Assembly (NCBI GenBank): GCA_021810625.1
Contig: JAJZIJ010000015.1
Coordinates: 1-59,868, forward strand
From: Acidobacteriota bacterium
GTDB lineage: Bacteria > Acidobacteriota > Terriglobia > Terriglobales > Acidobacteriaceae
DNA length: 59,868 bases
Direction of reading: 5' to 3'
Positions 1-59,868 of this stretch are shown in pieces. The translations under genes were made by a program, and so were the position numbers. Under the pieces are notes generated by a model. That model saw only the letters and a program-made list of their open reading frames with translations. It did not search any database and had not been told where the DNA came from. Position 1 is the first letter of the stretch; every line of letters begins with the position of its first letter.

Positions 1-120
1 TCGTTTCGGCATATATCGATCATCTGCGCCGCTACCAGCAACTTGCACCGGCTCACCATCAGCCATGCTGAAAACGAACGAGCAAAAACAAACCCCACCA
101 AAAAAGATGGGGTTCGTCAG

Positions 121-252
121 CAATCTGCGGCGGGACTAAAGTCCTGGCTGCATCTCTACAACTGGCATCGTCCCCATGCTAGTCTGGGCCAGTCTCCTCC
201 CATCAGCCGCTCCGGCCTCGAAGGGAATAACCTATTGAGCCACCACACCTAA
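121..252 (+). pseudogene. IS481-type transposase remnant (C-terminal end only)
   Basis: The last ~40 codons read as the conserved C-terminus of IS481/IS3-like DDE integrases (WLHLYNWHRPHASLG, then PPISR). Everything upstream in this frame, including the catalytic DDE core, is absent, and the first ~120 bases contain no recognisable transposase sequence. A near-perfect inverted repeat (AACCCCA at 91-97, TGGGGTT at 108-114) lies just before the homologous part. This is a decayed insertion sequence, not a functional gene. The family call rests on the NWHRPH motif and could be another integrase-core family. Confidence 0.75.
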
Positions 253-370
253 GGACTTGAGGACTTGTGCGAGGCCCAGAAGCTGGGAGCCTCTATTTGC
301 GGCATAACGCTCATTTTTTCCTCCCGCGCCTCTACAATTTGGTAGCATCGCCATTGGAGGAACCACCGGA

Positions 371-583
371 ATGGATCAGGTTGTATCTACAGGAAATGGA
401 TCCCGTCGCAATGAAGACATTGCCTTGGATTTACTAAAATTTGTCGCCGTCACAACCGGCGTGGCGCGTCCTACCGCGCCCTCGACAGGCTTTGTTGCCA
501 CGCCTTCGTCCAAGCCCGAAGATCAGGTAACGCAGTTGCTGGATCTTTACTCCCGCTGCCTGCGTACGGTGGCAGGAAAGTAG
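371..583 (+). CDS. small conserved-looking hypothetical protein (70 aa)
   Basis: A 70-residue acidic-to-neutral soluble ORF with a good ribosome site (TTGGAGGAA about 9 bases before the ATG). It ends 10 bases before the oxidoreductase start, so the two are probably co-transcribed. The N-terminal half (NEDIALDLLKFVAVTTG) looks helical; a Pro/Ser-rich stretch and a second amphipathic helix (TQLLDLYSRCLRTV) follow. It resembles short acidobacterial proteins of unknown role, from memory only. No catalytic motif, signal peptide or membrane segment is visible. Confidence 0.6.
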   Translation: MDQVVSTGNGSRRNEDIALDLLKFVAVTTGVARPTAPSTGFVATPSSKPEDQVTQLLDLYSRCLRTVAGK

Positions 584-593
584 TTCTCCCGTC

Positions 594-1658
594 TTGGCAT
601 CGAATCGCTCGTTGCGCGTTGTTGTCGTCGGCGCTGGAACCTTTGGCCGAAACCATCTTCGCGTTTGGCGGCAGATGGAGTCCGCAGGGGCTGCGGTGCA
701 ACTTGTGGCCCTGGTGGAACCCGATGCTGCCCGCTCGGCTCTCCTCGCTGCGGAGTACCAAATTCCCGCCTACGATTCCGTTGCGCAGTTGGTGCTCGCC
801 CAACCGTCGCTGGATGCCGCCTCCATCGCCGTCCCCACTTCCTTGCATGCTCCTGTTGCCGCAACGCTCCTCGCTGCCGGGATGGATGTGCTGGTGGAAA
901 AACCATTCGCTTCCACTCTGGATGAAGCCGATAATCTGCTTCATCTGGCGCGGCAGAAGGGCTGTATTCTCCAGGTCGGCCATTTGGAGCGATTCAATCC
1001 TGCCGTTCAGGCCGTGCGTCCATTACTCAACCAGCCTCTTTTTTTTGAGGCCCATCGGCTCAGTATCTTTACGCCTCGTTCTCTCGACATCGATGTCGTC
1101 TTGGATCTCATGATCCACGACCTCGACATCGTCTGCCATTTTGCCGCCTCGCCCGTGCGGGAGGTTCGCGCCGTGGGCCTGCCCATCCTCACTTCCAAGG
1201 TTGATATTGCCAATGTGCGCGTGGAGTTTGAATCCGGATGCGTTGCCAACTTCACCGCCAGCCGCGTCAGCACGGAGCAGGTACGCAAGCTGCGCTTCTT
1301 TCAGCCCCACCAGTACATTTCCATCGACTACGCCCGCCAGGAAGTTCTTACCATTGATGTCTCCGAGCGCACAGATGCCTCAACCCCTGCGGTGGAATCG
1401 TCCTCGACGATTCGGTTTCAACCCACAGATGTACAGCATCCCACTTCGCAACTAGGCCTGCGCAAGCTCGCAGTCCCGCCTGGGGAACCGCTGCGTTTGG
1501 AGTTGGAATCCTTTGCCGATTGCGTTCGTCGGCGCGCACAGCCCCGCGTCTCTGCGGAAGAGGGCCGCGCTGTCCTGGCTTTGGCGCTGGATATTCTGAC
1601 TGCAATCCACGCACACCATAATCGCGCCGATCTTCCTCGCATCCTGAAGAATTTCTGA
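594..1658 (+). CDS. Gfo/Idh/MocA-family oxidoreductase, possibly UDP-GlcNAc 3-dehydrogenase-like
   Basis: A 354-residue NAD(P)-dependent dehydrogenase. The Rossmann motif GAGTFG is at residues 13-18, the family EKP signature at 102-104, and the HDLD motif of the catalytic domain at 175-178. The start is TTG, following GGAAAG in the end of the upstream ORF. Conserved stretches such as VGHLERFNPA and the SLDIDVVLDLMIHDLDIV region resemble acidobacterial homologues that sit beside lpx genes and are related to GnnA, which oxidises the 3-position of UDP-GlcNAc for lipid A with amide-linked acyl chains. No lpx gene is present here, so that substrate is inference. The family call is firm; the substrate is not. 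Confidence 0.85.
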   Translation: MASNRSLRVVVVGAGTFGRNHLRVWRQMESAGAAVQLVALVEPDAARSALLAAEYQIPAYDSVAQLVLAQPSLDAASIAVPTSLHAPVAATLLAAGMDVLVEKPFASTLDEADNLLHLARQKGCILQVGHLERFNPAVQAVRPLLNQPLFFEAHRLSIFTPRSLDIDVVLDLMIHDLDIVCHFAASPVREVRAVGLPILTSKVDIANVRVEFESGCVANFTASRVSTEQVRKLRFFQPHQYISIDYARQEVLTIDVSERTDASTPAVESSSTIRFQPTDVQHPTSQLGLRKLAVPPGEPLRLELESFADCVRRRAQPRVSAEEGRAVLALALDILTAIHAHHNRADLPRILKNF

Positions 1659-1758
1659 ACCTTTCAGATTGTTGAAGGGACGGGGAGTGGCGCATATCGG
1701 GCATACGCTGGCGACGAAGAAAGCGAGAAAATACGTCCCGGCCCTAAGCAGACTTTCC

Positions 1759-3393
1759 TCAATGCAGGGCAACATCGCTGCCGTGCGTGCTTCCTTTCAT
1801 CAAAAAAACCAAGGGAATCATCAAGGCGCAGCCTGCGGACAAAACGAAGATCACGTCGAGATAGGACAGCAGGGATGCCTGTTGCAACATCTGTCTATAA
1901 ATGTTGGCAATGGCCAGATGCTGCGCCTGCGAAGGCGAGGCCGTCAATCCGCCGCGTCTCTGAAAATACCCCTTCAGCGCATTCACATGCGCGGCAAAGT
2001 TCGGATTTTGCGCGGTCATGTGTGCGGCCAGCCGATTCTGATGGAATTGCGCGCGCCGCGCCAGCTCCGTCGTTAAAAAGGATGTGCCCACGCTGCCGCC
2101 AATGTTGCGCGACAGATTGTTCAGGCCGGAAACATCGTTATTCTTTTCCCGTGGAATGTCGGTGTAAGAAATGGTGTTGATGGGCACAAACAGGAACGCC
2201 AGTCCCGACGCTTGAAAGACCCGCAGCATGGCGATGTAGCCAAAGCTCACCTGCAAATCGAGCGTGTGCATCAGAGCCATCGCTATGGCGCTGACCGCAA
2301 AACCGTAGGCAATCAAATAGCGCGGATCAACGCGGCTCACGAGAAATCCCACCAGCGGCATCAACGCCATAATGGCAAAACCACCCGGAGAAATCACCAG
2401 CCCTGCTCGTTCGGCGGTGTACCCCATCAACACCTGCACATATTGCGGAATCAGCACCGTGGTGCCAAAGAGCGCAAATCCCAGAACGAACATAAACCCG
2501 AAGGAGGTCGCAAAGGTTCGATTTTTGAACAATGTCAGATCGAGGATTGGCTTCTTCCCCTGTCGAATCTGCCACAGTTCATAAAAGATAAGCGCCACCA
2601 GACTGACCACGCACAAAAGCATAAACGTTGCGATCAGGTGTGAGCCAAGCCAGTCATCTTCCTGTCCCTTGTCCATCACAAATTCCAGCGAGCCAAAGCC
2701 CACCGCCAGCAGGCCGAAGCCCATCAAATCCAGATTCCATCCCTTCTTGTGGTTTTCCTTGACTTGGCGCTTAATGTGCGGAGGGTCTTCCACCAGCCGC
2801 GAGGTCAGAAACAACGACAGTAGCGCGACCGGAACGTTGATGAAGAAAATCCAGCGCCAATTGTAGTTGTCCGTGATCCAGCCGCCGAGCGTGGGGCCGA
2901 TGGCTGGCGCGGCCACCACCGCCATGCCATAAAGGGCAAAGGCCTGTCCGCGTTTCTTTGGTGGAAACGTATCGGCCAGAATGGCCTGTTCGCTCGGTTG
3001 CAGGCCCCCTCCGCCCGCGCCTTGCAGGACGCGAAAAAAAATCAACAATGGCAGGCTCGGAGCCAGCCCGCAGAGCATGGAACTCAGGCCAAACAGCACG
3101 ACGCAGATCATGTAAAAACGCTTGCGGCCAACAAATGTTGTCAGGTACGCGCTGGCAGGAAGAACGATGGCATTGGAAACCAAGTAGGAGGTCAGCACCC
3201 AGGTTGCTTCGTCTTGGGAAGCCCCCAGTCCTCCGGCAATGTGCGGCAGCGCCACGTTGGCAATCGAGGTATCCAGCACCTCCATAAACGTGGCCAGCGT
3301 CACCGTCAGGGCAACGGCCCAAGGATTGTGCCGGGGCGTCCAGGTGGCCTCCGCTGCGGCAATCGAAGCATCCGTTGTCGTCGTTGTGCTCAT
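1759..3393 (-). CDS. DHA2-family (EmrB/QacA-like) multidrug efflux transporter
   Basis: A 544-residue MFS permease of the 14-helix DHA2 family. The N-terminal signature (FMEVLDTSIANVALPHIAGG, then ATWVLTSYLVSNAIVLP) is the EmrB pattern, and motif C-like RVLQGAGGGGLQPSEQA follows. It should export drugs or organic toxicants by proton antiport from the inner membrane, often with an EmrA adaptor and an outer-membrane channel, neither of which is adjacent. I chose the ATG at 3393; an in-frame TTG at 3441 would overlap the upstream regulator and lacks conserved sequence. The regulator 31 bases upstream on the same strand may control it. Confidence 0.93.
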   Translation of the reverse strand: MSTTTTTDASIAAAEATWTPRHNPWAVALTVTLATFMEVLDTSIANVALPHIAGGLGASQDEATWVLTSYLVSNAIVLPASAYLTTFVGRKRFYMICVVLFGLSSMLCGLAPSLPLLIFFRVLQGAGGGGLQPSEQAILADTFPPKKRGQAFALYGMAVVAAPAIGPTLGGWITDNYNWRWIFFINVPVALLSLFLTSRLVEDPPHIKRQVKENHKKGWNLDLMGFGLLAVGFGSLEFVMDKGQEDDWLGSHLIATFMLLCVVSLVALIFYELWQIRQGKKPILDLTLFKNRTFATSFGFMFVLGFALFGTTVLIPQYVQVLMGYTAERAGLVISPGGFAIMALMPLVGFLVSRVDPRYLIAYGFAVSAIAMALMHTLDLQVSFGYIAMLRVFQASGLAFLFVPINTISYTDIPREKNNDVSGLNNLSRNIGGSVGTSFLTTELARRAQFHQNRLAAHMTAQNPNFAAHVNALKGYFQRRGGLTASPSQAQHLAIANIYRQMLQQASLLSYLDVIFVLSAGCALMIPLVFLMKGSTHGSDVALH

Positions 3394-3424
3394 GGAGCTT
3401 TCTGCTTGGATTTCGTTTGTCCCT

Positions 3425-3775
3425 CTAAGCGGTCGCGGCAAACTTGCGAATCATGGCCAGCAATAATTTTCGGTCGCTATCGCTGAGGTTGGATGCGTAG
3501 CGGCGAATCTGGATAAGAAACCGCAGCTCCTCTTCGCTCAGGCTTTGGGATTGCATGTCGTGCTGCAACGAATCCTCCACAAAGAAACCGGCCAGAGGCA
3601 TCTCCAGTGCGCCAGCAATCTTGTGCAGTGTCTCCAGTGAAGGAACGGTGTGGCCGTTTTCGACACGCGAGAGATAGCAGCGCAACAGTCCCGTCCGCTT
3701 TTCGATGTCTCCCTGCGACAATCCCTTTTGCAGGCGAAAGCCGCGAATGGTGGCTCCGATTCTGAGGTTGCTCAT
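3425..3775 (-). CDS. XRE-family helix-turn-helix transcriptional regulator
   Basis: A 116-residue protein with a Cro/C1-type HTH at about residues 5-62 (IRGFRLQKGLSQGDIEKRTG, then LSRVENGHTVPSLETL). The C-terminal ~45 residues form a predicted helical tail with no ligand-binding domain. It precedes the DHA2 pump on the same strand, so local control of efflux is plausible. Small XRE proteins of this type are common in acidobacteria and often act on several loci. The ligand and target are unknown. Confidence 0.88.
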   Translation of the reverse strand: MSNLRIGATIRGFRLQKGLSQGDIEKRTGLLRCYLSRVENGHTVPSLETLHKIAGALEMPLAGFFVEDSLQHDMQSQSLSEEELRFLIQIRRYASNLSDSDRKLLLAMIRKFAATA

Positions 3776-3912
3776 TTGGGCTGCTCCAGGACAAAAAAGT
3801 AGGACACCGGGTATTCCTGATACTGAAAAGTCATTATGGGTTTAGTTAACACCATGGATCCCGGTTGTGACAAGAGATTTTTTCCGCCGCCTGTCCGACT
3901 GGACACAGCAAC

Positions 3913-4659
3913 CTATCCCATGTACATGCCACCATTCACGTCGAGTACATGGCCGGTGATGTAGCTGGCCGCATCCGAGGCAAGAAACGCAACGGCTTGG
4001 GCGATGTCCTCCGGTGTGCCAGCGCGGGCCAGAGGAATCTGCGTCATCATGGCGGCGCGTTGCTGCTCGTTCAACACTTCGGTCATGGGAGTTTCAATAT
4101 ATCCCGGCGCGACGGCATTGGCAGTAATGTTGCGCGAAGCCAACTCCCGCGCCAGCGACTTGGTCAGCCCGATCAACCCGGCCTTGCTGGCTGCGTAGTT
4201 GGCCTGTCCGGCCTGTCCGGTTTCGCCCACCACGCTGGTAATGTTGACGATGCGTCCCCAGCGTGCCTTCAACATGCTCGATAGCACGGCCTGCGTCAGC
4301 AGGAAGGTTCCGGTCAGATTCGTTGAGAGTACAGCATCCCAGTCGGCCCGCTTCATGCGCAGCATCAGCCCATCGCGGGTGATGCCGGCATTGTTCACCA
4401 GAATCTCCACCTTGCCGTAATGAGCCAGCACAGCCTTGGCGCAGGATTGGATGGACTCCTCGCTGGCGATATCGAGCGCAAAGATGGAAGCCTCGCCTCC
4501 AGCAGCGGCGATCTCGGCAGCCACTTCGGCCAATTTCTCCTGATTGCGCGCGGCCAGCGCGACCTGTGTTCCGGCCTGGGCCAGCGCCAGGGCGCATGCG
4601 CGGCCAATTCCCTGCGAAGCTCCCGTGACCAACGCCACGCGACCATTTCCTGAGACCAT
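3913..4659 (-). CDS. fabG: 3-oxoacyl-[acyl-carrier-protein] reductase
   Basis: A 248-residue classical short-chain dehydrogenase matching FabG, which reduces 3-oxoacyl-ACP with NADPH in fatty-acid elongation. The cofactor motif GASQGIG is at 13-19, NNAG at 89-92, and the catalytic tetrad is N114, S142, Y155 and K159 (YAASK). The PGYIETPMTE stretch and the C-terminal NGGMYMG are typical of FabG. The start at 4659 is chosen because GGAAG sits upstream and conservation begins there; an ATG at 4698 has no ribosome site. It lies 56 bases downstream of tRNA-Leu on the same strand and away from other fab genes, so a specialised SDR role cannot be excluded. Confidence 0.9.
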   Translation of the reverse strand: MVSGNGRVALVTGASQGIGRACALALAQAGTQVALAARNQEKLAEVAAEIAAAGGEASIFALDIASEESIQSCAKAVLAHYGKVEILVNNAGITRDGLMLRMKRADWDAVLSTNLTGTFLLTQAVLSSMLKARWGRIVNITSVVGETGQAGQANYAASKAGLIGLTKSLARELASRNITANAVAPGYIETPMTEVLNEQQRAAMMTQIPLARAGTPEDIAQAVAFLASDAASYITGHVLDVNGGMYMG

Positions 4660-4715
4660 GTCTTCCACTCCCACGAGAAATTTTCTCCAGGCAAGCATGA
4701 ATTACAAAAAGGGGC

Positions 4716-4800
4716 TGGTGCGAAAGGGGGGACTTGAACCCCCACGGGTTGCCCCGCCAGATCCTAAGTCTGGTGCGTCTGCCAATTCCGCCACTTTCGC
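4716..4800 (-). tRNA. tRNA-Leu (anticodon UAG)
   Basis: The minus strand folds as a class II tRNA. The acceptor is GCGAAAG/CTTTCGC, the D-arm contains GGCGGAATTGGCAGACGC, and the anticodon stem CCAGA/TCTGG has the loop CTTAGGA (anticodon TAG). A long variable arm (GCGGGGCAACCCGT) and the T-arm GGGGGTTCAAGTCCCCC follow. The 3' CCA is encoded (4716-4718). Anticodon and long variable arm agree on leucine. Confidence 0.97.
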
Positions 4801-5213
4801 ATCGATAAAATCATGTGTTTTTCTGTTTTCCCCGGATTCCACGGATTGTGGCATCCGGTACGGTTTCCGTTCGCTTCGACGAATGCGCCACCCGGGCGTT
4901 TTCAGTTCAAGTATTTATAAAACTTCGGGTGCCCCATCCTAGCCGCGTTCTTTGCGGCTAGGGTGGGAGAGCAGGATGCTTTGTGCGACTGTCAACACCA
5001 TGACCGAAAATGCTCTCGCCTACCCACCGCAGCCTCATTAGGATTCAGCCTAAGATGAGCGCCGTCGTCATCTGTATTGTAGCGTGCCCCGAAGGATGCT
5101 ACCGTTCGCAGACGATGCCTGCCGGCACCCGTATTGAGCAGAGCGAATGGGCAGACTTACGTCAATTCGGATCGCGCAGATTTTGCGCAGTGAGCAGTCC
5201 ATCTGGGCCGCTC
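4801..5213. other. 413-base non-coding stretch with one strong palindrome
   Basis: I see no convincing gene here. Short open frames exist but carry no family signal. The main feature is the 35-base hairpin at 4933-4967, listed separately. The stretch separates the tRNA-Leu gene from the 3' end of the stressosome operon, so it must hold the tRNA promoter (reading leftward from about 4801) and the operon's end. No clear -35/-10 pair was identified. Confidence 0.6.
4933..4967. repeat. REP-like palindrome / possible bidirectional terminator
   Basis: A 14-bp stem (CCCATCCTAGCCGC with GCGGCTAGGGTGGG, one T-G wobble) closes a 7-base loop. The preceding ACTTCGGGTGCCCCATCC resembles a dispersed acidobacterial palindrome family, from memory. 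It lies downstream of the stressosome operon on the minus strand and could terminate it, but no long T-tract follows on either side. Confidence 0.6.
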
Positions 5214-6686
5214 CTACCGCGAACTGTAGCTTAAGGATGCGCTCGTGTGGGTAGGGGCATGTTCCTGGCAGGGAAGAACCACGGAAAAGCAGGTGCCCGA
5301 ATGGGATGCTCGCGTGCTGCTCCGAATCTGAATGCGTCCACGATGTTCCTGAACGATTGAGGAACTCAGCCATAGGCCCACGCCTGACCCATTCAGCCCT
5401 TTCGTCGTAAAAAAAGCCTCGAAAATTCGTTTGAAATTCTGTGGGGGAATGCCCTCTCCTTGATCCAGGAATGTAACGCGCGCGGCTCGCTCCGCAGGCG
5501 TTCCCCAACGGAGAATCTCTGAAACCCTGAGCACGATTCTCTTTTCTGGTGGCGACGCTTCAATGGCATTTCGGAGGAGATTTGAAAATACCTGACGCAA
5601 CTGCGATGGAAATCCATATACCGCAGGCGTGCTGTTCCACTCTTTTTGTATATGAATTTTTTTCTCTACGATTTCCCGATTGCTCAATGCCAACACGTCC
5701 TCCAACAAATCTGGCAACTGAACAAAAATTGCGTCTGTGGATTCACGGTTAAACGAGAGAACCTGGCGGGTAATTTTAGAAACACGCATGACTTCTTCCT
5801 GCGCTTTGGATGTATATTTCACCCTTGTTGGCTCATCGACATCTCCGCCAAGGATGTACAGAATATTGGCAATTGCCTCCAATGGGTTATTGATCTCATG
5901 CGCGATGGTGTTCGCCATGCGCCCGGTCGCAGCCAGCCGCTCGTGGATCACAAGCGCCGCCTGAGCGCGTCTTTGCTCCGTCAATTCTGACACGATAAAA
6001 ATCCTGCCCGACTGGGCATTTTTCAGATAAACAGGGGAAAGTTCCAGGCGAAAGTGTCGGGTATCCACTTGCACCTCTTGGGTTGGATTTGCGCCTGCCG
6101 TGTCATAATCCACTCCAAAACATGCGCGTGCCAGACTCGATAATGACCGATTCTCGATGTCCATGTATGGGAGATTGAGCAGAGTGGTCATTCCACGATT
6201 GCAGCGCTGGATCATCCCTGAAGAATCAACAATCGCAATACCCTCGCTCAGAGAATCAAAGGTGGCCTGCCACTGCTCGCCTGCCAATCGAGATTGAGAC
6301 TCTGCAATATGTACTTTTATCAGAGACCGAACGGTGGCGATAAGGATGCTCGGCTCAACGGGCTGGCTCAGATAGGCATCGGCGCCGCTTCCCAGCGCAT
6401 GAATTTTACTTTCGTCGCTTAAAAAGGCTGCCGAAAGCTGTAGGATGGGAACGCTGCTCGTGTGCGGATTGGCTTTGATACGACGGCAAACTTCATAGCC
6501 CATGATATCTGGGAGTCGGACATCCAGAACAATCGCGGCAGGAAGCTCGTTTGCAAGTTCCAGTGCCTGCTGGCCTGTTGATGCTTCGACCACGGCGAAT
6601 TTCGCCCGCGACAGCGCATGTGCAGTCGTATACCTGCCTGCATCACTGTCATCAACAACCAGCACCTTGGATCCCAGCGTATTCAC
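5214..6686 (-). CDS. receiver-PAS-histidine kinase, last gene of the stressosome operon
   Basis: A 490-residue soluble signalling protein. The N-terminal receiver (about 7-125) has acidic pair VDDSD at 11-15 and phosphoacceptor D55 (VLDVRLPD), but the usual Lys of the KP motif is Gln108 (YLSQP). A PAS-like domain spans about 138-235. The kinase core has the HisKA histidine H263 (IAHEINNPLE), then the ATP-binding G boxes (DQGEGIPP, GSGVGLWLS). No membrane segment is seen. The GTG start overlaps the upstream stop as GTGA, so translation is coupled. It probably passes phosphate to an unlinked regulator, possibly after receiving it from the upstream kinase. Confidence 0.9.
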   Translation of the reverse strand: MNTLGSKVLVVDDSDAGRYTTAHALSRAKFAVVEASTGQQALELANELPAAIVLDVRLPDIMGYEVCRRIKANPHTSSVPILQLSAAFLSDESKIHALGSGADAYLSQPVEPSILIATVRSLIKVHIAESQSRLAGEQWQATFDSLSEGIAIVDSSGMIQRCNRGMTTLLNLPYMDIENRSLSSLARACFGVDYDTAGANPTQEVQVDTRHFRLELSPVYLKNAQSGRIFIVSELTEQRRAQAALVIHERLAATGRMANTIAHEINNPLEAIANILYILGGDVDEPTRVKYTSKAQEEVMRVSKITRQVLSFNRESTDAIFVQLPDLLEDVLALSNREIVEKKIHIQKEWNSTPAVYGFPSQLRQVFSNLLRNAIEASPPEKRIVLRVSEILRWGTPAERAARVTFLDQGEGIPPQNFKRIFEAFFTTKGLNGSGVGLWLSSSIVQEHRGRIQIRSSTRASHSGTCFSVVLPCQEHAPTHTSASLSYSSR

Positions 6687-8845
6687 AGGCTGATCCCCAC
6701 TGTATTCAGCACCCGATGAAGCCTGCCTGGGCTGTCATATCCACCGAACGTCGCTTTGGGATAGAGTGCGGCCCCCAGACTTTCAACCAATGCAATCTCG
6801 GTAACGGACAATACTTTTGAAGAGTGAACAATAATCGGCAAATCCTTTATCAAGGGATTACTCCGAATCTCACGAAGAACTTCAAAGCCATCCAGACCTG
6901 GCATGACGATATCGAGAAACATGGCGCTCGGCATGTATGTTTTCGCCATCCGCACCGCTTCGCGCCCGTCGCGGGCTTCGAGTATTCTGAATCCAGCGCG
7001 GGCCAGATCGTCTCCAAGCAGATAGCGGGTGACTTCATCATCATCCGATAAAAGAATTGTTTTTGAAGACGTTCCGTCGACCAGTTCGCGGATCATGTTC
7101 AAGAGCGTGAAGTGGTCAATTGGCTTGGCGAGAAATGCAGTTGCCCCCGCATCCATTGCGGGCTTTGGTTCATCCAGAACACTAACCACCAACACCGGCC
7201 CGGCGAATCCACGCGCCTTGATTTCCTCGATAAAGAACAAACAATCCTGCTGCCCAAGCAAACGATCCAGCACAAGCAAGGCCGGGGCTTCCTGCTCCAA
7301 TGCAGCGCGAGCTTCTTCCAGTGTGCCCACAAACACGAGGCGGTAGTTACTCTTCCTCAGTGAAGTCTCATGAACAAAGATGGTCTCCTGATTGTCTTCA
7401 ACAAACAGGATGATCGGCCCTGTGGCTTGTAAGTTCCCAGTGGCCTGTCTATTTTCCGGCGCAGGCATATTCCCTGACCGTTCCTGCATGTGATCCTGAG
7501 GCTTATCAAAATACATGGGAAGGCTGGCAATGAATGTAGAGCCGACAAGTGGTGTACTTTCCACCTTCAGAGTTCCTCCCAGCATCTCTGCCAACCGCCT
7601 CGAAAGTGGAAGACCTAGACCGGTTCCTTGAACCCGACTCTGTATCTCGCCATCAATCTGGGCAAATTCATCGAAAATTCGATCCAGGTTATGAGATGCA
7701 ATTCCAATGCCCGTGTCGAACACCCGGAACACGATTTGATTGCCGAATTCAGCCGCCGTTACGCGAACCTGCCCGTTCTGGGTGAATTTCAAAGCGTTTG
7801 AAATCAGGTTGCGAAGGATTTGCGATATCTTTCCCTCGTCCGTGTACAGCGGCGCGAGCGCTGGATCGGATTCAAAAACCAAGTCAAGATTGTTCCCGGA
7901 CAGGAGTGGTCGTAGCATTCCGCGCAAAGCGCCAAACATGTCCTCCACCGTAAACTGCTTTGGCTTCACTTCCACTTTTCCAGCCTCCACTTTGGCTAGA
8001 TCAAGCAGATCGTTGACCAGTTCGGAGAGGTCACAAGCCGACCGTTGGATATACATGACCTGCTTCTCCTGCTCCGGCCCCAGGTCGCCATCTGCGTGGT
8101 TGAGCAGCATTTTGCTTAGAGAAGAGATGGAATTCAGTGGCGTTCGGAACTCATGCGAAAGATTTGAAATGAAACTGGTTTTCAGATCGGAAATTCTTCG
8201 CAAATCTGTTGCGCGCTGATCGAGTTCCGCATAAAAAGCTACCACGCCACGATTCGTGTCTGCCAATTCCCGATTGAGCGCGGCGAGAATCTCCTGCTGT
8301 TCGCCAAGTTCAGAGAGCGCCTTCAATAATTCCTGATTCTGGCGCTCGATTTCTCCGAATGGGTCTGTGGCGCTGCTGGCGGATAGTTTGCTCGCCAATT
8401 GCTCGATTTGATCTGCCCCCAACCTCGGCGTCGAGAGCGGCAGGGACTTTCCTGCCTCCGCGCAAGTTCCAGAGGACGAAGAAACGATTCTAAAATAGTC
8501 CATCAACCGCCTGGTGCCAACGATGCCGTTTCCAAGACCCGTCCTGGAGATATATTGCCCGCGCAGAATTTGATCCAGATTTGCAATGCCTGGCCCGGTG
8601 TCGGTCACTGCGATGAGCAATATCTGCGGAGTGACATCTTGAACGAAAAACTCTACGGTTCCTCCGGTTGCGTATCGAAAGGCGTTTCGCGCCAGTTCTG
8701 AAGTCGCCGTCGCCAAACGGGTACGCTCCTGGTGATCGAAGCCCAACAATTCGGCAATATCCCGCGCGCGTTGACGAGCTTGCACCACATGTCGTTCATT
8801 GCGCAACCGAAGCGTCAAAATCGAAAATCTCTGAGGATGGTTCAT
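6683..8845 (-). CDS. hybrid kinase: RsbT-like ATPase + HisKA/HATPase + two receivers
   Basis: A 720-residue cytoplasmic protein. Residues 1-140 form an RsbT/RsbW-type ATPase (N-box SELARNAFRYA, E50 and N54; DTGPGIAN). A predicted coiled coil spans about 160-215. A classical kinase follows with H231 (LSHEFRTPLNS), N-box LRNLISNALKFT at 344-355, DTGIGIA and GTGLGLPLS. Two receivers end the protein, with phosphoacceptors at about D527 (VLDRLL) and D645 (FLDIVMPG). The ATG at 8845 overlaps the upstream stop (ATGA); an in-frame extension to 9070 lacks conserved sequence. An RsbT-like ATPase joined to a hybrid kinase suggests it reads stressosome state and converts it to phosphorelay output. Confidence 0.92.
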   Translation of the reverse strand: MNHPQRFSILTLRLRNERHVVQARQRARDIAELLGFDHQERTRLATATSELARNAFRYATGGTVEFFVQDVTPQILLIAVTDTGPGIANLDQILRGQYISRTGLGNGIVGTRRLMDYFRIVSSSSGTCAEAGKSLPLSTPRLGADQIEQLASKLSASSATDPFGEIERQNQELLKALSELGEQQEILAALNRELADTNRGVVAFYAELDQRATDLRRISDLKTSFISNLSHEFRTPLNSISSLSKMLLNHADGDLGPEQEKQVMYIQRSACDLSELVNDLLDLAKVEAGKVEVKPKQFTVEDMFGALRGMLRPLLSGNNLDLVFESDPALAPLYTDEGKISQILRNLISNALKFTQNGQVRVTAAEFGNQIVFRVFDTGIGIASHNLDRIFDEFAQIDGEIQSRVQGTGLGLPLSRRLAEMLGGTLKVESTPLVGSTFIASLPMYFDKPQDHMQERSGNMPAPENRQATGNLQATGPIILFVEDNQETIFVHETSLRKSNYRLVFVGTLEEARAALEQEAPALLVLDRLLGQQDCLFFIEEIKARGFAGPVLVVSVLDEPKPAMDAGATAFLAKPIDHFTLLNMIRELVDGTSSKTILLSDDDEVTRYLLGDDLARAGFRILEARDGREAVRMAKTYMPSAMFLDIVMPGLDGFEVLREIRSNPLIKDLPIIVHSSKVLSVTEIALVESLGAALYPKATFGGYDSPGRLHRVLNTVGISL

Positions 8846-9915
8846 CGTTTTTCTCCACCAGAAGCTGGTAGCCCCTGCGAAACCAGGATCGTTGCATCGT
8901 CGTTCCATCTGCGGAAATCCCGATAAAGAATTGCCGTCATCAGGGCAGGATGCCGGGAAGCCAGGCCCGGATATTGCTCCAGCCTTAATCGGGAGGTTAA
9001 GCCGTCGGAGTGCATCATGAGCAAGGAACCCTTGTCGCCGTTTTTCCCTGTATGCCAGGGGTATGACCATCGCTGAAACTTCGCAACCGAATGTCCCACG
9101 GTGCCATCCATTGAAACCATATTTCTGGTCTTTCCCGACGTGTAAATAGCGGCGGAGATATTCCCCACTCCGACATAATTCACGATATTTTTTGCGTGGA
9201 GAATCTCCGCGACTGCGATAGCGGCTCCTCGCGTGTGTGTTAGGCCATTATGGATTTCCATCAGAATGCGCTCCGGCGACTGCTCTGGAATACTCTGAAA
9301 AATGCGAATGGCTTCCTGCGACGCCTCTGCGGCCAGTGGGCCATGTCCCAGCCCGTCTGCAACAATGTAGATAGTCCGCGCTTCGCTATGGCTCATGCTC
9401 CAGGAATCGCCGCAAACCAATTCCCCTGGATACGGCACGCTAATGGCTCCCATGCCATACGGATTCAATTCATTTGCTGGTTTGTTTCCCTCGCAAAGGA
9501 CTCTGGCAAACAGTGCGGTTCCGCCATTGGGCGCCGAATAAATCTGTAAGCTTTCAGCAAGCCGCGCCATCGCTCCCAAACCCTCTCCGGCAGTTCCCGC
9601 CGTCGAGTAGCCATCTTCAAATGCCTGATCGATGTCCCCAATCCCTGGCCCTCGATCCAACGCGAACACATCCATGCCCGCCCTGCCCTCAAACACCCAC
9701 GGCGCAAGAACGATCTCGCCTGCTCCTGCATGCGCCGCGATATTGTTTGCCGCTTCCGTCACAATAATGGCCAACTCGCCCAACCGCGCTTTGTTGAATC
9801 CCATTGCCTTCCCAATCTCAACGGCCCGGCGACGCGCTTGCCCCGTTTGACTGGGGTCGTTGGTACGGATCGGAATCATTTGATTCTGGTACGACACTAC
9901 TTCCATCGGATACAT
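8842..9915 (-). CDS. RsbT-like ATPase fused to RsbX/SpoIIE-type PP2C phosphatase
   Basis: A 357-residue fusion. Residues 15-140 are an RsbT-like HATPase (TEAANNIAAHA N-box, LDRGPGI, GEGLGAMARLAES). Residues 160-350 are a PP2C-type phosphatase with all metal aspartates in place: CGDSW (D170), ADGLGHG (D187), HSDGL (D304) and NDDATI (D340). In Bacillus, RsbX dephosphorylates RsbR and RsbS to reset the stressosome, so this protein probably does the same here, perhaps also binding stressosome partners through its ATPase half. It overlaps the rsbT end by 19 bases. AAAGG precedes the ATG at 9915; an ATG at 9906 is an alternative. Confidence 0.9.
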   Translation of the reverse strand: MYPMEVVSYQNQMIPIRTNDPSQTGQARRRAVEIGKAMGFNKARLGELAIIVTEAANNIAAHAGAGEIVLAPWVFEGRAGMDVFALDRGPGIGDIDQAFEDGYSTAGTAGEGLGAMARLAESLQIYSAPNGGTALFARVLCEGNKPANELNPYGMGAISVPYPGELVCGDSWSMSHSEARTIYIVADGLGHGPLAAEASQEAIRIFQSIPEQSPERILMEIHNGLTHTRGAAIAVAEILHAKNIVNYVGVGNISAAIYTSGKTRNMVSMDGTVGHSVAKFQRWSYPWHTGKNGDKGSLLMMHSDGLTSRLRLEQYPGLASRHPALMTAILYRDFRRWNDDATILVSQGLPASGGEKR

Positions 9916-10310
9916 GTAACCTTTGTTCCGCGACCAATCTGCGTATCAATTGAGAATTCATCCATGAGCCGCTTGCTTCCACCCAGACCGAGTCCCATGC
10001 CCCGCCCACTGGCATAGCCATCCGTCAAGGCAAGGTTCACATTGGCAATACCGGGGCCGTTGTCAGAAAAAGCCAGCCGAATCCCCTGGCGCATCCCGCT
10101 GCTTACCTGTTCAATTTCCAGTTGACCACCGCCCCCATGTTCCAGCGCATTTCGCGCCAGCTCACTGGCTGCGGTCACAATTTTTGTTTTTTCCACCAAA
10201 CTAAAATTCATTTCTTCCGACCAAACGCGAACCCGCTGGCGTACCAGAATCACATCAGCCGCGCTCTGAATGGGCAGGAACTCAGTTTTCTGAATTGGCC
10301 CAATCATCAT
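9897..10310 (-). CDS. rsbT: RsbT serine/threonine kinase of the stressosome
   Basis: A 137-residue GHKL kinase with the N-box TAASELARNALEHG, the ATP-lid DNGPGIANV, and the RGMGLGLGGSKRLMDEF glycine-rich segment typical of RsbT. In known stressosomes RsbT is held by RsbR/RsbS, phosphorylates their STAS domains on stress, is released, and then activates a downstream partner. GGGAG is 6 bases upstream of the ATG-ATG pair at 10310/10307. It overlaps the end of rsbS by 29 bases, so the two are translationally coupled. No RsbU-like target is in the operon other than the PP2C fusion. Confidence 0.93.
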   Translation of the reverse strand: MMIGPIQKTEFLPIQSAADVILVRQRVRVWSEEMNFSLVEKTKIVTAASELARNALEHGGGGQLEIEQVSSGMRQGIRLAFSDNGPGIANVNLALTDGYASGRGMGLGLGGSKRLMDEFSIDTQIGRGTKVTCIRWK

Positions 10311-10680
10311 CTCGCTCCCGGATGTCCACCACCGTTTGCTGAAGAAACTGCATCCCCGACTCCACATTCAGAGCGGTTCGGATGCCCGGTAGCGACATGC
10401 CCAATTCGACCAGGGTAATGGCTACCGCTGGCTGCATTCCCACCACTACAGTCTCAGCATCCAGCACCTTGGCCATCGAGACGATGTTGGCCAGTGTGCG
10501 GCCAATAAACGAATCCACAATCTCAAGAGAGGAAATATCGATCAGCACGCCTCTGGCTCCCACGTTTGCAATGCGATTGGTCAAATCGTCTTGCAGCGTC
10601 AGGGCGAGCTTGTCGTGCATGTCCACCTGAATCGTCACCAGCAGCAAATTGCCCATCTGCAGGATTGGGATGCGTTCCAT
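10282..10680 (-). CDS. rsbS: RsbS single-domain STAS stressosome scaffold protein
   Basis: A 132-residue STAS protein very close in pattern to Bacillus RsbS: PILQMGNLLLVTIQ, LQDDL, then IDISSLEIVDSFIGRTLAN and GMQPAVAITLVELGM. Ser57 in VDSFIG aligns with Ser59 of B. subtilis RsbS, the RsbT target. RsbS with RsbR paralogues forms the icosahedral stressosome core that sequesters RsbT. It starts directly after the rsbR stop and overlaps rsbT. The C-terminus (RERDDDWANSEN) is slightly longer than Bacillus RsbS. Confidence 0.94.
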   Translation of the reverse strand: MERIPILQMGNLLLVTIQVDMHDKLALTLQDDLTNRIANVGARGVLIDISSLEIVDSFIGRTLANIVSMAKVLDAETVVVGMQPAVAITLVELGMSLPGIRTALNVESGMQFLQQTVVDIRERDDDWANSEN

Positions 10681-11565
10681 TTATGCCTCCCTGGGCGCTG
10701 CGACGCTGACGCTGGTTGGCTGCTTGCCGATGCGAACCACCGCGCGACCGCTGCGCTCCAGGGCCAATCGAAATGCGTCCGCCAGGCGAAACCGCGTGAT
10801 GACATCTTGCAAGTTGATGCCCAGGTGGACGATGGTTTGTGCAATCTGTGGCCGAATGCCGCTCAAAATGCACTCCGCGCCCATCAGCCGCGCAGCGGTG
10901 ACGGTCTTCAGTAGATGCTGAGCCACCAGCGTATCAACGATGGGAACACCGGTAATATCAATAATCGCAAAGCGGGAGTTCGTCTGGACAATGGCCTGGA
11001 GGAGTGACTCCATCACGACCTGGGTTCGCGCGCTATCGAGGGTTCCAATTAGAGGAAGCGCGACAATACCATCCCACAGGGTCACGACGGGAGTCGAAAG
11101 TTCCAGCATCTCCCCTTGTTGCCGAAGAATCACCTGATCGCGGCCATGAATATAGCTATCGGTGGTATGGAGCGCCAGCTTATCGACAAAATCATTCACG
11201 ATGGAAATATCCATGAAGAGTTCATCCGCATTGTTGCCGTGCTGCTGTCGTACCAGCGTGAACAGCGATGGCTTCAGCGAAAGCATAAACATTGCGGTTT
11301 CTGAAGGAGTGAAACCAAGGCTGCCACGCGATGCCGATAGATTGGCCAGCAGATATTTCAACGGCTGCCAGGCAACGTCCGTAAAGTTTTCCAGTGTGGT
11401 TTCGCTGGGAACATCAACAATGGCTGCGAAGACTTCCGTGGTTTGAATTTCCAACTCTCGGTCGTCGATCAGATCCCGTCGGCGAATTACAGCCCTCAGG
11501 CCTTGCAACCACTCCTTCAAGATGGATTCCCTATTCTTCTGGATCGCGCAGACTAAATTGCTCAT
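10681..11565 (-). CDS. rsbR: RsbR-type stressosome sensor (RsbRD-N + STAS)
   Basis: A 294-residue protein and first gene of the operon. The N-terminal ~140 residues are a helical RsbRD-type domain (ILKEWLQGLRAVIRRRDLID, SLKPSLFTLVRQQ), not the haem-free globin fold of RsbRA, so the sensed signal is open. The C-terminal STAS domain has IDITGVPIVDT with Thr212 aligned to the RsbT-phosphorylated Thr of Bacillus RsbR, then a Ser in the LSGIRP segment at about 235. A strong ribosome site (AAGGAG at about 11572-11577) lies 6 bases before the ATG. Only one RsbR is encoded here; paralogues may sit elsewhere. Confidence 0.93.
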   Translation of the reverse strand: MSNLVCAIQKNRESILKEWLQGLRAVIRRRDLIDDRELEIQTTEVFAAIVDVPSETTLENFTDVAWQPLKYLLANLSASRGSLGFTPSETAMFMLSLKPSLFTLVRQQHGNNADELFMDISIVNDFVDKLALHTTDSYIHGRDQVILRQQGEMLELSTPVVTLWDGIVALPLIGTLDSARTQVVMESLLQAIVQTNSRFAIIDITGVPIVDTLVAQHLLKTVTAARLMGAECILSGIRPQIAQTIVHLGINLQDVITRFRLADAFRLALERSGRAVVRIGKQPTSVSVAAPREA

Positions 11566-11758
11566 TGAATCTCCTTGGAGTTCGTGTGACAGCTTGACAG
11601 TGCCCTACAAAAAATCATTCCTCATAGGGTGTCACGGGGGTTCTGACACCTAAGACCGGAACGTAGACGAACAGTTAAGGAATCTCTGATATTTGCTGGT
11701 GGCTCTGCTTGATCAATCGAACCCCCTTGCACGCCAGGTTTGATGCGTCGAACCCTGG

Positions 11759-11796
11759 AAAAGGTTGCCCTGGGGAGAAAAGGTTGCCCTGGGGAA
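11759..11796. repeat. 19-bp tandem duplication
   Basis: The unit AAAAGGTTGCCCTGGGGA(G/A) occurs twice in direct succession. It lies in the non-coding region between rsbR and the REC-RsbRD gene. Too short and simple to assign a role. Confidence 0.8.
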
Positions 11797-11823
11797 CCTC
11801 TGAACAAGTCAGCATTTTGAAAG

Positions 11824-11876
11824 GGCGGGACTTTAGTCCCGCCGTAAGTACCTGCAATGAGAGCGGGCTTTAGCCC
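11824..11876. repeat. pair of REP-like palindromes
   Basis: A perfect 20-base palindrome (GGCGGGACT-TT-AGTCCCGCC, 11824-11843) is followed 21 bases later by a shorter related one (GGGCT-TT-AGCCC, 11865-11876). The arrangement resembles the bipartite REP elements mobilised by RAYT transposases. A partly matching element lies at 12979-13034 on the other side of the REC-RsbRD gene. No RAYT gene is in the window. Confidence 0.7.
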
Positions 11877-12001
11877 CTGAGGGACAGCCGTGGAACTTGA
11901 TCAGAGCTTCCCTAGTGCGCCGTGCAAAGCAACACAGGCATATCCATGACGCAACCCATCGGATTACTCAACATTTTCAAACCACGCAACACCAACTGCC
12001 C

Positions 12002-12883
12002 TTATGCCTCGACAAGCAGGTTATCGACCTTGGACTCAGAGATGTAACATGCCATAGCCTGGGCGAGCTGCGAATCCACTTCGTCGGCAATCGCCATGAC
12101 GTCCACCAGCAGCAGGCTGAAGTTTACAGTCCGAAGATTATTTTGCAGCGTCTGGAAGATGCTGACCTGCAACATGCGCGACTCTTCCACCATCATGGCG
12201 GCGGTATACCCTTGCTTGCGTCGCAGTTTCCCATGCGCTGCGGAGGCATGGGACACCAGTGCGCGCGTGCCCAGTGGGAGCGGGCTGCGAAGGCGAGTGA
12301 CCAGATCGTGAAACAACTGGGGCAGATGGGCGCAGCGCTCTTCGCTACTCAGCGGAACGGAGAGGATTTTCTTTTCATCCCCGACACGCAACTCCCACGC
12401 TGCAATGGTTGCCGATGTCTCCCGCTCCAGAATATCGGCCACGCTTTCTACGATCTTCACAGAATCTATCCCTCTCTTTAACCGCGTTCGGATGGTCTCC
12501 ACCAGCGTTTTCGGATCCAGGGGTTTTACCAAAATCTCGTCGGCCTGGTTCAAAATCGCCCCTGCGGCCTCTTTCATTTCTGGATAGCCGCTAAAGATAA
12601 TCGTTACCGCATTGGAATTGGAGTGGCGCATGGCGCTGACCAGGGTCAATCCATCCCCGGCATTGGGCATGTGCAGGTCGCTCAGCAGCACGTCAAAGTG
12701 CTGCGTGCTGATGCACTGGAGCGCCGCTTTTACACTATCCGCCGCAACCACTTCAAAGCCGCTGCGCAGCAAAACCATTTTTAGGGAATCAAGGACGGAC
12801 GCTGTATCATCCACGAGCAATATCTTTGGTCTGGTCAATTCCGAACGCTTTGCGATCGTCTGTTGCGTCTCTGCGTCGGCCAT
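12002..12883 (-). CDS. receiver domain fused to RsbRD-like helical domain
   Basis: A 293-residue protein. The N-terminal receiver (about 18-135) has VDD at 24-26, phosphoacceptor D69 (LLSDLHMPN) and the conserved K120-P. The C-terminal part (about 145-290) is helical and resembles the RsbRD N-terminal domain of RsbR-type proteins (ILERETSATIAAWELRV, HDLVTRLRSPLPLG). There is no DNA-binding or enzymatic output domain. Because the same helical domain type begins the adjacent RsbR, phosphorylation of D69 may feed the stressosome by domain pairing; this is inference. The ATG at 12883 follows GGGGAG; an upstream TTG/ATG extension is unlikely. It is separated from rsbR by 436 bases. Confidence 0.85.
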   Translation of the reverse strand: MADAETQQTIAKRSELTRPKILLVDDTASVLDSLKMVLLRSGFEVVAADSVKAALQCISTQHFDVLLSDLHMPNAGDGLTLVSAMRHSNSNAVTIIFSGYPEMKEAAGAILNQADEILVKPLDPKTLVETIRTRLKRGIDSVKIVESVADILERETSATIAAWELRVGDEKKILSVPLSSEERCAHLPQLFHDLVTRLRSPLPLGTRALVSHASAAHGKLRRKQGYTAAMMVEESRMLQVSIFQTLQNNLRTVNFSLLLVDVMAIADEVDSQLAQAMACYISESKVDNLLVEA

Positions 12884-12978
12884 TGCATACCACTCCCCGG
12901 AGCATCCCACCGATGCCTACCTGGAGTATTGCAGGCCGTTCTTTTCAGTTCTGCTCAATTTTGCTCACATAGGGAAGC

Positions 12979-13034
12979 TCTGAGCATGTCGGCGTTTTGA
13001 AGGGGCGCGACTTTAGCCCATGAAGGGGCGGGAC
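12979..13034. repeat. degenerate REP-like repeat related to 11803-11843
   Basis: The segment CTGAGCATGTCGGCGTTTTG followed by GAAGGGGCGCGACTTTAGCCC matches CTGAACAAGTCAGCATTTTG...GGGCGGGACTTTAGTCCC at 11803-11841 at most positions. It lies upstream of the REC-RsbRD gene, giving direct repeats on both sides of that gene. A further partial copy (GAAGGGGCGGGACTAT) follows. Confidence 0.7.
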
Positions 13035-13109
13035 TATACAGGTTCAGATGGACGCTTCGTTCCCCCGGCATTCGACGCGCTGCCCTTCTTCTCGTTATCC
13101 TCATTGCAA

Positions 13110-14000
13110 ATGAGCAGCCCAAGGAAAACTTCGCCCCACCCATCCCCGCGCGCGCGGCGCATTGGAATCCACCTCTCCACCACCGGCGGTGTAGCCAAAG
13201 CCGTGGAGCACGCGCCGGAGATTGGCGCCAACACGCTCCAGATTTTTTCTGCCAGCCCGCGCATGTGGCGCGCCAGCAAAATCTCCGCCGCGCAGGCCGA
13301 GCAGACCCGCGCCGCCCGCGCCAGACTCGACGTTGGCCCGCTGGTCATCCACACCAGCTATCTGGTCAATGTCTGTAGCCAGACGGAGGAAGTCCGCCAA
13401 AAATCCATCCTTGCTTTTCGTGGCGAGATCGAACGCGCGCTGGCCCTGGGTGCCGAGTATCTGGTGCTCCATCCCGGCTCCTATCGCGGCATGACGCGGG
13501 AGCAGGGTCTCGCGCTGGCGGCGGAGTCGATTGCCCAGGCCATCGACGGCCTGCCCTGGCAGGGCACGGCATTTCATATTTTGATTGAGAACACGGCGGG
13601 CGCGGAGTTTTCACTCGGCGGCTCTTTCGATCAGGTGGCGGAGTTGATTGCGCGCCTACGCCCCCACGCTCCCGTTGGAGCCTGTCTTGACACCTGCCAC
13701 ACCCACGTCGCGGGCTATGATCTGGTCAGCGAGACAGGCTATCAGGAGACGATGCGGCAGATTGAGCAAACCCTTGGAGCGGAGACCGTTCGCGTCTGGC
13801 ACTGCAACGATGCCAAGGCTGCGCGGGGATCGAAGCTCGACCGACATGAGCACATCGGCCAGGGAACCATCGGACTCGAACCCTTCCGCCGACTGTTGAA
13901 CGACCCGGAATTTGCCCACGCCGCTTTCATCGCCGAAACGCCCGTCGATGCCCCCGGCGACGAGGAGCGCAACGTGCGCGCGCTGCTGGCGCTGCTGTAA
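13110..14000 (+). CDS. nfo: endonuclease IV (AP endonuclease)
   Basis: A 296-residue TIM-barrel, tri-zinc AP endonuclease for base-excision repair, cutting 5' of abasic sites. Zinc-ligand motifs are all recognisable: VIHTSY, VLHPGSY, LIENTAG, CLDTCHTHVAGYD, WHCNDAK, DRHEHIGQG and AETP. Length and order match bacterial Nfo. I chose the ATG at 13110; the open frame extends to 13020 but that part overlaps a repeat and has no conserved sequence. It is transcribed away from the REC-RsbRD gene and converges on the NHL/Ig giant. Confidence 0.95.
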   Translation: MSSPRKTSPHPSPRARRIGIHLSTTGGVAKAVEHAPEIGANTLQIFSASPRMWRASKISAAQAEQTRAARARLDVGPLVIHTSYLVNVCSQTEEVRQKSILAFRGEIERALALGAEYLVLHPGSYRGMTREQGLALAAESIAQAIDGLPWQGTAFHILIENTAGAEFSLGGSFDQVAELIARLRPHAPVGACLDTCHTHVAGYDLVSETGYQETMRQIEQTLGAETVRVWHCNDAKAARGSKLDRHEHIGQGTIGLEPFRRLLNDPEFAHAAFIAETPVDAPGDEERNVRALLALL

Positions 14001-14002
14001 AA

Positions 14003-17000
14003 CTACTGCACGGTTAGGCTGAGAGGAAGAACCTGAGCCAGATTGCCCGTGCCCGTCACCACCACCTGTATGGTGGAGGTTCCCGGCGGTGTTGATAAAG
14101 CCAACTGCGGCATCGCGCCGCCGCTGCCGCCACAGGCCGTCATCATCCCCACGCCGCCCAACAGCAATAACAGCAGCATCAGGTGTTGCGCGCGCAAAGA
14201 CAGCTTGCGCTTGCCGCCCGCGATGGCTGCCAGCATCCAGCCCGGCATCCAGAAGACCGTTGCCAGCATGGGCAGATTCCCCGGCAGACTGCCCGGTTGT
14301 TGGCCCGGCGCAAGAGGCCGCCAGGAATTCAGCGCCAGCGTGTTTGTATGAATGGTCAGCGTAACCGTCTGCGCGCCGCTCGAAGCGCTGATGGTCAGCG
14401 GCATGGGAGTGAAACTGCACGTCGTATTTACAGGAAGATTTGTGCAGGAGAACTGAAGTGTGCCGGTATATCCACCCACTGGCGTGACAGTCAATGCGTC
14501 CGTGACGGTGGCGCCCGGCGCAACGCTCAGCGTGGATGTTGCTGGCGTCACCGTGACCGAAGGACTCGTCGCCGCTGTCACCTGAATCACCACTGCGGGG
14601 GAGGATGTGCTGGCCGCATCATTTGCGGAGCCAACAAAGCTGGCTGTCACGTTGTCGCTGCCGACGGGCAGATTTGTTGTATTTAGCGTGGCCACGCCGC
14701 TGGTGCCTAACGAGGCTGCGCCAATCGAAGTTGTCCCGCTGGAAAAAGTCACGGTGCCGCTGGTTACAAGCGCACCGCCTGCTGTCACCTTCACCGTTGC
14801 GGTCAGCGTTACGCTGCTGCCTTCCGTCGCGGTGCTGGTCGAGGATGTCAGTGTCGTTGTGGTTGCGGCAGGTGTCGTCGTTGCCGCTGTCACCGTGATT
14901 GCCACGGCGGGGGAAGATGGGCTGGCCGCATCATTTGCGGAGCCAACAAAGCTGGCCGTCACATTATCGGGGTTGCCAACAGGCAACAACGTTGTATTCA
15001 GCGTTGCAACTCCGCTGGCATTTAACTGAGCCGCGCCCAGCGAAGTCGTTCCGCTGAAGAAGTTTACCGTGCCACCGCTGGTCACGGACGCGCTGCCTGC
15101 CATTACGGTTGCCGTCAGCTTCACGTTCTGTCCATAGACGACATTGTTGGCCGAGCTGGACAGCGTTGTCGTGGTCGCGTCTGGGTTGACGGTCAGCGTA
15201 AAGCCCTGGGAGGGTGTCGCGACAGTGTAGTTCGCGTCGCCTGCGTAGCTCACCATCACGCTATGCGTTCCGGTGGAGAGCGTGCCTGGCAGCGTAAACT
15301 GGGCCGTGCCCCCCGATGTCAAAGCGATGGTCTGTGGATTTGCGCCGTCCACCGTGTAGCTAATGTTGCCCGTTGGCGTGCCATTGCTCCCGGTTAGCGT
15401 CGCCGTCACCGTCACTGCCGTGCCGTAGACCACGGAGGTGCTCGGCGATTCGCTCAGCGCGATGGTTGCGGCAAAACCAACGCCCTTGCCGCTCAGACTG
15501 ATTTGCTGCATGACGTAGTTCGGCGCGGGCGCACTCAGATTGTCATCTGTCAGGTTCCCCGTGCCGCTCAGCGTGCCCGCAGCGGTGGGCGCAAACTCCA
15601 AGCCCAGGCCGCAGGTTGCGCCCGGAGTCAGGGGGGTGGCATCGCTACAGGTTGTGCCCGCGCCCTTCAGGTTGAAGTTTGTTGTCGCATCCAGCGCAGA
15701 GAAGGTCAGGTTCTGGTTGCCGATGTTGGCTACCGTCACCACCTGCTGCGCGCTGGACTGCCCAACATCAATGCTGCCAAAGTTCAGCGATGGAGGGGCC
15801 GACTGGCTGACTTTTACCACGCGACTATTGCCCGTGTCGTTGATGTAGATGTTGCCGTCTCCATCCACAGCCACATCGGTGGGGGCACACAGGGGCGTAC
15901 TGCTGCAGGAACTGCCGCTGGGCGCTGTTAAGCTACCGGTATTCAGCACGCTGGCCGTGCCGCCGCCTGCCGCAATCTCCACCACGCGATTGTTGCCCGT
16001 ATCGGCAACGTAGACATCGCCGGCTGCATCCAGTGCGATGCCATTGGGAGCGCTCAGGTGCGGAGTCAGGCTGCCGATATTCAGCACGCTAGCTATATGC
16101 GCTGCCGTATATTCCACCACACGACTATGCCCCGTATCGGCGATAAAGAGGTCGCCCGCGCCATCCACCGCCACGCCTCCAGGAGACTTCAGAGTTACGG
16201 TAGTGCTCAAAATTGAGCCTAGGGGATAAGGAGAAACGGTACCTGCTGGAACCACAGTGATATCGTCAGCGCCGGGATCAGCAATGTACAGATCGCCCGC
16301 GCCATCCACCGCCACGCCAGCCGGGGAAACCAGTAGAGCACAGTTAAACTCCTGTGGAGTGAGCGGGATCTGCGCGCCACCTCCCGCAGGCAACTCCACA
16401 ACATCCGCAGCATTGTAATCGGCAACATACACATCGCCCGCGCCATCCACCGCCGTACCTTTGGGGAGCTGCAACCCGGTGAAAGGCAGCTTAGACTGCG
16501 CCCCACCGCCTACAGGGACTTCGATGACATCCTTGTTGCCGCCGTCTGAAACGTAAACATTCCCCAGTCGATCCACGGCCACGCCGTAGCTCGTACTGCT
16601 CAGGCCCGTGGTGGGCACGATGGTTGCCGCGTCGGGCGCAAAGGCGCTCATCGGGCCATTGCCAATTCCGTAGACCAGAGTATCGGATAGCAGGGGTGTT
16701 CCGCCCTGCGCCCAAACCTGTACAGCATCCCCGCGCAACCCAGACAGGGCAGGCTGCAAGGTTACAGGCACGGTGCAGGTCTCCGGCGCGATGCCGCCAG
16801 TGCAACTTGTCGTGCCGAGAGCGACATCTTTGCCATACGTTAATTTGAAAGTGGGCGTGTAGTCACTACCGGTGTATCCGTTGATGGAATAATTCAAAAC
16901 CATCGGATCGCCAAATCCACCGACGGTCGCCTGGCCGAGTTTCAGCGATGGCTGAATATTCTCCTGCACTACACGACTATGCCCCGTATCCGCGATGTCG

Positions 17001-17914
17001 ATGTTGTTGAGGGGATCAACTGCCACGCCCTGGGGATTCAATAAATTTGTCGATGAGATCGTCGATTGCACAAACGTGCCGGGGTTTACGTTTACGTTCA
17101 GCTCAATGGCATCATTGTTGGTGGCATCGGAGACATACACGTTGTTGTTGTGATCCACCGCCATGCCCACGGGTTGCGTCAGCCCGGTGGTCGGCACCAG
17201 GGCCTGCGAGGAGAAGCTCCCAGCGGTGCCAGTCGACACCTCCTCCATCACGCGGCCATTCCCCGTATCTGCAACATACACGTTGTAGTTGGCATCCACT
17301 GTAATGCCTGTGGGATTTTTCAATCCAGTGGCGGTTGAGACCAGCGCAGGCGTGCCGCCCCAGCCGCCCGGCATCTCCACCACAGTGCTGTTGCCCGCAT
17401 TGGCGACAAAAATGTCGCTTGCACAATCAACCGTAATGCCGGTAGGTAGGTTCCAGATGGTGTTGTTGTTCGTCTGAATGATACCGCCGCTGCCAGGGAT
17501 TCCCACGAAAATCAGACGGTTGTTGCCCGTGTCCGCAACGTATAGGTTGTTGCTGCAATCCACGGCCACGCCGCGCGGAGCCTTCAGCGCCACTCCATTT
17601 GGCCCTGGGCTGCCTAGATTCAGCACCTTAGCCACGCCTGCCGCTGTTATTTCCACCACATTGTTGTTGACGGAATCCACAAAGAAGACATTTCCAAAGG
17701 CGTCGGTCGCGACCTGCTGCGGGCTGGCCAGACCTGTGGATGGCGCTGGGAGCGTGATCTGCGTGGGGAGCAGCGTGGCCGTGACTTGCGCATGGCTCGA
17801 CAAGGCGCTGAACGCCAACGCCAATGCCATCGCAATCAGCAACTCTTGGTGGAATTTGTTTTGAATCTTGGAGATACGGATCGACAGCGGACGATTTCGG
17901 CTTGGCGATAGCAT
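14003..17914 (-). CDS. large secreted NHL-propeller / Ig-like repeat protein
   Basis: A 1303-residue exported protein. A signal peptide (ALALAFSALSSHAQ) is followed by many NHL repeats (pattern GVAVDGAGDLYIADTGHSRV) over about residues 45-690 with one Ig-like break, then a choice-of-anchor D-type domain (LNFGSIDVGQSSAQQVV), then three Ig-like Big_3-type repeats (TTTTLTSSTSTATEGSSVTL pattern). Near the C-terminus two hydrophobic segments occur, the second ending in the lipobox-like MMTACGG. GAGG sits 6 bases before the ATG at 17914. It is probably a surface or periplasmic adhesion/structural protein. Nearly identical repeats within it make recombination or assembly collapse possible. Confidence 0.85.
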   Translation of the reverse strand: MLSPSRNRPLSIRISKIQNKFHQELLIAMALALAFSALSSHAQVTATLLPTQITLPAPSTGLASPQQVATDAFGNVFFVDSVNNNVVEITAAGVAKVLNLGSPGPNGVALKAPRGVAVDCSNNLYVADTGNNRLIFVGIPGSGGIIQTNNNTIWNLPTGITVDCASDIFVANAGNSTVVEMPGGWGGTPALVSTATGLKNPTGITVDANYNVYVADTGNGRVMEEVSTGTAGSFSSQALVPTTGLTQPVGMAVDHNNNVYVSDATNNDAIELNVNVNPGTFVQSTISSTNLLNPQGVAVDPLNNIDIADTGHSRVVQENIQPSLKLGQATVGGFGDPMVLNYSINGYTGSDYTPTFKLTYGKDVALGTTSCTGGIAPETCTVPVTLQPALSGLRGDAVQVWAQGGTPLLSDTLVYGIGNGPMSAFAPDAATIVPTTGLSSTSYGVAVDRLGNVYVSDGGNKDVIEVPVGGGAQSKLPFTGLQLPKGTAVDGAGDVYVADYNAADVVELPAGGGAQIPLTPQEFNCALLVSPAGVAVDGAGDLYIADPGADDITVVPAGTVSPYPLGSILSTTVTLKSPGGVAVDGAGDLFIADTGHSRVVEYTAAHIASVLNIGSLTPHLSAPNGIALDAAGDVYVADTGNNRVVEIAAGGGTASVLNTGSLTAPSGSSCSSTPLCAPTDVAVDGDGNIYINDTGNSRVVKVSQSAPPSLNFGSIDVGQSSAQQVVTVANIGNQNLTFSALDATTNFNLKGAGTTCSDATPLTPGATCGLGLEFAPTAAGTLSGTGNLTDDNLSAPAPNYVMQQISLSGKGVGFAATIALSESPSTSVVYGTAVTVTATLTGSNGTPTGNISYTVDGANPQTIALTSGGTAQFTLPGTLSTGTHSVMVSYAGDANYTVATPSQGFTLTVNPDATTTTLSSSANNVVYGQNVKLTATVMAGSASVTSGGTVNFFSGTTSLGAAQLNASGVATLNTTLLPVGNPDNVTASFVGSANDAASPSSPAVAITVTAATTTPAATTTTLTSSTSTATEGSSVTLTATVKVTAGGALVTSGTVTFSSGTTSIGAASLGTSGVATLNTTNLPVGSDNVTASFVGSANDAASTSSPAVVIQVTAATSPSVTVTPATSTLSVAPGATVTDALTVTPVGGYTGTLQFSCTNLPVNTTCSFTPMPLTISASSGAQTVTLTIHTNTLALNSWRPLAPGQQPGSLPGNLPMLATVFWMPGWMLAAIAGGKRKLSLRAQHLMLLLLLLGGVGMMTACGGSGGAMPQLALSTPPGTSTIQVVVTGTGNLAQVLPLSLTVQ

Positions 17915-18060
17915 GAAGAACCTCACAAAATTGAAGTACAATCCCAACCAATCACCAAAACTAGGTGCCAAAACAAGCTCGCAGAAGGCAAAAACGACTC
18001 AGTCCCGTAACTTCAGGACAATCTGGACTTGCCGGGGCGACGCACATTGTCTGTCGTTTA

Positions 18061-18080
18061 TAGCACGAATTTTCGTGCTA
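18061..18080. promoter_or_regulatory. perfect 20-base palindrome TAGCACGAA-TT-TTCGTGCTA
   Basis: An exact inverted repeat of 9-bp arms with a 2-base centre lies 147 bases upstream of the NHL/Ig start. The short centre argues for a dimeric-protein operator rather than an RNA hairpin, but no regulator is linked to it. Confidence 0.45.
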
Positions 18081-18175
18081 TTCATAAATTATTTCATCGG
18101 CATCCCACGCGGACACTTGGCGAGGAAGTTAACATTACTTGGCGTGGATTTTCTTCTGTGTCTGACGTGAAAACT

Positions 18176-18197
18176 CCTTTGTTATGTGCAACAAAGG
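18176..18197 (-). terminator. probable Rho-independent terminator after rsfS
   Basis: On the minus strand CCTTTGTT-GCACAT-AACAAAGG forms an 8-bp stem followed by AGTTTTC. It lies 62 bases after the rsfS stop. The tail is short, so termination may be partial. Confidence 0.5.
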
Positions 18198-18259
18198 CGC
18201 GACTGGGCGTCTAAACGCCTCGCAACGGTCGTGGAGTGAACGCTACGCGCTTCCGGCTG

Positions 18260-18883
18260 TCATTTTTTCTTTCGGAGGGTACCGGAAGCCTTTTTTTCTT
18301 CAAGTTTTCTGGGTTTGGCGGCCGGCATCCGCTTTTTTGCGGCTTTCCTGGCTCCGGCCTTGGTTCCCAACTTGATTCCGGCCTTGGCTCCAGCTTTTTT
18401 TGCCGTCCTCGCTGTCTTCTTGACGGTCTTCGGGGGCGCTCCGGAAACAGCGCTCTTTGCGGGGAGCGTCTTTTTGCGCGTCTTCTTGCGGGCGGCAGCT
18501 ACTTTTTCCACCAGAGATTTCTTCAACTCCTCCAGCGTCACGGAGTTGGCCGTTTTGCGCAGCCGCTCAATGTTGTAGGCCGCGCGCTGCTCCACCGCGA
18601 AGATGTGGATGACAAAATCCACGTAATCCAGCAGAATCCACTCCGCCTGGCGATAGCCCTCAACGGAATGGGCATAGGCACCAAATTCACGCTTCAGGCG
18701 CAGCTCAATCTCCTGCGCGATGGCTTGATTCTGGCGGCCATTGGCACCACTGCAGATCAGGAAAAAATCGGTGAACGCCGCATCAGCGGGGTCGAGTTCG
18801 AGAACGCGAATGTCCTCAGCTTTTTTTTCTTCGCAGGCGGTCAGGGCGGCCAGCACCATACGGCGGGTATCGGATTTTGACAT
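18260..18883 (-). CDS. rsfS: ribosomal silencing factor RsfS with a long Lys/Ala-rich tail
   Basis: Residues 1-118 are a full RsfS/Iojap domain (DIRVLELDPADAAFTDFFLI, YRQAEWILLDYVDFVIHIF), which binds ribosomal protein L14 and blocks 30S-50S joining in nutrient limitation. The protein has 207 residues against about 105-130 for typical RsfS. The extra ~85 residues are Lys/Ala/Thr-rich and histone H1-like (KKTVKKTARTAKKAGAKAG), suggesting rRNA or DNA binding. It is the last gene of obgE-nadD-rsfS, 43 bases after nadD, a common pairing. Confidence 0.92.
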   Translation of the reverse strand: MSKSDTRRMVLAALTACEEKKAEDIRVLELDPADAAFTDFFLICSGANGRQNQAIAQEIELRLKREFGAYAHSVEGYRQAEWILLDYVDFVIHIFAVEQRAAYNIERLRKTANSVTLEELKKSLVEKVAAARKKTRKKTLPAKSAVSGAPPKTVKKTARTAKKAGAKAGIKLGTKAGARKAAKKRMPAAKPRKLEEKKASGTLRKKK

Positions 18884-18926
18884 GTATGCTGTGCGCTCTC
18901 CGGGCGCTTGCCTTATCGTAGCGGGT

Positions 18927-19673
18927 TCATTCCCTGCTTGCCAATGCCTCGCCTACCCATTCCGTAGTAACGTAGAGGCCCGTTTTGCGAATATATGCGG
19001 CAACCGGGGCAGGCAGCAGCGCCGTATCCCAGCGTTCGGCGGCGATGGCCTGGCGCAAGGCCGTAGCCGAGACATCCTCCTGCATCTGCGGTAGAAACCA
19101 GACGTTTGTGCTGTTCTCCTCGTCATGTTGCAGCCGGAGATACGCGCCGTGGACTGCATCCCGTTCTTCGCTCACGCGGATGCGGGCAGGCAGAGAGGAC
19201 AGCGCCCCAGCCAGCGCGTGGCTGGGCGAATCCCCCAAGCCATAGCCGGGCCGCGCCGCCACAATCCAGTCGCAGAGCGCAAGCATCTGCTCCGGCTGAT
19301 GCCAGTTGCGGATGTTCAGCCAACTATCCGCGCCCACCAACGTGAAGAGCGACGACGGCTCCCCAGTAATGTGGAGCAGCGCGCGCAGCCGCGCCAGAGT
19401 GTCCACAGTGTAGTTGGGATGATCCTGCTGCGGAGAAGGAAGCAGTGGCGCATCCAGCAGGGAGGGAAGCAGGCGCGCATCGGCCTGCGCCGCCAGCGCG
19501 GTCATCGCATAGCGATGCAGAAAATCTGTTCCCGCGCGTTCTTTAAGCGGTTGCATCCCGACAGGGGCCAGCAAAATCTGATCCAGCGAGAACGTATCCG
19601 CCGCTGCCAGAGCAAAGGCCAGATGCCCGCGATGCGGAGGGTCAAAGCTGCCGCCAAAAAAACCGATGCGCAT
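18927..19673 (-). CDS. nadD: nicotinate-nucleotide adenylyltransferase
   Basis: A 248-residue nucleotidyltransferase making deamido-NAD from nicotinate mononucleotide and ATP. It has the N-terminal GGSFDPPHRGHL motif with the HxGH-type signature and the C-terminal variant VSATALRQAI of the ISSTxxR motif. It starts at the ATG at 19673, 9 bases after the obgE stop, so the pair is co-transcribed. A stretch rich in Ser/Pro at about 70-90 is slightly longer than in E. coli NadD. Confidence 0.93.
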   Translation of the reverse strand: MRIGFFGGSFDPPHRGHLAFALAAADTFSLDQILLAPVGMQPLKERAGTDFLHRYAMTALAAQADARLLPSLLDAPLLPSPQQDHPNYTVDTLARLRALLHITGEPSSLFTLVGADSWLNIRNWHQPEQMLALCDWIVAARPGYGLGDSPSHALAGALSSLPARIRVSEERDAVHGAYLRLQHDEENSTNVWFLPQMQEDVSATALRQAIAAERWDTALLPAPVAAYIRKTGLYVTTEWVGEALASRE

Positions 19674-19682
19674 AGCGCGCTC

Positions 19683-20714
19683 CTATTCTGCGGCGCTCAA
19701 CTCCGCGCGCAGTTCGCGAACCTTTTCCCCGATAGCATACCGCAGCGCGTCTATGCCTGCGCCCGTGACGGCGGAGATGGGATAGAAGGCCAGCTTGCGC
19801 CGCTTGGCCAGCGTCTGGAGCTTCTTCAGTTTCTCTGGATTGGCGGCATCCATCTTGGTCGCCACCACCAGCATGGGCTTCGTGTCCAAGCCGTGCCCAA
19901 AGCTGGCCAATTCTGCCTGAATCACTTTGAAGTCCTCCACCGGGTCAGCGCGTCCGCTCCCGTCCGATACATCAATGAGATGCGCCAACAGGCGCGTGCG
20001 TTCGATATGACGCAGAAATTGGATGCCCAGGCCCGCGCCGAGATGAGCGCCTTCGATCAGGCCGGGGATGTCGGCGACGACGAAGCTCTCGTCATACGGA
20101 GCCTCGCCCACCGTCACCACGCCAAGATTTGGCTCCAGCGTCGTAAAGGGATAGTCGGCGATCTTGGGTCGGGCCGCTGAAATACGCGCGATCAACGTGG
20201 ATTTGCCGACGTTGGGATAGCCCACCAGTCCAACATCGGCCAGCAGCTTCAACTCCATGCGGAGATGGAATTCCTCGCCTTCGCGCCCCGGTTCCGACTC
20301 TCGCGGAGCCTGGTGCGTGGGCGTGGCAAAGTGCTGGTTCCCGCGTCCGCCGCGTCCGCCGCGCGCAATCACCACGCGCTCGTCGGGAGCCTGAAAGTCG
20401 TGCAGCACCTCGCCAGTGGCTTCGTTGTAAACCACGGTGCCGACGGGAACTTTAAGGACAATGTCCGCGCCTGCCCGCCCAGTGCAGTTGGAGCCTAAAC
20501 CGTGTCCACCGCGCTGGGCCTTGTGTTCGGGGTAATAGCGAAAGTGAACCAGCGTGTTGTGGCGCTGGCTGGATTCCAGAATCACGTCGCCGCCATGTCC
20601 GCCGTCTCCGCCAGAGGGGCCACCGCGTGGAACAAATTTTTCCCGGCGAAAGGCCACGCAGCCATTGCCGCCATTGCCTGCCTTTACCCGGATTCGTACT
20701 TCATCAATAAACAT
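19683..20714 (-). CDS. obgE: Obg-family GTPase
   Basis: A 343-residue GTPase for 50S ribosome assembly and stringent-response linkage. The glycine-rich Obg domain covers 1-158 ([34 protein letters not shown]). The G domain has G1 [10 protein letters not shown]3 [10 protein letters not shown], and G4 as ATKMD. The C-terminal OCT domain of some Obg proteins is absent. The ORF runs open to 21068 but real homology begins at the ATG at 20714; the extension would run into the divergent receptor gene. It is the first gene of obgE-nadD-rsfS. Confidence 0.95.
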
Positions 20715-20889
20715 TGCGTCTCGTTTCGATTTTACTTTCCTAGTGTAGCCAACTCGCGGTACTCTCTGCGTAATATAGAAAAGCATCCCGGAAGAGCGAA
20801 AGAAAGAAAGATCGACTGAATTTTGCGGACGGTTGCAGGTCGCCGTGTCGTCTATCGGCGATATTGAACCAGAGTTGTCAGGAGATTTC

Positions 20890-23800
20890 ATGCTGCGCTT
20901 GGTTTCCCTTCCAGGGCGCAATCTGCTGTTTTGCTGTTTGCTGGGCTGGCTCGCCTGTGCGCTGGCAGCACTGCCGCTGCGGGCGCAATCCACCACGGGC
21001 GGACTTGTGGGAACCATCTCCGATCCGGCCCACGCCGTGCTGCCCAACGCGCATTTTTTTCTGACCAATGAAACAACCGGAGCCGTGCTGGTTGCTATCA
21101 GCGATCATGCTGGCAACTACCGTTTTGTGGATCTGGCACCGGGCTATTACGGCCTGAGCGCCGACGCGCCGGGATTCGCGCTCTTCACCGCGCCCCACAT
21201 TCTGGTGGAACTGGGCAGGCAGACGCGGCTGGATGTTCGACTGCGCCTTGCCTCCGCAAATGCAATCGTGCAGGTGGCTGCCACGGTCGCCCCCTTCGTA
21301 AAAACGGGAACGCCTGGATTTTCCACGAACTTCACCTCCACCGAACTGCTCAACCTGCCTACAGACACTCGACGCTGGTCGAGTTTTGCGCTGCTGTCGC
21401 CCGGAGTGGTCAGCGACCAAAGCGGACTGGGACTTCTCAGCTTTCGTGGCGTCAGCGTCCTGCTGAACAACAACACGGTGGATGGCGCGGACAACAATCA
21501 GGCATTTTTTGCAGAGGAACGCGGAGGCGTTCATGCGCCCTACTCCATCAGCAATGGGGCCGTGGAGCAGTTCCAGGTGAACACCTCCAATTACTCCGCC
21601 GCGTATGGACGCTCCGCTGGAGGTGTCATCAACACCGTCACCAAAAGCGGCGGCAACGCTCTGCATGGCGAGGCATTTTTCTTTGACCGCAACAACGCTC
21701 TGGCCGCCACCAATCCCTTTTCGACGCTCACAACCACCATCCCCACTGGAGGCTTTGCCACCAACCCCACCAATCCCGTTGGAGATCGTCAGCAGATGGG
21801 ATTCGCGCTTGGCGGCCCCATAAAAAAAGATCGACTTTTCTGGTTTTATTCTTTCGATTCCATGCGAAAAAATAATCCCGCAGTTTCGCGCACGGGCAGT
21901 CCGCAGGCCATCTTTGCCCAGCCGCTGGCTGCGATTCCCACGGGCAATTACCTCGGTTTCCCCATCTCCTGCTCCAACCTGCCGCCGTATAACTCCAGTT
22001 CTTTTTATTCCAGCGTCTTTCAGTTTGAGGCGACGCAAGGGGCCTGCGAAGTCTACGATCGGCTGGATATGCAGAACTATTCCGCTGGCAAGGCGCAATA
22101 TCAAAAGGGTTTGCAAATGGTTCTTTCGCTCTCTGGACTGGTGCCGCGCACCGGAGATCAGACGCTGAATTTTTCCAAGCTCGACTGGCAGATCAATGAC
22201 CGAAACCGCGCGTCCATTGAGTACAACCGCATGGGCTGGAGTTCCTTCAACGGCGTGCAATCCCAATCCAACGCGCAGTACGGCCTGAATAGTTTTGGCA
22301 ACGATGCCGAGTCCGTCAACTGGGTGATTGCGCGGCTTACCAGCTTCCTTACGGAAAATGTTGCCAACGAAATTCGCTTCCAGTACGGGCAGGAACTGGA
22401 TGCAGAGACAAGTCCCACGCCTACTGGAGCGGAGGTGCCGCTGGCCGCCAATGCCTTTGGCTATGCGCCGGAGATGCGCATTGCCGGAGGCTCCAGCGGG
22501 GAAGGCATGGTCTTGGGGAATCCGGCCAAGCTGCCGCGTCCGGCCTATCCCGACGAGAATCGCCTGCAAGTTACAGACTCTCTTTCCTGGGTTCGCGGCA
22601 ATCATGTGTTCAAGTTTGGCGTGGACTGGGATTACAACCACGACATGCTGGACAACATCTACGGAGGAGTTGGCGCTTACACCTACACCTCCTTCGGTAA
22701 TTTCATTGCAGACTACTATCACGCCGTAAGTGGATTGGGGCCGCCACCACCATCTACTTACGTTGATGCCTATGCTGGATTCTCGCAGAGCTTTGGCCCG
22801 CCAGCCTTTTATCTGGTTACGCAGGATATCGCTGGCTTTGCCAATGATGAGTGGCACATCCATCCGCGCCTTGCCCTGACGCTGGGCATCCGGTATGACT
22901 ATGAGCGCGTTCCGCAGGCATTCCTCGCCAATCCGCAGCTTCCCCAGACCTATAACTCCCCCGATGATCGTAACAACATCGGGCCGCGTGTCGGGCTGGC
23001 TTGGGATATCTTCGGCAAAGGCCGTACCGTCATTCGCGCCGGGACGGGAGTTTTTTATGGGCGCATCATCAATGGCACGCTTTTTTCTGTGCTTACTGGC
23101 TCCGGCTCTCCGCAGAGCCAGCGCACCTATCGGTACTCGTCACCTACGATATTCGGAGCGCCGCAATTTCCCAACGTCGGCACCAGCGCTCCCACGGGCG
23201 GAGCGATTGCCTCGCTGCCCAGCGCGCACTTCTTCGCTCCGGGCTATCAGGCTCCGGAGTCCGTGCAGGGCGATCTTATGCTGGAGCAGCAGGTTGGGAA
23301 GAATACCTCGTTCTCCATTTCCTATCTCACCAGCCTGGGCTACGATCTGCCAAACTTTATCGACACCAATATCGACAACGCCACCATAGGACTCCTGCGC
23401 TACACCATCGACATTCCTGGCCCGCCGCTGGGCAAGCCCAGTCCGCTGCCGCAGGGAGCTATCTACACCACGCCGCTCTATACTTCCATCCGGCCCAACT
23501 ATCTCTATAGCAACATCACGGAGATGCTCAGCAATGTAAGTTCCAACTACAACGCAGGCGTTTTCCAGATACAACATCGCACCTGGCGCGGCCTTGCCTA
23601 TGGCATGAACTATACCTTTGCCCACGCGCTGGACTACGACCAGAATGAGATGCTCTACAAATCCCCCACGAACATTTTGGAAGCAAACAATATGCGGCTT
23701 AACTATGGCAACTCCGATACGGACGTGCGCCAGCGGCTGGTTTTCCACGGAACATGGTGGCCCTTATGGCATCGAAAAGGTTGGCTGGGCAAGCTGGTGA

Positions 23801-24252
23801 ATGACTATAGCTTTTCGCCTGTCGTTGCATGGCAGACGGGCCTGCCCTACACGCTGGGCGTGGGCGGCAATGCGCCGGGCGGCGCGTTCTTTGGCATCAA
23901 CGGATCGGGCGGCCCATCGCGACTCAATATTTTCGAGCGCAACAGCTATCGCTTCCCAGCCACGCAAACAACCAGCCTGCGCGTCTCCAAGAACATCAGC
24001 TTTGGCAGGCGTACTTCTCTGGAGATGATGGCCGAGGCTTACAACCTGACCAACCACATTAACATCACTTCCGTCGATACGCTGGGTTATACCGCATGTT
24101 CCACGCCAATGATGCAGGGCTGTCCGGAACAATCCACCACATCGCATCCTTATCTGGAATTCAATCCCACCTATGGCATGGCCACCAATGCCAACAGTAA
24201 CTCCAACTACACGCCGCGCCAGATTCAGTTGGCCATGCGATTAAAGTTTTAG
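20890..24252 (+). CDS. Oar-like TonB-dependent outer-membrane receptor
   Basis: A 1120-residue protein with a signal peptide ([18 protein letters not shown]), a carboxypeptidase-regulatory-like domain at about 30-110 ([20 protein letters not shown]), a plug-like region ([41 protein letters not shown]) and a large beta-barrel ending in the typical aromatic terminus (QLAMRLKF). AGGAG precedes the ATG at 20890; an upstream in-frame start at 20833 is not needed. This Oar-type family is strongly expanded in acidobacteria and usually imports oligosaccharides or other large substrates. It stands alone, divergent from obgE, so the substrate is unknown. A SusD-like partner is not present. Confidence 0.9.
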
Positions 24253-24261
24253 ATTGCAGTC

Positions 24262-24675
24262 TTAAATACGCTGGGTGCGAACATGCTCCTTGCGTCCGTA
24301 GGCAAGCAGGTGCTTGTCGCGAGTCAGCAGTGTCAGGTTGTGGATGCGTGCGGTGGCAAGAAGAATGCGGTCGGCAGGGTCGCCGTGGATGGTGCCGGGC
24401 AAACGCGTCGAAGCTATAGCAATCTCCGGCGTGAGCGGAAGCAACTGGATGCCCTCGTCGGCAAAGCTATCTTCCAACCAGGAATGAATGTTGGAATTGA
24501 GATGAATCCGACCTCGCGCTTCCAGCAGCGCAATTTCAAAAACTGAAATGACCGAGCCATATAAGCAGCGTTCCGCTTGCGCAGACTCGATCCTGGCAAC
24601 GGAGTCCTTGGACAGTTTCGCATCCGCCTGCTGCATCCATATCCACGCATGGGTGTCGAGCAAATAGCTTTGCAT
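24262..24675 (-). CDS. PIN-domain toxin (VapC-like)
   Basis: A 137-residue PIN nuclease with conserved acidic residues D7 (LLDTHAWIW), E47 (SVFEIALLE), D99/D102 (HGDPADR) and D120 (LTRDKHL). VapC toxins cut specific tRNAs or rRNA when free of antitoxin. The start at 24675 overlaps the antitoxin stop by one base (TGATG), so the two are coupled. An upstream in-frame start at 24696 is less likely. It converges with the receptor gene, whose end is 9 bases away. Confidence 0.9.
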   Translation of the reverse strand: MQSYLLDTHAWIWMQQADAKLSKDSVARIESAQAERCLYGSVISVFEIALLEARGRIHLNSNIHSWLEDSFADEGIQLLPLTPEIAIASTRLPGTIHGDPADRILLATARIHNLTLLTRDKHLLAYGRKEHVRTQRI

Positions 24676-24935
24676 CAATCCCGGTCGGCTTTCCATTCGT
24701 TGGGCAAAGGATTCACGATGTCGCCCAGAATTTTTATCTGGCCCTTGCTGCGTCCGTAAAGGGAGCGGAAGGGTTTCACTTCCGGCGTGGCAGTCACCAG
24801 CTTCGCTACGGGCTTGCCGTGCTTGGTAATAATCAACGGAATGCCAGTGGCCTTCACTTCATCCATCAACTGGAGACACTGCGCCTTAAACATTCCAGCA
24901 GGGATCGACTTGGTCGCATTCGCCTTCATGACCAT
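24675..24935 (-). CDS. Phd/YefM-type antitoxin (VapB-like partner)
   Basis: An 86-residue protein (84 if the second ATG at 24929 is used) with the Phd/YefM pattern: KSIPAGMFKAQCLQLMDEV, then IIITKHGKPVAKL. This fold binds DNA with its N-terminus and the toxin with its C-terminus. A direct repeat ATGACCATA at 24928-24936 and 24941-24949 overlaps the start and may be the autoregulatory operator. It forms a coupled pair with the PIN toxin. Confidence 0.85.
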   Translation of the reverse strand: MVMKANATKSIPAGMFKAQCLQLMDEVKATGIPLIITKHGKPVAKLVTATPEVKPFRSLYGRSKGQIKILGDIVNPLPNEWKADRD

Positions 24936-25007
24936 AGTATATGACCATAATCGATCTACTTCCACAGTTTTATTTTCGCTGACATTGCCCGCAGATAATA
25001 ATAGGAG

Positions 25008-25045
25008 TCATTCTGAACGAAGCGCAGCGCAGTGAAGAATCCAGA
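25008..25045. repeat. dispersed 'TCATTCTGA-CGAAGCG...GAAGAATCC' repeat
   Basis: GTCATTCTGAACGAAGCGCAG followed by CGCAGTGAAGAATCC matches, from memory, a widely scattered intergenic repeat found in acidobacterial and some other genomes. It lies between the toxin-antitoxin pair and the orphan gene and could mark an insertion point. Confidence 0.6.
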
Positions 25046-25109
25046 CGGTATACGCGATGGAAGTCATGTTGACTGTTCGGAGATTCCGGTTTCCAATAAT
25101 CTCCGAGAA

Positions 25110-25898
25110 TTAGAGGGAAGACCATAGGCCGAATTGAATCAGGATATCTTTGGCTTCTGGTTTTCGTTGAATCAAGGCAGCTACACGCGAACCATACCGT
25201 GTCTGGTACTCAGCCGCCCGTTTCTTCTGCGGAGCCTGTCCACGATAAAGCAATCCGATCATTTCAGCAAGCGAATCATCGATTTCAGAAAAAATCCGGA
25301 TATAGGCATGCACATATGCCTCATGCAAATCAGAGTCGTCGTCAAAATAACGCATATTTATACCCACCATGCGGTTGCTCTCATTTTTGCTAACGGACGT
25401 ATTGCTCAGAATGTTTGTTGGATTGGGATGCAAGTAATGTGTATTGATCGTTGATAAAAGTTTTCTAAATTCTTTGCATTTTGGGAGACTATTGTTTTTG
25501 TCTAGTTCTTTCTGAAATTCGTTAATGTAATTTTTCTTGTTGCTGCCGTGATTTGTCCAGACTTCTGCAAGCCCTGGATTGTTTACAAACTTCCCAACGA
25601 TAAGCATCGCCTCTAAGCCAGTTCTAAAATTCGACCATGCAAAGAAGCTTTGATACGGCATCAAGTTATCGAAGCCGTGCATAATCGAGCGCTGCGCAAA
25701 CAGCAAATGCGGAATCAAGCCAATGTGGGATAAGTTCTGCAAATCCCTGTTGGTAGAAATTACTTTCAGGGCTTCCTCATATTGCTCCAAAAGCAGCGTA
25801 AACGTATTGTATTCATCTCTGAAATTCAACAGGAAACAATCGCGATTATATTGCGATCTTGAATTCAGTTCCAGCAAATGAAGTTGAGGTTCTCTCAT
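25110..25898 (-). CDS. hypothetical helical protein (262 aa), A+T-richer than neighbours
   Basis: I do not recognise this family with certainty. The protein looks soluble and largely helical (NFRDEYNTFTLLLEQYEEAL, HAYIRIFSEIDDSLAEMIG), with basic and aromatic residues in the middle (WSNFRTGLEAMLIVGK). Its DNA is clearly richer in A+T than thrS and the receptor, and it lies between a toxin-antitoxin pair and thrS, suggesting lateral gain. The layout resembles uncharacterised DUF5677/HEPN-like proteins, but I see no RX4-6H motif, so that is only a suggestion. The ATG at 25898 is the natural start. Confidence 0.6.
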   Translation of the reverse strand: MREPQLHLLELNSRSQYNRDCFLLNFRDEYNTFTLLLEQYEEALKVISTNRDLQNLSHIGLIPHLLFAQRSIMHGFDNLMPYQSFFAWSNFRTGLEAMLIVGKFVNNPGLAEVWTNHGSNKKNYINEFQKELDKNNSLPKCKEFRKLLSTINTHYLHPNPTNILSNTSVSKNESNRMVGINMRYFDDDSDLHEAYVHAYIRIFSEIDDSLAEMIGLLYRGQAPQKKRAAEYQTRYGSRVAALIQRKPEAKDILIQFGLWSSL

Positions 25899-25908
25899 AA
25901 TTCTCTAT

Positions 25909-27951
25909 TCACAAGCTGACGGACTTTTCTTCGAGCAGTTTTTTTGCTTTCGCGATAAAGTCGTCGAGAGAGATAGAGCCTTCGTCGCCTTTGCCGCGGG
26001 CGCGAACGCTGACGGCATTCGCTGCGGACTCTTTATCTCCCATGACCAGCAGATAGGGAATCTTCTGCATCGTTAGATCGCGGATTTTCGCGTTCATCTT
26101 TTCGTTGCGTTCGTCCAGAACCACGCGCAGCCCGGCTGCTTGTAACTGCGTCTGCACTTGTTTCGCGTACTCGACATGTTTTTCGCTGATCGGCACCAGA
26201 CCGACCTGCACCGGAGCCAGCCAGAGTGGAAAGGCTCCGGCATAATGCTCGATGAGCACGCCGAAAAATCTTTCAACGGAACCAAACAAAGCGCGATGCA
26301 CCATTACGGGCTGATGCCGCTCGCCATCCTCGCCAATGTATTCCAGGTCGAAGCGCGCCGGAAGGTTGAAGTCAAATTGCACCGTCGAAAGCTGCCACAG
26401 GCGGCCCAGCGCATCGACAAGTTTGATGTCGATCTTCGGGCCATAAAATGCCGCCTCGCCCGCGATGGTCTTGTAGGGAATGCCCTTGCGCTGCAAGGCG
26501 CGTTCAAGCGAGCCGATGGCGAGTTCCCATTTGTCGTCCGTTCCGGCGTAGCTCTTGCGATCCTTGGGATCCCACGTCGATAGCTCCACTTTGAATTCCG
26601 AAAATCCAAAGGTCGTTAGCACCGCCTGGGCAAAGTCGATGCAGGCGACGACTTCATTTTCAATCTGACCGGGCGTGCAGAAGATGTGCGCGTCATCCTG
26701 CGTAAAACCGCGCACGCGCAGCAGCCCATGCATCGTCCCGCTGCGTTCGTAGCGATAAACATTGCCGAGTTCGGCCAACCGCACGGGAAGGTCGCGATAG
26801 CTCTTCGGTGAATTTTTGTAGATGAGAATATGGCCGGGGCAGTTCATCGGCTTCAGACGGTAGTCGGCATCGTCCAACTCCATCGGCGTGTACATGTTTT
26901 GCGAGTAGAAACCCTCATGCCCGCTGATCTTCCACAGTTCCTTGCGCATGACGTGCGGCGTGTAGACCAATTCGTAACCGCGACGGATACATTCCTCGCG
27001 CATCCAGTCTTCCATCGTCTTGCGAATGATGCCGCCCTTGGGATGCCAGAAGATGAGGCCCGCTCCGGCAATCTCCTGAATGGAGAAGAGGTCAAGCTGC
27101 CTGCCCAGCACGCGATGGTCGCGGCGCTGCGCCTCTTCCAGTCGCGCAAAGTGCTCGTCCATCTCCTTTTTATTGAAGAAGGCGGTGCCGTAAATGCGCT
27201 GGAGCTGCGGATTTTTCTCATCGCCGAGCCAGTACGCTCCCGCAAGATTGAGCACCTTGAAGGCTTTGACGCGGCCTGTCGAAGGCACATGCGGGCCACG
27301 ACAAAAATCGACAAACGCCCCATTGCGATAGAGGGAGATTTTTTCTCCGGGTTGCGTGAAGCGCTCGATGAAATGAACCTTCATGAAATCGTTGTCGGCT
27401 TTGAAACGCGCCAGACCTTCCTCACGGGGCTGCCATTCGCGGACAAATTTTTCATCGCGCGCAACGATTTCGGCCATCTTTTTTTCGATGCGCTCGATAT
27501 CCTCCGGCGTAAAGGGCGTGGGCCGATAGAAGTCGTAGAAAAATCCGATGTCCGTGGCCGGGCCGTGGCCAAGCTTGGTCTCTGGAAATAATTCCAGCAC
27601 CGCCGTCGCCATCACATGCGCGGCGGAGTGGCGCACCACGCGCAGCGCCTCCGCATCTTTTTCCGTCAGCAGGCGCAGCGCAACATCTTCCTGCAAGGGC
27701 TGCGAAAGATCGACGATCCGTTCCGCGCTGGCATCTTCGGTCGCATACATGGATGCCTCTGTGTGCGCCGCGTCCGGTTTTGTTTCCGTTGGAGATGCCG
27801 CGTGCAATGGGCGAATTTGGGCGGCAATCGCCGCAGAGGCCAGTCGCGGCGAGATGCTATGGGCAATATCAAAAGGCGTAGTCCCTGCGGGAACCGCGCG
27901 CGCGCTGCCATCGGGCAACTGCACCTGAATCGTTGTCGAAGATGGGTTCAT
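25909..27951 (-). CDS. thrS: threonyl-tRNA synthetase
   Basis: A 680-residue class II synthetase. It has an N-terminal TGS domain (1-75), the editing domain with HSAAH, the catalytic core with motif 2 (YRYERSGTMHGLLRVRGFTQ), motif 3 (GSVERFFGVLIEHYAGAFP) and the C-terminal anticodon-binding domain. Zinc ligands C/H/H are present (MNCPGHILIY). The TGS-editing linker carries an extra ~40 residues (about 48-90) rich in Ala/Thr/Glu. It reads towards the orphan gene, 10 bases apart. Confidence 0.96.
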   Translation of the reverse strand: MNPSSTTIQVQLPDGSARAVPAGTTPFDIAHSISPRLASAAIAAQIRPLHAASPTETKPDAAHTEASMYATEDASAERIVDLSQPLQEDVALRLLTEKDAEALRVVRHSAAHVMATAVLELFPETKLGHGPATDIGFFYDFYRPTPFTPEDIERIEKKMAEIVARDEKFVREWQPREEGLARFKADNDFMKVHFIERFTQPGEKISLYRNGAFVDFCRGPHVPSTGRVKAFKVLNLAGAYWLGDEKNPQLQRIYGTAFFNKKEMDEHFARLEEAQRRDHRVLGRQLDLFSIQEIAGAGLIFWHPKGGIIRKTMEDWMREECIRRGYELVYTPHVMRKELWKISGHEGFYSQNMYTPMELDDADYRLKPMNCPGHILIYKNSPKSYRDLPVRLAELGNVYRYERSGTMHGLLRVRGFTQDDAHIFCTPGQIENEVVACIDFAQAVLTTFGFSEFKVELSTWDPKDRKSYAGTDDKWELAIGSLERALQRKGIPYKTIAGEAAFYGPKIDIKLVDALGRLWQLSTVQFDFNLPARFDLEYIGEDGERHQPVMVHRALFGSVERFFGVLIEHYAGAFPLWLAPVQVGLVPISEKHVEYAKQVQTQLQAAGLRVVLDERNEKMNAKIRDLTMQKIPYLLVMGDKESAANAVSVRARGKGDEGSISLDDFIAKAKKLLEEKSVSL

Positions 27952-28031
27952 AGTTTTATTTTGCAGCGTAATCTAAGTTTGAGGATAACTGGATTTGTTG
28001 TGGCCCATCGCGCTGGATTTCGCGCAGGCGG

Positions 28032-28340
28032 TTACCGGGCTTGCTTCTCTGCAAAACCCCTGCTCAACATTATGCTGATTCCGACGATGCCCGCGAAGAA
28101 GACAACCAGCGCTGCGTCGCCGCCGCTTGAAACTTTTCCAGCCCGAAACAGGATGTACCCGACGACCAGATTCAATAGTGCCCAGACAACATTCACTGTT
28201 GGAGAGGACAATCCTTTTCCGGGAGGGTGAGCGAATGGCGTTGGAAAGCGATTCCCGGAAATGCCATGCACGAAATGAGGCACGACATTCGTGAGAAACA
28301 TTCCGGCAAAGAAACAAGCGAGGTAGTTATACCAATTCAC
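28032..28340 (-). CDS. small membrane protein of unknown function (102 aa)
   Basis: A hydrophobic protein with about three transmembrane segments: YNYLACFFAGMFLTNVVPHF, VNVVWALLNLVVGYILF and ALVVFFAGIVGISIML. Between the first two a conserved-looking loop (GNRFPTPFAHPPGKGLSSP) is on one face. Similar small proteins are common in acidobacteria, from memory. It sits between thrS and hemB on the same strand. Confidence 0.7.
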   Translation of the reverse strand: MNWYNYLACFFAGMFLTNVVPHFVHGISGNRFPTPFAHPPGKGLSSPTVNVVWALLNLVVGYILFRAGKVSSGGDAALVVFFAGIVGISIMLSRGFAEKQAR

Positions 28341-28366
28341 TGTGGTTTTCCTTTCGATGAAATTCG

Positions 28367-29365
28367 CTAACCCAGCAGCTTTGCCGCTTCCCTGGCGAAG
28401 TAGGTCACGATGAAATCGGCCCCTGCCCGACGAATGGAGAGCAGCGATTCCAGCATGGCGTGGTCGCGATCCAGCCAGCCACGCGCAAAGGCCGCTTGCA
28501 GCATGGAGTATTCGCCGGAAACCTGATACGCGCCCATCGGCACATCGAAGCGCGCGCGCGCCGCGTGAATCACATCCAGATACGGCAATGCGGGCTTCAT
28601 TAGAATCATGTCTGCGCCCTCGGCCAAATCCTGCTCAATCTCGCGCATGGCCTCGCGGAGGTTTGCGCCATCCATCTGATAACTGCGACGGTCGCCGAAT
28701 TGCGGAGCCGAATCCGCAGCCTCGCGGAATGGCCCATAAAAGGCCGACGCAAACTTTGAGGCATAAGAAAGAATCGGTGTTGGCTCCAACTGCGCGGCAT
28801 CGAGCGCAGCGCGAATGGCAGCCACGCGGCCATCCATCATGTCCGACGGCGCAACGATGTCTGCACCTGCCTGCGCCAGCGAGACGGCGGTCTTGGCGAT
28901 CAACGCGGCACTCGCATCGTTTTGAATTTCGTAGGCTTCGGCACGGGTGGAGTTTTTTTTCACCACGCCGCAGTGGCCGTGCGAGGTGTACTCACAGAGG
29001 CAAACATCGGCGACCACGACCAGCGAATCCAGAGCGTGTTCATTTTTGATGGCGCGAATCGCCTGCTGCACGATGCCGTTGGCATCCCACGCGCCGCTGG
29101 CTTGCTCGTCCTTGCGCTCTGGCAGGCCAAAGAGCAGCAGGCCGCCGATGCCCAGCGCGGCAGCTTCCCTGGCTTCCACGATGGCTTGGTCGATGGACAG
29201 ATTAAAGACACCCGGCATGGAAGAGATTTCGCGGCGCGCGCCTTCGCCGGGGCAGACAAAGATGGGAGCAATCAATGCGCCGGGGTGCAGGCGGGTTTCG
29301 CGCACCAGGGAGCGGAGCGCCTCGGTGCGGCGCAGTCGTCGCAGACGGGTTACAGGATAGGCCAT
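28367..29365 (-). CDS. hemB: delta-aminolevulinic acid dehydratase (porphobilinogen synthase)
   Basis: A 332-residue enzyme condensing two 5-aminolevulinates to porphobilinogen. Schiff-base lysines are K204 ([14 protein letters not shown]) and K257 ([11 protein letters not shown]). Cys122, Cys124 and Cys132 ([12 protein letters not shown]) mark a zinc-dependent type. The start at 29365 ([13 protein letters not shown]) is chosen by homology; the frame is open to 29413. The later haem genes hemE and hemH are about 14 kb away. Confidence 0.95.
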
Positions 29366-29449
29366 CGTATCCATCGTATCTGGCCGTATCTGTAGATGCC
29401 AGCGCAATGCCATATCTGGCTTTTCAAACGCAGCCTTGCGATCTGAAAA

Positions 29450-30190
29450 TCATTGGCGACCGAAGCGATAGACCACGCCCATCAGGAAGCCCTGATTGTG
29501 TTGAACGCTGCTGGAAAAGCTCTCAATCAACATTTGGGGCGAGAAGCGCACGGCCAAGCCGGGACTCAAATTGTAATCAATGTGAATGCTGGCAATGCCC
29601 CCCGGAACCACATCCGGTGGATACATGCCCACCAACTGGGGCTGAAAGCCATTGGTATCCGCGTCGAAATAGCCATAGACGATGCCGCCTTGCAATGCCG
29701 CGCTGACGGCGAAGTGCTGGCTCCGATAAAAACGGTACTGCGGCCCCGCCGTGAAGGTGAAGACGCTGAAGCTGGCGTTATGAATGTCGTAAGGATTGTT
29801 GATGGTGATGGCCGTGGAGCCGTAATATCCGCGCACATCGCCCGTGATGCCCCAGCGGGGTGTTAGAAAACCGGCCAGCCCCAGTTCCCAGCCACCAGTC
29901 CCGGCATTGTGAAGGTTCGGCCCCGGACGAAAGCGCAGGTACATGCCCCCCGTGTAAATCTCGAATCGGTGGCTGTAGGTATCCTTGACCACCTGCTGGA
30001 TGCGCCGCTGGCGACTCTGCGCCCGGCGGGTCTGCATTTGCCGAATTTCCAGCCGCCGTTGCTGCCGTTCCTGCTGCGGTGTTTGTGGCTGTGGTGTTTG
30101 CGGCTGCGCCTGCTGGGATTCCTGGGCGCGCAGGCTGGCGGCGAAAAGCGCCATCAGCAAAACGGGCAGGCAGAGGCGAAGGACAAACAT
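29450..30190 (-). CDS. outer-membrane beta-barrel protein
   Basis: A 246-residue exported protein with a signal peptide (LCLPVLLMALFAASLRAQ), a Gln/Pro-rich linker (QQAQPQTPQPQTPQ), a basic stretch, then alternating strands with aromatic girdle residues (FEIYTGGMYLRFRPG, WGITGDVRGYYG) and a final VVYRFGRQ. It is of the OmpA-barrel-like porin/OMP type with no recognisable periplasmic domain. The start could be 30259, but the signal peptide fits 30190. Function unknown. Confidence 0.75.
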   Translation of the reverse strand: MFVLRLCLPVLLMALFAASLRAQESQQAQPQTPQPQTPQQERQQRRLEIRQMQTRRAQSRQRRIQQVVKDTYSHRFEIYTGGMYLRFRPGPNLHNAGTGGWELGLAGFLTPRWGITGDVRGYYGSTAITINNPYDIHNASFSVFTFTAGPQYRFYRSQHFAVSAALQGGIVYGYFDADTNGFQPQLVGMYPPDVVPGGIASIHIDYNLSPGLAVRFSPQMLIESFSSSVQHNQGFLMGVVYRFGRQ

Positions 30191-30385
30191 GAGTGGAACT
30201 TTGAACCCACCGCGCGGGATACGCGCACAGGCAGACCCTACGTTTTTTTCAGACAACACAATTTTCTCCTAAACTCCATTAAATCATTTGCAGCGCGTCT
30301 TCCGGGCTGTACTCTGTTTTTGACGGCTGCTGCGGCCCCGAATCCAGGCCGTGGCGATATTCTTTAATCCACTGGAGGAAATCTC

Positions 30386-30919
30386 GTGAAACATCTTCTG
30401 CTCGGCGTAATCCTCGGCCTGCTGCTGGTGCCCGTGGCAGTCTTGTTCTATCTTAAATTCGGAAACCCGCCCGTGGCGGTTGCCGACAAGCCTTTTCCGT
30501 TTGAAAAGCGGATTGTCCATATTGCGCTCCATGCAAGAATTGCGCGGGATATGCCTCGATCCGTCCCGCTGCAACCGACGGCGGACAATTTTCTGGCCGG
30601 AGCGCAGGTCTATCGCCAGAACTGTGCGGCTTGTCATGGCCTGTACAGTTCAACCTCGACCTTTGCCCAGCACATGTACCCCTGGGCACCACCGTTGTGG
30701 CAGGTGCATGGAACCCATCGCCATGTGGGAGTCAGCGACGATCCGCCGGGCGTGACCTACTGGAAGGTGGACAACGGTATCCGCCTGACCGGAATGCCCT
30801 CCTTCAACCAGATACTGACGCCCACGCAAATGTGGCAGGTGAGCCTGCTGCTGGCCAATGCAGATAAGCCCATGCCCCAGCCAGTCATGGACATCATCAG
30901 CAAGCCGCTGGTGTTTTAG
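30386..30919 (+). CDS. membrane-anchored or periplasmic c-type cytochrome
   Basis: A 177-residue protein with an N-terminal hydrophobic segment (LLLGVILGLLLVPVAVLFYL) and a single haem site CAACH at about residue 80 (VYRQNCAACHG). A methionine ligand is likely in GMPSFNQIL. GGAGG precedes a GTG start by 7 bases. Such mono-haem cytochromes act as electron carriers, partner unknown here. A strong hairpin follows. Confidence 0.85.
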   Translation: MKHLLLGVILGLLLVPVAVLFYLKFGNPPVAVADKPFPFEKRIVHIALHARIARDMPRSVPLQPTADNFLAGAQVYRQNCAACHGLYSSTSTFAQHMYPWAPPLWQVHGTHRHVGVSDDPPGVTYWKVDNGIRLTGMPSFNQILTPTQMWQVSLLLANADKPMPQPVMDIISKPLVF

Positions 30920-30928
30920 AGAGGCTCT

Positions 30929-30969
30929 GCCCTCTATCTTCCCGCGCATAACGCGGGGAGATAGAGGGC
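30929..30969 (+). terminator. strong hairpin terminator-like after cytochrome gene
   Basis: An 18-bp stem (GCCCTCTATCTTCCCGCG with CGCGGGGAGATAGAGGGC, one G-T wobble) closes a 5-base loop directly after the cytochrome stop. There is no T-tract, so it may also be an REP-like or mRNA-stabilising element. Confidence 0.65.
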
Positions 30970-31026
30970 ATCCGACACTCGACACCCATGCAATGACCGA
31001 ATTCGTTGTATGCTGCGGACAGCGCC

Positions 31027-32478
31027 ATGCCTGCTCTTGACATCCTCGCCGGGCCTAACGTCACCGTCGGCCCAGTCGCCGCCGCCGCCGCACCCACCAC
31101 TGAAGAAATCGAACGTCTCGACTCCGAATTATTCCACCGCTACCGCGCACGTACTAAAGTTGAATCAGATCTAAACCGACGCATCGTCAGTTTTCAAGCG
31201 AACAAACTGCGTCCTGCATACCGTTGGTACAAATACAAAGAGTCTTTTTCTGCCTCCCTGGTCGAATACTTGCTTTCCAGATACGAAATTTTCCAAGGTC
31301 GCATTCTTGATCCCTTTGCAGGGGCTGGAACTGCCATGTTTGCCGCAAGCGCTAACGGATTGGAAGCCGATGGAATCGAGCTTTTACCCATCGGGCAGCA
31401 GATCATAAAAACACGCCAACTGCTTATAAATGGCCTCGCCAAAGAAGACGTTGCGGCACTTCATACCTGGGCAAAAGAGCATCCTTGGCAGCACTCTGCC
31501 ATTACTGGGAATCTACCAGCCCTGCGAATTACCGAGGGGGCTTATTCACCAGAAACATCCACGGCCATCGTTCAGTATTTATCCGCGCTTGAGTCAGAAT
31601 CCACTTCCATAAAAACGATCCTAAGATTTGCTCTGCTTTGCGTACTGGAATCCATCAGCTTCACGCGCAAGGATGGGCAGTATTTGCGATGGGATGCAAG
31701 AGCGACGCAACGGAGAAGTAAGAAGCCCTTTCACAAAGGAAGCATTCCTTCGTTCCACAAGGCAATCTCTGAGAAATTACATGAAATTATTTCCGATGTG
31801 AATGTCGGAGATGGCAATGCTGGACTATTTCCCGCAAGCGCCCCAAAGGGGAGAATTCGGCTACTGGAAGGGTCTTGCCTGCAACTTCTGCCATCATTGG
31901 AAGCTGCAACGTATGATGCGATCCTAACCTCACCGCCCTACTGCAACCGCTACGACTATACGCGCACGTATGCCCTTGAGCTTGCGCTGCTGGGGATTTG
32001 TGAACATGAACTGTCCGACCTACGGCAAAACATGCTGAGTTGTACGGTTGAGAATCGCGCGAAAAATCTGCTGGCGCTGAACAAAAGCTGGGAACGGGCT
32101 GTCGTTGCCGCAGACAAGCAGGAACTCCTTCAATCCATATTGCGACATTTGGAGAGCTTAAAGGAGGAGGGAACGTTAAATAACAGCGGAATTCCTCGAA
32201 TGGTACGAGGGTATTTCTATGAAATGAGTTGCGTAATTTTTGAATGCGCCAGGGTTCTTAAGCCCGGCGGAAAACTTCTCATGGTAAACGACAACGTGAA
32301 ATATGCAGGCATCAGCGTATCTGTGGATTTAATCTTGACAGATATTGCAGAACAGCTAGGATTTCGCGTGGATCAAATCCTTGTTTTACCAAATGGAAAA
32401 GGGAATAGCAGTCAACAAATGGGCGAACATGGCCGCGAGGTTTTGCGCAAATGTGTCTATGTCTGGAGCAAAGCATAG
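31027..32478 (+). CDS. DNA methyltransferase of a type II restriction-modification system
   Basis: A 483-residue SAM-dependent DNA methyltransferase. Motif I is DPFAGAGTA at about 95-103 and the catalytic motif IV is TSPPY at 301-305, giving an order like alpha/gamma amino-methyltransferases. TSPPY is typical of N4-cytosine methylation. The stop TAG abuts the ATG of the endonuclease, so the two are co-transcribed. If the partner's specificity holds, it should protect CYCGRG sites. The DNA is somewhat A+T-richer than neighbours, as expected for an acquired system. Confidence 0.9.
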   Translation: MPALDILAGPNVTVGPVAAAAAPTTEEIERLDSELFHRYRARTKVESDLNRRIVSFQANKLRPAYRWYKYKESFSASLVEYLLSRYEIFQGRILDPFAGAGTAMFAASANGLEADGIELLPIGQQIIKTRQLLINGLAKEDVAALHTWAKEHPWQHSAITGNLPALRITEGAYSPETSTAIVQYLSALESESTSIKTILRFALLCVLESISFTRKDGQYLRWDARATQRRSKKPFHKGSIPSFHKAISEKLHEIISDVNVGDGNAGLFPASAPKGRIRLLEGSCLQLLPSLEAATYDAILTSPPYCNRYDYTRTYALELALLGICEHELSDLRQNMLSCTVENRAKNLLALNKSWERAVVAADKQELLQSILRHLESLKEEGTLNNSGIPRMVRGYFYEMSCVIFECARVLKPGGKLLMVNDNVKYAGISVSVDLILTDIAEQLGFRVDQILVLPNGKGNSSQQMGEHGREVLRKCVYVWSKA

Positions 32479-33423
32479 ATGTCCTACACCTCACATCTCA
32501 AATCCGCAGATAACCTGTTGACGACCTATGAACAAACCCGCGCCGGGTTTATTTCTTTGGCTTTGGAACGCAATCGGCGAGCAACGCCACACGTTAAGTT
32601 GGCACGAGCACTCAAAGTGACAGCATCAAAAGCATCTGCGCCATCCAAACTGCTTGGGATGAAAGAAATCAGATTATCGCTCATTGCGGCGGCTGGCATT
32701 TCAGATAAAGCAGCCAAGCATATGTCTGAAGAAAACAAAGATGAGGCGATTAACAACCTGATTGCTAAATTTCTGGAGCCTGCTGGCTCTGCATTTGTAG
32801 AAGAACTGGTTTACCGTTTTCTATTGACACGAGGAGATACGCTTGGTGGTTCGATGCGAAATGTTGGTGGTGCCTTGGCCCAGCGAAAGCTCACACGGGC
32901 AATGATTTCAGCGCTTGCAATCACGGGAATACGCTACAGGTGGCTACATAGCACCAGCGGCCAATGGTCAGATATGTTAGATGATGATAGTGACATTGAA
33001 TTGCGGCTCCGAGGCCTCTCGTGGCATAAGAAAAACAAAGATCGAATGATCATATTTAACCTTACGGTACCCATTGTCAAACACAACGTGGATGTATGCC
33101 TGCTCGACTGCAATGAAAAAGAGCTTTCTGGTTGCAGAAAAAAACCGGAGTCCTACTTGGCGCTGGGCGAACTGAAGGGTGGTATTGATCCGGCAGGCGC
33201 TGACGAACACTGGAAAACAGCATCGAAGGCCTTCGACAGAATAAGAAAATCTTTTGCCGCACAGCATCAATCTCCCAAAACCTTCTTTCTTGGCGCATCC
33301 ATACAAAAGAAGATGGCCTCAGAAATCTGGTCGGAACTTGAGGCAGGAACATTAACCAATGCTGCGAACTTTAGTGTGCCAGATCAAATAGCATCCCTTT
33401 GTAGCTGGCTTATATCCCTCTGA
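32479..33423 (+). CDS. AvaI/BsoBI-family type II restriction endonuclease
   Basis: A 314-residue nuclease matching the AvaI/BsoBI pattern: [50 protein letters not shown] and [20 protein letters not shown]. Catalytic residues align as D205, E231 and K233 (E-L-K), with H244 following, matching the D/E/K plus His arrangement of BsoBI. BsoBI and AvaI cut C^YCGRG, so the same site is predicted here. The gene starts directly after the methyltransferase stop. Confidence 0.92.
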
Positions 33424-33590
33424 GACAAGCAGCCCTGTATGTTCCTACATCAGCGCAGCACGGACGAGTTCGCTGACCAGTTCGCCGTCAGCGCAAAGGT
33501 CTTCGGTTTGGAGACGCACCGATCGGAATCAAACGATCCGCCCACATGAACTGCAAAGAACGCGGCGCACAGGGAGCCACCCGGCGTCCA

Positions 33591-35219
33591 TTATTTCCCC
33601 TTCAGGGACTGAAGATATGCAACCAGATTGTTCAAATCTTTGGAGGATATTGATGCAGGAATTGCAGGCATTCCAAGCGACACCTTTCCTCCGTGGAGAG
33701 TGTCCACAATCTGTTGTCGGGATAACCTGCTGCCAACATTTGCGAGAGAAATCATTTTAGGATCACCACCGACGCTGGTGGTATGGCACATCGTACACAT
33801 CGCAGCATCGAAATACTGTTTTCCCGCATAAATGGCAGACATCTCTGTTGGCGGTGGCGCCGCCGCCGCTAACATACCGGAATGAGCTTCCGGCTGCGTC
33901 TTTTTTCCGGTGTAACTGACTCGCCACACCGAGTTGGAGGCATCGTCGGTAACCATTAACGAACCATCTTTCGCGACCGCCACGCCCACAGGTCGGCCCC
34001 ACACCGAGCCGTCGGGAAGGACGAAGCCCGTGACAAAGTCTTCATACACTCCCGACGCATGTCCATGCTGTAACGGAACCATGAGGATTTCATATCCGGC
34101 GCGCCTGTTTTTGTTCCACGAGCCATGCTCGGCGGCAAAGATATCGCCGATATATTTCGATGGAAACTGATGCCCTTCGTAGAATGTCATCTCCAGCGAG
34201 GCAGAGTGGGGCTGGATCAGAACATCCGGGGTAATGACTTTGTCTTTTAGTTCCGGGTGCTTGCCCTGTAGTCTCGGATCCCAATGTCCGCCCATATAAA
34301 ACCACGGCCATCCATAAAACCCACCCTCCTGAATGTGCGTGATATAGTCTGGAACCAGGTTGTTTCCCAGCATGTCCCGCTCATTGACAGAGGCCCAAAG
34401 CTGCCCGGTCGTTGGATTAACAGCAAGGCCGACTGCATTGCGGATTCCATACGCATAGATGCGGAAGTCTTTTCCGTCCGGGGTGTACTCCAAAATGTCA
34501 GCCCGATGCAACTCCAGGGGGTGGGTGTCGGGATCATCTATGTTGGAATGCGAACCCACGGATACAAACATCTTCGTTCCGTCCAGGGAAAAAGCGATGT
34601 CGCGTGTCCAGTGACCTACTCCGCGCGAGTTTCCACCACCCGGAAGGTCGGGAACAACGGTCTGCGCGGGGCCGGATGCCTTCATGTCGCCGTTGTGATA
34701 CGGGAACCGCACCACGGAGTCAGTGTTGCCGACGTACAACCATCGCGGATGCGGCCCCAGTGGATAAAAGGCAATGCCGAAGGGTAAATTCAGGCCGCTT
34801 GCAAAAACTTCGGACTTCTTGGGTTTCCCGTCTTTTGTGATCCCGCGATAAACGCGGATGTCTCCGCCATGACTCTCGGCAATAAACATATCTCCATTCG
34901 GGGCCACGCGAATCAGCCGTGGCTTGTCGAGGCCTGTCGCGTATAGCTCGACCTTGAAACCGGGCAACGCCTGGAGCCACGCATTGGCGGGGCGAGGCAC
35001 GATATGCGGCGCGTTGGCCACTGGCAACGTGGCGTATGGTTCGGGGAGATCCGCCACGGTAATCTTCCGCAAGACACCCGGCTTCTCTTTTTTCCAGTTG
35101 GTGAAAGCCCCCGGGCCAGTCTGGACTTGACTCGAACTTGCCGGACTCTGCGCCACAATGACTCCTGCCACCAGAAAGCACGCTGCCATTGTAAGAATGA
35201 GGGGTCGCAGGCTTTTCAT
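33591..35219 (-). CDS. PQQ-dependent sugar (sorbosone-type) dehydrogenase fused to cytochrome c
   Basis: A 542-residue periplasmic protein with a signal peptide (MAACFLVAGVIVAQS), a six-bladed sGDH-like propeller (GLDKPRLIRVAPNGDMFIAES, GGHWDPRLQG, RPVGVAVAKDG) and a C-terminal cytochrome c with C475-T-M-C478-H479 and a likely Met ligand in LGMPAIP. It should oxidise a sugar or alcohol and pass electrons to the respiratory chain. GGAAGGAG precedes the ATG at 35219. It lies 145 bases downstream of the sugar-isomerase operon on the same strand and may belong to the same regulon. Confidence 0.9.
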   Translation of the reverse strand: MKSLRPLILTMAACFLVAGVIVAQSPASSSQVQTGPGAFTNWKKEKPGVLRKITVADLPEPYATLPVANAPHIVPRPANAWLQALPGFKVELYATGLDKPRLIRVAPNGDMFIAESHGGDIRVYRGITKDGKPKKSEVFASGLNLPFGIAFYPLGPHPRWLYVGNTDSVVRFPYHNGDMKASGPAQTVVPDLPGGGNSRGVGHWTRDIAFSLDGTKMFVSVGSHSNIDDPDTHPLELHRADILEYTPDGKDFRIYAYGIRNAVGLAVNPTTGQLWASVNERDMLGNNLVPDYITHIQEGGFYGWPWFYMGGHWDPRLQGKHPELKDKVITPDVLIQPHSASLEMTFYEGHQFPSKYIGDIFAAEHGSWNKNRRAGYEILMVPLQHGHASGVYEDFVTGFVLPDGSVWGRPVGVAVAKDGSLMVTDDASNSVWRVSYTGKKTQPEAHSGMLAAAAPPPTEMSAIYAGKQYFDAAMCTMCHTTSVGGDPKMISLANVGSRLSRQQIVDTLHGGKVSLGMPAIPASISSKDLNNLVAYLQSLKGK

Positions 35220-35364
35220 AAATCATCTCCTTCCAAACTGCCGGGTGTTGGGAATCATCTGACCCTCCCACATAATTTCCGCAGGCTCTATCAAGGGAGC
35301 CATTCTTCCTTGGTAGAAGGATAACTCCCTTTTGACATCCAGCGCCGCCAGCAGAAATTCTGTT

Positions 35365-36144
35365 TTACGGCTTGAAATCTTCCCAGATCGCTCGTTTACG
35401 GGCAGGGTCGGAGACCCATAGAACCGATTCTGGATTTTCGACGAATTGCTGATAGATGCCGCGTCCCTGCGCCAGCCCCAACTCCGGGTATGCGCGCGCA
35501 GCATGTACATCCAACGGTCTGGCTCGATACGAGGGGTTCGCTTTCCACTCGATGGCATTTGTGGGTGTGAGCAGCGGGAACCAGGCGAGGCCGCCGTGGC
35601 GACGCACCTCGTCATACACAAAACCGTACTGCCGATCGCACCACGCGCCGAATACCATCCGCCGCGTTGGATCCGCATTGATGACGCAGTGCGCCCACGC
35701 GGGTGGGACGACAACCTGATCGCCCTCCTGCGCAACGACGGCAACGCATTTTCCGGGATCATCGTTCGCGCTTTGCTGCGCGTAAATGATCGCCTTGCCC
35801 TCCAGAATTTCAAATAGCTCCGGCGGCGACCAGCCGCTGTGCGGAGCGATGGCATGGACGTGCCCCTGACTGCGCGGAGGTTCCTGTCCCAGTCGCCCCG
35901 CAGCGTAGGCCACGATGCCATAGAGCAGCATCCGCTCCTGAAGCAGCGGCAGGTCACGCTCCCGCGCCACATCCATTGCAATGCCATAGACGGGATCCGG
36001 CCCGGAGCAATGCGGGTCGAGCAGGCTTGGGCGAATGGCATCCAGGCGGCGAAACTCCGCAACCGGGCCAACCACGCCCGGCCCATATTCAAAAGCAAGC
36101 TGGTCAGGCTTGAGCGATACATCCAGAATGGAACGCAACATCAT
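35365..36144 (-). CDS. cupin-type phosphoglucose isomerase-like protein
   Basis: A 259-residue cupin. Metal-ligand positions are recognisable as HVHAIAPHSGWSPPELFEILEG (His/His/Glu) and PPAWAHCVIN (His), the pattern of archaeal-type cupin glucose-6-phosphate isomerases. The ATG at 36144 follows GGGAGG and overlaps the upstream stop (ATGA). The long in-frame extension to 36699 has no conserved content. It is the fourth gene of the sugar-phosphate operon and appears a distant paralogue of the first gene. The true substrate could be another aldose-6-phosphate. Confidence 0.8.
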   Translation of the reverse strand: MMLRSILDVSLKPDQLAFEYGPGVVGPVAEFRRLDAIRPSLLDPHCSGPDPVYGIAMDVARERDLPLLQERMLLYGIVAYAAGRLGQEPPRSQGHVHAIAPHSGWSPPELFEILEGKAIIYAQQSANDDPGKCVAVVAQEGDQVVVPPAWAHCVINADPTRRMVFGAWCDRQYGFVYDEVRRHGGLAWFPLLTPTNAIEWKANPSYRARPLDVHAARAYPELGLAQGRGIYQQFVENPESVLWVSDPARKRAIWEDFKP

Positions 36145-37895
36145 CCGACCGCCTCCCGGACAAAGGCTTTCATCGTTGCCAGTGGCTGCTTCGAGGGGCT
36201 GGCCGGGCGGATGGTATAAGCGCCCACCTGCGCGGGTACGATAAATGTTTCCCCAAAGTGTACGGTGAAGGGCGGAAAGCTGCCCGATGGACTCTCCACG
36301 ATTGCCTCTTTTCCCTCGACCAGATTGATGACGTTGACCGTGCCCGCCGTGTGGTGCGGCACGATCCCGGTGAACCAGTGGCGACGGGTTTCGATGAACT
36401 CCAATGCGTGCAGGCCCGTTTTTTCCTCTCGCCATTCCGGCGCGCTGGCCACGGTTGAAACCTGCTGGATGAGATGCTGGCGTACCCAGGAAGTGGTTCG
36501 ATCCCACTGGATGTTTGCCAGGCCATGCTCCAGATGGATGGGGCGCGGATGTCCATCGAGACCCAGTCGGCCCCAGTCCCAAAGTTTGAAGGTAAAAATG
36601 TATGGAGTGGCGCTGATCTCCAGCACAACTCCATTTCGCCCGGAGCAATGAATAGTTCCCGCCGGGATCAGAAAATGATCGTGTTTTTTTGCGGGCCATG
36701 CGTTCACATATTTCTCGGCGGAAAAAGGCGCGTTGGCATCCTGCTGCGCAAGACGGAGATCCTTTTCCATCTGTGGTCGATCCACGTTTTCCTTCAGGCC
36801 AAGATACACAACGCCATCTTCCGCAGCTTCCAGCATGTAGTAACTCTCATCCTGGGTGTAATTCATGCCGAATTTCTCGCGGATGTACTCCCGCAGCGGA
36901 TGTACCTGTAGGGACAAGTTCCCGCCACCCATTGTGTCCAGATAGTCGAAGCGAATTGGAAACTCCGCGCCGAATGCGTGATAGATGGAATCGCCGAGTA
37001 ACTCGCGTGGACAGAATAGAACAAGATCGAGCGCTGGTATCTCCACGCGGCGATTGCCAAAACCCAGCAGCAGACTATTTTCTTCGGGGACACAATCGAA
37101 GCACCAGGCGTAGTTCGGCGTGCCCTCCGGTAATTGAAAGGCTTGCTTCATCCACTGCCCACCCCACGGCCCAGGATCGAAGAACGGGACGACGCGAAAC
37201 GGTTGTTGGGATGCCAGTTGCAATCCGAGTCGAAGGTGTTTACCGGAGATCATCCTGGGTTCTTCGCTCACATTGGTGTCCAGCAGGTAATCCATCCGGG
37301 GAAGTAGATTGGCCTTCAGGCGATCTGCGGCGCGCCAGTCAAGAAAGAAGGCTCGTTTGTAGAGTGCTGCGGGAGAGGCGTGCGCGTTGTTGGCCCCAAG
37401 ATTGCCGACCTGATGCGCGCGATAGCGTTTCTGAATCTCCCAGCGCGCGAGATCGGCATAGATCAGGCAATCCGGCTGCGGCGCGATTAAGGATGCTCCC
37501 GTGCCGATTACAAGAACACGTCCACGCAATATCTTTAGCTGGCCTTGTAAGTGACCCAGTTTGACTGGACAGAAAAAATCCTGAAGCTCCCACGGACGCA
37601 TCCGCGCAAATACCGGGTCATCTCCCAGTGTTTGTCTGAATTTTTCATCCAACTCCGCTGGTGTAAGAAGAGCGTCTTGGCTCCGCAAGATGAGATCAGG
37701 CTTCAGCGCTGGAATAAGACGCGATTCTATGGCAGAGACATCGCATCCGGGATACATCTCCACCACAGTCAAATAGGGGGCAGGCGCAGGTTGAAGCGCG
37801 TCGCCGATGTTTTTCCATCCTGCAAAACAATCTGTGTCCTTATCCGTTACGCGGACGAAAGGAAAGCGGTCATAATTGGCATGGAATGCGTTCAA
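36141..37895 (-). CDS. class I mannose-6-phosphate isomerase with a large N-terminal domain
   Basis: A 584-residue fusion. Residues 1-220 contain a P-loop-free nucleotide-kinase-like region (RGRVLVIGTGASLIAPQ, LIYADLARWEIQKRY, VGNLGANN), then PFFDPGPWGGQWMKQAF. The C-terminal half is a type I PMI cupin with zinc ligands in LSLQVHP, the ESYYMLE stretch and IPAGTIHCSG. The TTG start overlaps the upstream ROK stop by two bases and follows GGGAG. Classical PMI is ~390 residues, so the N-terminal domain is an addition, known from related Bacteroidota/acidobacterial proteins but not functionally clear. It interconverts a 6-phospho-aldose and ketose. Confidence 0.85.
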   Translation of the reverse strand: MNAFHANYDRFPFVRVTDKDTDCFAGWKNIGDALQPAPAPYLTVVEMYPGCDVSAIESRLIPALKPDLILRSQDALLTPAELDEKFRQTLGDDPVFARMRPWELQDFFCPVKLGHLQGQLKILRGRVLVIGTGASLIAPQPDCLIYADLARWEIQKRYRAHQVGNLGANNAHASPAALYKRAFFLDWRAADRLKANLLPRMDYLLDTNVSEEPRMISGKHLRLGLQLASQQPFRVVPFFDPGPWGGQWMKQAFQLPEGTPNYAWCFDCVPEENSLLLGFGNRRVEIPALDLVLFCPRELLGDSIYHAFGAEFPIRFDYLDTMGGGNLSLQVHPLREYIREKFGMNYTQDESYYMLEAAEDGVVYLGLKENVDRPQMEKDLRLAQQDANAPFSAEKYVNAWPAKKHDHFLIPAGTIHCSGRNGVVLEISATPYIFTFKLWDWGRLGLDGHPRPIHLEHGLANIQWDRTTSWVRQHLIQQVSTVASAPEWREEKTGLHALEFIETRRHWFTGIVPHHTAGTVNVINLVEGKEAIVESPSGSFPPFTVHFGETFIVPAQVGAYTIRPASPSKQPLATMKAFVREAVG

Positions 37896-38830
37896 ATGAA
37901 AAGCTCCCGAAGCAGCGGCACAGCACCGTAAAGAGCTGCCGAGGTTCCAAGCGCTGCGGGCCGAATCTGCGCGGCACCTCGCGGATTCCATGCGTGGCGC
38001 GTTACGTGTGCGCGGATGACAGGCAGAATGTCGCGCTCCCTGGCCGATATCCCGCCGCCGAACAACAACACCTCCGGCGAGTATGCGTGAATCAGTGCGA
38101 CGGCCAGCACACTCCATACCTGGCAGCAGCGCGCCAGCACCGCCGTGGCCACGGCATCTCCCCGATCCGCAGCGGCAAACAGGCAGGCAAAGTTAATGGT
38201 TGGCGCGGAGGCCAGTTCGCTGCCTGAAAATCCGGGCCAATCCCGACAGATTTGTGGGAGCGACCAGGTGGAGGCCTCGGCCTCGGCACAGCCGATATTG
38301 CCGCAGGTGCAGGCGCGTCCCTCAAGAGCAACGGGAAGATGGCCACCGAGACAACCTGCCTGATTGTATCGGCCACGCAAAGGCTGGCCCGCGATCATGG
38401 CCGCAGCGCCGATGCCGGTGCCCAGCGTAACCAGAACCGCATCCTGCGCATCCACGGCTGCCCCCGCAAAATGCTCGCCCATCAGGGCAAGGCGACAGTC
38501 GTTTTCGATGGCAAAGCGAAGACCGAATTTCTCCTGCGCCCAGCGCGGCATATCAAACTCGACGGCATCGTCAAACTTGGCATTGGTGGAGATCACGCGC
38601 CCGCTGCGCGAATCGACGAACCCAGGAAATCCAAGCACCAGTCCGGCGCAATTCTTTGCAGAAACGTTAGCCTCGTTCAGCACGTCTCGCATCAGCTTCT
38701 CCAAAGCGGGAAGCATCGGGCGCAAACCCGACTTATCTAATTGGAGGGTCTGCTGCGCGAGGAGGGTTTCATCCTGCGCCAACGCGCAACTGGCGTGCGA
38801 TCCGCCAAGCTCAAGAACAAGAGCAAGCAT
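37892..38830 (-). CDS. ROK-family sugar kinase
   Basis: A 312-residue kinase with the N-terminal phosphate motif (LELGGSHASCALA), a catalytic aspartate region (RFAIENDCRLAL), TLGTGIGAAAM and the ROK zinc site CTCGNIGCAEAEAS. ROK kinases phosphorylate hexoses or N-acetylhexosamines with ATP; the substrate here cannot be read from sequence. GAGG precedes the ATG at 38830, which is 4 bases after the first isomerase stop. The open frame to 38950 lacks conserved sequence. Confidence 0.9.
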   Translation of the reverse strand: MLALVLELGGSHASCALAQDETLLAQQTLQLDKSGLRPMLPALEKLMRDVLNEANVSAKNCAGLVLGFPGFVDSRSGRVISTNAKFDDAVEFDMPRWAQEKFGLRFAIENDCRLALMGEHFAGAAVDAQDAVLVTLGTGIGAAAMIAGQPLRGRYNQAGCLGGHLPVALEGRACTCGNIGCAEAEASTWSLPQICRDWPGFSGSELASAPTINFACLFAAADRGDAVATAVLARCCQVWSVLAVALIHAYSPEVLLFGGGISARERDILPVIRAHVTRHAWNPRGAAQIRPAALGTSAALYGAVPLLRELFI

Positions 38831-38834
38831 GCAA

Positions 38835-39386
38835 CTATCCTCTGGGAACCAGAACGGGTTTTCCGTTGCGCTCCAACATGCGCGCGCTGAAGCCTTCCCG
38901 TTCAATGGTTTCGTAATCGTGTCCGGCATCGCTCGGCCAACAGGCCGCAAAAACCAGAGGCACGCTTCCGGTATTTGCCACGCGATGCGCAGTGTTGCCG
39001 GGAATGTAGTGCATCGAACCCGGCAACATTGTCTCGTATCGGGTTGCGCCCTGCTCGTCCATCAGCAACAATGCGCCTTCTCCGTGAACGGTGGCATAGT
39101 ATTCGCCGCGATTACGCAGTCGGTGGAAATGTCCCTTGGTCATGTAGTATTCGTCGCCAACTTTTCCCGGATGGATTGTCGTGCTGCCCCAGAAAAGACC
39201 GCCCTCAGTGCCCTCGGCCACGGGCGCGAATAGCTGCACGCGATAGAGTTCCAACTCCGCAGGCAATCGGCTTGCAGCCGCCTGATCCTGAAAGATGGAT
39301 CGTACCTGTCCCAGCGTTTTGCTGAAACTTTGTACGCTGTCGCCCGTCAGCACTCCCTTCGACCAATCCATTGCAAAGCCTTGCAC
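38835..39386 (-). CDS. cupin-type glucose-6-phosphate isomerase
   Basis: A 183-residue cupin of the archaeal-type PGI family. Metal ligands sit in KGHFHRLRNRGEYY (His, His, Glu) and PGNTAHRVAN (His). It interconverts glucose-6-phosphate and fructose-6-phosphate in known members, with no relation to classical Pgi. GGAGG is 7 bases upstream of a GTG at 39386, the best start; an internal ATG at 39371 has a weak site. First gene of the minus-strand sugar operon. Confidence 0.9.
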   Translation of the reverse strand: MQGFAMDWSKGVLTGDSVQSFSKTLGQVRSIFQDQAAASRLPAELELYRVQLFAPVAEGTEGGLFWGSTTIHPGKVGDEYYMTKGHFHRLRNRGEYYATVHGEGALLLMDEQGATRYETMLPGSMHYIPGNTAHRVANTGSVPLVFAACWPSDAGHDYETIEREGFSARMLERNGKPVLVPRG

Positions 39387-39611
39387 GCAGACACCTCCGC
39401 AGGTAAACGCATCGCTACAGTTCGTCCAATATCCCGCTCAAAATGGCAAGACATTCCGAGTTATCAGCGATGGCTCGATCATAACATTGGGGAAATTGTG
39501 GAAATACATTGACATTCCATCGTTGGAGGCTCCAGACTACCAGCGGATACTAAGAATTGTGTGGCCACAAGACGTTGTGTCCCTTCATATTTCCACTTAG
39601 GAGACCTCACC
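39387..39611. promoter_or_regulatory. divergent promoter region between sugar operon and GH3 gene
   Basis: The 225-base gap carries both promoters. An imperfect inverted repeat TGGAA-11-TTCCA is at 39499-39519 and TTGACA is at 39509-39514, but no properly spaced -10 follows. The shared region suggests coordinate control of glycoside cleavage and intracellular isomerase/kinase genes. Confidence 0.45.
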
Positions 39612-41798
39612 GTGCAGCTTTCCAAGACATTGGGTTCATTTTGTCATCAAACTCCCATGCGCCACTTGGTATGGGTCGCTGCTGCAACGTTGGCTTGCTT
39701 ATCGGCATCGCTCTTGCAGGCGGCTCCGATTGCCTCCGGGGAGTCTCATGCAAAAAATGTTCATCCGCAAAAGGTTCAACCGTGGATGAATACGTCGCTC
39801 TCTCCAGAGCAACGGGCCAATCTCCTGATTCGCGCCATGACGCTCGATGAGAAAATCACGATGGTTCACGGGGTTTCGCCGATCCCGATTCCGGGATATG
39901 TGGGATATGTTCCGCCCAATGCGCGACTCTCCATCCCGGCACTGCGGCTTGCCGATGGGCGCGCTGGAGTTGGGAACGATGCCAAAGGTGTGACGCTGCT
40001 GCCAGCCCCAATTGCCGTGGCCGCAAGCTGGGATGTCGCTCTGATTCACGCATACGGCAAGGTTCTCGGCAATGAAGAATGGCGCAAAGGAACGAATGTG
40101 TCGCTGGCGCCTTCCATTGATGTTGTTCGCGTGCCTGAGTGGGGACGCACCTTTGAAAGCTATGGAGAAGACCCATATTTCAACGGGCAAATGGCGGTAG
40201 CTGAGATACAAGGCATCCAGAGCCAAGGCCCGCTTGCCGACGCGAATATGTATCTCACGATGAATCAGGAGCAGAACCGCGAGAAAGAAGATTCTGTTGT
40301 CGATTTGCGAACCATGCACGAAATATATCTCCCTCCATTCCGCGCGGCGGTTCAAGAAGGGCATGTGGGTACATTCATGTGCGCGTATGTAAAAACCAAT
40401 GGCATCTACTCGTGCGAGAGTCCATATCTGCTTACGCATTTACTAAGACAGCAGTTAGGCTTCGATGGCTGGGTGATGAGTGACTGGGGCGCAACGCACT
40501 CGACAATTGCCGCCGCAAAGGGTGGTCTGGATCAGCAGATGCCCGACGCAACCTACTACGGACAACCCCTGAAAACCGCAGTTGAGAATGGGAAAGTAAG
40601 TATCGCGACCCTGGACAAACATGTGCGGCGCATTCTAGTTCCAATGTTCCGCCAGGGACTCTTCGACAAGCCACAGACGGGTGCCTGGGCCACAGATGTA
40701 CGCTCTCCTGAACACGCTGCTTTTTCGCGCAGCGTGGCGGAGCAAGGTACAGTGCTGTTGAAAAATGATCGCAACATTCTTCCTCTGTCTAATTCCATGT
40801 CGGTTGCCGTGGTTGGCGCTGCTGGCGGCAGTAAGCCAAAGGCCGAAGGGGATGGAAGTTCGGGCGTGATTGCTCCGTACATCATTACTCCGCTGCAGGG
40901 CATCCGTAAGCGCGCCGGAGGAAAAACGCAGATATCGTATGCCGATGGCAGCGACTTGAAGCACGCGGCTGACGTGGCGCGAGCCGCTCAGGTTGCAATT
41001 GTCTTTGTCCATACGGATGATACCGAAGGCACGGATCGACCCGACTTGACGCTGCCCGACCATCAGGATCAACTGGTTGCCGCAGTGGCTGCCGCGAACT
41101 CCAACGTCGTTGTTGTTCTCGACACAGGCGGCCCCGTGCTTATGCCGTGGATCAACAACATTCGCGGCCTTGTGGAGGCTTGGTATCCGGGACAGGAAGA
41201 TGGAAATGCGATTGCCGCCATTCTTTACGGAGATGTGAATCCGGCAGGTAAATTGACGTTGACCTTTCCCCGCGCAGCCACGGCCATCCCGACCAGCACA
41301 CTTCAGCAGTGGCCAGGAATCAATGGTATTTCCACGTACAGCGAGAAGCTGAATGTTGGCTATCGCTGGTACGATGCGACCCATGCCCAGCCACTTTTTC
41401 CTTTTGGGTATGGCCTGTCCTACACGACGTTTCAACTAAGCCATCTTTCCATTACCCCCGGCAATCTTCACAAACTATCCAGTAAGTCTAATCCAACCAT
41501 ACAGGCTGAAGTAGATATAACCAACACTGGAAAAATATCTGGAGCGGAGGTTGTCCAGGTCTATGTGGAGCAGCCCGCAAAGAACGGGGAGCCTCCCCGG
41601 CAACTGCGCGCCTTTGCAAAGGTGACACTGAATCCCGGCCAGACAAAACATGTCGTTATGGCCTTGGATGCGCGCTCGTTTTCCATCTACAATCCAACGG
41701 CTCATGCCTGGGAGTCTCCCGATGGAACCTATAAAATTCTGGTGGGAACCTCTTCGAGAGATTTGCCTTTGCAGGCCAAGGTTACGGTGGAAAAATGA
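39612..41798 (+). CDS. secreted GH3 family beta-glycosidase
   Basis: A 728-residue glycoside hydrolase with a signal peptide (VWVAAATLACLSASLLQAA), the GH3 N-terminal barrel (YGEDPYFNGQMAVAEIQGIQ; nucleophile D291 in VMSDWGATHS), the C-terminal domain (AEQGTVLLKNDRNILPLS) and a C-terminal FnIII-like domain (AEVVQVYVEQP). AGGAG precedes the GTG start; an upstream frame to 39561 is not conserved. It releases terminal sugars from oligosaccharides in the periplasm or outside. It is divergent from the ROK/isomerase operon, consistent with a shared substrate. Confidence 0.9.
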   Translation: MQLSKTLGSFCHQTPMRHLVWVAAATLACLSASLLQAAPIASGESHAKNVHPQKVQPWMNTSLSPEQRANLLIRAMTLDEKITMVHGVSPIPIPGYVGYVPPNARLSIPALRLADGRAGVGNDAKGVTLLPAPIAVAASWDVALIHAYGKVLGNEEWRKGTNVSLAPSIDVVRVPEWGRTFESYGEDPYFNGQMAVAEIQGIQSQGPLADANMYLTMNQEQNREKEDSVVDLRTMHEIYLPPFRAAVQEGHVGTFMCAYVKTNGIYSCESPYLLTHLLRQQLGFDGWVMSDWGATHSTIAAAKGGLDQQMPDATYYGQPLKTAVENGKVSIATLDKHVRRILVPMFRQGLFDKPQTGAWATDVRSPEHAAFSRSVAEQGTVLLKNDRNILPLSNSMSVAVVGAAGGSKPKAEGDGSSGVIAPYIITPLQGIRKRAGGKTQISYADGSDLKHAADVARAAQVAIVFVHTDDTEGTDRPDLTLPDHQDQLVAAVAAANSNVVVVLDTGGPVLMPWINNIRGLVEAWYPGQEDGNAIAAILYGDVNPAGKLTLTFPRAATAIPTSTLQQWPGINGISTYSEKLNVGYRWYDATHAQPLFPFGYGLSYTTFQLSHLSITPGNLHKLSSKSNPTIQAEVDITNTGKISGAEVVQVYVEQPAKNGEPPRQLRAFAKVTLNPGQTKHVVMALDARSFSIYNPTAHAWESPDGTYKILVGTSSRDLPLQAKVTVEK

Positions 41799-41888
41799 TC
41801 GGGCGGGGACTGCGGGCCAGCAGGTAGACATGTTTTTCCATGTGCAGTAGACCGCAGGGCTATACTGGATACCGTGGAGGGATTCGCC

Positions 41889-42128
41889 ATGACACAAATA
41901 AGCAAACGAACAAAGACCACGAATGCGGGCAGGGTATCAAGGGCGAGGGACTCACATCCAGTTGACTTGGCGATGGACTCACATCCAATTGACTTGATGC
42001 GCGCGCTTAACATGTTGAATACAAAAACAAACGCACAGAACCCGTTTTTGCAGCCATCGGATCAGCCTCCCCAAGCGAACCAGCAACATAGGCAAGAGGG
42101 CGCTACGACCGACAGATCTGAAAAGTAA
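41889..42128 (+). CDS. small hypothetical protein with an internal 27-bp duplication (79 aa)
   Basis: A 79-residue basic hydrophilic protein. GGAGGG lies upstream of the ATG. A 27-bp tandem duplication (41949-41975 and 41976-42002) encodes DSHPVDLAM/DSHPIDLMR. The C-terminus is Gln/Pro-rich. The stop is 6 bases before the next gene, so co-transcription is likely. No family recognised. Confidence 0.5.
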   Translation: MTQISKRTKTTNAGRVSRARDSHPVDLAMDSHPIDLMRALNMLNTKTNAQNPFLQPSDQPPQANQQHRQEGATTDRSEK

Positions 42129-42134
42129 TCTCCT

Positions 42135-42884
42135 ATGGAATTCAGCTTTGTCAGCTTATTCGTTTTTGTTGTGTTTATCCTGCCGGGATTTCTTGCACAG
42201 AGATCACGTCAAACCCTCTTTCCTCGATCTTTACAGCCCGTTGGCGCACTGGGAGAGGCTGGTTCGTTGATACTTTCCAGTGTCCTTGTCCACTCTTTGC
42301 TTTGCGCCCTACTCTTGGTTTTTACTTCTGGTTCGGTCGTTCTGCTTCAATATGGCTCGCACGGGCTTGTCATGCTTCTCTGGCATCATCCTTGGAGAAC
42401 ACTCAGCTATCTCTGGACAGCATTGGTTCTGGGCTACCTCCTTGGATTTATTGAAGGTTGGATGTTGTTACGTCACCCTGTACGCAGATGGCTGTTCAAG
42501 TGGAACCGGCTCAGCCGTCTGGTTCACAGCCTTGGTATCACTAGATTGTTGGACGAACGTCCCGTATGGTTTGATGTTTTAATTCCCGGCGATTCTGACA
42601 TCGTTTTCGTAGAAGCGGCGCTCAAAGAGAACGGCGGTTATTACACGGGCATCCTTGAGACCTACGCTATCTTGGATGACACGGAACGCAACAAGGACTT
42701 CTGTCTGACAGACGTTTATTTCAAAAAACAGGATACCGCCCGGTACTCCAAAATTCCCTGTTCCAAGCTTTTGCTCAATTTTGAAGATGTGTATTCTTTG
42801 CGCGTCTCATTTGAACCAGCGACATCGGGTGAACCAGCGACATCGGGCACTGCGCCCGCTGGGGGCGTTTTGCAAAATGGTTGA
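42135..42884 (+). CDS. DUF6338-like membrane protein
   Basis: A 249-residue protein with about three membrane segments near the N-terminus (VSLFVFVVFILPGFLA, LSSVLVHSLLCALLLVF, LVLGYLLGFIEGWMLL) and a soluble C-terminal part (ALKENGGYYTGILETYAILDD). The PGFLAQR N-terminus suggests the DUF6338 family, function unknown. A duplicated 18-bp unit at 42813-42848 (EPATSG twice) extends the end. It ends shortly before hemE. Confidence 0.65.
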   Translation: MEFSFVSLFVFVVFILPGFLAQRSRQTLFPRSLQPVGALGEAGSLILSSVLVHSLLCALLLVFTSGSVVLLQYGSHGLVMLLWHHPWRTLSYLWTALVLGYLLGFIEGWMLLRHPVRRWLFKWNRLSRLVHSLGITRLLDERPVWFDVLIPGDSDIVFVEAALKENGGYYTGILETYAILDDTERNKDFCLTDVYFKKQDTARYSKIPCSKLLLNFEDVYSLRVSFEPATSGEPATSGTAPAGGVLQNG

Positions 42885-42892
42885 TCCCGGGA

Positions 42893-44020
42893 ATGAACAT
42901 GCCATCTAAAGCTTCTTCCACGCTCCGTACCGCGTCTCAACCCGCGCTCCCGAATACTCTCCCTGGCGGCAGCCGCTTTGTGCGCGCCTGCCTGCGCCTT
43001 CCGGTGGATTGCGCTCCGGTCTGGTTTTTGCGTCAGGCGGGGCGATATATGCCGGAGTATCAGGCGGTGCGGCGCGAGCATTCGCTGCTGGAAATCTGCA
43101 AATCGCCCGCGCTGGCCGCTGAAGTGACCATCACGGCGGCAGAAAAACTCGATGTTGATGCGGCCATCATCTTTGCCGACCTGCTGCTGCCGCTGGAGCC
43201 GATGGGTCTGGACTTTACCTTCCAGGCCGGGGAGGGGCCAGTGGTGCATCGGCCTGTTCGCAGCGCGGCGGACATCACGGCGCTGCGCGTGGATCGCGTG
43301 GCGGATTTAGGCTATGTGGCGCAGGCCATTGAGCGCGTGGCAAGGCATTTTGGCGAGAGCAAGGGCATCATCGGTTTCTGCGGCGCGCCGTTTACGCTGG
43401 CCAGTTACATGATCGAAGGCGGCAGTTCGCGCAATTACATTGAGACCAAGCGGCTGATGTACTCCGACCCAGGGGCGTGGCAGGCGTTGATGGAAAAATT
43501 GGTCACAGTGCTGGCGGAGTTTGCCCGCCAACAGGTGGATGCCGGTGCCGACGCGCTGCAAATCTTCGATAGCTGGGTGGGCGCGCTTTCCGTTACCGAC
43601 TATCGCGAGTTTGTTTTGCCGATGACAAAAATGTTGGTGCAGCAGGTACAGGCGATGGGCGTTCCGGTGATCTACTTTGGCGTGGATACGGCGATGCTGC
43701 TGCCCAGTATGCGCGAGACCTGCGCAGATGTAATTGGCCTGGATTGGCGGACACCACTCGATGCAGGATGGAGCGCGTTGGGCCACGGCTGCGCGGTGCA
43801 GGGAAATTTAGACCCGATCACGCTGTTTGCGCCGGAGATGCTGCTGCGCGCGCGGGTGGAGGAGGTTCTGCGTCAGGCCAACGGACGCGCCGGACACATC
43901 TTTAACGTAGGGCATGGCATTGTGCCGGGAACTCCGGTGGAGAATGTGCAGCGCGTGGTGCGATGGGTGCGAGAGATCAGCGCGGAGATGGCCGCAGCCA
44001 GCGAGAGCGGCAAGCCATGA
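42893..44020 (+). CDS. hemE: uroporphyrinogen decarboxylase
   Basis: A 375-residue enzyme converting uroporphyrinogen III to coproporphyrinogen III. Family motifs are PVWFLRQAGRYMPEY, GFCGAPFTLASYM, IQIFDSWVG-type (LQIFDSWVGAL) and the C-terminal FNVGHGIVPGTPVENV. The start may be TTG at 42881, ATG at 42893 or ATG at 42899; I use 42893. It overlaps hemH by four bases (ATGA). Confidence 0.95.
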   Translation: MNMPSKASSTLRTASQPALPNTLPGGSRFVRACLRLPVDCAPVWFLRQAGRYMPEYQAVRREHSLLEICKSPALAAEVTITAAEKLDVDAAIIFADLLLPLEPMGLDFTFQAGEGPVVHRPVRSAADITALRVDRVADLGYVAQAIERVARHFGESKGIIGFCGAPFTLASYMIEGGSSRNYIETKRLMYSDPGAWQALMEKLVTVLAEFARQQVDAGADALQIFDSWVGALSVTDYREFVLPMTKMLVQQVQAMGVPVIYFGVDTAMLLPSMRETCADVIGLDWRTPLDAGWSALGHGCAVQGNLDPITLFAPEMLLRARVEEVLRQANGRAGHIFNVGHGIVPGTPVENVQRVVRWVREISAEMAAASESGKP

Positions 44021-45030
44021 TCGACGGGAGCGAAACCGCTGCGGAGAAGGCGGCGCAGGGTTCAAAGCGTGCCGTGCTGCTGCTGGCGCATGGAACTCCA
44101 GAGACGGTCGAAGAGGTTCCAGAGTATCTGAGGAATGTTGTCCGTGGACACGCGCTGCCGCAGGCGGTGGTGGAGGAGATTCAGCGCCGTTACGCGCAGA
44201 TTGGCAAAAGCCCGCTGACGGAGTGGACGCTGCGGCAGGCGGAGTTGCTGCGGCAGGCGCTCGGCGTGCCCGTTTATGTGGGAATGCGCAACTGGGAGCC
44301 AACCATTGCCGAGGCCGTCCGCGCCATGCGCGACGAGGGCGTGACCGAGGCCGTCGCGATCTGTCTGGCACCGCAAAACTCGCGCACCAGCGTGGGACTC
44401 TACCGCCGAGCAGCCTATGCCGAAACGGGAGACACGATACGCCTGCACTTTATTGACTCCTGGGCGGATCATCCTCGGCTGATGGATGCCTTTGCCGAGC
44501 GACTGCGTCCGGTTTGGCAGCAAGTCTGCCACGCATCGGGCGCGAGGATTCCTGTACTGTTTACGGCGCACAGCGTTCCTTGCCGGACGATTCAGACTGC
44601 GCCTGTCCAAACCATGCCAGCCCGCGTTCCGCAGGAGACGGATTCCTCTCCCGACCCCTATGCGGTGGAGGCCAAGCGCACTGCTGCGCTGGTGGCCGAG
44701 CGGCTGTCCAGCGAGGGATTGACCGAGCGCGATTGGTTCTTCGCCTTCCAGAGCCAGGGCATCTCCGGCGGCCCGTGGATTGGGCCGACCGTGGAAGAGA
44801 CGCTGCAAGCCATCCGCAACGAAGGCCACGCCGGAGTGGTGCTGCAACCCATCGGGTTTCTCTGCGACCACGTTGAAATTCTCTACGACATTGACATCGC
44901 CTTTCAGTCGCTGGCGAAGAAGATTGGATTGAAGCTTTGGCGGCCAGAATCGCTGAATGCCTCGCCGTTGCTGATCGCGGCGTTGGCCGATCTTGCTGCG
45001 CCCTACTTGAGCGGACGGCGGGCAAAGTAG
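44017..45030 (+). CDS. hemH: ferrochelatase
   Basis: A 337-residue ferrochelatase inserting Fe(II) into protoporphyrin. It has LLLAHGTPETVEEVPEYL, the catalytic His in FTAHSVP and the acid pair region FLCDHVEILYDID. Coupled to hemE by an ATGA overlap. Its last 28 bases overlap the 3' end of the convergent OPT transporter. The oxidation step between hemE and hemH (hemN/hemG/hemY) is not in this window. Confidence 0.93.
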   Translation: MIDGSETAAEKAAQGSKRAVLLLAHGTPETVEEVPEYLRNVVRGHALPQAVVEEIQRRYAQIGKSPLTEWTLRQAELLRQALGVPVYVGMRNWEPTIAEAVRAMRDEGVTEAVAICLAPQNSRTSVGLYRRAAYAETGDTIRLHFIDSWADHPRLMDAFAERLRPVWQQVCHASGARIPVLFTAHSVPCRTIQTAPVQTMPARVPQETDSSPDPYAVEAKRTAALVAERLSSEGLTERDWFFAFQSQGISGGPWIGPTVEETLQAIRNEGHAGVVLQPIGFLCDHVEILYDIDIAFQSLAKKIGLKLWRPESLNASPLLIAALADLAAPYLSGRRAK

Positions 45031-47216
45031 AAGAGCGAACCGGCAAGCAGCGCGAACATGCCCACGGCAACCCAATCGTGGTACAGGGGATTGTGGTGGG
45101 ACATCTGGAGGAGATCGTATCGTCCAGTGGCCGATTCGTAGAGCCTGAGAGCCACGCCCAGCAGCCCGACCACGCCCCCGGCGGCAATCAGGCCGCTGGC
45201 GTAGAGCGATCCGGGGCTGATCTCGCTGTCCGTCTCCTCCTCCGTGCCGCCGCCATTTCGCGCCACGGCCTGATCGACCATCCAGCGCGCAACCCCGCCG
45301 CAGAAGATGGGAAGCGTTGTCGCTATCGAAAGATAGAAGCCCACCGCAAAGGAGAGCGAGCGCACGCCCAGCAGCTCCACGGCCACGACCAGAAAGACGC
45401 CCATCAGAATAAGTCCCCAGGGCAACTGGCGGGTCAGAATTCCGTGGATGACCGTGGCCATCAGACGCGCCTGCGGCGCAGCGGCACGTTCACTGCCGAT
45501 GCCTTGAATCCACTGGGCAACGATGCGTCCGGTTTGTGGATCGTAGAGATATTTTCCGTCGGGCAACTGGCGCGAGCCAATGGCGTTGAGCAGCATGTAG
45601 TCTGCGCCGTTCAAAGCGCGCTCCGTGTGGTCGGCCATGCGGATGCGAAAATGCCGCCGCGAAAAATGCTGCTGCTCCAGGGTGATGCCATCGGCGGGCG
45701 CTTGCAAATTCCAGGACGGAGTTACGGGCTGGTTCATGGCGTGAAATTCTTCAAGGCCGCGATTCATCGCGTTGAGCGTAACTCCAATAGCAACGGTGGA
45801 GACGCAGGCGCCGATCAACAAAGCCACCTGCTGCTTCCACGGCGTTGCGCCCAGCAGATAGCCGGTCTTCAAATCCTGCGAAGTGTCGCCCGCGTTGGCG
45901 GCGGCAATGCAGACCACGCCGCCAATCGTAATCGCCAGCGCGCCAAAGGCCGGAGCCGTCCATCCCTTTACCAGAAAGATGGCCGCCGTCGCCATCAGCG
46001 TCGCAATCGTCATGCCGGAGATGGGATTGGCCGAGCTGCCAATCAACCCAACGATGCGCGAGGAGACCGTAACAAAGAGAAACCCAAAGAGCGCCACCAG
46101 CAGCGATGCGGCAAGATTGGCGGCGAGGCTGGTCTGCGCTCCGGGAATCGGTTTGAAGGTGAGAAAAAGAAACATGCAGATGACCAGCAGAACAGAACCG
46201 CCCAGAACGATGGAGGTGGGCAGATCGCGCTCTGTGCGGCGGGGTTGGGTTGTGTTGGCCGCGCCGCGCATCGTTCGCAGGCCGGAGCGCAGCGCGTTGA
46301 AGAGTGTGGGCAGCGTGCGCAGCAGTGTCAGAATGCCTGCGGCGGCCACGGCTCCGGCCCCCATCGGGCGCACATAGGCCGCCCACAAATCGCTGGGCGA
46401 CATTTGCGCGATGGGCAAAATGCCGGGATAGATGGCTTGCGGAACATGCGCGCCGAAAAAATGAATCGCGGGCAAAACCACCAGCCAGGAGAAGACGCTG
46501 CCAGCAAAAATAACGCACGCAACACGCGGCCCGATGATGTATCCCACGCCGAGATACTCCGGCGTGGCATCGGCGCGGAGGGCGGAGCCGGGCAGCCAGC
46601 GCGGCTCGTAATTGGGCGTGCTGGGCCAGGCTCCCAGCAGATTTTCATTTTGAAAGAGAGTGTACAGTCCGCCCAGACCCAAACCCCAGAAGACGCGACT
46701 GGCAAAGGAACCGCCGCGCTCGCCTGCCAGCAGCACGTCGGCGCAGGCCGTGCCTTCGGGATAGGGGAGTTGGGCGTGCTCCTGGACAATCAACTGTCGC
46801 CGCAGCGGAATCATAAAAAAAACGCCGAGCCAGCCGCCGATCAAGGCCAGGACAAAAATGCGGAAGGATTCGAGATCAAAGCCCAGAAAGATGAGCGCAG
46901 GCAGCGTGAAGATGACGCCAGCAGCGATGGATTGTCCGGCGTTACCCGTGGTCTGGACGATATTGTTTTCGAGGATCGAAGCGCGGCCCAGAGCGCGCAG
47001 CACGCTGATCGACAGCACTGCGATGGGAATGGAAGCAGCGACCGTCAGTCCGGCGCGCAGGCCGACGTAGACCGTGACCGCCCCGAAGAGAATGCCAAAG
47101 AGGCAGCCGAGGAAAAGCGCGCGGAAGGTCAGCTCCGGGCGCGACTCGCTGGGCGGAACGTAAGGGAAAAATCCATTGCCCGCAGCGGGCGGACGATGGC
47201 CGACGGTATCCGTCAC
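45003..47216 (-). CDS. OPT-family oligopeptide/metal-chelate transporter
   Basis: A 737-residue membrane protein with about 14-16 hydrophobic segments. OPT signatures include GNAGQSIAAGVIFTLPAL, YPEGTACADVL and the AANAGDTSQDLKTGYLLGATP loop. OPT proteins import peptides or metal-siderophore chelates with proton flux. A GTG at 47216 follows GGAGG; the frame is open to 47351 without conservation. The end overlaps hemH in antiparallel fashion. Confidence 0.92.
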   Translation of the reverse strand: MTDTVGHRPPAAGNGFFPYVPPSESRPELTFRALFLGCLFGILFGAVTVYVGLRAGLTVAASIPIAVLSISVLRALGRASILENNIVQTTGNAGQSIAAGVIFTLPALIFLGFDLESFRIFVLALIGGWLGVFFMIPLRRQLIVQEHAQLPYPEGTACADVLLAGERGGSFASRVFWGLGLGGLYTLFQNENLLGAWPSTPNYEPRWLPGSALRADATPEYLGVGYIIGPRVACVIFAGSVFSWLVVLPAIHFFGAHVPQAIYPGILPIAQMSPSDLWAAYVRPMGAGAVAAAGILTLLRTLPTLFNALRSGLRTMRGAANTTQPRRTERDLPTSIVLGGSVLLVICMFLFLTFKPIPGAQTSLAANLAASLLVALFGFLFVTVSSRIVGLIGSSANPISGMTIATLMATAAIFLVKGWTAPAFGALAITIGGVVCIAAANAGDTSQDLKTGYLLGATPWKQQVALLIGACVSTVAIGVTLNAMNRGLEEFHAMNQPVTPSWNLQAPADGITLEQQHFSRRHFRIRMADHTERALNGADYMLLNAIGSRQLPDGKYLYDPQTGRIVAQWIQGIGSERAAAPQARLMATVIHGILTRQLPWGLILMGVFLVVAVELLGVRSLSFAVGFYLSIATTLPIFCGGVARWMVDQAVARNGGGTEEETDSEISPGSLYASGLIAAGGVVGLLGVALRLYESATGRYDLLQMSHHNPLYHDWVAVGMFALLAGSLFYFARRPLK

Positions 47217-47422
47217 AGCGCGGGCCTCCGAGGAAAAATCTGGAATGGGTTGAGTGTACGCGATCCGTTTATGCAGAGGAAAGCGATGGCGGAGATTTCC
47301 AAGGGCAGGGTTTCGCCACGCCATGCGGCTGTACCCAGACGACCACGCCATTGTATGCTTGAGCTATCTGCATTGTCCGCTGGTACAGGCATATTCCATC
47401 CCCAGGTCATAAGGAAATTTTT

Positions 47423-48187
47423 GTGGAACGAAAGATATATACGGCCCGTTTATCGAAAAAAATCCTGCTCTCAGAGAGCGCGCAATGCTTTCATCTACGG
47501 TTTGCAGTGGAGGGACAGTCGGCATTTGATTTTTTAGCCGGACAATTTATCTCCATGATCGCGACGGACAGTCACGGCAAGCAACAGACACGCGCCTATT
47601 CGCTGGCATCGGCATCCCGCGGCAATCAGTTTGACCTTTGTGTCAATCGCGTGGAAGGCGGTTTTTTCTCCAACATGCTGGCCGATCTGAACCTCGGCGA
47701 GACGATTCAATTTCACGGGCCGCACGGTCTGTTCACGCTGCCATCCCCGTTGACGGACACGATCATGATTGCAACCGGAACGGGCATCGCGCCCATGCGC
47801 GGATTTGTGGAACATCTTTTTCCCCCTACGCAGCCGGATCGCAGCGAAGGGCGCTCTCTTTGGCTGGTCTATGGCACGCGGTATGAGACGGAGATCTATT
47901 ACCAGGATTTCTTTAAGAAGATGGCCGCCGAGCATCCAAACTTTCACTATCTGCCTACACTGAGTCGCTCCCAGGAAAGCTGGAAGGGGCTGCGCGGGTA
48001 TGTGCAGGATTATGTGCGCTCAGTATTGACAGAACACGCCAGCCGCAACGGCCTGACCACTGCGAGCGCGTCCCAGCAACTGCACGCCTACATCTGCGGG
48101 TTGAATAACATGGTCTCGGCGAATCGGGAACTTTTGAAGGAAATGGGTCTGGATAAAAAACAAATCCACTTTGAACGCTACGATTAA
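47423..48187 (+). CDS. ferredoxin-NADP reductase-like flavoprotein
   Basis: A 254-residue FNR-fold oxidoreductase. FAD binding is marked by QQTRAYSLAS, and the NAD(P) half by MIATGTGIAPMRGFVEHL and the WLVYGTR turn. The C-terminal acidic/aromatic end (IHFERYD) is common in ferredoxin reductases. AAGGA precedes a GTG start. No ferredoxin or oxygenase neighbours it, so the partner is unknown. Confidence 0.88.
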   Translation: MERKIYTARLSKKILLSESAQCFHLRFAVEGQSAFDFLAGQFISMIATDSHGKQQTRAYSLASASRGNQFDLCVNRVEGGFFSNMLADLNLGETIQFHGPHGLFTLPSPLTDTIMIATGTGIAPMRGFVEHLFPPTQPDRSEGRSLWLVYGTRYETEIYYQDFFKKMAAEHPNFHYLPTLSRSQESWKGLRGYVQDYVRSVLTEHASRNGLTTASASQQLHAYICGLNNMVSANRELLKEMGLDKKQIHFERYD

Positions 48188-48260
48188 GGCGCATCGTCTG
48201 CCAAAGGAGATTGCCGACCTGTCGCAGATCAATTCTTCCGCAGATCAATAGATCAATAGA

Positions 48261-48794
48261 TCAATTCTGGCCGCCGCGCAGCCGGGCGGGGAGATTGTCG
48301 CTGGCAAGATCGTGACCGCAATATGTGCAGTACACATCGGTGGAGCGCACCCCGTTATGACAACTGCCGCAATTGGCCGCCACGCGGTACGCGCATTGCG
48401 GACAAAAGTGGAAGTCACTCTCAATGCGTGAACCGCAACTGGGGCAGGCGGAGAGCAGTGGTTGCCGCAAAAGAAAATACAAGATTGGCCCGATGCCCCC
48501 CTGCAACACAATGCAAAGCAGAATCCAGAGCCACTTGCCCATGTTGCGGCGCGGAGCGTCTTCGCTGATGTAGCCGATCATCAGCATATACACGGCAACC
48601 AACGCCGCCCAGGAGGTGCTGAAGTAGATGCGCAGCGGAACCGGAGCGCGGTGCAGATGCGGATGCGGAAACACATAGTAGAAGAGATACTGCATGCCGA
48701 CGAACGCAACCACGGCCAGCGCAATCGACCAGCGGGGAATTAACCGCAGCTCTTCGCTGACCGAAAACGACGAACTGGAATCCCGATAGCTCAT
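48261..48794 (-). CDS. membrane protein with C-terminal zinc ribbons
   Basis: A 177-residue protein with three predicted membrane segments (WSIALAVVAFVGMQYLFYYV, AALVAVYMLMIGY, WLWILLCIVLQGGIGPILYF) and two CxxC pairs forming zinc ribbons (CPSCGSRIESDFHFCPQC and CGSCHNGVRSTDVYCTYC). Such proteins are common and uncharacterised. It converges with the FNR-like gene. Confidence 0.75.
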   Translation of the reverse strand: MSYRDSSSSFSVSEELRLIPRWSIALAVVAFVGMQYLFYYVFPHPHLHRAPVPLRIYFSTSWAALVAVYMLMIGYISEDAPRRNMGKWLWILLCIVLQGGIGPILYFLLRQPLLSACPSCGSRIESDFHFCPQCAYRVAANCGSCHNGVRSTDVYCTYCGHDLASDNLPARLRGGQN

Positions 48795-48844
48795 GCTGAG
48801 TGTTGGGCGCTTTTTGTGGCGCGCCCAGCGCCTTTCCTCTTACT

Positions 48845-49219
48845 TTATCGGACGAGCGAAACCAGGCCCCGCGCCGATTTTTTCAAACGCGCGCGCAGAA
48901 AAGCGACAACCAGCGTAACCAGAGTGATGGGCAACAGCCATCCAGTCCAGTACACCATCTGAAACTCCGAATCGGCAAAATGCTGCCAGCCAGCAGATTG
49001 ACTGTAGCCACCCCAGACGATGGGCGTCAGCAGCAGCCACATCAACGAGAAAGCCAGCAGTGTCAGGCCGATCCGCTGACGCACCTGCTTGCGGCGCGCG
49101 GCCAGCCCCAGAGATCGCTCGCGCACGCGACGCTGCGTCTGGCGTATTAGCGCGCGGTCGGCAACAACGCTAACGGATCGCAACGCCACCAAGATATTTT
49201 CTTGCTGATCGCGCTTCAT
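48845..49219 (-). CDS. small two-helix membrane protein coupled to the sigma factor
   Basis: A 124-residue protein with two membrane segments (IGLTLLAFSLMWLLLTPIVW and VYWTGWLLPITLVTLVVAFL) and a basic N-terminal cytoplasmic part. GGAGG precedes the ATG, which overlaps the sigma factor stop (ATGA). A gene coupled behind an ECF sigma factor often encodes its anti-sigma factor; here no zinc motif is seen, so this is inference. Confidence 0.7.
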   Translation of the reverse strand: MKRDQQENILVALRSVSVVADRALIRQTQRRVRERSLGLAARRKQVRQRIGLTLLAFSLMWLLLTPIVWGGYSQSAGWQHFADSEFQMVYWTGWLLPITLVTLVVAFLRARLKKSARGLVSLVR

Positions 49220-49851
49220 GGCTGCGCCTCCATTGCGATTGCGCCGGGCGCTGCACAGAGCGGCTGCGTTGATTGCAGCCACGGTTCCAGTGCCGCCATG
49301 CCGCGATACAGGCGAGACTTCACCGTGGACAGTGGCGCTCGCGTTACGCTGGCAATCTCTTCCAGCGACAATTCCTCGTGAAAGCGCAGAACGAGAACTT
49401 CGCGATACATCGAGTTTAATTGCAGCAACGCCTGACTGACCCGCGCCGCATTTTCGCGGGAAAGAAAACTCTCGAAAGGCGAGGGATCTCCGCTGGGAAT
49501 CTCCATTGCCTGCCCGCCCTCGGCGGAGATTGGCTCATCCAAACTTTTCAGGGTACGCTTGCGCGTATTGTCCAGCATCAAATTGCGCGCGATGGCGAAG
49601 AGCCATGTATCAAATCGGGCGCGACCGTTGTACTGCGCGCCCCGCTCCAGCACGCGCAGCCATGTCTCCTGGAACAAATCCTGTGCCAGATCGCGATTGC
49701 CGGTAAGAAACACCAGATAGCGCAGCAGGCGATGTTGATAGAGTTCGATCAACGCTTCGACCTGCTCGACATCCTGCCGCTTCAACCGGGCGGCAACCTC
49801 CGCATTGGCTTGTTCCGCGCATGGAAGCGCGACGGTATGCACATGTTCCAT
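49216..49851 (-). CDS. ECF-type RNA polymerase sigma factor
   Basis: A 211-residue sigma-70 family protein with region 2 (FLTGNRDLAQDLFQETWLRV, FDTWLFAIARNLMLD) and region 4 (LNSMYREVLVLRFHEELSLE, STVKSRLYRGM). I use the ATG at 49851; the frame runs open to 50016, so a longer N-terminus is possible. It is coupled to a small membrane protein, a plausible regulator. It could direct its own promoter, which I could not identify. Confidence 0.9.
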   Translation of the reverse strand: MEHVHTVALPCAEQANAEVAARLKRQDVEQVEALIELYQHRLLRYLVFLTGNRDLAQDLFQETWLRVLERGAQYNGRARFDTWLFAIARNLMLDNTRKRTLKSLDEPISAEGGQAMEIPSGDPSPFESFLSRENAARVSQALLQLNSMYREVLVLRFHEELSLEEIASVTRAPLSTVKSRLYRGMAALEPWLQSTQPLCAAPGAIAMEAQP

Positions 49852-50054
49852 ACCCTTGCAGACGTTGCCGGAAGAAGAAAAGACGCGCAGCATAGAGGAT
49901 ACTTTTTGCAGACAGCGCCAAGACATACCGTAAGGGTACATCCAGAAACGCGAAGAATACAGCCCGGATCGCGCCTGCGATACGGGTTCTGACACGGGTA
50001 ACTTCAGTTGTATCATCCAGTTAGACGCTCCTGCCCGTGGCGTACACTGGAAAC

Positions 50055-50846
50055 ATGGATGTTTTGTACGGGCTGCATCCGGTCGAGGAGGCTCTTCGCG
50101 CCGGAAGCCGCCGTCTGGAATCGGTCTGCATCTTGCGCAGCCGCCAGGATGCCCGGCTGCAACGGGTGATCGATGCCTGCCGACAGGCGGGTGTCCGCCT
50201 GCGCTTTGAGCCGAAGGAGCAACTGAATCGGCTGGCCGGAACGGAGGCGCATCAGGGCGTGGTGGCCGTGGTGGCCGGGCGCAGCTACGCCGACCTGGAC
50301 GATCTGCTAACCCCGAAGGGAGAGCATCTCTTTCTGCTGGCGCTTGATGGCGTGGAAGACCCGCACAACCTGGGCGCGCTGCTGCGCACGGCGGATGCCG
50401 CTGGCGTGGATGGAGTTTTGCTGCCGGAGCGCCGCGCGGCGCAGGTCAATGCCACGGCGGCCAAGGTCTCTGCTGGGGCTGCGGAGCATGTTCGCATTGC
50501 GCGTGTCACCAACATGGTTCGCTCACTGGAAGAACTGAAGCGCAATCATGTCTGGTGCGTGGGACTCGACGAGCGCGGCACGCAAAATTACGATGACTTT
50601 GATTTCCGCGCCCACTGCGTTCTGGTGCTGGGCCGCGAGGGCGCGGGATTGCACGATCTGGCGCGCCGCACCTGCGACCATCTGCTGCGTATTCCGATGG
50701 CAGGCAAGGTGTCCTCGCTGAATGTGTCCGTGGCCGGGGCCGTCGTGATGTATGAGGCCATGCGGCAACGGCGGCAGGCCGTTCTTGCCCAGGGAAAACA
50801 ACCGGAGGTCAAAGCTCCAAAGCGACAAAAGGGACTCGGCTCATGA
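50055..50846 (+). CDS. rlmB: 23S rRNA 2'-O-methyltransferase RlmB (SpoU family)
   Basis: A 263-residue SPOUT methyltransferase. It has the N-terminal L30e-like substrate domain (MDVLYGLHPVEEALRAGSR), then ALDGVEDPHNLGALLRTADA, VLGREGAGL and PMAGKVSSLNVSVAGAVVMYE, the TrmH/SpoU motifs 1-3. Its target in E. coli is Gm2251. The stop overlaps the next ATG (ATGA). Confidence 0.93.
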   Translation: MDVLYGLHPVEEALRAGSRRLESVCILRSRQDARLQRVIDACRQAGVRLRFEPKEQLNRLAGTEAHQGVVAVVAGRSYADLDDLLTPKGEHLFLLALDGVEDPHNLGALLRTADAAGVDGVLLPERRAAQVNATAAKVSAGAAEHVRIARVTNMVRSLEELKRNHVWCVGLDERGTQNYDDFDFRAHCVLVLGREGAGLHDLARRTCDHLLRIPMAGKVSSLNVSVAGAVVMYEAMRQRRQAVLAQGKQPEVKAPKRQKGLGS

Positions 50847-52786
50847 AATTTTTCTGGCTTCCGGCGCTTGCGTGTACGTTGAGCCTGTCCACATACGGTC
50901 AAACTACGCCGCCATCGAGAGCCTCCTCCGGCAACACGGTGCTTTTTTCGCGGCACGATGCTCCAATAAATGCGCCAACGAATGCTCCCAGCGTGTTCGC
51001 GTCGCAGGCAGGCGCGAATCATGCGGCGGCGGCTTCTGCAAATGCAACCATCACAGTTACAAATACCGAACGCGCCTCTCTGACCTTTCTTTCCTACGAC
51101 GCGGAAGTGCATCTGGTGCCATCGAAGCACTCCCTCTCTGCGCGGACGCAGATGATCGTCCGCAATGATAGCCCGCAGCCGCTGCATCGTATCGCGCTGC
51201 AAATTTCCTCTGCTTTAGCTTGGTATTCCATTCACGCGAATGGAAAATCCGTGCCTTTTGTTGTCCACAGTATTGACAGCGACATCGACCATACAGGAAA
51301 GCTGGAGGAGGCCGTCCTCACGCTGCCGCAGCCTCTGGCCGCAGGCGCAACGTTGTCGCTGGATACGATCTACTCCGGCAACATTGATTTGTCGGCGGAG
51401 CGGCTGCTGCGCATGGGCGCGCCGCAGGATGTTGCGCTGTCCGCAGACTGGGATCGCATCGCGTCGGGGTTTATCGGGCTGCGTGGCTTCGGCAACGTTA
51501 TCTGGTTTCCTGTATCGACGCAGCCCGCGCTGCTGGGTGAAGGAGCCAGGGTCTTTGACACCATTGGGCAGTGGAAGCTGCGCCAATCCAACGCGCGCGT
51601 GCGCCTGCACCTGCTGGTGGAGTATCGCGGTCAGGCTCCGAATGTCGCAATCCTGAATGGAAGAGTCGTCCAGCCCGACACGTTGCCGGACGCGCATCCG
51701 GCAGTACCTTCGGCTGCGAGCGCGTCTGCTCCCACGACCCCGACGGGAGTGTTGCGCGTGGCCTCCTTCACACTGCAATCGGAGCCGCTGGGCTTTCATT
51801 CCTTCGGCCTGTTTGTGCTGACACGCAACACAATTGCAGTCAAGGGAATTACGATCTACGCGCTCCCCGGCGATGCAGGCGATGCGACGAACTACCAGCA
51901 GGCGGCGGAGTTGGTTCGCCCCACAGTGGAGCAATGGCTGGGCAGCCAGCAGAAGCGCCCCGTGGTTCTGGTTGACCTGCCGGAAAGCGACGATCTGCCG
52001 TATGAAGATCGCAACGTTTTATATCTGCCGCTAACGAAGGATTCGGCCAAAGACCTGACGCCGCTGCTGGCGCACATGTCCAGTCACGCATATTTTATTT
52101 CTCCGCGCATCTGGCTGGATGAGGGCGTGGCGCAATTTATGACGACGCTGTGGACGGAGCATGTGGCCGGACGCGACACCGCCATCGAACAACTCGATTC
52201 CTACCGCGACGCGCTTGCGCTCGCGGAACCGGCGAAGCCCGGCATGGGCGTGGGGCAAAGCCTGGTGGAGGCTTACAGTGATGTCTACTACCGCGACAAG
52301 GCCACCTTTGTTCTCTGGATGCTGCGCGACCTGGTTGGCGATGGCGCGCTTGGCATCGCATTGCGCAGCTACAATCCTGCATTGGATCACGAGCCGAGCT
52401 ACTTCCAGCGCCGCGTGGAAGATGCCTCCCATCACAAGGATGAAGAGTGGTTTTTTGATGCCTGGATTTACCGCGATCAGGGTCTTCCAGACCTGAAGAT
52501 CGCCAGCATTTACTCTCGTCCGCTGCTGCACGGCAACGTCAAAAATTATCTGGTGTCCGTCGATGTCGCAAACGAGGGATATTGCGCGGCGGAGGTTCCA
52601 GTTGAGGTGCAGGCGGGCGCTTCCGATCAAACCAGCAGACTGAAAGTGCCCGCCCAGGGCAAAGCTGCGGTGCGCATCCTGATGCCGAACCCACCGGATA
52701 CTGTTATCGTCAACGATGGAACGGTTCCGGAGGTTACAACCCGTACCCACCGGCAGGCTGTAAAAGATTCACAGAAAACGCCGTAA
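50843..52786 (+). CDS. M1-peptidase-like exported protein with degenerate zinc motif
   Basis: A 647-residue protein with a signal peptide (FFWLPALACTLSLSTYG) and an M1-like layout: a beta-rich N-terminal half (LTFLSYDAEVHLVP), then a gluzincin-like helix. The zinc motif reads H411-M-S-S-H415, with WLDEGVAQFM carrying E427. The catalytic Glu of HExxH is replaced by Met412, so peptidase activity is doubtful although zinc binding could remain. It overlaps rlmB by four bases. C-terminal strands resemble a DUF3458-like tail, weakly. Confidence 0.8.
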   Translation: MKFFWLPALACTLSLSTYGQTTPPSRASSGNTVLFSRHDAPINAPTNAPSVFASQAGANHAAAASANATITVTNTERASLTFLSYDAEVHLVPSKHSLSARTQMIVRNDSPQPLHRIALQISSALAWYSIHANGKSVPFVVHSIDSDIDHTGKLEEAVLTLPQPLAAGATLSLDTIYSGNIDLSAERLLRMGAPQDVALSADWDRIASGFIGLRGFGNVIWFPVSTQPALLGEGARVFDTIGQWKLRQSNARVRLHLLVEYRGQAPNVAILNGRVVQPDTLPDAHPAVPSAASASAPTTPTGVLRVASFTLQSEPLGFHSFGLFVLTRNTIAVKGITIYALPGDAGDATNYQQAAELVRPTVEQWLGSQQKRPVVLVDLPESDDLPYEDRNVLYLPLTKDSAKDLTPLLAHMSSHAYFISPRIWLDEGVAQFMTTLWTEHVAGRDTAIEQLDSYRDALALAEPAKPGMGVGQSLVEAYSDVYYRDKATFVLWMLRDLVGDGALGIALRSYNPALDHEPSYFQRRVEDASHHKDEEWFFDAWIYRDQGLPDLKIASIYSRPLLHGNVKNYLVSVDVANEGYCAAEVPVEVQAGASDQTSRLKVPAQGKAAVRILMPNPPDTVIVNDGTVPEVTTRTHRQAVKDSQKTP

Positions 52787-52798
52787 ACACCAGTTCTG

Positions 52799-55414
52799 CT
52801 ACTGCGCGGCCTTTCCAGACGGCTTTTGTGAATGCTCGCTCACCGTGGGATGAGCCAGGGTTCCCTGAATTTGTAACTCTGACGGTTGCAAATGGAGATG
52901 GATTTCGCCAGAAAAAGCTACTGTCCCGGTTACAAATGCGTGCAGCGGCGGAGCCAGCAACACACCACTTGCAATTTGGAGCGTCTGGTTCCGTATCGTT
53001 CCTCGCAGCGAGCATCGCTGAAAAGATGCGAGTGGAGTTGCCGTCAATGCCGGAGCATTCCATCCGCCGCTCTTCCATTGCGCGGTAAAGTCTCCTGCAG
53101 TATGTTCCATGAAACTGTGGGCGGTGAATCCCTGGGTTGTCAGGTCGAGATGTACATCGGCGCTCCCGTGGCCCCAGGCGGGAGATTGCAGCAACGCGGC
53201 CACGGCATTGGGCTGGAGGTTGTGCAAGGCAAACTGCCCCTGATAGGTTGGCGTTCCCGTGGCCCAATCCACAGAGCCACGCCCCTGGAGCGCGCCGCCC
53301 AGGACATTCCCAGAGATGGAGGAGGCGGTCGCCTTCTGGCCGTCGATTTGCAGCGCCAATGCGGCATGATTTACCGTCAGCGCTCCTACAGAAAGATGAT
53401 CCGCGAGAATTTTCCCCGTGCAAGCGGGCAGGGATGGCATGTTGCCCATCCAGCGTTGAACCATGTCCAGCAAGCGCGACGAGGGAGAACTCTGCGCCAA
53501 AATCTCCATTTGCAGGCGTTCAGGGTTCAGGTTTTCCACATGGAAATGAAATTCGCACGGAGAGGATGAATTTGTAACCGTAGAAGTTACATATTGAAGC
53601 CCACCGTCGAAATTTTCCTTCTGATAGCTGCCGCGAATGTTTTGCCAGAGAACAACCCCTGGCGTTAGATGCAATGTTGCCGTGGACAAGCGTAGTGTCC
53701 CCGGCCAATCCGCAAGCGCCATCTTCGTTTTTTGCAGTTGCAGCGTAGCTTTCCAGGCGGGAGGCGCAGAGACCGTGGCCTCGGCGACTATTGGCGCAGG
53801 AAGCCATGCGCCTTGCAACGCAAGTGTCAAAAGCGCACCCCCCTGGGCGGATCGCACCATCGTCGGAAAAGCCGACCATCCCAGCGCGCGTGTCATGGGC
53901 ATCAGGAAATCCAGTGTAGTCGGGCCTGCGATGGTCACGCTATACCCTTGCGGCGCAAGCGTGCCCGTGATTGTCGCGGGGGGGGAAGCGCCGAGCGCAA
54001 CAGAAACAGGAGCGAGGACAAATCCAGACGAGGAGGGTTTTTTCTTTGACCCGAATCGAAGACCTCGCAAAAACTTTTCCATTGGGTTCGCAGCGGGCGC
54101 AGGATGAGCGGTACGCGCAATATCCAGCGATGAGAAGGCGAGAGGTCGCGTAACTCCAGGCAAGGTCAGCGTCCAGGGCGCGGCATGGACGGCTCCGGCA
54201 CACGGATTGCCTGCGTTGTTCGATACCCATTCGCAATCAAGCTGGCCATTGAGTGTCCCATTTGCGGAAATCTGCGTGGAAATTCCTCTATGCACATGGC
54301 GCAATAGATTCAGAATAAATTCTGCGGGGACGCTGCGAAATGTCGCTTGAAGATTCGACTGCACAGAGCCTGCAGGCTGCGGATGCAGAAAGAGGGATCC
54401 CGCAAGATGCAAGGTTCCGCTATCGAGAGGCGCATTGCACACAATGGAAGAAAGCTGTGTTGTGGCGCGTTCATAGTGCGCTCCGCACTGCATTTCTCCG
54501 TCCATATTGTCAGCGGGAACAAACTCCGCCCTGCGAAAACCTTTCACCCGTGTATCGGTGGCAAGATCAACCGCAGCCAGATTTCCGGTGACATCCGCCA
54601 CCATGTTCACCGTGCCCCGCCAGCCGGTATCGTGTCCCAGCAGCAAGCGGCTAATCTCTCCAAGCGGCGCTTTGCTCCATTCCGCGTGCGCGGTGATTGG
54701 TCTCTGGTCGGAGGATGGCGCATAGCGCAGAACTGCCTCGGCGCGCAGTTCTCCGGTGTCCGTTAAATCGAGATCGGTGCGAACGGGCTGTGCCTTCAGG
54801 CGCAGATGCCACGGGCCGGAAGACTCCTTCCACAAGGCAAGATCGGCATCCATCAGGGAAAACGGCTGTTTCTCATTGCCGAACTTAAAATTGATGCGCG
54901 CGCCGGATGCCTCTACATAGGGAAATCGCTCTGTCCTGGACGAGGGGTTCATCCCAGACATGCGCGGCGTGGCGGTGCGCCGCAACACAGAATCGAAGTC
55001 CCATTGCCCGGCTGGATTGTGCGCCAGGTTCAAGCTGGGATCCTCCAGACTAAGCGTTGCCACTTCAAACCGGGCGTGCCACAGACTGCTGATGCGCAAG
55101 GTCGCCGTCACCGTGGCTGCGGTCATCACCGGCTCTGCGCCAAAGGCCGGGTCTTCCGCCACGGAAACATCGCTGAGCACGAATGCGGGCTGCGGAAACA
55201 AACGAAACGACACCGCGCCAATCTGCACCGGCCTGCCAATGCCTTCGCTGATGGAGAGCGCGATCCGCCGCCGGAAGCGGCTGACGTTCATCCAGGGCGC
55301 GGCAAAAGCCGCCACCAAAAACAGCAGAACGAGGGCAGCCGCAAGCCCACGAACCATTGCGCGCCGCGTCCAGGCTTGAAAAAAATTCCCGGCTCGAAAA
55401 AATTTTCGGCCCAT
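52799..55414 (-). CDS. AsmA-family outer-membrane biogenesis protein
   Basis: An 871-residue protein with an N-terminal membrane anchor (LAAALVLLFLVAAFAAPWM) and the AsmA pattern (RRIALSISEGIGRPVQIGAV, LEDPSLNLAHNPAGQWDFDS). AsmA-like proteins are long beta-taco lipid-transport bridges in Gram-negative envelopes. Two in-frame starts exist at 55414 and 55357; the first is one base after the lepB stop and chosen. It is the last gene of the TPR-rnc-lepB-lepB operon. Confidence 0.85.
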   Translation of the reverse strand: MGRKFFRAGNFFQAWTRRAMVRGLAAALVLLFLVAAFAAPWMNVSRFRRRIALSISEGIGRPVQIGAVSFRLFPQPAFVLSDVSVAEDPAFGAEPVMTAATVTATLRISSLWHARFEVATLSLEDPSLNLAHNPAGQWDFDSVLRRTATPRMSGMNPSSRTERFPYVEASGARINFKFGNEKQPFSLMDADLALWKESSGPWHLRLKAQPVRTDLDLTDTGELRAEAVLRYAPSSDQRPITAHAEWSKAPLGEISRLLLGHDTGWRGTVNMVADVTGNLAAVDLATDTRVKGFRRAEFVPADNMDGEMQCGAHYERATTQLSSIVCNAPLDSGTLHLAGSLFLHPQPAGSVQSNLQATFRSVPAEFILNLLRHVHRGISTQISANGTLNGQLDCEWVSNNAGNPCAGAVHAAPWTLTLPGVTRPLAFSSLDIARTAHPAPAANPMEKFLRGLRFGSKKKPSSSGFVLAPVSVALGASPPATITGTLAPQGYSVTIAGPTTLDFLMPMTRALGWSAFPTMVRSAQGGALLTLALQGAWLPAPIVAEATVSAPPAWKATLQLQKTKMALADWPGTLRLSTATLHLTPGVVLWQNIRGSYQKENFDGGLQYVTSTVTNSSSPCEFHFHVENLNPERLQMEILAQSSPSSRLLDMVQRWMGNMPSLPACTGKILADHLSVGALTVNHAALALQIDGQKATASSISGNVLGGALQGRGSVDWATGTPTYQGQFALHNLQPNAVAALLQSPAWGHGSADVHLDLTTQGFTAHSFMEHTAGDFTAQWKSGGWNAPALTATPLASFQRCSLRGTIRNQTLQIASGVLLAPPLHAFVTGTVAFSGEIHLHLQPSELQIQGTLAHPTVSEHSQKPSGKAAQ

Positions 55415-55415
55415 G

Positions 55416-56240
55416 CTACTGCACCCGATGGAAGGTTCGATTCCAGCGCGTCTGGCCGAAGAAATGGATGAGAATGTGTCCCATAAAGGCCAGACGATCC
55501 CCCACTCCCGTCTTCTCCACCTGATCGGCTGGAGTAACAAAGGACCAATAGATGAAGAGAGGCCGACCCAGGATATTTTCGCGCGGCACGAAGCCCCAAT
55601 AACGACTGTCCAGGCTCACCAGCCGGTTATCTCCCATTGCGAAATAGTGCCCTGCCGGGACAACCAAGTCTCCATTTTGAAGATAGCGTGGCATATCCAC
55701 GGCCCAGGTCGCCGTTACATCGCCCGTCATTGATGGCGCAATCGCGGGGAAGTCATCGCGATACGGAAAGTACGCCTGATTGGGATCGTCATTCTCCGCG
55801 CTGTTATCTGTGGGCATGGACGCATAAGGTTCCTTTTGCGGCACGCCGTTCAGGTACACGATGCCATGCTCCAGATGAATATGATCTCCGGGAATACCGA
55901 CGACGCGCTTGACCAGGATTAGATTCGTCTCCTGCGGCTTGATGAACACGATGATGTCGCCCCGGTGAACCTTGCTGTAATGCACAAACGGCGCCCAGCG
56001 CGTGCGCGGAGAGAGGCTGATGCGATCCACCAGAACATGGTCGCCAATCAGAATTGTCTTTTCCATCGACGAAGATGGAATCTCGAAGTTCTGAAAAATG
56101 AAGGTGATGATGAAGATTCCAATCACCAGAACCGAGCAGATGGAGGCAAAAGACTCCAGTGGTGTTTCCTCGCGCGGCGCTTCGTGCTGCGGATGCAAAG
56201 TTGTTTCGATGCGTTCTGTACGGGCCAATGCCTGCTCCAT
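55416..56240 (-). CDS. lepB: signal peptidase I (second copy)
   Basis: A 274-residue S26 protease with one membrane anchor (ICSVLVIGIFIITFIFQ), catalytic S58 (IPSSSMEKT) and K111 (LVKRVVGIPGD), and GDNR in box E. It cleaves signal peptides from exported precursors. It follows the first lepB by 8 bases, so they are co-transcribed. The insertion at about 125-190 is longer than in E. coli-like short forms and differs from its paralogue. Confidence 0.92.
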   Translation of the reverse strand: MEQALARTERIETTLHPQHEAPREETPLESFASICSVLVIGIFIITFIFQNFEIPSSSMEKTILIGDHVLVDRISLSPRTRWAPFVHYSKVHRGDIIVFIKPQETNLILVKRVVGIPGDHIHLEHGIVYLNGVPQKEPYASMPTDNSAENDDPNQAYFPYRDDFPAIAPSMTGDVTATWAVDMPRYLQNGDLVVPAGHYFAMGDNRLVSLDSRYWGFVPRENILGRPLFIYWSFVTPADQVEKTGVGDRLAFMGHILIHFFGQTRWNRTFHRVQ

Positions 56241-56248
56241 CAAAAAAG

Positions 56249-57022
56249 TTAACGAATAATGTGAAACGTTCGATCCCAGCGCGCCATGCCTGCCAGTTGC
56301 GCCCACCAGTTGTGGCCGTGCGTCAGTCTATCATCCGGCAGGCCTGTGATCTCCGAAGGCGCGGTTTCGCGCAGGGAAAAATATACAAGAAAAGGCTGGC
56401 CAACAATGTTCAAACGCGGAACAAACCCCCAATAGCGGCTATCCAGGCTGTCATTGCGATTATCTCCCAGAACAAAATACATGTTTGCCGGAATGAACAG
56501 TTCGCCATCGTGGACATCCCGATGCAGCTCGATCCACCACTGCGTATTGACTCCCGGATCGGTGTAGAGGTGGGAGGGAAAGTAGTCGCGAAAGACGCTG
56601 GGAAAGCTGCGCGTGTAAATGGCAAATGGTTCCTCGATCGGCTGGTCATTGACCAGCGCGTGCCCCGCAAATACACGAACGCGATCCTGCGGCAGGCCGA
56701 TAACGCGCTTGACCAGATAGGTTGCCGGGTCCAGTGGAAAGTGGAAAACAATTACGTCATTGTGCTGAATGTTTCTGTAAGGCAGCAGCGAGTGCCAGAT
56801 GCCGGGCGTGGCGTACACCACCTTATTGACCAGCAGAAAATCTCCCACCAACAGGGTGTCTTCCATCGATGCGGAGGGTATCCGATAGGGCTGCGCCAAA
56901 AAGGTGAGAATAAACATCGCAATGACAAGAATCGTCAGCATGGTCTGCGCCACGCCAAGAAAATCCGGCGCGCTCTTCTGCGCGGCTGGCTCCATCGTCA
57001 TGTGCATCGGGTCGTCGCTCAT
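56249..57022 (-). CDS. lepB: signal peptidase I (first copy)
   Basis: A 257-residue S26 protease with a membrane anchor (TMLTILVIAMFILTFLAQ), catalytic S52 (IPSASMEDT), K105 (LVKRVIGLPQD) and VLGDNRNDSLDSRYWGFVP. The ATG at 57022 overlaps the rnc stop (ATGA). The two LepB copies are clearly related but differ in the middle, so separate substrates are possible. Confidence 0.93.
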   Translation of the reverse strand: MSDDPMHMTMEPAAQKSAPDFLGVAQTMLTILVIAMFILTFLAQPYRIPSASMEDTLLVGDFLLVNKVVYATPGIWHSLLPYRNIQHNDVIVFHFPLDPATYLVKRVIGLPQDRVRVFAGHALVNDQPIEEPFAIYTRSFPSVFRDYFPSHLYTDPGVNTQWWIELHRDVHDGELFIPANMYFVLGDNRNDSLDSRYWGFVPRLNIVGQPFLVYFSLRETAPSEITGLPDDRLTHGHNWWAQLAGMARWDRTFHIIR

Positions 57023-57867
57023 GCCCGGTCGTCCTCGGCAGATGGAGGCGTTTTCTCTGGATGCGCTGCCGTCTGTTGCAAAGATTCCAGCGCCTGCCGG
57101 GCGGCCTCCTGCTCGGCATCTTTTTTTCGGGAGCCGCTGGCGCAAGCCAACAAGCGCTGTTCGCCATTAGGCTGCAATATCTGAAGCGCGACAACAAAAG
57201 TTTTCTGATGGTCGGGGCCGCTCTCTGCGGTCACGGCATATCGCGGCTGGCCCAGCCCTCGCGCTTGAAAATACTCCTGAAGCGCAGATTTGTGATCGCC
57301 CACCGCGAGGCCGGAGCGGGAGGCATCTGCCAAAGTTTCGAGCTTTCCTGCCAACAACCAGCCGCGAATAAATTTGGCGGCTGGCTCCAATCCGCCGTCG
57401 AGATAAATAGCGGCAATCAGCGCCTCCAGCGCGTTGGAGAGAATGGCCGCTTTTTTGCGTCCGCCGTTGTGCTCCTCGCCGTTGCCCAGGCGCAGCGCCT
57501 CTCCCAGCGATAAAGAACGCGCAACCTGTCCCAGATGCTTGCGGCTGACCAGTTGTGCCCGCAGTTGCGTCAGGTCGCCCTCATTCATCTCCGGGTAGGC
57601 GCGGTACAAATGTTCCGTCACCACCAGGCCGAGCACGGCATCACCCAGAAATTCCAGTTGCTCATTGTCATCCTGCGGTGTCCGCGCCTTTTGCTGTTCA
57701 TAGGCCAGAGAACTGTGCGTCAGCGCCTGCTCCAGTAATTGCGCATCGCGAAACAGGTAGGCGATGCGCGTTTGTAGCGCGTCCAGGGGGCCGTCGGAGG
57801 ATGTGCCGATGGAAGGCCGCTGGATGGATGCGGATTTGGATTCGGATGCGGTGACGCGCTTACTCAA
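57019..57867 (-). CDS. rnc: ribonuclease III
   Basis: A 282-residue dsRNA endonuclease for rRNA and mRNA processing. The RNase III signature NEQLEFLGDAVLGLV contains the catalytic Glu/Asp, and SNALEALIAAIYLDGG gives the second acidic site. A dsRNA-binding domain covers about 185-255 (KSALQEYFQARGLGQPRYAV, GSRKKDAEQEAARQALESL). The start is a TTG with GGAG 6 bases upstream. Its stop is coupled to lepB. Confidence 0.95.
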   Translation of the reverse strand: MSKRVTASESKSASIQRPSIGTSSDGPLDALQTRIAYLFRDAQLLEQALTHSSLAYEQQKARTPQDDNEQLEFLGDAVLGLVVTEHLYRAYPEMNEGDLTQLRAQLVSRKHLGQVARSLSLGEALRLGNGEEHNGGRKKAAILSNALEALIAAIYLDGGLEPAAKFIRGWLLAGKLETLADASRSGLAVGDHKSALQEYFQARGLGQPRYAVTAESGPDHQKTFVVALQILQPNGEQRLLACASGSRKKDAEQEAARQALESLQQTAAHPEKTPPSAEDDRA

Positions 57868-57887
57868 GAGTCTCTCCTGCGCAGCGC

Positions 57888-59669
57888 TTACCGCGCCGAA
57901 CCGTCAGGTGGCGCACCTGTCGGCGCTGCCGAACTCGACGGCGCATCGGCGGCGGTTGGCAGATGATAGGGCTGCTTCAATCCCTGATCGGCGGCATGTT
58001 TGGTGTCTGGGCGGCTATCGCGCGATTGCAGGGCTGCCTTGTATTGGATCACCGCATCGTCACGATTGTCCTCCACGTCGTCGATGCGCCCCAAATAGAT
58101 GTGCGACCACGCCACAGTGCGCGGGTCGTGGGAAAGTTGGATTGCCTGCTGAAAGGCTGTGACCGCAGCCTCCGGCTTGCCGCTGAAAAGGTCTACCCGC
58201 GCCAGAATAAACTGGGCGCGACCAGCGTGAGGCGTATGCTGGGCCAGAGCTTGCTGAGCCAATTTGCCTGCCGCCGCCGTATTGCCGGAGGCAAGATTCA
58301 ACTCTGCCTGATCCAGCAAATCCGGGCCGGAGTTGGGCCGCTCCACAACATCCTCCTCCACATGATCCGAGAAAACGAGTCGCTGCACGCGCGCTTTTTC
58401 CGCAGGCACGTCGATGCTGTAGACCATTTCTCCAACCGCCTCCTGCAAGCTGACGGGATCGGACTCAAAGATGGCAAGCTGGTCGTAAAAGTATTGCGTC
58501 AGAATATAACCCTGCTCCATATCCTGCTGCACGAGCTTCTTGCGCACCGCCGCCACCTGCCGATCATGCGCGTTGATCAGATTGTTCACCGCAGATAACT
58601 GCGAGCGATCCACATGTGCGGGCGGCGTATAGTTGGGAACGCCTGTATCCATCGTGCGGGCTTCAATGGCGCGGATCAGGCATTCTGTCACCAGCGCCAC
58701 AACATCGCTCTTGTCCTCAAAGGGGAGTGGGGCGGTCTGCACCCGTTCCAGCAGCGGCTGCAATTTGTCGATGGCGGGGGTGCGCGCATAGAGCAGGGGT
58801 TCCAGCTCATAGTGCAGATAGGTGTGCTTGATCTCCTTCATCCGCACCACGCCGTTCACCGGCGAGGCCACCACCACGTAATCGCCGCCATAGACGCGCG
58901 CGTTGACCTGCCCCGGCGCAATCAGCGGCTCCAAAATCACAACGAAGCGCCGATGACTGTACTGGCTGGGCGGCTGCTTCAGATATAAATCCATGTCCAG
59001 GATCATCTTGGTCATGGGATCGTGGAGCGTGCTGACCTCGGCGTCGTAGGCAGGCCGAAGTAACGCCCAGATCAGATGCAGATTGACGGCCTCGGCATAC
59101 GTCCGCAGAAGCGAGGCATACTCGGCGAGTGGCTCCGCATCTGGAGGCAGTTGCTCCGTTGGCAGGCTTGGAGTGAGCGCTGGCGGAGGATTCAAATACA
59201 GCGCCAGCGAAACATACTGCGCCAGATTGTGCCGTGGACTGCCCAGCGTATGACTGCGAACAAAGCTGCACAGATTGTCACGGGCCGCGCGCGCCGGCTC
59301 CGATTGCGCCAGCGCCTGATTCATCAGGTCGCGCGCCTTTTGCCGCGCAGGATCAGAGATGGACAATTCTTGGTCATAGCCGCAGGCATTGAGTCCCGCC
59401 ATCACATCGAAGACCGCCTCATTGGTCTCCAGCGCAACAGCTGGCCCGGTTGGGTCGAGCGCAGGCGGTGGAGCCTGCTCGGTGGGTTTGCCGGATGGCG
59501 CAGCCGCATCGCTTTGGCTTGCCTTGGGCGCGGACGAAGATGTAGATGGCGGCGCGGACTGGACGGTGTTCTGCCCCCAAAGCGCCGAGCAGGCAAGCGC
59601 GCCTGCTCCGAGCAAAACCAGAGCGCTGCGGCAGCGGAAAACCCTGAGGAAAAACGGACTCGCCTGCAT
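57888..59669 (-). CDS. exported TPR-repeat protein
   Basis: A 593-residue exported protein with a signal peptide (SALVLLGAGALACSALWGQ), a Pro/Ala/Ser-rich linker and C-terminal TPR-like repeats (GRAQFILARVDLFSGKPEAA, RDDAVIQYKAALQ). The middle domain is not recognised. A longer form from a GTG at 59708 is possible. It leads the rnc-lepB-lepB-AsmA operon, 20 bases upstream of rnc. It may act in envelope protein assembly, by inference. Confidence 0.75.
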   Translation of the reverse strand: MQASPFFLRVFRCRSALVLLGAGALACSALWGQNTVQSAPPSTSSSAPKASQSDAAAPSGKPTEQAPPPALDPTGPAVALETNEAVFDVMAGLNACGYDQELSISDPARQKARDLMNQALAQSEPARAARDNLCSFVRSHTLGSPRHNLAQYVSLALYLNPPPALTPSLPTEQLPPDAEPLAEYASLLRTYAEAVNLHLIWALLRPAYDAEVSTLHDPMTKMILDMDLYLKQPPSQYSHRRFVVILEPLIAPGQVNARVYGGDYVVVASPVNGVVRMKEIKHTYLHYELEPLLYARTPAIDKLQPLLERVQTAPLPFEDKSDVVALVTECLIRAIEARTMDTGVPNYTPPAHVDRSQLSAVNNLINAHDRQVAAVRKKLVQQDMEQGYILTQYFYDQLAIFESDPVSLQEAVGEMVYSIDVPAEKARVQRLVFSDHVEEDVVERPNSGPDLLDQAELNLASGNTAAAGKLAQQALAQHTPHAGRAQFILARVDLFSGKPEAAVTAFQQAIQLSHDPRTVAWSHIYLGRIDDVEDNRDDAVIQYKAALQSRDSRPDTKHAADQGLKQPYHLPTAADAPSSSAAPTGAPPDGSAR

Positions 59670-59741
59670 GAGGGACACCCAAAAAACACCCGTTTTCAGT
59701 CTATGCACCCGGAGACGGCAGGGTCAAACGTTACTCTTGTT

Positions 59742-59798
59742 CAATACAAGATGAGCCTGAAGGCGGTCATTGATTCCAATACAAGATGAGCCTGAAGG
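59742..59798. repeat. 22-bp direct repeat upstream of the TPR operon
   Basis: CAATACAAGATGAGCCTGAAGG occurs at 59742 and again at 59777, a 35-base period. The first copy is preceded by CTTGT, which with ACAAG forms a small inverted repeat. The repeats lie 33-110 bases upstream of the TPR gene start and could be regulator-binding sites or an insertion scar. Confidence 0.65.
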
Positions 59799-59868
59799 GT
59801 CGGTCATGCTGGGTAGTGAACATCCGCATGGTTCGATCAGAAGAGTTGAGTTTGGAAGCGATTGGCCG
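59799..59868. other. window end, no feature
   Basis: The last ~70 bases show no recognisable coding or structural signal in either direction. A gene may begin beyond the window. Confidence 0.5.

Follow-up and report, generated by a model that had tools for sequence, protein, structure and literature searches.

The C-terminal domain of a response regulator is usually a DNA-binding or an enzymatic one. A lineage-specific family with a sensor-type, predicted globin-like domain in that place prompts us to ask how such a domain would function as an output. The best structural matches to the domain described here are pXO1-118 and pXO2-61 (PDB 3pmd and 3pmc), which are stand-alone non-haem globin sensors. 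MabR, of the PucR family, has an N-terminal domain that has likewise been described as a non-haem globin sensor and whose structure matches 2bnl and 3pmd, among others (PMC11617747). In the stressosome, the STAS domain builds the core, and the N-terminal domains of RsbR form the turrets and are described as non-haem globin domains, as given in the accessible text of PMC6614362. RSTX modules followed by two-component proteins have been reported as well (PMC9237108, in the portion available). The combination of a receiver with an RsbRD_N-like domain appeared in none of the titles and abstracts among the literature matches listed, and no literature on PF14361, or on RsbRD with Acidobacteria, was found in searches that left most subscription journals outside their range. 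A search for the stressosome together with Acidobacteria returned a review on light sensing.

Here we describe P0001, a protein of this combined type encoded beside a stressosome operon in the window, the whole stretch of 59,868 nucleotides of Acidobacteriota DNA that was analysed. The features of the locus are as follows.

5214..6686, minus strand: REC-PAS-HisKA-HATPase kinase after the hybrid kinase (Pfam)
6683..8896, minus strand: hybrid kinase with HATPase_c_2, HisKA/HATPase_c and two receivers (start chosen; the ORF reaches 9070)
8842..9915, minus strand: HATPase_c_2 and SpoIIE phosphatase in RsbX-like position (Pfam)
9897..10310, minus strand: RsbT-like HATPase, so called from its place in the operon and its HATPase match (start chosen; the ORF reaches 10367)
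10282..10680, minus strand: RsbS-like STAS protein (Pfam)
10681..11565, minus strand: RsbR-like protein, RsbRD_N and STAS (Pfam)
11793..11914, no strand assigned: dispersed repeat copy between the P0001 gene and rsbR (47 matches in its own genome)
12002..12883, minus strand: P0001, receiver and RsbRD_N-like protein of 293 aa (ORF and Pfam)
12017..12442, minus strand: C-terminal helical, predicted globin-like domain of RsbRD_N type, residues 148-289 (sub-threshold PF14361, relatives, AlphaFold and fold matches)
12206..12235, minus strand: motif HGxxRxxQGY, H217-Y226 (alignments A1 and A2)
12488..12823, minus strand: receiver, residues 21-132 (PF00072, E=4.9e-21)
12524-12526 and 12677-12679, minus strand: codons of the site residues K120 and D69
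12972..13019, no strand assigned: shorter related repeat stretch on the upstream side (40/48 identical to 11792-11839)

Receiver and C-terminal domain of P0001

The reading frame at 12002-12883 given by the initial annotation is real, and it lies on the minus strand, which had been left unstated. It starts with an ATG that has GGGGAG ahead of it, while the mechanical ORF extends to a GTG at 12910. A promoter and terminator scan gave no signal above shuffles. The claim of an intact receiver was borne out, with a PF00072 score of 75.4 bits against a Pfam cut-off of 30.2 and with D25, D26, D69, S98 and K120 all in place, residues which we take to be the acidic pair, the phospho-acceptor Asp, the switch Ser/Thr and the Lys of the site. 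Residue 117, presumably the usual aromatic switch site of receivers, is Ile in P0001, Ile, Val or Leu in the near clade and Tyr or Phe in the distant clade.

The C-terminal half had been described as a helical domain like the N-terminus of the nearby RsbR, and an HMM search against the RsbRD_N family had been suggested as a check. PF14361 (RsbRD_N) matched residues 149-246 of P0001 over profile positions 2-103 of 104 with E=0.0064, but its score of 17.6 bits (18.1 for the C-terminal domain alone) was under the curated cut-off of 24.3. Since the same family was matched at E<=0.01 in 39 of the 55 aligned full-length relatives (best E=1.3e-10), the match of P0001 is more than chance. Two relatives were above the cut-off (L145 at 42.3 bits and L142 at 38.3 bits), and the nearest named relative of P0001, L171, had no PF14361 match at E<=0.05. 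When C-terminal domains were scanned alone, PF14361 was found in 26 of 39, and two other listed families in one member each. A match of the C-terminal half to an unrelated family, which the initial annotation had named as a refutation, was thus not what we saw, and we conclude that this half of P0001 is a divergent RsbRD_N domain. Pfam gave no STAS match in P0001, and no DNA-binding or catalytic domain was matched in its C-terminal half.

The N-terminal domain of the RsbR-like protein in the window is itself a clear PF14361 member (74 bits), and the P0001 domain resembles it in near-full coverage of the profile and in a common R..QG[YF]T core. It differs in its sub-cut-off score, in lying behind a receiver rather than before a STAS domain, and in an extra HG motif; the core of the RsbR N-domain reads SRAxQGFTPSE, which is related to but differs from HGxxRxxQGY. 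Comparison of the C-terminal profile with the RsbR N-domains by hhalign was weak (probability 5%, E 0.008, 132 columns). Against PDB sequences the C-terminal profile gave a single irrelevant match (E 0.61), and the profile of the RsbR N-domains recovered the solved RsbR chains (best E 0.00056). H217 is conserved in 53 of the 55 members of alignment A1, which holds 55 of the 57 full-length genes (L061 and L065, with partial receivers, were left out). Alignment A2 omits the distant clade and has six of the nine receiver-less stretches, among them L037, which is split off by a stop, and L066, which is cut at a contig end. The HGxxR motif is also common to P0001 and two RsbRD_N-HisKA-HATPase kinases from other Acidobacteriota (L267 and L270, with PF14361 scores of 43.1 and 26.9 bits), although there the RsbRD_N-type domain precedes the kinase, whereas in P0001 it follows the receiver.

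AlphaFold modelled the whole of P0001 with a pLDDT of 89.7 and the C-terminal domain alone with 93.5, and the C-terminal half was helical in both models. In a fold search with the whole model, the best 50 matches listed all fell on the receiver part, and therefore the C-terminal domain was folded alone. Among the matches listed for the domain model, the best were 3pmc (Z 14.4) and 3pmd (Z 14.2); these proteins have no receiver and are 13-14% identical to P0001. Globin-coupled sensors followed at Z 11.0-12.9 among the matches listed. The RsbR N-domain 2bnl aligned over 125 residues with Z 11.3 and rmsd 3.2, and 3zta over 132 residues with Z 12.1 and rmsd 3.0. We take 3zta, whose entry title reads 'The bacterial stressosome: a modular system...', to be an RsbR-type N-domain from Moorella. 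P0001 is structurally like both 2bnl and 3zta and differs from them in being without a STAS domain; unlike P0001, the MabR N-domain is fused to GGDEF-like and HTH modules and has no receiver. The best 50 fold matches listed span Z 10.9-14.4, haemoglobins and phycobiliproteins score about level with the RsbR N-domain, and Foldseek E-values for the domain model were weak (best 0.047). The predicted fold is globin-like and not specifically that of RsbR. The likeness to the RsbR N-terminus was upheld through the relatives that match PF14361 and through a predicted fold of the same general kind.

Stressosome genes and distribution of the architecture

The gene had been placed directly upstream of the stressosome operon. 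The order of the genes bears this out; the interval to rsbR is 436 bp long, however, and contains a copy of a dispersed repeat. Because RSTX modules followed by two-component proteins are a reported order (PMC9237108, in the portion available), the kinases after the stressosome genes in the window are of a known kind. A similar gene order ending in hybrid kinases was seen in most of the stressosome loci fetched. The kinase at 6683-8896 begins with an additional HATPase_c_2 domain of RsbT-like type. Four other stressosome operons (L126, L130, L152 and L153) have a divergent ORF of 133-162 aa, with a match to a receiver, immediately ahead of rsbR.

Across the family, the full-length architecture of P0001 was found in 55 of 150 genomes among the matches listed, where full-length means a match from query residue 60 or earlier to 236 or later (listing to E ~4e-15, with the best 16 candidates per genome scored). 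RsbT at 110 bits or more was found in 27 of the 150, and 13 genomes carry both. The remaining 42 of the 55 architecture-bearing genomes, some of them incomplete, are without RsbT at this threshold, and co-occurrence of the two across the 150 genomes had no significance (Fisher p 0.19). These counts were made by hand, and of the 31 genomes listed with RsbT-like matches, four at 71-91 bits (G029, G093, G095 and G148) were left out of the stressosome genomes; G095, which also has the P0001-type architecture, is counted among the 42. In a search of 297 genomes of the phylum, with the best 13 candidates per genome scored, the C-terminal profile matched at E<=1e-6 in 15. Ten of these belong to the same family and matched strongly, and five belong to other families and matched weakly; two of the weak matches were read and proved to be kinases that start with an RsbRD_N domain, and L268 gave no long reading frame. 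In the genomes searched, the P0001 family is found almost only in one family of Acidobacteriota. Besides the window genome, one genome of the genus was searched (90% complete), and it had no P0001-type gene.

Stressosome genes were found in the flanks of none of 80 named loci (up to 10 kb per side, often less; some loci lie on the same contigs). Conversely, 23 other stressosome operons have 1.3 kb or more of sequence ahead of them, and none of the 23 showed a P0001-type gene there. The operons printed numbered 25, without G023, and L118 (662 bp upstream) and L154 (2 bp) were set aside; the table has no row for the window, L156 or L157. Linkage or co-occurrence with rsbRST across relatives, the pattern of a stressosome-dedicated protein, was not found in these loci and genomes. 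The proposal that P0001 lets a kinase signal change stressosome state through RsbR gained no support as a mechanism common to the whole family, since 42 of 55 genomes are without RsbT at 110 bits or more and the counts in loci and operons were 0/80 and 0/23.

Two of the 57 full-length genes in the fetched loci and the window adjoin a stressosome operon, namely the window gene and L063 in G023. About 0.01 such adjacencies would be expected (Poisson p ~5e-5 to 8e-5), in a rough, post hoc estimate that takes gene order as random and each genome as having 1.5 copies. Two adjacencies above this rough chance level argue for some functional link or affinity, with the mechanism left unspecified. The L063 gene (7583-8410) lies 152 bp upstream of the rsbR reading frame, and the order in G023 is a divergent Crp gene, a small receiver, the L063 protein and then rsbR-S-T-X-kinase. 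In the L063 receiver the acidic pair is replaced by QT, D69 by N and K120 by T, so that the phosphorylation residues are lost, as they also are in a second G023 paralogue (L062:7602-8429). Because the receiver site is lost in G023, kinase control is not what the stressosome-adjoining arrangement conserves, which suggests that there the domain rather than phosphorylation matters.

Crp/Fnr neighbourhoods, tree and probable relocation

In the near clade, a Crp/Fnr gene lies within 2.5 kb of the P0001-type gene in 16 of 79 named loci, compared with one beyond 4.5 kb, and a same-domain paralogue does so in 11 of the 79, again compared with one beyond 4.5 kb; flank lengths differ in both comparisons. 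In the close relatives L033, L034, L035, L171, L172 and L173 the Crp/Fnr gene is upstream on the same strand. A small receiver gene stands between the two genes in L033 and L171, and a 64-residue remnant of it in L034. L175, which is close to the window, has no Crp gene in 1,376 bases upstream, and Crp linkage is that of a minority (22 of 95 tree rows, plus L063). A different arrangement was found in six loci of the distant clade (L067, L072, L131, L145, L146 and L148; 30-37% identity), where a kinase, a receiver-bearing regulator and the P0001-type gene follow one another on one strand. Pfam gave GAF, HisKA_3 and HATPase for one such kinase, and a receiver and GerE for one such regulator.

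From 114 sequences found, 99 of them distinct, the tree holds the 95 that are longer than 255 residues, and it covers the near clade (C-terminal score above 90 bits). The window is sister to five rows (support 99/86), all with a Crp/Fnr gene upstream, and L063 falls in a distant clade of four (support 100/100), so that the stressosome label stands in two places. This two-row label was no better than shuffles (500/500 as low), and stressosome linkage may therefore be old and lost many times. The initial annotation is right that the window gene adjoins the operon, but its stressosome reading draws no support from the sister clade, which sits behind a Crp/Fnr gene.

The window genome has its Crp orthologue, 77-78% identical to the Crp of L033, on another contig (G000:C18). 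No P0001-type receiver gene was found in the 6 kb read near it, on a contig that ends 1,078 bp beyond Crp. Since the sister clade is Crp-linked and the Crp gene of the window genome is on another contig, this copy has probably moved, and relocation of the P0001 gene from a Crp neighbourhood is the simplest reading. As most of the relatives examined are away from stressosome genes, the position of P0001 next to them appears to be recent. The repeat between P0001 and rsbR, of ~120 bp, matches the 2.45 Mb genome 47 times at E<=1, counting itself and a few weak matches at the end of the list. It is REP- or MITE-like. The P0001 gene is bracketed by this copy and the shorter related stretch upstream, and repeat copies are also near the Crp gene on C18. 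Faster evolution after the move was considered and was not clearly supported, as P0001 is 71-77% identical to four relatives and these are 74-82% identical to one another. The corresponding Crp identities are 74-83% for G000 against the four relatives and 79-87% among them. The end branch of the window is nonetheless 0.35, compared with 0.05-0.15 in the sister clade. L207, which is labelled Rhodanobacteraceae, falls inside the Acidobacteriaceae clade and is possibly a transfer or a mis-binned contig.

Candidate roles of P0001

P0001 is probably a response regulator that can be phosphorylated and that acts through a globin-like output domain, which would bind proteins and possibly a ligand; its gene now lies ahead of a stressosome operon. 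Phosphorylation of D69 by a histidine kinase would alter how the globin-like half associates or what ligand state it is in, and that half would then bind a partner protein. Likely partners in this lineage would be the co-encoded Crp/Fnr regulator, neighbouring paralogues with the same domain, or the kinase-regulator pair. We infer phosphorylation, dimerisation, partner binding and relocation of P0001, and equally any effect on the stressosome; input from P0001 to the stressosome is possible. Through this family, a possible link from two-component kinases to stressosomes or to Crp-type regulators could be put to the test.

Position beside the operon may also be an accident, with a repeat-mediated rearrangement having carried the gene and P0001 still acting in trans with Crp/Fnr. 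The bracketing repeat stretches, the Crp orthologue kept elsewhere near further repeat copies, and the absence of the gene from the one other genus genome searched (90% complete) are in its favour, but two stressosome placements are improbable by the rough chance estimate and Crp linkage does not extend to the family as a whole, and we consider this account rather doubtful. Somewhat unlikely, too, is that P0001 serves either or both of the operon's hybrid kinases as their response regulator or phosphate sink. Two HisKA kinases do end that gene run, and a gene of this type follows a kinase and a receiver-bearing regulator in the six distant-clade loci; however, most of the other stressosome operons fetched have comparable kinases and no such gene nearby. 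Pairing of the RsbRD_N-like half with the RsbR N-domain, or its joining the turrets, so that phosphorylation alters RsbT release, we regard as unlikely. The two domains share a family and a fold class, their genes are adjacent on one strand, and the second member in G023 makes two adjacencies, far above the rough, post hoc expectation and in separate well-supported clades. Against this, most genomes with the architecture are without RsbT at 110 bits or more, linkage was absent from the 80 named loci and 23 other operons, the G023 receiver has lost its site residues, P0001 has no STAS match, 436 bp and a repeat separate the genes, and the conserved motifs of the two domains differ. The fuller form of this idea, in which a receiver-gated globin-like subunit docks on RsbR turrets, a kinase sets the state of the stressosome, and recruitment took place in two clades with a phosphorylation-independent version in G023, seems unlikely as well.

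A phosphorelay from D69 to H217, with the C-terminal half as a phosphotransfer domain, would fit the near-complete conservation of H217 (53/55), but it was rejected as very improbable. The histidine is invariant in A2, including the receiver-less L049, L056, L057 and L069, it recurs in the two RsbRD_N-kinase fusions and so belongs to the domain, and the predicted fold is globin-like.

For the preferred reading, that of a response regulator with a protein-binding output, copies of the C-terminal domain without a receiver lie near a full-length gene in L049, L056, L057, L239, L241 and L243. Their proximity suggests that they are same-domain partners, and these stand-alone paralogues parallel the stand-alone state of pXO1-118 and pXO2-61. 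D69 is still present in L053 and L058, but their acidic pair and K120 are gone. In G039 (L037:7723-8661), a TAG stop between the receiver and the C-terminal domain divides the gene into two ORFs, which may be a fission or a pseudogene.
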